From: a virus
Virus record (IMG/VR): IMGVR_UViG_3300025316_001004
Location: 1 to 24,206 of that record
DNA length: 24,206 nucleotides
Reading direction: 5' to 3' (one strand)
Part shown: in pieces, positions 1 to 24,206 of the stretch
Layout: the number at the start of each line of letters is the position of its first letter
Numbering within the stretch: position 1 is the stretch's first letter
Notes under the pieces: model-generated
The model's input: the letters and a program-made list of their open reading frames with translations, nothing else
What the model was told of the DNA's origin: nothing
The model's database searches: none
Translations under genes and position numbers: made by a program

Positions 1-7
1 TTAATCT

Positions 8-50
8 GTCGCTGTTCGATTGAACGGCGGTGTTTTATGTAGCGACTTTT
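8..50 (+). terminator. Inverted repeat followed by a T run, possible terminator or leader hairpin
   Basis: GTCGCT (8-13) can pair with AGCGAC (41-46), which is followed directly by TTTT (47-50). Inside the loop GTTC/GAAC (14-17/22-25) can form a second small hairpin. The stem is only 6 bp with a long loop, so this is a weak candidate. It could end a transcript entering from the left or structure the leader of the gene at 87. Confidence 0.3.
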
Positions 51-86
51 CAGTTCAACTCATGCCATTCATGAAAGGATATGACC

Positions 87-1301
87 ATGGCGCACAATTT
101 CGAGCCGAAGAAGGTTCTCCGGCAAACCTCACATCATCTGTTGAATGACCTGTTCCAGGTCCACGAACATGAATTGGACATTCCCTGGGACGACCTGAAG
201 CAGACCCAGGTCAATGAGATCTTCGATGCCTGGCAGGCGCTGCCCGAGGCCGATCGCCGGACCATCGAACTTGTCCTGCAGGAAGTCCACGAGATGGCCA
301 CCGAAGACGGGTTGCGGGCCATCATTGAGGAGGCGATCCGTCAGAACAATCAAGAGCTGGTCGACGACATCGAAGGTTACGACAGCCGGCACGACAAGGC
401 GGTGTGGACCTATATCAAGGCCCGCGATGTCTGGGAGGCCGCCGTGCGATTTGCGCGGGCCGACACGATGTCGCGCGGGCGCTACTGGGTCAAGCGGATC
501 GACATTCCCGCCAAGAGGCCCCATGTGGGCGAGGCGAAGATCCAGGAATTGGAGGAGGCGTTCTCGGCATTTTTCATGGCATCCCAGGCTCGAGGCCGTT
601 ATTGCAAGATCGACCATTACGTTCGCGCCTGCGGCTCGGACTACTTCTTCGCGTACCTCGACGACTATGCGGACACCTACATCAATCTCGACACCGCTGG
701 CCGCTTCGCGCGGACGCCCGAGCGCCGAGCCTTCGAGTTGGTGCTGGTCTACCACCGGGAGCATGGCACCCTGGAGTTGTTTGCCCGGGGTGGCAAGAAG
801 GTGAACGAGCCCTTGCAGGAAATTTTCTGCCGCGTGATTCTCGATGCGGAGATCGGGCCTGAGGATCGGAATTCGCATCCCTACGAGCTGAACGGCCTGG
901 TCAGCCGCGGTTTCGAGTTCCCCACGGACCCGGAGGATGGGATCGAAAGCGTGCGGGTGCGCAAGATCCGCCTTTCGATCAAAGGCATGCCCCGCCGGCG
1001 AATCACCTTGGAAGCCGATCCCGAGGCCGACACTGGCGACATTTACGACATGATGGAAAAGTACCTGGACCACAAGCGGCTCCCGACGTCCATCGTGAAC
1101 GTGACCCAGGTGGGATTGAAGTTCGCCTTTGACCAGCAGGAAGACGGGCAGCCGAAATCGCTGTCGTTCGAGGTGTCGCATCCGAATTCGAGCAACCTGA
1201 AGAGTAAGCCGGAGCGGATGCGGCAAATTGGCGAAAAATACCTCAAACTGTGGGGATTGGATCGTGCCGGAACTCCTGAACTTGCTCGCGCGGCTTCTTG
1301 A
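87..1301 (+). CDS. Conserved hypothetical protein (404 aa), first gene of an overlapping pair
   Basis: The product is a soluble 404-residue protein with no signal peptide or membrane segment. The first ~115 residues are rich in acidic helices. A mixed segment around residues 150-270 is rich in Tyr, Phe and Arg, and a basic stretch follows around 290-310. I recognise no catalytic motif. The text resembles conserved hypothetical proteins I associate with Planctomycetota, but I cannot name a family. I chose the ATG at 87 rather than the in-frame ATG at 81 because the purine-rich site GAAAGGA (73-79) lies 7 nt before 87 but only 1 nt before 81. Its 3' end overlaps the next gene by 38 nt, so the two are probably translated together. 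Nothing here marks it as a phage structural or replication gene; it may be cargo or a regulator. Confidence 0.75.
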   Translation: MAHNFEPKKVLRQTSHHLLNDLFQVHEHELDIPWDDLKQTQVNEIFDAWQALPEADRRTIELVLQEVHEMATEDGLRAIIEEAIRQNNQELVDDIEGYDSRHDKAVWTYIKARDVWEAAVRFARADTMSRGRYWVKRIDIPAKRPHVGEAKIQELEEAFSAFFMASQARGRYCKIDHYVRACGSDYFFAYLDDYADTYINLDTAGRFARTPERRAFELVLVYHREHGTLELFARGGKKVNEPLQEIFCRVILDAEIGPEDRNSHPYELNGLVSRGFEFPTDPEDGIESVRVRKIRLSIKGMPRRRITLEADPEADTGDIYDMMEKYLDHKRLPTSIVNVTQVGLKFAFDQQEDGQPKSLSFEVSHPNSSNLKSKPERMRQIGEKYLKLWGLDRAGTPELARAAS

Positions 1302-2448
1302 AACGCCCGGCGCCCTACTTGCCGCCGATGATTTCGGCGCGATTGATGAAGGTCTGCGCGGCGTCCTCGTGGAGATGAACGTGCTGACGCCGGCGCGGAC
1401 CGCCACTCACGTTGTGTGCGACAACTGCTACGAGGGGCATGTGGAAGAGGTTTCCCGTGTCCCCGTGGCCGGTCGCAAGCCGGGTCTTTTCATTCGTTGC
1501 CCGGAGGGCGGCTGGGTATCGGTCCATCCCGATCGGCTGCGACAATGGAAATTGAATGTCGATCGGCTGGTAGCATTGCTGGCCGCGGCGATCAAGAACG
1601 GCACCGCCGCAGAGGTGATCGTCCGCAATGCCGCTTGGCGGCTGGGGGAGATCGCGATCGCCGGCGCGGCGTTCGGCGTCGTTCTCGTCATTGCGGGGGA
1701 GAACGACCTTGCAGACCTCACGGCGCAGCTGGGGCGATCGTGCCCGCTGGACAAGACGGTGCTGATCACAGCGGGATTCCCCTCGGATGAGCCAAGTGGT
1801 CTCGCGGCCGTTCTGCCCCTGGAGTCCGCATTCTTATTTGACGCCGCTGGCTTCCAGCTCGACGCCGCTCGTGTTCGCTCTTCATTGCGCACCGACCTGG
1901 GGCCGACGGCCAACACGTTCCGACTTCGCGGCCAGTTCTGGGAGCTGACCTTCGACGGCCAGACTGTCCACATGAAGGATTTGGCAGGTCTGGCATACAT
2001 TGCGCGTATGCTATCGGAGCCTGATCGTGATATCCCCGCAGTCTCCCTCCTGGCCGCCCGTGCCGGAATCGACCCTCTGATTGCCTCGGGTTCCTCAGGG
2101 AAGATGCTCGACGACGAGGCCCGCGATAACTACCGGAATCGCTATGCGCAACTTCAGGACGACCTGTCCGAAGCGAAAGAGAATAACGACTTCGCGCAGA
2201 TTGAGCGGCTGGAAACGGAAAAGGAACAGCTAACCGCTGAACTATCCAGTGCCGCCGGCCTTGGCGGCCGAAAACGTGAACGCACCGATGCCGAAAAGGT
2301 CCGGAAATCGGTTTCTATGGCTGTTACACGGGCGATCCAAGACATCGAATCCAATCACCCATCCCTCGGCCGCCACCTCTTGGCCGCCATCTCCTCGGGG
2401 CAGGTTTTTCGCTACGCGCCCCCGAGTTCTATCGACTGGCTGACGTAG
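1264..2448 (+). CDS. Putative regulatory protein: zinc-knuckle-like N-terminus plus AfsR/LuxR-ATPase-type C-terminal module
   Basis: The predicted product is 394 aa. Residues 52-79 hold a CxxC pair (C52, C55) and a third Cys in RCPEGG (C79), suggesting a small metal-binding element. Residues ~219-264 (FRLRGQFWEL, then DLAGLAYIARML) and ~283-388 match a module I know from the C-terminal ends of large bacterial transcriptional-regulator ATPases and cyclases. Its landmarks are a YRxRYxxL coiled segment (290-328), AGLGGRxR (331-337), ERxDAExxRKSV and a terminal HxSLGxHL. No NTPase motif precedes it, so this is a stand-alone or stripped version. I chose GTG at 1264 (GGGGA at 1252-1256, 7 nt spacing) over an upstream in-frame TTG at 1228. 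The gene overlaps 87-1301 by 38 nt. A DNA-binding or scaffolding role is inference. Confidence 0.7.
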   Translation: MPELLNLLARLLETPGALLAADDFGAIDEGLRGVLVEMNVLTPARTATHVVCDNCYEGHVEEVSRVPVAGRKPGLFIRCPEGGWVSVHPDRLRQWKLNVDRLVALLAAAIKNGTAAEVIVRNAAWRLGEIAIAGAAFGVVLVIAGENDLADLTAQLGRSCPLDKTVLITAGFPSDEPSGLAAVLPLESAFLFDAAGFQLDAARVRSSLRTDLGPTANTFRLRGQFWELTFDGQTVHMKDLAGLAYIARMLSEPDRDIPAVSLLAARAGIDPLIASGSSGKMLDDEARDNYRNRYAQLQDDLSEAKENNDFAQIERLETEKEQLTAELSSAAGLGGRKRERTDAEKVRKSVSMAVTRAIQDIESNHPSLGRHLLAAISSGQVFRYAPPSSIDWLT

Positions 2449-2458
2449 CCTCCGCTGC

Positions 2459-2508
2459 CGTGGCGCAGAGTGCCACACGGTTTGTGGCAATGCCACATGA
2501 GTTGTGGC
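2459..2508. promoter_or_regulatory. Two phased palindromes, candidate operator
   Basis: Two perfect 17-bp inverted repeats of form GCCACA-N5-TGTGGC lie at 2472-2488 and 2492-2508. Their starts are 20 bp apart, about two helical turns. A further half site (CGTGGC, 2459-2464) can pair with GCCAC at 2472-2476. The repeats fall in the gap between the regulator-like gene ending at 2448 and the sigma-like gene at 2647. Phased dyads in a gap of this kind are typical of a dimeric repressor or activator binding cooperatively. As RNA each would also form a 6-bp hairpin. Confidence 0.5.
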
Positions 2509-2566
2509 GCCTCGTCCGTGGCCGTGAGGCACATAACTCGGCAGTCAATCGCGTTTGTGTAGGTTC

Positions 2567-2642
2567 GCAGCGGCACGCTGCAACACATCGCTCTCCACCC
2601 CTCTGGTGGATGCCGCAGTTCGCAGCCTCCGGTCACGGAGGC
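2567..2642 (+). promoter_or_regulatory. Structured 5' leader hiding the ribosome binding site of the sigma-like gene
   Basis: Three short hairpins follow one another: GCAGCG/CGCTGC (2567-2572/2576-2581), TCCACC/GGTGGA (2594-2599/2605-2610) and GCCTCCG/CGGAGGC (2625-2631/2636-2642). The last has a 4-nt loop, and its 3' arm contains the GGAGG ribosome binding site (2637-2641), 5 nt before the ATG at 2647. With the stem formed, the Shine-Dalgarno is unavailable, which suggests translational control. GTTCGCAGC occurs twice in the leader (2563-2571 and 2618-2626). Confidence 0.5.
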
Positions 2643-2646
2643 TTGT

Positions 2647-3231
2647 ATGCGCAATGCGCAACGGAACGACGTTCTCAACGGTTACGCCCAGAAACTCATC
2701 GCAATCAAGGCGCGGCAGATCTGCCGCAAGGCCGGCTTCAACCGGTCCGATGAGGAAGACCTGAAGCAGGAGATGTTCCTGCACCTGCTCGGCCAGGCCG
2801 ATCATTTCGATTCCGGCCGGGCCTCTCTCGACACCTTCATCGACCGCGTCGTCAATTCGTGCGTGGCCATGATCCTGCGGGATCGCCGGCGTCTGAAGCG
2901 CGCCGGTCGGGTTACAACCCAATCTCTGGAATCCACCTTGATGATGGTGGAAGGCGAGCGCATTCCCGCATGCGAAGCGATCCTTCCCGAGGATCTTCAT
3001 CGTCGCACAGGCGTGGATTCCCGCCGCGAGGCTGCGCTCCAGGAAGAAGCCGCGGCGGTTGCCGAGGCCGTTGGCACGATGCCGACCAATCTTCAGGAGA
3101 TGTGCCGCCGGCTGATGGCCGGCACGGTCACCTCAGTGGCCCGCGATCTGGGTGAATCTCGGCGCCAGGTCCGGCACAAGATTCGGGAGATCCGCGGGTT
3201 CTTCGAGCAGGCCGGCTTTGAAGCGAACTGA
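2647..3231 (+). CDS. Sigma-70-family-like RNA polymerase sigma factor
   Basis: The product is 194 aa. Residues 34-48 (SDEEDLKQEMFLHLL) and 60-82 (SLDTFIDRVVN, then ILRDRRR) match sigma region 2, the core-binding and -10-melting helices. A charged linker of ~60 residues follows. Residues ~145-183 (NLQEMCRRL, then VARDLGESRRQVRHKIREI) look like a region 4 helix-turn-helix that would read the -35 element. The size fits short group 4/phage-type sigma factors. Translation starts at ATG 2647 behind GGAGG, which sits in a hairpin. The gene opens the early plus-strand block and could direct polymerase to phage promoters. A phage anti-repressor with a sigma-like fold is an alternative. The region 2 match is good, region 4 moderate. 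Confidence 0.7.
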   Translation: MRNAQRNDVLNGYAQKLIAIKARQICRKAGFNRSDEEDLKQEMFLHLLGQADHFDSGRASLDTFIDRVVNSCVAMILRDRRRLKRAGRVTTQSLESTLMMVEGERIPACEAILPEDLHRRTGVDSRREAALQEEAAAVAEAVGTMPTNLQEMCRRLMAGTVTSVARDLGESRRQVRHKIREIRGFFEQAGFEAN

Positions 3232-3282
3232 AGAAAGCGGACAGCGAACTCCTCGATTGGCATAAGTCATTAAGGGACGACC

Positions 3283-3312
3283 ATGACACTGCCAGTTGGG
3301 AGCAAACGATGA
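3283..3312 (+). CDS. Possible nine-codon leader peptide
   Basis: ATG at 3283 has a good site, AAGGGA (3272-3277), 5 nt upstream and encodes MTLPVGSKR. Its TGA (3310-3312) overlaps the ATG (3309) of the next gene as ATGA. The arrangement would couple translation of the two. It is too short to judge by composition. Confidence 0.3.
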   Translation: MTLPVGSKR

Positions 3313-3599
3313 CCACCGACGTGTATCGCTTCGTGTTCGACGAGGACGTTTCGCTCGCTGAAGCCGAGCAGACCCTTTTGCTGGCGGGTTTCGCCGCGGA
3401 AGGGCTGCTCGGCCAGGCCAGCGTTCGTCTGGGCTTCGGCTATTTCGTCGACGAACCTCGTCGCACGATCATCGTCGACGGCACCACGGACGTGGGCGAC
3501 GTCATCGTGCGGGCCTTCACCGGCCTTGTGCTGCGGGAGTTCGGAGAGACGTCGTTCAAGGTGCGTCGCGTCAACGCGTGCCCGGCCGCGGAGACGTAA
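3309..3599 (+). CDS. Small hypothetical protein (96 aa)
   Basis: This is a compact, acidic, soluble protein with alternating hydrophobic strands (YRFVFDE, RLGFGYFVDE, RRTIIVDG, VGDVIVRAF) that suggest a small alpha/beta fold. I recognise no family. GGGAG (3298-3302) is 6 nt before the ATG. It lies between the sigma-like gene and the RecA-fold ATPase, on the same strand, so it is probably an early phage gene. Confidence 0.65.
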   Translation: MTTDVYRFVFDEDVSLAEAEQTLLLAGFAAEGLLGQASVRLGFGYFVDEPRRTIIVDGTTDVGDVIVRAFTGLVLREFGETSFKVRRVNACPAAET

Positions 3600-3706
3600 G
3601 GAGGGCCACCGTTTGGCGCGACGCACCATCTTTTCAACCGCCCCTATTCGTCTCCGGCCCGGCACCACATATCCATCCACAAACCTTAATTTCAGGAGAA
3701 CCAGTT

Positions 3707-4492
3707 ATGAGCATGCTCGCGCGCATTCAGCGCGGAAAGACCCCAATGCCGCCCCGCGTGCTGGTCTACGGCACCGAGGGGATCGGCAAGTCGACCTTCG
3801 CTTCGGAAGCACCCAAACCGATCTTCATCCAGACCGAAGACGGCCTTGATGAGATCCCCTGCGACAAGTTCCCCTTGGCGGGCAGTTACGAGGACGTGGC
3901 CGGCGCCCTGGCCGAACTCCGCACCGAAAAGCACGACTACGAGTCGGTCGTCATCGATTCGCTGGACTGGCTCGAGCGGCTGATCTGGGACCGGGTGTGC
4001 ATCGATTCGGGCGTCAAGAATATTGAAAAGGCCGATGGGGGATATGCCCGCGGCTATTCACATGCCGTCGATTATTGGCGCGAGGTTGTGAACCAGCTCA
4101 ACATTCTGCGCAGCAGCCGCGGCATGGTCGTGCTCTTGATCGCGCACACGAAGGTCGAGAAGTTCGAGGATCCCGAATCCTCGCCCTACGATCGCTACAG
4201 CCCGCGGCTACATAAGCACGCTGCGGCGCTTCTGACCGAGTGGAGCGACGCCGTGCTCTTCGCCACGCGGAAGATCCGCACCCAGAGCGAAGATGCCGGA
4301 TTCAACCGTAAGCGGACCATCGCGCACCCCGTCGGCAAGGACGGCGGCGAGCGGATCCTCCGCACCGTCGGCGGGCCCTCGTGCATCGCCAAGAACCGTT
4401 ACGGGCTCGTCGATGACCTGCCGCTGTCGTGGGCAGGGTTCATGGCGGCCCTTTTCAACCAGCAACCGCAAGGAGAAACCCAACATGGCTGA
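3707..4492 (+). CDS. Phage RecA-fold ATPase (Sak4-like, AAA_24 type)
   Basis: The product is 261 aa. The Walker A loop is GTEGIGKST (residues 22-30), Walker B is ESVVIDSLDWL (79-89, Asp84), and a following strand VVLLIAHTKV (141-150) is typical of RecA-like cores. This family (phage nucleotide-binding protein, AAA_24/Sak4) acts in single-strand annealing and recombination-dependent replication, usually next to a single-strand binding protein. Here the next gene is a DUF669 protein, as expected. The ATG at 3707 has AGGAG (3694-3698) at 8 nt. The frame stays open upstream to 3578, but that part lacks a ribosome site and reads like non-coding sequence. Its last 8 nt overlap the DUF669 gene. The assignment to the RecA-fold phage ATPases is firm; the Sak4 subfamily is likely. 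Confidence 0.88.
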   Translation: MSMLARIQRGKTPMPPRVLVYGTEGIGKSTFASEAPKPIFIQTEDGLDEIPCDKFPLAGSYEDVAGALAELRTEKHDYESVVIDSLDWLERLIWDRVCIDSGVKNIEKADGGYARGYSHAVDYWREVVNQLNILRSSRGMVVLLIAHTKVEKFEDPESSPYDRYSPRLHKHAAALLTEWSDAVLFATRKIRTQSEDAGFNRKRTIAHPVGKDGGERILRTVGGPSCIAKNRYGLVDDLPLSWAGFMAALFNQQPQGETQHG

Positions 4493-4943
4493 TCTGCATG
4501 GATTCGATGCAAACCAGGTCGAACCGACGACCAACTTCGAGGCGATCCCGGCCGGCAAGTACCTGGCCCTGATCACCGACAGCGAATACAAGCCCAACAA
4601 GGCCGGCACGGGCAGTTACCTGCAACTGGCCTTCCAGGTTCTCGACGGCGCGCATAAAGGCCGTTTTCTCTGGGCAAGGCTTAATCTGGACAACCCCAAC
4701 GCCACCGCGATGAGCATAGCTCGCTCGGAGCTGTCGGCTATCTGCCGCGCCGTCGGCGTCATGACGCCCAACGACTCGGTCGAGCTGCACAACATGCCGT
4801 TGGTGATCCACGTCAAGTGCGTCAAGCGCGCCGACACCGGTGATCTGGCGAACGAGATCAAGGGCTACGCCAAGAAGGAAACGCCGCCGACTGCCCCGCA
4901 GCCCGCTGCGGCCAACGACTCGGCCCCTTGGAAACGATCGTGA
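4485..4943 (+). CDS. DUF669 family protein, probable phage single-strand DNA-binding partner
   Basis: The product is 152 aa. It shows the DUF669 pattern: AGKYLALITDSEYKPNKAG followed by a strand that copies GSYLQLAFQVLDG, then GRFLWARLNLDNPN and a helix with AICRAVGV. Members are encoded beside AAA_24/Sak4 ATPases and are thought to bind DNA during phage recombination. The C-terminal ~25 residues are Pro/Ala-rich and end SAPWKRS, so an acidic SSB-type tip is absent here. AAGGAG (4470-4475) lies 9 nt before the ATG. The gene overlaps the ATPase by 8 nt and shares TGATG with the RusA gene. Confidence 0.85.
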   Translation: MADLHGFDANQVEPTTNFEAIPAGKYLALITDSEYKPNKAGTGSYLQLAFQVLDGAHKGRFLWARLNLDNPNATAMSIARSELSAICRAVGVMTPNDSVELHNMPLVIHVKCVKRADTGDLANEIKGYAKKETPPTAPQPAAANDSAPWKRS

Positions 4944-5323
4944 TGCTCACGTTCGCGCTGCCCTACCCGCCGTCGATCAATCACTACTGGCGCCGGGTCG
5001 GGCCGCGCACACTCATCAGCCGGCAGGGACGCAAGTTTCGACAGGACGTCGAGGTCGCGGTCCGGCGGACCGGCGGTCTTCGCGGGAGGCTGCCCCTACT
5101 CGGGCAGCTTGCCGTGGAAGTGCTGCTGCATCCGCCGGACCGGCGGCGGCGGGATTTGGACAACACGCTCAAGGCCACGCTCGACGCGATGCAACATGCC
5201 GGCGTCTACCAGGACGACAGTCAGATCGCAGACCTCGCCATTCGGCGGTGCGAGCCGTGCGACGGTGGTTGCGCCATCGTGCGGGTCGGCCCGCTCCACG
5301 AACCCCAAGGATCGACAACATGA
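4943..5323 (+). CDS. rusA: RusA-family Holliday junction resolvase
   Basis: The product is 126 aa, close to the usual ~120. It begins with the RusA strand LPYPPSINHYWR (residues 6-17). The catalytic region is PDRRRRDLDNTLKATLDAM (65-83) then GVYQDDSQI (87-95). Asp71, Asp73 and Asp91 plus Lys77 line up with the essential Asp70, Asp72, Asp91 and Lys76 of E. coli RusA. The enzyme is a dimeric metal-dependent endonuclease that resolves four-way junctions, here probably serving recombination-linked replication or packaging. The ATG at 4943 overlaps the previous stop (TGATG). GTG 4940 and TTG 4928 are in frame but would add residues before the conserved start. Confidence 0.93.
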   Translation: MLTFALPYPPSINHYWRRVGPRTLISRQGRKFRQDVEVAVRRTGGLRGRLPLLGQLAVEVLLHPPDRRRRDLDNTLKATLDAMQHAGVYQDDSQIADLAIRRCEPCDGGCAIVRVGPLHEPQGSTT

Positions 5324-5529
5324 CCCAGACGTGCATCGTCGCCATTCGTATCACCGCCGTCCTGGCGATCGGCAGCGAACCTGGCGCCAACTCCGCACTG
5401 GACGAGATCGCCGCGCGGCTCCAGCGCGAGGCCGCGCACGGGCGGGATGCCGGGCCGCGGCCCATCGTCCTGCCGGGCGTGACCGTCGAGATGGCGGCGT
5501 TCTACCGCGAACACCCCGACCACAACTGA
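5320..5529 (+). CDS. Small hypothetical protein (69 aa)
   Basis: The start ATG (5320) overlaps the rusA stop as ATGA and has AAGGA (5307-5311) 8 nt upstream. An N-terminal hydrophobic strand (CIVAIRITAVLAIG) is followed by a helix (SALDEIAARLQREAA) and a short C-terminal part. I recognise no family. Position and spacing make it a likely member of the early operon. Confidence 0.6.
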   Translation: MTQTCIVAIRITAVLAIGSEPGANSALDEIAARLQREAAHGRDAGPRPIVLPGVTVEMAAFYREHPDHN

Positions 5530-5548
5530 TCAAAGCCCAGGAGCATCC

Positions 5549-5797
5549 GTGAGCGCAGATGTCATCAACCATCCCCAGCACTACACGTTCGGATCGCTCG
5601 AAGTCATCGACGCCATCGAGGCGTGGGAGTTGGGATTCCACCTGGGCAACGTCGTCAAGTACGTCGCCCGGGCGGCACACAAGGGACGCTACCTCGAAGA
5701 CCTCAAAAAGGCACGTTGGTATCTCGAACGCGAAATCGCACGATCGGAGAGAGATTCGCACGATGGAACTTCGCCCGTACCAGCAAGCGGCGGTTGA
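5549..5797 (+). CDS. DUF3310 family protein
   Basis: The product is 82 aa. It carries the DUF3310 signature: NHPQHYTFGSLEVIDAIEAW (residues 7-26), then FHLGNVVKYVARAAHKG (30-46) and DLKKARWYLEREI (51-63). The domain is common in phages and is also found in T7 gp1.7, a nucleotide kinase, but these small versions lack a kinase core and their activity is unknown. It starts at GTG 5549 with AGGAGC (5539-5544) at 5 nt. The last 35 nt overlap the helicase gene, and the C-terminal ~15 residues after the conserved helix look unstructured. Confidence 0.85.
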   Translation: MSADVINHPQHYTFGSLEVIDAIEAWELGFHLGNVVKYVARAAHKGRYLEDLKKARWYLEREIARSERDSHDGTSPVPASGG

Positions 5798-7427
5798 TGC
5801 CGTCTATGAGCACCTGCGTCATCACGACGACAGTCCGTGCGTGGTCATTCCGACCGCCGGCGGCAAGACTCCGGTCATGGCGACGATCTGCCGGGACGCC
5901 GTGACGCGGTGGAATGGCCGCGTGCTGGTGCTGGCGCACGTCAAGGAGCTGCTCGAGCAGGCGGCCGATAAACTGCGGGTCATCTGCCCCGGCGTGGAGT
6001 TCGGCGTCTATTCGGCCGGACTGAAGCGGCGCGATACCGAGCATGCCGTGATCATCGCCGGCATCCAGTCGGTCTATCGCCGGGCCTGCGATCTGGACGC
6101 CTTCGATCTGGTGGTCATCGACGAAAGTCACATGATACCCCAGGAAGGCGATGGCATGTATCGGCAGTTTCTGGCCGACGCCCGCACCATCAACCCGCAC
6201 TTGCGGATCATCGGCTTTACGGCCACTCCGTTCCGCATGAAGACGGGCTCGATCTGCACGCCCGACGGATTCTTGAACTCGATCTGTTACGAGGTCGGGG
6301 TGCGGGAGTTGATCCGCGATGGTTATCTGTGCCCGCTGGTGACCAAGGCCGGCCGGGCGAAGGTCGACACGGCCGGCCTGCACGTTCGCGGCGGCGAGTT
6401 CATCCCGGGCGAGGTCGAGGATCTGATGGATCAGGACAACTTGGTCACGGCGGCCTGCGCCGAGATCGTGGCGCTGGCGCACAATCGCCGGTCGGTGCTG
6501 ATCTTCGCCTCGGGCGTGAAGCATGGGCAGCACATCGCCAGGGTTCTTGGCGATATGAGCGGCCAGGAATGCGGGTTCGTCTGCGGCGAGACGCCTACAG
6601 CCGAGCGCGACGAACTGCTGGGGCGTTTCCGCAAAGGTGCCCTCAGATACCTGTGCAACGTCAATGTGCTGACCACCGGTTTCGATGCGCCGAACATCGA
6701 CTGCGTGGTCCTGCTGCGGCCGACGCTGTCGCCGGGCCTCTATTATCAGTGCGTAGGAAGGGGCTTCCGTCTGTTTCCAACCAAGCGCGATTGCCTTGTG
6801 CTCGATTTTGGCGGAAACGTGCTTCGGCATGGGCCGGTCGATGAGATCAAGGTTCGCGAGCCGAACTCCACCGGCAACGGCCAAGCCCCGGCCAAGGAAT
6901 GCCCGCAGTGCCAGGCGGTCATTGCCGCCGGCTATGCCCACTGTCCGCACTGCGGCTACGAGTTTCCGCCGCCCGAGCGGCAGAAGCACGATGCCAAGCC
7001 CAGCGAAGCGGGGATCCTCTCGGGCCAGGTCACCACGGCCGTCTACCAGGTGCAAGACGTCTTCTACAGCGTCCACACCAAGCGCGGCGCCGACGACAGC
7101 GCGCCGAAAACCCTGCGTGTCGACTACAAGGTCGGTTGGCAGCGGTACAAGTCGGAATGGATCTGCATCGAGCACGAGGGCTTTGCGCGGCAAAAGGCCG
7201 TGGCCTGGTGGCGCCGGCGCTCGCCCGATCCCGTTCCCGACACGGCCGAGCGGGCAGTCGACATTGCCTGCGGCGGCGGCCTGGCCGCGACCAAGGCGAT
7301 CACGGTGCGCACCGTGGCCGGCGAACAGTACGAGCGAGTCACCGATTACGAACTCGGGCCGATGCCCGAGGCGACCCCGGCCGGCGAACTGGCCAACAGT
7401 TACAACCCTGACGAAATCCCCTTTTGA
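5763..7427 (+). CDS. DEAD/DEAH-type superfamily 2 DNA helicase with zinc ribbon
   Basis: The product is 554 aa. The motifs in order are the Q-like start LRPYQQ (3-8), Walker A PTAGGKT (30-36), motif II DESH (120-123), motif III TATPFR (153-158), motif V TTGFDAPNID (304-313) and motif VI QCVGRGFRL (329-337). A zinc ribbon CPQC..CPHCGYEF (380-401) follows. The C-terminal ~150 residues resemble the accessory region of phage ATP-dependent helicases. The last residues are NPDEIPF, very like the SSB acidic tip DDDIPF. Such helicases unwind or remodel DNA at phage forks. The start is ATG 5763 with GGAGA (5746-5750). The frame is open further upstream, but that part is the shadow of the DUF3310 gene. 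Confidence in the helicase family is high. Confidence 0.93.
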   Translation: MELRPYQQAAVDAVYEHLRHHDDSPCVVIPTAGGKTPVMATICRDAVTRWNGRVLVLAHVKELLEQAADKLRVICPGVEFGVYSAGLKRRDTEHAVIIAGIQSVYRRACDLDAFDLVVIDESHMIPQEGDGMYRQFLADARTINPHLRIIGFTATPFRMKTGSICTPDGFLNSICYEVGVRELIRDGYLCPLVTKAGRAKVDTAGLHVRGGEFIPGEVEDLMDQDNLVTAACAEIVALAHNRRSVLIFASGVKHGQHIARVLGDMSGQECGFVCGETPTAERDELLGRFRKGALRYLCNVNVLTTGFDAPNIDCVVLLRPTLSPGLYYQCVGRGFRLFPTKRDCLVLDFGGNVLRHGPVDEIKVREPNSTGNGQAPAKECPQCQAVIAAGYAHCPHCGYEFPPPERQKHDAKPSEAGILSGQVTTAVYQVQDVFYSVHTKRGADDSAPKTLRVDYKVGWQRYKSEWICIEHEGFARQKAVAWWRRRSPDPVPDTAERAVDIACGGGLAATKAITVRTVAGEQYERVTDYELGPMPEATPAGELANSYNPDEIPF

Positions 7428-7442
7428 CCCTGGAGGCACATC

Positions 7443-7640
7443 ATGCCAGCGAATCCCAAATGTTGGGTGCGGTGCCTCGACTGTGGTCACCGCGCCCTGA
7501 TCCGCCGCTCCTGGCTCGAACGCCGCTCGCGCGTGCGCTGCCCACGCTGTGGAGGGCCGGTCGAGCCGTCTAATGACGCCCGCAAGGCCCTGGTCACGGG
7601 CATGGACCGCAAGCGCATCCAGCAGGAGGTCGGCCATTGA
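7443..7640 (+). CDS. Small zinc-ribbon protein (65 aa)
   Basis: Two CxxC pairs, CLDC (residues 11-14) and CPRC (33-36), form a classic zinc ribbon. A basic Arg-rich linker between them (IRRSWLERRSRVRC) suggests nucleic-acid contact. GGAGG (7432-7436) is 6 nt before the ATG. The stop overlaps the start of the primase gene, so the two are translationally linked. It may act as a small DNA-binding accessory of the replication proteins; this is inference from position. Confidence 0.75.
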   Translation: MPANPKCWVRCLDCGHRALIRRSWLERRSRVRCPRCGGPVEPSNDARKALVTGMDRKRIQQEVGH

Positions 7641-9922
7641 TTAACATCGCTAATGCCTATCTCCGCGCCGGTCTGTGCGTGTTGCCCGCTTTTCGCAACG
7701 AGAAGCGGCCCGCGCTCACCGGCTGGAAGGAATATCAGAAACGGCTACCGACCGAGGAGGAGGTCGGCCGCTGGTTTGGTCGCCAGCGCCCGATGTGCAT
7801 CATCACCGGCGCCGTGTCGGGCAACCTGGAGATGATCGATTTCGATCACGGCGGCGAGCTGTTCGATCGCTGGGCCGAGCAAGTGGCGACCGAGTCACCC
7901 GAGATCCTCGATCGCCTGGTTGTCGAACGATCGCAGTCGGGCGGCCGGCACGTGGTCTATCGCTGCGCAGTGGCGGTCCCTGGCAATCTCAAGCTGGCAC
8001 AGCGGATTGTTGCTGCGCCCGACGGGACGGAGGTCACGATCAGCGGCAAGCGCTACCGCCCCCGCCGTGTGGGCGACCATTACGAAGTCACCTGTACGCT
8101 AATCGAAACCCGTGGCGAGGGCGGACTGTTCCTGTGCCATCCGACGACAGGTTATGCGCTGGAGCGAGGCAGCTTCGAGTCGCTGCCCGTCCTCACCGAA
8201 GCCGAGCGGAATCTGCTCGTCGAAGCGGCCTGGTCACTCAACGAGGCGGTGCCGGCAGTGGAGCCGGCCACATTCTCGGGCGAGATCTCCGGCCGTCCCG
8301 GTGACGAATTCAACGATCGCGGCGACGTCCGTGCCCTGCTGGAGCGCCACGGCTGGACCTGTGTCCGCAGTGGTGAAAACGAATGCTGGCGCCGGCCTGG
8401 CAAGGATCGCGGCTGGAGCGCGACCCTGCGGGAGGGCGTTCTGTATGTCTTTTCCTCGAATGCGGCGCCCTTCGAGCCGCATCGCGCCTACTCGCCATTT
8501 GCCGTCTACTGCCTGCTGGAGCATGAGGGCGACTTCGCCAGAGCGGCCAGCGCCCTGCGAGATAACGGTTTCGGCCAGGTCGATCCTTGCCAAGGCGTCG
8601 ATCTTTCGCACATCGAGGCCCGGCTGCGGGCAACCCGCGGCTTGGCAACCCTTGCGCGCGCCGGCGTCCCCGATCCTGGCCCGTTCCCTGCGCACCTGCT
8701 CGGCGTTCCCGGTTTCCTGGCCGAGGTCATGGCCTACAACCTGGTGACCTCCTTCCGGCCGCAGCCGGTGCTGGCGCTGGGTGCCGCGATCGCCTTGCTG
8801 GGCACGCTCACCGGGCGCAAGGTGTGCGACGAGATGAACACCCGCACTAACGTCTACTGCCTGGGCGTCTGCCCTTCGGGCGGCGGCAAGGAGCGGGCGC
8901 GCCAGGTCAACAAGGAAATCATCTTCCTGGCCGGCGCGCCGGAAATGGTCGGGCCAGAGGGGCTGGCAAGTCACGCCGGCCTGATCAGCGCTGTGGAAAA
9001 GCAGCCGGCGGTCCTGTTCCAGCTCGACGAGATCGGCCGCATGCTCAAGACGCTCGGCGATCCCGGCCGCGCGCCCCACCTGTACCACATCGCCACGAAC
9101 CTGATGAAGCTCTTCACCAGCTCGTCCTCGGTGTACGTGGGCGACGCCTATGCCGATCCGAAGCGCAATCGCCTGATTCACCAGCCGCATGCCTGCGTCT
9201 ACGGGACGACCGTGCCGCAGTCGCTTTACGAGGGAATCACCACGGAAAGCGTCACGGACGGATTCCTGTCCCGCGTGATGATCATGGAGGCGCCGCCGGA
9301 AAACGTGCCCAAGCGACGGCCTACCATGCAGCCCGTTCCGGCGTCCATCGTGGACATCGCGCGATGGTGGGCCGAATTCCAGCCGGGCGGCAACTTGGCA
9401 GCCGAGAACCCAGTCCCTCGCGTCATCCCAGCAACCGAGGAGGTGTTTGACTTGTTCGACGCGATGGATGCCGAGGCCGAGGCCGCTCAGGCCACGCTGG
9501 GCGAGCCTCTGGGCACGCTGTGGACGCGCGCGGTCGAAAAGGCGCACAAGCTGGCGCTGATTTACGCCTGCAGCGAGAACCACGAAGACCCGGCGATCGG
9601 CCTGCCGGCGGCCCAGTGGGCCTGCGATCTGAGCCGCTACCTCACCAGGCGCATGATCCTGTTGGCAAGCCAGTGGGTGGCCGAGAACCCGTTTGACGCC
9701 AAGCGGAAGCGCGTGCTGCGCCTGATCCATGAACAAGGGCAAGGCGGGCTGTCGCGCTCCGAACTGTACGGCAAGACCAGGGCTTTTACGACTCGCGAAC
9801 GGGCGGAGATCCTCGAAGCCCTGCTCCTATGCGGCGATGTGCTCGAACTTCGCGAGGCGACAGGCGGTGCGCCTCGCGTGCGGTACGTGGCCACAGTCCA
9901 TACCCAGCAACCTTCTTCGTAG
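7637..9922 (+). CDS. Bifunctional primase-polymerase with DUF3987 ATPase-like domain
   Basis: The product is 761 aa. The N-terminal primase-polymerase domain (residues 1-205) begins NIANAYLRAGLCVLPA and contains the metal-binding pair IDFD (67-70), SGGRHVVY (101-108) and ETRGEGG (157-163). A middle linker (~220-345) follows. The C-terminal DUF3987 domain has a Walker A-like PSGGGKE (413-419) and a Walker B-like VLFQLDEIG (459-467). This architecture replaces separate primase and replicative helicase in many phages and plasmids. The start is TTG 7637, supported by a full AGGAGGT (7624-7630) at 6 nt and by overlap with the previous stop (TTGA). The protein probably starts replication in the adjacent gap (9923-10272). 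The Prim-Pol call is firm; helicase activity of the C-terminal part is inferred. Confidence 0.92.
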   Translation: MINIANAYLRAGLCVLPAFRNEKRPALTGWKEYQKRLPTEEEVGRWFGRQRPMCIITGAVSGNLEMIDFDHGGELFDRWAEQVATESPEILDRLVVERSQSGGRHVVYRCAVAVPGNLKLAQRIVAAPDGTEVTISGKRYRPRRVGDHYEVTCTLIETRGEGGLFLCHPTTGYALERGSFESLPVLTEAERNLLVEAAWSLNEAVPAVEPATFSGEISGRPGDEFNDRGDVRALLERHGWTCVRSGENECWRRPGKDRGWSATLREGVLYVFSSNAAPFEPHRAYSPFAVYCLLEHEGDFARAASALRDNGFGQVDPCQGVDLSHIEARLRATRGLATLARAGVPDPGPFPAHLLGVPGFLAEVMAYNLVTSFRPQPVLALGAAIALLGTLTGRKVCDEMNTRTNVYCLGVCPSGGGKERARQVNKEIIFLAGAPEMVGPEGLASHAGLISAVEKQPAVLFQLDEIGRMLKTLGDPGRAPHLYHIATNLMKLFTSSSSVYVGDAYADPKRNRLIHQPHACVYGTTVPQSLYEGITTESVTDGFLSRVMIMEAPPENVPKRRPTMQPVPASIVDIARWWAEFQPGGNLAAENPVPRVIPATEEVFDLFDAMDAEAEAAQATLGEPLGTLWTRAVEKAHKLALIYACSENHEDPAIGLPAAQWACDLSRYLTRRMILLASQWVAENPFDAKRKRVLRLIHEQGQGGLSRSELYGKTRAFTTRERAEILEALLLCGDVLELREATGGAPRVRYVATVHTQQPSS

Positions 9923-10272
9923 TTCTTCGCAGCCTCTGTGTTCATGCCAAATACTTCTTCGTGTTATTGGGCGCCCGGTATTCAAGAGATCAGGAAGAAC
10001 AAGAGAAAGGAAAGAACAAGGTGAATACTAATAACTACGAAGAACTCATCTCTCTCTTTCTTCTTTTCTTTTACTTCCCTACCCATCTTCACTTGTCCAT
10101 GCCTATCGCTATGTGCATGCGGGCATGGCCATGCCTTGGCCTACGTTCGCCCACGTTGGCGCACGTTGGCGAGATGTGTGCGATCGCACTAACTTCTCGC
10201 CCTCTGCCCATCGCGCGACACGGCGCAATACGGTGGCCCAGCGCGGGAGAACGGAGCTGAAAGTCAGACGCA
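9923..10272. other. Gene-free region with iterons, palindromes and an AT-rich tract: candidate replication origin
   Basis: This ~350-bp gap follows the primase gene. It has a purine tract (9989-10020), an AT-rich stretch with a C/T tract (about 10021-10080), a perfect 14-bp palindrome GGCATGGCCATGCC (10122-10135), ten-base direct repeats (10142-10171) and a perfect palindrome GTGCGATCGCAC (10178-10189). Its base composition is visibly lower in GC than the flanking genes. A GTG at 10021 with AAAGGA upstream could open an 80-codon frame, but the product is unconvincing. Confidence 0.45.
10142..10171 (+). repeat. Ten-base tandem repeats, iteron-like
   Basis: CACGTTGGCG occurs twice without a gap (10152-10161, 10162-10171). 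A diverged copy TACGTTCGCC precedes it (10142-10151). The period of 10 bp equals one helical turn, so a protein could bind all copies on one face. The repeats lie between two perfect palindromes. Confidence 0.65.
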
Positions 10273-10779
10273 ATGGTAAGACCAGTCATTGAATTCCGCA
10301 CGATCAAGTTGCCGGCGCTAGTTTGCGGCAATGTGGCGATCTTGCTCGACCGCCACGGACGGGCCATCGGTCGCAATGTGCAACTATCGAGGATTAACGA
10401 GACCCTTGCCCCTGTGGTCGAGGAACGGCTGAGATGGGAGTTGGTCGCACGGCGGATGGCCGCGCAATGCTTCTATCAGACGGTTTCCAGAAGACCTATT
10501 GACCCCTGGGTTCGGAAGGCCAACACACTCGAAAGAAGTTTCTATCTGCGATCATTCGATCTGGTTGCCCCAACTGGCAAATGCCGCTTTGAGGAATATC
10601 GCACGCATACGTGGGAAGAAGCGGCCAAGCGGCTTTGGCATCAAGCAAATAACCGTGCCCGTCGCCATTCACGAGGCGGATGGATTCGCTGGGCACACAC
10701 CGTTTCCAAGAACCACAACAAACGAAAGGGAAGTCGCTATGGCAAAGCCAAAAGCCATTACAGCCAAGATGATTCTTGA
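10273..10779 (+). CDS. Hypothetical protein (168 aa), overlaps the HNH gene
   Basis: The protein is strongly basic, with an Arg/Lys/His-rich C-terminus (NNRARRHSRGG, then HNKRKGSRYGK) that suggests DNA or RNA binding. The N-terminal ~60 residues are mixed alpha/beta (VCGNVAILLDRHGRAIG). I recognise no family. The ribosome site before ATG 10273 is poor; GGAG lies near 10253. The last 41 nt overlap the HNH gene in another frame. Codon choice here is less GC-biased than in the replication genes, consistent with a separately acquired segment. The gene could be an accessory of the HNH enzyme. Confidence 0.55.
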   Translation: MVRPVIEFRTIKLPALVCGNVAILLDRHGRAIGRNVQLSRINETLAPVVEERLRWELVARRMAAQCFYQTVSRRPIDPWVRKANTLERSFYLRSFDLVAPTGKCRFEEYRTHTWEEAAKRLWHQANNRARRHSRGGWIRWAHTVSKNHNKRKGSRYGKAKSHYSQDDS

Positions 10780-11041
10780 GGTCATCGAACGTCAGGGGCG
10801 ACGCTGCGCACTGAGCGGCAGGGAGTTGACGCCCGAGACTGCATCGTTGGATCACATCATGCCGTTGTCTCGTGGTGGTGCCCATGATCTTGGAAATCTG
10901 TGGGTCGTTGACCATAAGGTCAACACGGCAAAGGGCACGTTGACCGTGGAAGAGTTCATTGCGCTGTGCTGCGAGGTCGCTGACCACCACAAAGCGTTAG
11001 TCGCTACAAGTCTCGTGGCCATAGGTACTTCCGAAAACTGA
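10739..11041 (+). CDS. HNH endonuclease
   Basis: The product is 100 aa. The core runs CALSGREL (23-30), LDHIMPLSRGG (37-47), LGNLWVVDHKVNTAKG (51-66), which matches the beta-beta-alpha-metal HNH fold. His39 would be the general base; Asn53 and Asn62 take the other signature positions. HNH proteins in phages act either as homing nucleases or in DNA packaging beside terminase. This one is ~10 kb from the terminase and next to the candidate origin, so a homing or free-standing role is more likely. ATG 10739 has AAAGGGAAG (10725-10733). The longer frame back to 10499 is the shadow of the upstream gene. Confidence 0.85.
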   Translation: MAKPKAITAKMILEVIERQGRRCALSGRELTPETASLDHIMPLSRGGAHDLGNLWVVDHKVNTAKGTLTVEEFIALCCEVADHHKALVATSLVAIGTSEN

Positions 11042-11124
11042 CCGTTTTTCGATTGGGGCGTGGGAACAGGCCCCCGGTTGAGCAGAGTTGCTTTCACTTG
11101 TCCGAACTGGGGAGGAGACGCCTG

Positions 11125-11598
11125 ATGTCCAGAAACGAGATCACGCCATCGCTGGTGGACCAGGTCGAGGGGCTGTTGGCCGAAAAGGTCGATTTGGCCG
11201 CGATTTCAGGCCGTTTGGGTGTCACGCAGTACGTTGTGGAAGTCATCGCTGGCGACGATGAACGACGCGCCGGCCCTTCGCGTCCACAGCGCAGGGTCAG
11301 CCGCCGCGTCCCCAACACGAAGCCGAGGATCGACGCCACCACGATCCGCATGATCCAGCGCATGCTGGCCGCAGGGATCCTCAGCCATGTTGACATTGCC
11401 CGCGAGGCCGGCGTGTCCTCGAACACCGTCAGCGACGTGGCCTCCGGGAAACGCAAGGCCGTGACGCTGCTGCCGCCCAAGATAAACGCCGGCGAGCGGT
11501 TCCTGGCGGAGCCCATCCGCTGTGGCGACTGCGGGGCGATGATCTCCGTGGCGCCCTGCCGGGCGTGCCTCGCCGAACTGGAAAAAAATTCTGTTTGA
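11125..11598 (+). CDS. HTH regulator with C-terminal zinc motif, candidate late-gene regulator
   Basis: The product is 157 aa. It has two predicted helix-turn-helix segments, VDLAAISGRLGVTQYVVEVI (22-41) and HVDIAREAGVSSNTVSDVAS (88-107). Basic residues lie between them (SRPQRRVSRRV), and a four-Cys zinc motif CGDC..CRAC (133-148) is at the C-terminus. The start is ATG 11125 behind GGAGGAG (11111-11117); the frame is open upstream to 11053 but without a site. It directly precedes the operon of membrane proteins and the papain-like protease, the place where lambda carries Q, which also has a zinc motif. I see no sequence similarity to Q; the comparison is positional only. Confidence 0.7.
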   Translation: MSRNEITPSLVDQVEGLLAEKVDLAAISGRLGVTQYVVEVIAGDDERRAGPSRPQRRVSRRVPNTKPRIDATTIRMIQRMLAAGILSHVDIAREAGVSSNTVSDVASGKRKAVTLLPPKINAGERFLAEPIRCGDCGAMISVAPCRACLAELEKNSV

Positions 11599-11661
11599 CC
11601 TCTGGGAGACTTTTTTGTGTGCTGTGCGAATTGCCAACTTCAACCTTCGGAGGCTTTTGCC

Positions 11662-11898
11662 ATGTCCAACCTGCTGCCCCTGCTGTCGGCCGAGATCTCG
11701 GCCTTTATGTCCGCCGCTGACAAGCGCGAGTATGTGATTACCCGCGCCGAGAAGCTGTTTGACGATACGATCCCGACGATCGATCTGCCGGGGCCGGATT
11801 CGATCATCGACCCACTCCTGCGGTCGGCGATCCGCCCGGTGGTCGGCAAGGTGTATGACGAGGTCGTCAAGGAACTGGAGGTTCTCACCCATGCTTGA
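11662..11898 (+). CDS. Small hypothetical protein (78 aa), first gene of the putative lysis operon
   Basis: The product is a helical acidic protein (MSNLLPLLSAEISAF, then KREYVITRAEKLFDD and VVGKVYDEVVKELEVL). No clear membrane span is visible. GGAGG (11649-11653) lies 8 nt before ATG 11662. An in-frame GTG at 11617 has no ribosome site. It overlaps the next gene by 8 nt. I recognise no family; a partner of the following membrane protein is plausible. Confidence 0.65.
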   Translation: MSNLLPLLSAEISAFMSAADKREYVITRAEKLFDDTIPTIDLPGPDSIIDPLLRSAIRPVVGKVYDEVVKELEVLTHA

Positions 11899-12187
11899 TC
11901 TTCTCCCCCTCTCGATGCCGACGGTCGCCATTGCTGGCGGCGTGTTGCTGTTGCTGTGGAGCCAGAGCGGCCGCGTCGTCGGCTTGCTGGCGAAATTGCG
12001 GCCGGTGACCAAGACGGAAGCCGACCTCACACCCCACGAACTGTTCGAGCGTCTCTACGCTCTGCGGACGTGGTGCGAAACGGCCGGGCAGGCGGATGCC
12101 GTCAAGGCGCTGGACGCCAGCGTGCTGCCGGCCATCGTCCGTAGCGCCGGCGCCGCGGCGGTTGCCGAAGGAGGGCCGAAGTCATGA
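11891..12187 (+). CDS. Small single-span membrane protein (98 aa)
   Basis: A hydrophobic segment at residues ~5-23 (LPLSMPTVAIAGGVLLLLW) is followed by a basic turn and a soluble helical tail with one Cys. This topology fits a class III-type holin or a membrane anchor. GGAGG (11877-11881) is 9 nt before the ATG. It overlaps both neighbours (8 nt upstream, ATGA downstream). The membrane call is clear; the holin role is inferred from context. Confidence 0.7.
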   Translation: MLDLLPLSMPTVAIAGGVLLLLWSQSGRVVGLLAKLRPVTKTEADLTPHELFERLYALRTWCETAGQADAVKALDASVLPAIVRSAGAAAVAEGGPKS

Positions 12188-12639
12188 AGCCATCCACGTT
12201 CTTCGCCGCGCTCTTGATCGTGTGGGGCGTGTTGGCCCACCCCGGGCCGCAAAAGCCCAGCCCCGCACCCAAGCCCGACCGCCCCAGCGACGCGCTGGTA
12301 GCGGCCGTGGGCCCCGTGGCAGCGATCATGAAAACCCATCCCGATGACGGGCGGAACTTGGCGGCCTTCTACTTGGCCGTCGCCGATGTGATTGCCCGCG
12401 ACCAGGGCAAGGTCGTCCAGACCACCGCGCAACTGCGGGAACTCAATCGCCGGGCCGGACTCTTGATGTTCCAGAAGACCGGCATCGAAGGGAAGTACCC
12501 GGGCCTAGCCGAGGCAATCGACAAGGTGCTGGCCGATCAGGTCGGCCTGGACAGCGTGGCACTGGACGCCGAAAAGCGCCAGCGCGCCATCGACGCCTTC
12601 AAAGCCCTTGCCTGGGCGTGTGGAGGTGGCCATGCCTGA
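12184..12639 (+). CDS. Secreted or membrane-anchored Pro-rich small protein (151 aa)
   Basis: An N-terminal signal or anchor segment (MKPSTFFAALLIVWGVLAH) is followed by a Pro-rich linker (residues 20-35) and a helical domain (36-151). There is no lipobox Cys at the end of the hydrophobic segment. AAGGAGGG (12168-12175) is 8 nt before ATG 12184, which overlaps the previous stop as ATGA. Its end overlaps the protease start. Periplasmic location is likely; a spanin-like role is only a guess. Confidence 0.65.
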   Translation: MKPSTFFAALLIVWGVLAHPGPQKPSPAPKPDRPSDALVAAVGPVAAIMKTHPDDGRNLAAFYLAVADVIARDQGKVVQTTAQLRELNRRAGLLMFQKTGIEGKYPGLAEAIDKVLADQVGLDSVALDAEKRQRAIDAFKALAWACGGGHA

Positions 12640-13582
12640 CATGCATTTCGGCTACACCCCCAACCCGGCTGCGACCGAGGCGTTCGTCGCCCGCCTCCCC
12701 GCAGTCTATGGCGACCAACTGGCAGAGTTGGCAGCCCAGGACGACGGCCGTGACGCGATCAACTACCGGGCGCTGGCGGCCTGCCTCCAGCGGGCCGAGT
12801 TGACGAACTGGCTGCGCCAGCGCGACGGCGTCTCGTGCGTCCGCTCGCTCAACCAGGGGCCGGTCGGCACGTGCGTCGGCAACGCCGAGGCCCGGTTGCT
12901 GGACGTGTTGTCCGCCGTCGAGATCATCATCGGCGGGGAGCAAGAGGAGTTTCGGGCCACCTTCAGCCCCGAGGGTCTCTACGGCCTGGGGCGAGAGAAG
13001 GGCGACATGCTGGGCCCCGGCGACGGCCTGTACGGCGCGGCGATCGCCGATGCCGTGCGGGAGTGGGGCACGCTCAACCAGGTCGTCTACGGCAACATCG
13101 ACCTTCGGCAGTACGATCCGAATCGCTGTCGTGATTACGGCCGCCGCGGGGTTCCCGCGGCGCTCAAGCCAATCGCCGCCGAACACCGGGTGGTTCATAC
13201 GGCCCGGGTCACCAGCGGCACCGAGGGCTGGGCCCTGTTGGGCGCCGGCTACACGATCAACATGTGCTCGTCGCTCGGTTTCCAGGGCCACCGGGATGCC
13301 GAGGGAGTCATTCGTCGCAGCGGATCGTGGGGGCACTCGATGGCCGTTACCTCACGGCGAACCACGCAGGGTGGCAACCGCGTCGTGCTGGTTCACCAGT
13401 CGTGGGGCGACGATTGGACCGACGGCCCGTACTGGCAAGACATGCCGTGGGGCTCGTTCTGGATTCACTTGGAGGATTTTGACGCGGCGGTTCGGCAGGG
13501 CGATTGTTTCGCTCATGCCAGTTACCAAGGTTTCACGCCGCGCCGTTTGCCGGACTTTGGCACAAAGGAGTTTCTCGGATGA
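12632..13582 (+). CDS. Papain-like (C1 family) cysteine protease
   Basis: The product is 316 aa. NQGPVGTCVGNAEARLLD (residues 74-91) matches the papain oxyanion/nucleophile segment, with Gln75 six residues before Cys81, exactly as Gln19-Cys25 in papain. GSWGHSMAV (231-239) supplies the His (H235). HQSWGDDW (255-262) corresponds to the papain NSWGxxW segment, but the supporting Asn is Gln256 here. No signal peptide is present. ATG 12632 follows GGAGGTGG (12622-12629); an in-frame start at 12608 is less likely. The gene sits among small membrane proteins upstream of the terminase, where lambda has its endolysin, so it may open a protein-rich cell envelope. A virion or head-maturation protease is an alternative. 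Confidence 0.8.
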   Translation: MPDMHFGYTPNPAATEAFVARLPAVYGDQLAELAAQDDGRDAINYRALAACLQRAELTNWLRQRDGVSCVRSLNQGPVGTCVGNAEARLLDVLSAVEIIIGGEQEEFRATFSPEGLYGLGREKGDMLGPGDGLYGAAIADAVREWGTLNQVVYGNIDLRQYDPNRCRDYGRRGVPAALKPIAAEHRVVHTARVTSGTEGWALLGAGYTINMCSSLGFQGHRDAEGVIRRSGSWGHSMAVTSRRTTQGGNRVVLVHQSWGDDWTDGPYWQDMPWGSFWIHLEDFDAAVRQGDCFAHASYQGFTPRRLPDFGTKEFLG

Positions 13583-14139
13583 AGACGATTCTCATGGTTC
13601 TGGTTCTCGCAGCAACACAAGATGCACAGCGCACTGATTGCACAGCGCTGACGGCCACCCAGGGAGCGATGGTGACGTTGGAGAAGGCTCCGGCCCCTGC
13701 GCCCACACCGAAGCCGGCGCCCGATGGTGCGCCGGTCGGCGGCCCGATCGACACGTATCGCGATGCCAAGACCCTGATCGACAAGGGTAATGCCCTCGCG
13801 GATCGCGGCAAGGCCCTGCTGGACCAGGCCCAGCGCGATGGGAAGATCACCGTCGATATCCGCTTGCCGACCCCGTCGGCCCCGGCGGCGACTGCGACCT
13901 GTCCGCTGGGCGGAACCTGCCGCAACGGCCGGTGTCCCCTTCGCCAAGCGGAATTGACGCCGCCCGCGAGCAACCCGCAAACCCCATCAAAACCTGGCGG
14001 GGATTGCCCGGGCGGCGTCTGTCCCTCGTGCCCCTCTGCTGAACAGGCGGCCCCGCCGCGCACCACAGCCGATTCCTCCTCGGCCCAGTGTAACGGCGGG
14101 GCCTGCCAGTTCCGCCGGTTCTGGAGGTGGCGCCGATGA
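13579..14139 (+). CDS. Secreted Cys/Pro-rich protein (186 aa)
   Basis: A short N-terminal hydrophobic segment (MKTILMVLVLAATQDA) looks like a signal peptide. A Pro/Ala linker (APAPAPTPKPAP) and a helix (YRDAKTLIDKGNALADRG) follow. The second half has several Cys clusters: CPLGGTCRNGRCPL, CPGGVCPSCP and CNGGACQ. The protein ends with a very basic FRRFWRWRR. Disulfides in the periplasm or at the surface are likely. AAGGAG (13565-13570) is 8 nt before the ATG, which overlaps the protease stop as ATGA. No family is recognised. Confidence 0.65.
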   Translation: MKTILMVLVLAATQDAQRTDCTALTATQGAMVTLEKAPAPAPTPKPAPDGAPVGGPIDTYRDAKTLIDKGNALADRGKALLDQAQRDGKITVDIRLPTPSAPAATATCPLGGTCRNGRCPLRQAELTPPASNPQTPSKPGGDCPGGVCPSCPSAEQAAPPRTTADSSSAQCNGGACQFRRFWRWRR

Positions 14140-14429
14140 CCAGATGCCAGGCGGCTGAGGAATATTGTTTCCAGCGATCCTGGCGGCTGCGATGCCGACG
14201 TGAGGACTCGCGGTGGCTGATCGGGCTGGCGCTTAACGCGCTGCCCGATCGGCCGCCCGAGGACTTCCATGATCGTTACGAGGATTGGCATGCCACCATC
14301 GAGAGCCGACTCCGCGAGGCCGTGCCGCATCGCTACGGCAACCCGGTCGTCGTGTGGGTGCTGCTAAACATCATCGCGCCGATCATCGTGAAACTGGTTC
14401 TCGAATGGTGGTTCAACCGGAAGGAGTAA
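14136..14429 (+). CDS. Small protein with C-terminal membrane span (97 aa)
   Basis: A charged N-terminal ~65 residues, Arg- and Asp/Glu-rich with two Cys, precede one hydrophobic segment at ~70-90 (VVVWVLLNIIAPIIVKLVL). The end is EWWFNRKE. This is a tail-anchored layout. GGAGGTGG (14123-14130) precedes ATG 14136, which overlaps the previous stop as ATGA. It belongs to the same coupled operon. The function is unknown. Confidence 0.65.
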   Translation: MTRCQAAEEYCFQRSWRLRCRREDSRWLIGLALNALPDRPPEDFHDRYEDWHATIESRLREAVPHRYGNPVVVWVLLNIIAPIIVKLVLEWWFNRKE

Positions 14430-14435
14430 TGGATC

Positions 14436-14723
14436 GTGGAAGCCCCTATCTTCGCACCTTACATCCAGTTGGGATTCGCCGGCTTTGCGTTCCTGCTGGT
14501 TTTCGTAATCGTTTGGCTGATCCGCCGGCTGCTGGCGATCCTGGACAAGACCAACCAGATCATCGCCGGCAATACCGAGGCGATCAACCGAGTTCATGAC
14601 GCCAGCGAAGACCTGAAGGTCCTGATGGCGGACATCCGGGACCAATTGTTTCAGCGACCGTGTCTTATGCAGGACGAACACCATGTCGGGAAGACCCATG
14701 AAAATCGAACAGTGGAAACTTAG
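14436..14723 (+). CDS. Small membrane protein with coiled-coil tail (95 aa)
   Basis: A strong hydrophobic span at residues ~11-30 (LGFAGFAFLLVFVIVWLIRR) is followed by a helix with heptad-like spacing (LLAILDKTNQIIAGNTEAIN, then VLMADIRDQLF). It starts at GTG 14436 with AAGGAG (14421-14426) at 9 nt. An out-of-frame ATG at 14429 leads to a frame without protein-like composition. The last 41 nt overlap the methyltransferase gene. The layout would suit a spanin- or holin-like partner, but this is inference. Confidence 0.65.
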   Translation: MEAPIFAPYIQLGFAGFAFLLVFVIVWLIRRLLAILDKTNQIIAGNTEAINRVHDASEDLKVLMADIRDQLFQRPCLMQDEHHVGKTHENRTVET

Positions 14724-16023
14724 TGACATCAAGCCCTACCCGGGCAACCCTCGTCAGAACGACGCCGCGGTCGATGCCGTGGCGGCGTCGATCAAGGAGT
14801 TCGGGTTTCGGCAGCCGATCGTCGTCGACACCGAGGGCGTGATCATCTGCGGTCACACCCGCTACAAGGCCGCGCAGAAGCTCGGGCTGGAAACGGTGCC
14901 GGTCCATGTGGCCAAGGATCTCTCGCCGGCGCAGATCAAGGCCTACCGTATCGCCGACAACAAAACGTCCGACCTGGCAACCTGGGACTTCGAGCTGCTG
15001 CCGATCGAGTTGACAGCGCTGCAGGGCATGGATTTTGACATCGGGCTCTTGGGCTTTTCCCAGGACGAGATGGCCAAGATATTCGACCCGGGCGTACAGG
15101 AAGGACTGACCGATCCGGACGAGGTGCCCGAGCCGCCCGACGAGGCGATCACCAAGCCGGGCGACCTGTGGATCCTCGGTGATCATCGTCTGCTCTGCGG
15201 CGACAGCAGCAAGCCCGAGGATGTCGATCGACTGCTGGATGGCGCCTCGATCCATTTGGTGAACACCGATCCGCCGTACAACGTGAAGGTCGAGCCGCGG
15301 AGCAACAACGCCATCGCCGCCGGCAACAGTTCGTTCCAGAACTACCACCACCAGCAACTCGACCTGGCCCGACACCCGGAAAAGGCAAAGCCAACCCATC
15401 GCAAGATGCGGGCGAAGGACCGGCCCCTGGCCAACGACTTCATGACGGATGCCGATTTCGACAAGATGCTCGCAGCCTGGTTTGGCAATATGGCGCGCGT
15501 TCTGGAGCCCGGTCGTGGCTTCTATATTTGGGGTGGATACGCCAACTGTGCCAATTATCCACCTGTCTTGAAGGCCATGAAGCTTTACTTTTCGCAGGCC
15601 ATTATCTGGGTCAAAGAACACCCGGTGCTGACCCGCAAGGACTTCATGGGCAACCACGAGTGGTGCTTCTACGGCTGGAAGGAAGGCGCCGCGCACGTCT
15701 ACCTCGGCCCGAACAATGCTGTGGACGTGTGGAGCATCAAGAAGATCAACCCCAACAAGATGGTTCACCTCACTGAGAAACCGGCCGAGTTGGCCGTGCG
15801 GGCCATGCAATACTCGTCGCGCACCGGCGAGAACGTGCTGGACCTCTTCGGCGGCAGCGGCAGCACGCTGATCGCCGCCGAGCAGACTGGACGCAAGGCG
15901 TTCCTCATGGAACTGGACGCCCCTTATTGCGATGTGATCTGCGAAAGATACGCCCGCTTCTCCGGCAAAAGTCCGGTCCGAGAAAGTGATGGAGTGCTAT
16001 GGTCGCAAATACACAAGACTTGA
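14683..16023 (+). CDS. ParB-domain / class beta DNA methyltransferase fusion
   Basis: The product is 446 aa. A ParB/Srx-like domain (residues 6-105) carries ICGHTRYKAAQKLGL (55-69) and AYRIADNKT (87-95). The methyltransferase follows, with motif IV DPPYN (196-200), motif X-like HLTEKP (362-367) and the AdoMet loop DLFGGSGSTL (387-396). The order IV, recognition region, X, I is that of class beta amino-methyltransferases. Such enzymes methylate adenine N6 or cytosine N4; DPPY favours adenine. Phages use them to mask sites or regulate. No cognate restriction gene is next to it. Two starts are possible: ATG 14683 (AGGA at 14671-14674, 8 nt) and ATG 14698; I chose the first. Confidence 0.92.
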   Translation: MSGRPMKIEQWKLSDIKPYPGNPRQNDAAVDAVAASIKEFGFRQPIVVDTEGVIICGHTRYKAAQKLGLETVPVHVAKDLSPAQIKAYRIADNKTSDLATWDFELLPIELTALQGMDFDIGLLGFSQDEMAKIFDPGVQEGLTDPDEVPEPPDEAITKPGDLWILGDHRLLCGDSSKPEDVDRLLDGASIHLVNTDPPYNVKVEPRSNNAIAAGNSSFQNYHHQQLDLARHPEKAKPTHRKMRAKDRPLANDFMTDADFDKMLAAWFGNMARVLEPGRGFYIWGGYANCANYPPVLKAMKLYFSQAIIWVKEHPVLTRKDFMGNHEWCFYGWKEGAAHVYLGPNNAVDVWSIKKINPNKMVHLTEKPAELAVRAMQYSSRTGENVLDLFGGSGSTLIAAEQTGRKAFLMELDAPYCDVICERYARFSGKSPVRESDGVLWSQIHKT

Positions 16024-16589
16024 AATGCTGTGTGTACTGCGGGCAACAGAAGTGTCTCGTCGAGTTCTATCGGGATCGCCGTGGTGTGTTCTCGGCTCGG
16101 TGCCGGGAATGTCATGGACTGGCGCGACGAGTATGCACCGTCTGTCACAAAACATTCCTTGGCAAGACCGGTGCGAAGGCGTGCTGTGACGAGTGCCATA
16201 GAGCCCTGCGCCCTCAGACCTTTCGCTATTGTGCCCACTGCGGTCAGCTCTTTGGGCCCCTGACTCACCTAACGAGGAAGTTCTGTTGCTACGCCTGCAA
16301 GGTCGCCGCTCAAACGACGGGACGACGACGGATACGCAGGGCAACACAGAAGGCAAGACTCGCTCAAACCACCATTCGGAACCATCTTTCAGCGGGGCTT
16401 CTTCAGCGTCCCACGCGCTGTGAGAAATGCGGCGCGAGCGGAAGAATGATCGAAGCCGCGCACTTCGACTACGATGAGCCCCTTGTCGTGCGGTGGCTGT
16501 GTCGGTCCTGCCACGTGCGATGGGATAAAAGCGATCCGAAGCACGGAACCTACGTGGTTGATGTTACCTTCCTGGAGTCAATGAATTGA
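15999..16589 (+). CDS. Multi-zinc-finger protein (196 aa)
   Basis: Four Cys-rich modules can be seen: CVYCG..CRECH (residues 11-39), CTVCH..CCDECH (46-67), YCAHCG..CCYAC (78-100) and CEKCG..AHFDYD..CRSCH (141-172). A basic linker (GRRRIRRATQKAR) separates the third and fourth. The fourth module resembles HNH-like zinc domains of phage proteins that read 'AHH-DY-PL-V-WLC-CH', but one His is Phe156. Nucleic-acid binding is likely; nuclease activity is uncertain. ATG 15999 has GGAG at 4 nt, and the start overlaps the methyltransferase end by 25 nt. Codon use is less GC-rich than its neighbours. Confidence 0.75.
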   Translation: MVANTQDLKCCVYCGQQKCLVEFYRDRRGVFSARCRECHGLARRVCTVCHKTFLGKTGAKACCDECHRALRPQTFRYCAHCGQLFGPLTHLTRKFCCYACKVAAQTTGRRRIRRATQKARLAQTTIRNHLSAGLLQRPTRCEKCGASGRMIEAAHFDYDEPLVVRWLCRSCHVRWDKSDPKHGTYVVDVTFLESMN

Positions 16590-16945
16590 TCTACTTGGCA
16601 TCCCCTTACTCGCACCCGGACGCTGGCGTGCGCCAGCAACGATTCGAGGCCGCTTGCCGGGCAGCGGCCGAGCTTTTCCGCCGAGGCGCGACGGTCTTTT
16701 CGCCCATTGCTCACAGCCATGCGATCTGTAGTTACGGCCTTCCGCTCGACTGGCGATTCTGGCAGCGGCACGACCAGCGATACCTCGAAGCGTGCGACGA
16801 GGTCGTGGTGCTGATGCTCGACGGTTGGAGGGGCAGCGTGGGCGTGCAAGCGGAGATCGCTATCGCTCGCGAACTGGGCAAGCCGGTGACCTACCTCGCA
16901 GCGAGCGGACAGTCCGAAGAGAATCTCGCGCGGGCGGCGGAATAG
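16586..16945 (+). CDS. DUF1937 family protein (nucleoside deoxyribosyltransferase-like fold)
   Basis: The product is 119 aa. It matches DUF1937 across its length: MIYLASPYSHPD (1-12), GATVFSPIAHSH (34-45), LPLDWRFWQRHD (52-63), CDEVVVLMLDGWRGSVGVQAE (70-90) and LGKPVTYL (97-104). The GSxGVxxE stretch places Glu90 where the related nucleoside 2-deoxyribosyltransferase superfamily has its catalytic Glu. The phage role is unknown; nucleotide hydrolysis or salvage is plausible. It starts at TTG 16586, overlapping the previous stop, with GGAG (16573-16576) at 9 nt. It is the last plus-strand gene before the minus-strand block and converges on it. Confidence 0.85.
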   Translation: MIYLASPYSHPDAGVRQQRFEAACRAAAELFRRGATVFSPIAHSHAICSYGLPLDWRFWQRHDQRYLEACDEVVVLMLDGWRGSVGVQAEIAIARELGKPVTYLAASGQSEENLARAAE

Positions 16946-16971
16946 AGAAGGAGAGGCACGGGTGAATGGTG

Positions 16972-17211
16972 CTACGGATCGATCGGATCGTTTCTGTGTT
17001 CAGACGCTGGCCGCTCGTCGGCTGGCGTGTTCTGCCGAGGTCTTCCCGGGCGACGCGGCGTGGCTGCCAGCCGCTCGACTTCGCTTTCGGCGATGCCATA
17101 GGTGCTCCCGACCTTGATCGTCGCGATCCGGCCCAGCTTGCACAACAGTCGAATTCGGCTGGGGTCCACTTGCAATACGCTGGCGGCCTGCGTGGTCGTA
17201 AGAAATCGCAT
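16972..17211 (-). CDS. Excisionase-like / MerR-type HTH protein (79 aa)
   Basis: Residues 1-50 (FLTTTQAASVLQVDPSRIRL, then KLGRIATIKVGSTYGIAESEVERL) form a winged helix of the HTH_17 excisionase type. A basic and then acidic disordered tail (51-79) follows. Such proteins act as phage excisionases or small repressors. The ribosome site GGGAGGTGA (17223-17215 on the minus strand) partly overlaps the end of the amidotransferase gene, which lies 3 nt upstream. It is therefore the last gene of that operon and a candidate regulator of it. Confidence 0.82.
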   Translation of the reverse strand: MRFLTTTQAASVLQVDPSRIRLLCKLGRIATIKVGSTYGIAESEVERLAATPRRPGRPRQNTPADERPASEHRNDPIDP

Positions 17212-17214
17212 CGC

Positions 17215-17889
17215 TCACCTCCCGATCGAATAGGCTTCGTGCTGAAGATCGCTGCCCGTGTAGGTCAAGACGCCGGCGTAGCGCTCGTGGATGGTCACCG
17301 CCGCACCCGGCAGTTCGCGCGGCAGACTGCCGAAGTAGAACCCGCTGGTTGTCTCGCCGAAACAGAGCGGGTTGCCGCTTCGCACCACGAGCAACCGTGT
17401 GGGATTCCGCCACAACCCGAGCATCGCCAGATTGCCGACGGCCACCTCGGCGGCCCGGGCGGCACGCAGCCCCAGGGCGCCGGGGAAGCGGGCCATCAAG
17501 AGTCCCAGCACCTCGCTGTCGCACTCCGTGGTCATCGAGAGGCCGTAGCGACGGACAAGGCGGTCGTGGTTCTGCACGACGCCGTTGTGGACGAACCAGC
17601 CTCGGCCAGCCGGATGCGGATGGTTGTTACGATTTTCCTCGGGCGCGCCGTGCGTCGCCCAACGGCAATGGCCGATTACGGCCGTTGCGCCGCGGCATCG
17701 GTCGAGGTCGCCCAGGTTGGCCGTGGCTGGCCCGGGGCGTTTGAAGGTACGCAGGATGCCCTTGGTATCGAGCCACGCCAGTCCGAACGCGTGGTGGCCG
17801 CGGGTTTGCGTTTCCGCGGCGATCCGCCGCAGGCGGGCCAGGTCGGGGCCGCTCCCGTCTTTGGTAATGAACCCGAAGATTCCGCACAT
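17215..17889 (-). CDS. Class II (Ntn) glutamine amidotransferase domain protein
   Basis: The product is 224 aa and consists of the glutaminase domain alone. Cys2 (MCGIFGF) is the N-terminal nucleophile after Met removal. The other family landmarks are all present: RGHHAFGLAW (30-39), GHCRWATHG (73-81), NHPHP (89-93), VHNGVVQN (100-107) and ECDSEVL (122-128). It should release ammonia from glutamine, but it has no synthase domain of the GlmS, PurF or AsnB kind, so it needs a partner. The gene directly upstream encodes an amidoligase. The ATG at 17889 has AAGGAAG at 8 nt. The leader just before it (AACACCAAAACCAAAGGAA) resembles the one before 20337. Confidence 0.92.
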   Translation of the reverse strand: MCGIFGFITKDGSGPDLARLRRIAAETQTRGHHAFGLAWLDTKGILRTFKRPGPATANLGDLDRCRGATAVIGHCRWATHGAPEENRNNHPHPAGRGWFVHNGVVQNHDRLVRRYGLSMTTECDSEVLGLLMARFPGALGLRAARAAEVAVGNLAMLGLWRNPTRLLVVRSGNPLCFGETTSGFYFGSLPRELPGAAVTIHERYAGVLTYTGSDLQHEAYSIGR

Positions 17890-17997
17890 CGTTTCATCTT
17901 CCTTTGGTTTTGGTGTTGGGTTGCCTCATCAGGCGGCGGGAACCCATCCCGCCGCTACGCCGGCGACCGCCATCCGTGCGGTCGGTGCGTTTCGGCT

Positions 17998-18849
17998 TCA
18001 GGCCTGCTCGTCGTACTTCTTGGCCAGGCGGCGGAACTCGGCCTTGATCTCTTCCTGCGGGATCGCGTCCGAAACCCATCCGAACTGTTTGCCGTTGTGA
18101 ATCCGGGCGTAGCCCGCGCCCCAGGCCAGGTATCCGATCAGGCGTTCGGCTTCGCTCTGGCCTTCGCCGGCCTTCTTCCAACCGCCGGTCAAGGGCTTCG
18201 GGCTCCAGGCGGGTTGGCGCTTCCCGTTGATCGCCCGCTCGACCAGCCCCAGGCAAACCTGGACCCATCCGACCACCTTCAGGGCGCTGGTGGTTCCCGA
18301 GAAGACCCGGAACTCGACCGTGTCTTTGGTTCCGCGGGCCAGGTTGGTGAGGTTCAAGGCGTGGTAGCGAGCGGTCTCGATCTTGTCCTTGGCGTCTTTG
18401 TTGTTCCCGTACTTGCGAACCCCGCCGCAGTACGTTCCGCGCTCGCGGGCCTTGCTGCCCGTGATCGCGTAGAGGCCCTTCTCGACGTAGGCGACGATCG
18501 TGATCAACCGGGCGAGGGCCTCGCTGGGCAGCGTGCGCTTCCAGCCGACGTGAACGTGAACGGCCGTCGAGGCGTTCACTCGGTGGCCTTTGGCCTCGAG
18601 CGTTCGCAAGACCAGGGCGACCTGGGCCAGCCCCTCGGCCCCCTTCAGGATCGGGCTTACGATCTCGCACTTGTGGCCGCCCCGGCTGTTGTCAATCGAG
18701 CCGTCCGCCTCGGCGGTCCAGCCTTGGGGCAGGTACGGCACCTGGATTCCGCGCTTGTAGGGTCCGATCCGCAGGCCGTCGTTCCGCAGGGCGGAATCCG
18801 GGGCGATCGTCTCAATCTCAACTCCGAAGGTCAGGTCGTTTGCGTTCAT
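17998..18849 (-). CDS. Amidoligase family enzyme (PF12224 type)
   Basis: The product is 283 aa. It carries the marks of amidoligases related to glutamate-cysteine ligase and glutamine synthetase: FGVEIET (8-14), EADGSID (47-53), CEIVSPIL (61-68), AVHVHVG (96-102), YHALNL (162-167) and VEFRVFSGT (178-186). The acidic and His residues would bind ATP-Mg and the carboxylate substrate. The family is thought to form an amide bond between an acid and an amine. Members are known to neighbour glutamine amidotransferase genes, as here. The start is ATG 18849 behind GAGGA; the frame is open 17 codons further up inside the leader. The substrate, whether a protein, peptidoglycan or small molecule, cannot be told from sequence. 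Confidence 0.9.
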   Translation of the reverse strand: MNANDLTFGVEIETIAPDSALRNDGLRIGPYKRGIQVPYLPQGWTAEADGSIDNSRGGHKCEIVSPILKGAEGLAQVALVLRTLEAKGHRVNASTAVHVHVGWKRTLPSEALARLITIVAYVEKGLYAITGSKARERGTYCGGVRKYGNNKDAKDKIETARYHALNLTNLARGTKDTVEFRVFSGTTSALKVVGWVQVCLGLVERAINGKRQPAWSPKPLTGGWKKAGEGQSEAERLIGYLAWGAGYARIHNGKQFGWVSDAIPQEEIKAEFRRLAKKYDEQA

Positions 18850-18982
18850 CTTTCGTATCCTCGTTTTGGGTGGTGTAATGTACGTCTGAACATCACACAC
18901 AGTCGCTCAGAAGCGACGTTTTGTAAAGCGATTCTTCAAGGTCGTAAGTCCAAACACGGGCGAAGTTTAGGGCTCGTCTTTT
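18850..18982 (-). promoter_or_regulatory. Promoter/leader copy A, upstream of the amidoligase gene
   Basis: Read on the minus strand it holds AAAAGACGAGCCC (18982-18970), 13 nt, TGTTTGGACTTACGA (18956-18942), 10 nt, TCGCTT (18931-18926). Next come a hairpin GTCGCT/AGCGAC (18902-18917), ATGT-N8-ACAT (18893-18878) and the ribosome site. All except the hairpin recur at the same spacing in copy B (20338-20469). Exact spacing over three blocks points to a promoter, but no good TATAAT box is placed 17 nt after TTGGAC. An alternative sigma factor is therefore possible. Confidence 0.65.
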
Positions 18983-18993
18983 CATGCCAGAAA

Positions 18994-19096
18994 TGCCGAC
19001 TGAAACAGTCGGCAAGGATTCCCGAAAAAACGTCTAGGCCCAGCGTGGCCGAAGAGAACCCCGGGTGGCGGCCCGGGGTGAAAAGAGTCGGGAATC
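18994..19096 (-). terminator. Cluster of strong inverted repeats: terminator or structured RNA
   Basis: A perfect 9-bp stem with a 3-nt loop lies at 18994-19014 (TGCCGACTG/CAGTCGGCA). An 8-bp stem ACCCCGGG/CCCGGGGT lies at 19058-19079. It is enclosed by a 9-bp pair GATTCCCGA/TCGGGAATC (19017-19025/19088-19096). A 4-bp stem GGCC/GGCC is at 19037-19050. The region lies just after the HARE-HTH gene stop and before promoter copy A on the minus strand. A terminator for the first unit is the simple reading. The nested fold is larger than a terminator needs. Confidence 0.55.
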
Positions 19097-19113
19097 AGCC
19101 TTTTTGCCTTAGC

Positions 19114-19737
19114 TTACCGGTGGGCGAACCGGCCGCGTTCGGCCTTCTGGAACCGGGCGGTGGTGCCCTTGGTGGCGATCTCGCGAATGATCGCGCTGTA
19201 GAGCGTGGCGTGGGGCGTCTTGCCGCCGGGCGACTTCCAATAGCCCTTGGTCTCGGCCGCGGCGATCATCTCCTTGGCGTTCATCGGCGCGCCGTGCTCC
19301 TGGAGCACCTTGGCCGCGGCGTCCAGTCCGCTCATCCGCTTTTCCTTCGGCTCCTTGGGTGCCTTCGGCGCGCGGGTGCGATTGGGCTTGTCGGTCGCTT
19401 CGGCCGCCGCCGGATCGGTGGCCGCGGGTTCGGCGCTGACCGGCTCGGCACTGGGCACGTCTTCGACCGTGGGCGCCGACGTTGCCGCCGGTTGGGGCTC
19501 GGCCGCGGCCTGGGCCTTCTTATTGCCCCTGGCCTTCTTGGCGACGGTCGCGGCACCGTTGCCGTTAATGGCGCTCCGCAAGCGCTGGACCGACTGGATG
19601 CGGACCTTCTTGCCGGTCTCCAGATTCGTCGCGTCCCAACCGCCGTGGCGGTTCTCCGCATCGATCCGTACCTGGACGACCCGATTGGTCACCTTCGCGG
19701 TGTACAACTTGCCAATCTCGACTTCGTTCTTCTTCAT
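19114..19737 (-). CDS. HARE-HTH domain protein (207 aa)
   Basis: The N-terminal ~55 residues ([20 protein letters not shown], then [14 protein letters not shown]) form a small beta domain. A long Ala/Pro/Glu/Lys linker (~60-133) follows. The C-terminal domain (134-207: [20 protein letters not shown], then [13 protein letters not shown] and AERGRFAHR) matches the HARE-type winged helix. HARE domains have been proposed to recognise modified DNA or couple to DNA-modifying enzymes. A ParB-methyltransferase is encoded in the same phage. AAGGAGAAG precedes the ATG at 19737. It is the last gene of the unit starting at 20443. The domain call is good; the role is inferred. Confidence 0.82.
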
Positions 19738-19785
19738 CGCACTTCTCCTTGGAAAAAGGGGGAACTGAAAAAAGGGAAACAGGGG

Positions 19786-19968
19786 CTATCGCCGAGAACT
19801 CTCGACGATCGTGATTTGGAATTCCTGGCCGTTGGGAAACGCGACGACCAGACCGCGGTTGTTCGTCATCACGCCCGCGTCGCGGAAGGTGGTGACCTCG
19901 GCCCAGCGCTCCAGGAGCGTGGCCAACTTCGTCTCCAGTCGCTTCTCGGTAATGCGTCGTTTCTGCAT
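19786..19968 (-). CDS. Small hypothetical protein (60 aa)
   Basis: A basic helix (MQKRRITEKRLETKLATLLE) is followed by a short beta-rich part (GLVVAFPNGQEFQITIVES). AGGAG lies 8 nt before the ATG at 19968. It sits between two genes of the same unit with gaps of 21 and 48 nt. I recognise no family; the size and split pattern suggest a small DNA-binding or inhibitor protein. Confidence 0.6.
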   Translation of the reverse strand: MQKRRITEKRLETKLATLLERWAEVTTFRDAGVMTNNRGLVVAFPNGQEFQITIVESSRR

Positions 19969-19989
19969 GGTCGTGCTCCTTGTCGTGCG

Positions 19990-20337
19990 TTAGGCGTGGT
20001 AAACCAGATCCGCCAGGCCGGCGGCCAGGAAATCGACCACCGCCTGCGTCTTGGGCGAAGCGGCGGGGATGTCCATCCCGCGGTCGAAGTTGAATACCGT
20101 CTCTTTGTTGCTGGTCTTGGCGATCCAGAGCTTCGAGATGCGGCTTGTGCCCAGTTCCCAATCCGGGCAATCGGCGTGCTCGGGAAAGACCAGGGCATCG
20201 AAGCGGTATCCGGCGATCGTCCCGCAGACCCAAGTCCCGCCGCCGGAAGCCCGGCGCGTGGTCTTGGTGATCTGGAGGTCGTCGCCCAGTTCGGTCTTGG
20301 CGTTGTTCGTGCGGTTCGTTTTGCGGTTGGTGGTCAT
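19990..20337 (-). CDS. Hypothetical protein (115 aa), first gene of the second minus-strand unit
   Basis: After a basic N-terminus (MTTNRKTNRTNNAK) the protein is a compact mixed fold (GGGTWVCGTIAGYRFDALVF, then CPDWELGTSRISKLWI and NKETVFNFDRGMD) ending in a helix (AVVDFLAAGLADLVYHA). No known motif is seen. I chose the ATG at 20337 with AAAGGAAA upstream. The frame is open to 20493, but that part is the duplicated leader, not coding. The protein is transcribed from promoter copy B. Confidence 0.65.
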   Translation of the reverse strand: MTTNRKTNRTNNAKTELGDDLQITKTTRRASGGGTWVCGTIAGYRFDALVFPEHADCPDWELGTSRISKLWIAKTSNKETVFNFDRGMDIPAASPKTQAVVDFLAAGLADLVYHA

Positions 20338-20469
20338 CTTGGTTTCCTTTGCGTTTGGTGTTGCATGTTCGTTCGGACATACACACATGAGCCATGTTTT
20401 CGCCCAAAGCTCAAGCGAATTGCCGGTTTCGTAAGTCCAAACAGTGTTGTGGCTTCGGGCTCGTCTTTT
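20338..20469 (-). promoter_or_regulatory. Promoter/leader copy B, upstream of the second minus-strand unit
   Basis: On the minus strand it holds AAAAGACGAGCCC (20469-20457), 13 nt, TGTTTGGACTTACGA (20443-20429), 10 nt, TCGCTT (20418-20413), then ATGT-N8-ACAT (20380-20365) and an A-rich ribosome site before ATG 20337. Distances to the start codon match copy A within 1 nt. A weaker stem TGAGC/GCTCA lies where copy A has its hairpin. The segments between the blocks have diverged, so the blocks are under selection or were copied long ago. Confidence 0.65.
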
Positions 20470-20559
20470 TTGGCAGTTCCCCGAGGATTTCATGAGCCGC
20501 GGAATTTCAGGCGAAACATGGGCAGTTTTTCATACGTTTTCGCCGGAGCGTAGCACGCA

Positions 20560-20787
20560 ATGAGCACCAACAACGAACCAGAACGACCAAGCGGCGCCCT
20601 GAATCCCCAAGCCTTGCAATTGGCGGACATGGCCCGCGTTCTCACGGCCTCCGGCCCGCGGCCGGTCACCGTGGAAATGCTCGAGGCGGATATCGATGAC
20701 GGCGCGCCAACCAACCGCGACGGCACCATGAATCTCGTCGAATACGCCCGCTGGCTGATCAGGGAGACCTTGCATGGCGGCGATTGA
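20560..20787 (+). CDS. Small protein (75 aa), small-terminase candidate
   Basis: Residues ~22-68 (ADMARVLTASG, then VTVEMLEADI and MNLVEYARWLIRE) share spacing and pattern with residues 12-60 of the large terminase encoded next. I read this as one domain present twice, stand-alone and fused. Its position just before the large subunit is that of a small terminase (DNA-recognition) gene. GGAG lies about 11 nt before ATG 20560. It overlaps the terminase gene by 14 nt. The protein is much shorter than typical TerS. Confidence 0.6.
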   Translation: MSTNNEPERPSGALNPQALQLADMARVLTASGPRPVTVEMLEADIDDGAPTNRDGTMNLVEYARWLIRETLHGGD

Positions 20788-23035
20788 CGTCCGACGACTG
20801 AGACCGGCCGACCTGTGCATGCTCTTGAATTCCTCGGGCGAGGTGATCAACGAGCGGCAGTTGTATCGCCACCGCACCCGCGCTGGGTTCCGCATCGGCG
20901 ATGCGCGGCACGTCGACCTGTTTCGCTACGTGGCTTGGCTGGTGGAACTCCGCCATCAACCCCGGCCGGAAGCCGACGCCGACCCCTACGGATCGATCAA
21001 AGAGCGGGCGCGTGCCCGCAATGCCGCTTTGTCATTGGCCGGTCGGGATATCGGCGAACTGCCGGACGTGGTCAATCCCGAGCGGAAGAAGCGGGCCTCG
21101 CGGGATTTTCGGTTCTTCTGCGAGTCCTATTTTCCCTTCACGTTCCACCTGGCCTGGTCGCCCGACCACTTGAAGGTGATCGCCAAGATCGAGCGGGCCG
21201 TCTTGGAAGGCGGTCTGTTCGCAATGGCCATGCCCCGCGGGTCGGGAAAGACGTCGATCTGTGAATGCGCCTGTATCTGGGCCGTCTTGAACGGCCATCG
21301 CGATTTCGTCTGTCTCATCGGCAGCGACGAGGGGCACGCGATGGACATGCTGGAATCGATCAAGACGGAACTCGACAGCAACGACCTGCTGCTGGATGAC
21401 TACCCAGAGGTCGTCTATCCCATTCAGTGCCTGGATGGCATCGCCAATCGTTGCAGCGGCCAACTCTACAAAGGCCAGCGCACGCACATCGGCTGGACCG
21501 CTCGGGAAGTCGTCCTGCCAACGATCCCTGGCAGTGCGGGCTCCGGTGCGATAATCAAAGTCGCCGGCATCACGGGCCGCATCCGCGGCATGAAGTTCAA
21601 GAGGTCCGATGGCCACTCCGTCCGGCCGTCGCTGGTGGTCCTCGACGACCCGCAGACCGACGAGTCGGCCCGCAGCAGTTCGCAGTGTGCCACACGGGAA
21701 AGTATCCTCGCTGGCGCTGTGTTGGGCCTGGCCGGCCCGGGCAAGAAGATCGCCGGCGTCATGCCTTGCACGGTGATTCGCCCCGAGGACATGGCCGACC
21801 GCATCCTTGATCGCGGCAAGCACCCGCAGTGGCAGGGGGAACGGACCAAGATGGTCTATTCCTTTCCGGCCAACGAGGCACTGTGGGCCAAGTACGCCGA
21901 GATCCGAGCCGAAAGCCTGCGGGCCGAGCGGGGCCTGGCGGACGCCACCGAGTTTTATGGTGAGCACCGCGAGGAAATGGATCTCGGCGCAGAGATCGCC
22001 TGGCCGGAACGATTCAACCACGACGAACTATCGGCGATCCAACATGCCATGAACCTGCGGATGCAGGACGAGCGGGCGTTCTATGCCGAATACCAGAATG
22101 AACCGTTGCAGGAAGAAACCCCGCAGAACGACCAACTCACGGCGGACCAGGTTACCGCGAAGTTCAACCGCATTCACCGCGGAGACGTCCCCGTCGGGTG
22201 CAACCACCTGACGATGTTCGTCGACGTTCAGGCCTCGCTGTTGTACTATCTTGTGGCCGCTTGGGAGGATGATTTCACGGGCTACGTGATCGACTACGGG
22301 GCCTACCCGGAACAGAATCGCCCCTACTTCACACTCCGCGATGCCCAGCCCACGCTCGCGCAGTCCGCCAAGAACGCCGGTCTGGAAGGTTCGATCTATG
22401 CCGGGCTGGAGGCCCTGACCGCGCGCTGCCTCAGCCGGGAATGGCATCGCGACGACGGCGCCGGCATGCGGATCGATCGCTGCCTCATCGACGCCAATTG
22501 GGGATCCTCGACCGACGTGGTCTACCAGTTCTGCCGGCAAAGCGCCCATTCCGCGGTGCTCCTGCCCAGCCACGGTCGATTCGTCGGGGCGTCGAGCATT
22601 CCATTCTCCGAATACAAGCGGAAACTAGGCGACCGCGTGGGGCTCAACTGGCGAATCCCGAACGTCCAGGGAAAGCGGGCGGTTCGGCACGCCGTCTTCG
22701 ACACGAACTACTGGAAGTCGTTCGTCCACACTCGTCTTGCCGTGGCGATGGGCGATCGCGGGTGTCTTTCGCTCTTCGGCGATAGCCCAGCGCAACACCG
22801 ACTCTTTGCCGAGCACATCACGGCCGAATACCGGGTGAAGACCGAGGGACGCGGCCGGACGGTCGACGAATGGAAGCTGCGGGCCGCCGCGGTGGACAAC
22901 CACTGGCTCGATTGCCTGGTGGGCAGCGCGGTGGCGGCCTCAATTCAAGGCGCAATCCTGCCGGGAACGGATGCCAAAGCGGCGCCCCGGCGTGCGCGGG
23001 TGAAACTTTCCGACTTGCAGCGAGGCAAGCGATAG
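20774..23035 (+). CDS. Terminase large subunit with an N-terminal helical extension
   Basis: The product is 753 aa, longer than usual. Residues 1-62 form an extra domain like the preceding small protein. The ATPase has a Walker A variant AMPRGSGKTS (152-161) and Walker B PSLVVLDDPQ (285-294, Asp291/Asp292). The C-terminal nuclease has an RNase H-like set: FVDVQ (482-486, Asp484), CLIDANWGSS (570-579, Asp573) and HWLDCLVG (710-717, Asp713). It pumps DNA into the prohead and cuts it. The DxxQ and WLDCLVG features fit the GpA-like group, in agreement with the lambda-family portal. AGGGAGA (20759-20765) precedes ATG 20774. Confidence 0.9.
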   Translation: MAAIDVRRLRPADLCMLLNSSGEVINERQLYRHRTRAGFRIGDARHVDLFRYVAWLVELRHQPRPEADADPYGSIKERARARNAALSLAGRDIGELPDVVNPERKKRASRDFRFFCESYFPFTFHLAWSPDHLKVIAKIERAVLEGGLFAMAMPRGSGKTSICECACIWAVLNGHRDFVCLIGSDEGHAMDMLESIKTELDSNDLLLDDYPEVVYPIQCLDGIANRCSGQLYKGQRTHIGWTAREVVLPTIPGSAGSGAIIKVAGITGRIRGMKFKRSDGHSVRPSLVVLDDPQTDESARSSSQCATRESILAGAVLGLAGPGKKIAGVMPCTVIRPEDMADRILDRGKHPQWQGERTKMVYSFPANEALWAKYAEIRAESLRAERGLADATEFYGEHREEMDLGAEIAWPERFNHDELSAIQHAMNLRMQDERAFYAEYQNEPLQEETPQNDQLTADQVTAKFNRIHRGDVPVGCNHLTMFVDVQASLLYYLVAAWEDDFTGYVIDYGAYPEQNRPYFTLRDAQPTLAQSAKNAGLEGSIYAGLEALTARCLSREWHRDDGAGMRIDRCLIDANWGSSTDVVYQFCRQSAHSAVLLPSHGRFVGASSIPFSEYKRKLGDRVGLNWRIPNVQGKRAVRHAVFDTNYWKSFVHTRLAVAMGDRGCLSLFGDSPAQHRLFAEHITAEYRVKTEGRGRTVDEWKLRAAAVDNHWLDCLVGSAVAASIQGAILPGTDAKAAPRRARVKLSDLQRGKR

Positions 23036-23209
23036 ATGGCGGGCAACAGCGAAAAGAAGGACCAGGTTGGTCTGGTATGCCGGTCGTGCGGTTGCCGGCA
23101 TTTTCATGTCGTCTATGTCCGCGCGCGGTCGGGCGGACGCATCATGCGGCGCCGCGAATGCCGCCATTGCGGTAAACGGATCACGACCTGGGAGAGCGCC
23201 TCGGGGTGA
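23036..23209 (+). CDS. NrdR-like zinc-ribbon miniprotein (57 aa)
   Basis: The pattern CRSCGCRHFHVVYVRAR then RRRECRHCGKRITTWE (residues 15-53) follows the zinc ribbon at the N-terminus of the NrdR repressor (CxxC, then RRRxCxxCGxRxTTxE). The ATP-cone domain of NrdR is absent. The ATG directly abuts the terminase stop (TAGATG) with a weak GAGG site about 10 nt upstream. Similar free zinc ribbons occur as phage transcription activators (Ogr/Delta class), though this one is closer to NrdR. A DNA-binding regulator is likely. Confidence 0.75.
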   Translation: MAGNSEKKDQVGLVCRSCGCRHFHVVYVRARSGGRIMRRRECRHCGKRITTWESASG

Positions 23210-23291
23210 TTTCCTGGGTCCGATGTCTACCGGTGTAACGACTTTGGAAAAAACCCAAAATCCGCTTCTACGCTGCAATCTCATCGCTATA

Positions 23292-23337
23292 ACGCCAGGT
23301 ACACAACTGAAACGGGCAACACCTGCCCGTTCGGCGT
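23292..23337 (+). other. Hairpin-rich element between the zinc ribbon and the tRNA-like gene
   Basis: AACGGGCA/TGCCCGTT (23311-23318/23324-23331) makes a perfect 8-bp stem with a 5-nt loop. ACGCC/GGCGT (23292-23296/23333-23337) can close around it. No T run follows, so it is not a typical terminator. It may be a processing signal for the downstream tRNA-like RNA. Apart from this, 23210-23291 shows nothing I can name. Confidence 0.45.
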
Positions 23338-23340
23338 GAC

Positions 23341-23407
23341 GCGGGTGGGCCAGTGTCCGGCGAGGTTTCATACGCCTTGTGCGATGGGTGCGACTCCCAT
23401 ACCCGCC
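23341..23407 (+). tRNA. tRNA-Met-like element, anticodon CAT, atypical D arm
   Basis: GCGGGT (23341-23346) pairs with ACCCGC (23401-23406). The anticodon arm is GAGGT (23362-23366), loop TTCATAC with CAT at 23369-23371, and GCCTT (23374-23378), with two G-U pairs. U33 and A37 are in place. The T arm is ATGGG/CCCAT (23384-23388/23396-23400) with loop TGCGACT, one base from the usual TTCGACT. The D arm is short: GCC/GGC with a 7-nt loop, 67 nt in all. No CCA is encoded. It is a degenerate or unusually small phage tRNA, or a tRNA mimic. Confidence 0.5.
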
Positions 23408-23421
23408 ACTGGAGAGAAGCG

Positions 23422-23619
23422 ATGGCCGACGATTTGGAGGAAACGATCCGCGAAAACGCCCAGGGGCCGGCCAAGGCCACGGGCGACAGCGGCAGCATGG
23501 AACAGCACCCGTTGCCGGACCAGATTGCCTCGGATCGATATCTCCAAAGCAAGAAGGCCACGCGTCGTCGCGGACTTGGGATTGGCCTGAAGAAACTGGT
23601 GCCTCCGGGAACGGACTGA
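23422..23619 (+). CDS. Small head protein candidate in the gpW position (65 aa)
   Basis: The product is a 65-residue hydrophilic protein: an acidic N-terminal helix (ADDLEETIRENAQGP), a middle with SMEQHPLPDQIASDRYLQ, and a basic end (KKATRRRGLGIGLKKLVPP). It lies between large terminase and portal with the size of lambda gpW, the head-tail joining protein. I see no direct sequence similarity to gpW. GGAGAGAAG (23411-23419) precedes ATG 23422; the frame is open back to 23353, but that is the tRNA-like element. The stop overlaps the portal start (TGATG). Confidence 0.75.
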   Translation: MADDLEETIRENAQGPAKATGDSGSMEQHPLPDQIASDRYLQSKKATRRRGLGIGLKKLVPPGTD

Positions 23620-24206
23620 TGTTGGGATTCATGAAGAACATCTTCGGTCGCAGTAAGCCGCAGCGTCCCTTGCGCGCCGTTCGTGTGCCCTTGCACGTGC
23701 GCGGGCGTTACGATGCCGCCATGACCACCGAAGAGAACCGCCGGCACTGGGCGAACGCCGATCTTCTGTCGGCCGACGCCGCCAACAATCCCCGCGTCCG
23801 TGCTGTCCTCCGCAGCCGTGCCCGCTATGAGGTCGCCAACAACAGTTATGCCCGTGGGATCGTCTCGACCATTGCCAATGACACGGTCGGCACCGGACCC
23901 CGGTTGCAGATGATCACCGATGACGACGACGCCAATCGGCTGGTCGAACAAGAGTTCATGATGTGGGCGGACGCCATCTCGCTGGCCGAAAAACTCCGCA
24001 CCATGCGGATGTCGCGGGCTGAATCGGGCGAGGTCTTCGCCATGCTTGTCGCCAACCCCAAGGTGGATTCGCCCATTAAGCTCGATCTGCGGCTCATCGA
24101 GGCCGATCAGGTGATGACGCCCGTGCTGGTCCGGCAGGATGCCGTTCTGCTGGCGATCGACGGAATCGTCTTCGACGAGCACGGTAATCCGGTCGAATAC
24201 CATGTG
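23619..24206 (+). CDS. Phage portal protein, lambda family (partial, continues beyond the window)
   Basis: The first 196 codons are present without a stop. The sequence follows the lambda gpB-type portal family: an N-terminal basic segment, RYDAAMTTEENRRHWANAD (30-48), then RARYEVANNSYARGIV with NDTVGTGPRL, and further on AESGEVFAML, LRLIEADQV and IDGIVFDEHGNPVEYHV at the window edge. The portal forms the dodecameric ring at the capsid vertex through which DNA enters and to which the terminase docks. The ATG at 23619 overlaps the previous TGA; GGGA lies about 9 nt upstream. The missing C-terminal part is presumably just outside the window. Confidence 0.9.
   Translation, partial: MLGFMKNIFGRSKPQRPLRAVRVPLHVRGRYDAAMTTEENRRHWANADLLSADAANNPRVRAVLRSRARYEVANNSYARGIVSTIANDTVGTGPRLQMITDDDDANRLVEQEFMMWADAISLAEKLRTMRMSRAESGEVFAMLVANPKVDSPIKLDLRLIEADQVMTPVLVRQDAVLLAIDGIVFDEHGNPVEYHV

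Follow-up and report, generated by a model that had tools for sequence, protein, structure and literature searches.

Paired leaders of a probable Planctomycetota phage carry predicted host LexA boxes

A leader repeated nearly unchanged in front of two minus-strand gene units of this virus contains a LexA-like site, and the phage therefore probably turns on both gene groups upon host DNA damage. In our reading of the sequence, both leaders are quite likely promoters repressed by the LexA protein of the host. Four direct observations bear on this: the repeat itself, an SOS motif in the host group, the rank of the two phage dyads against that motif, and their conservation in relatives. Together they suggest that phages of the poorly studied Planctomycetota listen to host DNA damage.

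The window, i.e. the whole stretch of DNA that was analysed, is the complete virus record of 24,206 bases. The earlier note on this DNA had described two near-duplicate leaders, and both of their long blocks were recovered where it had placed them, on the minus strand and with identical spacings of 13 and 10 nt. Searched for across the window, the 41-base two-block pattern matches exactly twice, as against never in 100 shuffles, so the two-block repeat is not attributable to chance; TGTTTGGACTTACGA by itself, with up to three mismatches, would be matched 0.3 times per window by chance. The ATGT-N8-ACAT dyad is likewise present, at 18878-18893 and 20365-20380, and in copy 1 it is longer than had been noticed (GTGTGATGT-N8-ACATTACAC, 9-nt arms with one G/T mismatch). 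The intervening bases had been called diverged; the spacers do differ, but not all of them are random, as the 13-nt spacer of copy 2 agrees with that of the related phage L021 at 11 of 13 positions and with that of copy 1 at 5 of 13. TCGCTT, the third shared element, belongs to a -35-like element (CTTGA/CTTTACA). The leader repeat has three layers, a LexA-like dyad, a -35-like element and the arms of an upstream inverted repeat, and the conservation on which the earlier note had made its proposal depend was found, with blocks and dyad recurring in related phages. The features of the two leaders are as follows.

18970..18982, minus strand: leader 1, left arm of the upstream element (AAAAGACGAGCCC)
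18942..18956, minus strand: leader 1, right arm of the upstream element (TGTTTGGACTTACGA)
18922..18931, minus strand: leader 1, TCGCTTTACA, with a putative -35-like TTTACA at 18922-18927; position conserved across lineages
18899..18904, minus strand: leader 1, possible weak -10, GACTGT, 17 nt after TTTACA
18876..18895, minus strand: leader 1, predicted host LexA (SOS) box (TGATGTTCAGACGTACATTA); best site in the window
20457..20469, minus strand: leader 2, left arm of the upstream element (AAAAGACGAGCCC)
20429..20443, minus strand: leader 2, right arm of the upstream element (TGTTTGGACTTACGA)
20409..20418, minus strand: leader 2, TCGCTTGAGC, with a putative -35-like TTGAGC at 20409-20414
20365..20380, minus strand: leader 2, predicted host LexA (SOS) box (ATGTCCGAACGAACAT); ranked second among the 16-bp sites of the window by the combined matrix

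Copy 1 lies before unit 1 and copy 2 before unit 2, both units being predicted operons, while the terminase side runs divergently with its start at 20560.

17998..18849, minus strand: unit 1, gene 1, amidoligase (PF12224)
17215..17889, minus strand: unit 1, gene 2, class-II glutamine amidotransferase (PF13522)
16972..17211, minus strand: unit 1, gene 3, small HTH_17/excisionase-like protein
19990..20337, minus strand: unit 2, gene 1, DUF7678 protein (PF24726)
19786..19968, minus strand: unit 2, 60-aa ORF with no match in the family search
19114..19737, minus strand: unit 2, HARE-HTH protein (PF05066)
18994..19079, minus strand: two perfect hairpins, probable terminators, that separate the units

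The DUF7678 ORF could be extended in frame through leader 2 to an ATG at 20493, but this stretch was not accepted as coding, because the DUF7678 ORF of the relative L004 (2034-2381) has no such extension. Elsewhere in the window, 14683-16023 on the plus strand encodes a single protein with ParB_N and N6/N4 DNA methylase domains.

In sequenced genomes, the relatives of the amidoligase with an identity of at least 70% all lie in Planctomycetota MAGs (Thermoguttaceae, Planctomycetaceae, Gemmataceae, Phycisphaerales). Many further relatives occur among viruses, and in the annotated phage collection every amidoligase match is below 60% identity. One relative, L053, lies on an 85-kb contig that has chromosomal genes, including one for seryl-tRNA synthetase, on one side, followed by a serine integrase and then phage genes (sigma-like, AAA_24, helicase, portal), a layout that identifies it as an integrated prophage.

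According to earlier work, planctomycete LexA fails to recognise the E. coli motif (PMC3108266), and no published planctomycete LexA motif was found in the mainly open-access literature searched. Upstream of lexA in host MAGs we met a 5-N4-5 dyad like that of the phage, and the motif was extended over Pirellulales sequences upstream of lexA (36 used), recA (30) and imuA (19) (L150-L226, L257-L276). These three genes carry a common motif, from which we derived the Pirellulales SOS box TAnTGTAC-N4-GTACAnTA; the imuA and recA consensus is TAnTGTACAnnTGTACAnTA. For cross-validation, matrices were trained on one gene and scored on another, with the 99th percentile of shuffles as cut-off. The lexA matrix recovered 19 of 19 imuA and 26 of 30 recA sites, the recA matrix 19 of 19 imuA and 30 of 36 lexA sites, and the imuA matrix 26 of 30 recA and 27 of 36 lexA sites. 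That matrices from one gene recover the sites of the others supports identification of the motif as the SOS box, and a testable consensus for Pirellulales is now available. Many Pirellulales lexA promoters also seem to carry a second, weaker TGTACA site upstream. The box was not found upstream of lexA in the two Phycisphaerales genomes L157 and L159, and the LexA motif therefore probably differs in that class. The host of prophage L053, itself a Phycisphaerales, has no such box before its own lexA, a point that speaks against control by host LexA. The host of the window itself is presumably a planctomycete with the LexA described here.

Both phage boxes match the host motif, box 2 more weakly. 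Every host matrix ranks box 1 first in the window, and the combined 16-bp core picks out exactly the two dyads of the earlier note as the best two matches in the 24-kb window (17.5 for box 1 and 11.9 for box 2, the next site scoring 8.7). Of 1000 shuffled windows, two had a best match of 17.5 or more and 14 had a second-best match of 11.9 or more. The standing of box 2 depends on matrix and width, and with some 20-bp single-gene matrices it ranks 12th or lower.

The sequence flanking the boxes has diverged strongly between groups of relatives. Among 13 representatives, which are not independent because their leaders are related, 11-12 have the highest-scoring match of their entire sequence no more than 70 bp upstream of the amidoligase start, and permuted matrices average 0.7-0.9 in the same test. 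A search for ATGTTCGNNCGAACAT with up to two mismatches found it in 9 of 20 whole phage records, the located matches all lying in these leaders, and the reversed control gave no match in the 20. Conserved as it is in those 11-12 representatives, the LexA-like box is nevertheless lost or halved in some other relatives: only half a box precedes the amidoligase gene in L021, L050 and L052, and none does in L008, L022 and L054.

Divergent leaders have little in common beyond a -35-like CTTGA/CTTTACA/CTTGCC, a TGT-containing element 17-18 nt further on, and the dyad. CTTGA/CTTTACA keeps its position in nearly all lineages, and in most the LexA-like box begins 33-34 nt downstream of it. The box also lies 38-55 nt before the start codon, close to the putative promoter. 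In several relatives, prophage L053 included, boxes stand before both the amidoligase unit and a second (DUF7678/HARE-HTH) unit, and for L004, L010 and L053 the two best matches of the locus are the two leaders. In L010 and L053, whose second unit again has a HARE-HTH protein, one leader of a genome is a close copy of the other, and both are unlike the leaders of other lineages; L023 and L051 keep the second-unit box and have only half a box in the amidoligase leader. The near-duplicate leader of the window is one instance of this recurring theme. As a separate observation, second-unit genes of L006 (2615), L052 (2688), L055 (1941) and L076 (3086) are again preceded by the promoter stretch CGCTTGA...CATGGCTCATGTGT, and some of them have half a box or none.

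The two long blocks, which lie upstream of the putative promoter, form the arms of an inverted repeat that is degenerate. GAGCCC-N13-TGTTTGGACTT is confined to one clade (L004, L021, L023, L050, L051) plus copy 2 of the window. The element is a perfect inverted repeat with 11-bp arms in L023, and in L052 (about 3871-3908) its 27-nt inside is flipped, with an identity of 17-21 of 27 positions when inverted and 11-16 when read directly. Its length and spacing are constant, the flip in L052 included. A strict hairpin role was rejected, since the arms pair at 11 of 11 positions in L023 but at 5 of 11 in both window copies. A repetitive element of the host was also ruled out: none of 10 host MAGs contains the exact inverted repeat, and the two-block pattern occurs in one of 197 Pirellulales genomes, in a sequence identical to the leader of L050, so that this single occurrence does not represent a host repeat. 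A viral scan for the two blocks gave nine matches, with true leaders only in the L004, L021 and L023 records; the others, which have no other leader elements, look like chance. The second-unit leaders of L004, L023 and L051 do not have the upstream element, and copy 2 was therefore probably gained; it was not recently derived from copy 1, because its spacer is nearest to that of L021. This inverted repeat forms a DNA element of its own, specific to the clade, and is most likely the site of a regulator protein.

Other readings of the leaders were weighed against control by host LexA. The dyads may be operators of a phage repressor that merely resemble a LexA box, which we regard as unlikely. 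The earlier note had proposed that the dyad binds a repressor such as the HTH protein at 16972; the repressor idea holds, but the choice of protein is not supported. Its gene lies inside unit 1, where autoregulation would be possible, and the half-boxes of some relatives suggest drift in specificity. A homologue occurs, however, in only 2 of the 20 related records, which may be incomplete, as against 9 of 20 for the dyad, so the regulator gene does not accompany the operator throughout and host LexA is the better candidate. The match to the host SOS box is, moreover, sequence-specific. No S24-type repressor was found in the 20 records, although their possible incompleteness means that this absence is no proof.

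The phage does encode a sigma-70 region 2 protein (PF04542; 2647-3231, plus strand), as the earlier note had recognised, and within one clade the blocks are highly conserved at fixed spacing. It is nonetheless very improbable that this protein reads the leaders with TGTTTGGACTTACGA as its recognition element. The suggestion that TTGGAC serves as a -35 box for a non-housekeeping sigma is not supported: TGTTTGGACTT is missing from most relatives that keep the promoter and the dyad, the element with a stable position across nearly all lineages is instead the one that follows it downstream (CTTGA/CTTTACA), and no -10-like element lies at a suitable distance after the block. Prophage L053 likewise encodes a sigma-like protein (L290 8159-8767), yet the block is in neither of its two leaders. 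Just as little weight falls on the leader acting as RNA, whose 5' untranslated region would fold the long dyad into a hairpin. In copy 1, GUGUGAUGU and ACAUUACAC can pair, a G-U pair included, and relatives show paired changes (GTGTAATGT/ACATTACAC versus GTGTGATGT/ACATCACAC), but a DNA palindrome yields identical paired changes, folding is unexceptional (z of -1.8 and -0.3), and the sequence itself, beyond its pairing, is common to host SOS promoters. A known RNA leader family was rejected, as no Rfam covariance model matched at the gathering threshold.

Repression by host LexA would work as follows. Each leader would hold a -35-like element (CTTGA/CTTTACA) with the LexA box 33-34 nt after its start, a position that should place LexA over the predicted transcription start. 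In an undamaged host, LexA bound to the boxes would keep both units low; upon DNA damage, RecA-driven cleavage of LexA would free both promoters, and the host SOS circuit would jointly switch on the amidoligase/amidotransferase unit and the HARE-HTH unit. The comparisons above support a shared regulatory region for both units, with the dyad as a probable repressor-type operator. Both accessory-type units are predicted to be induced by DNA damage, one of them with an amidoligase/amidotransferase pair otherwise discussed as metabolic genes. More tentatively, and with rather less than even confidence, a two-unit SOS regulon with matched promoters may be conserved in temperate Planctomycetota phages, one clade having the flippable inverted repeat as a second input.

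Small phage units under host LexA outside the main lysogeny switch are known from coliphages 186 (tum) and N15 (antC), where the genes under LexA control encode antirepressors; in the two units of this phage an antirepressor was not recognised. In 2016, Erill and co-workers reportedly described the Verrucomicrobia LexA box TGTTC-N4-GAACA, which would have the identical 5-N4-5 geometry and nearly the same half-sites. The Pirellulales box differs in being mostly TGTAC-N4-GTAYA with a further TA at each end. The planctomycete phage ZRK32 carries the identical pair of annotated enzyme types, amidoligase and glutamine amidotransferase (PMC10945688). That phage is reported to be chronic, with nitrate or ammonium as inducers (PMC10945688), and the amidoligases of annotated phages are all below 60% identity to the one studied here. 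In the temperate phage GIL01, promoter P1 is repressed by LexA of the host Bacillus thuringiensis, with binding shown and dinBox1 centred at +17; the motif is the Gram-positive one, a phage helper, gp7, takes part, and early replication genes are controlled (PMC4551915). The present phage has a Pirellulales motif, accessory-type genes and predicted LexA binding. What the two would have in common is a phage promoter with host LexA boxes near the transcription start, which couples phage genes to the SOS response.
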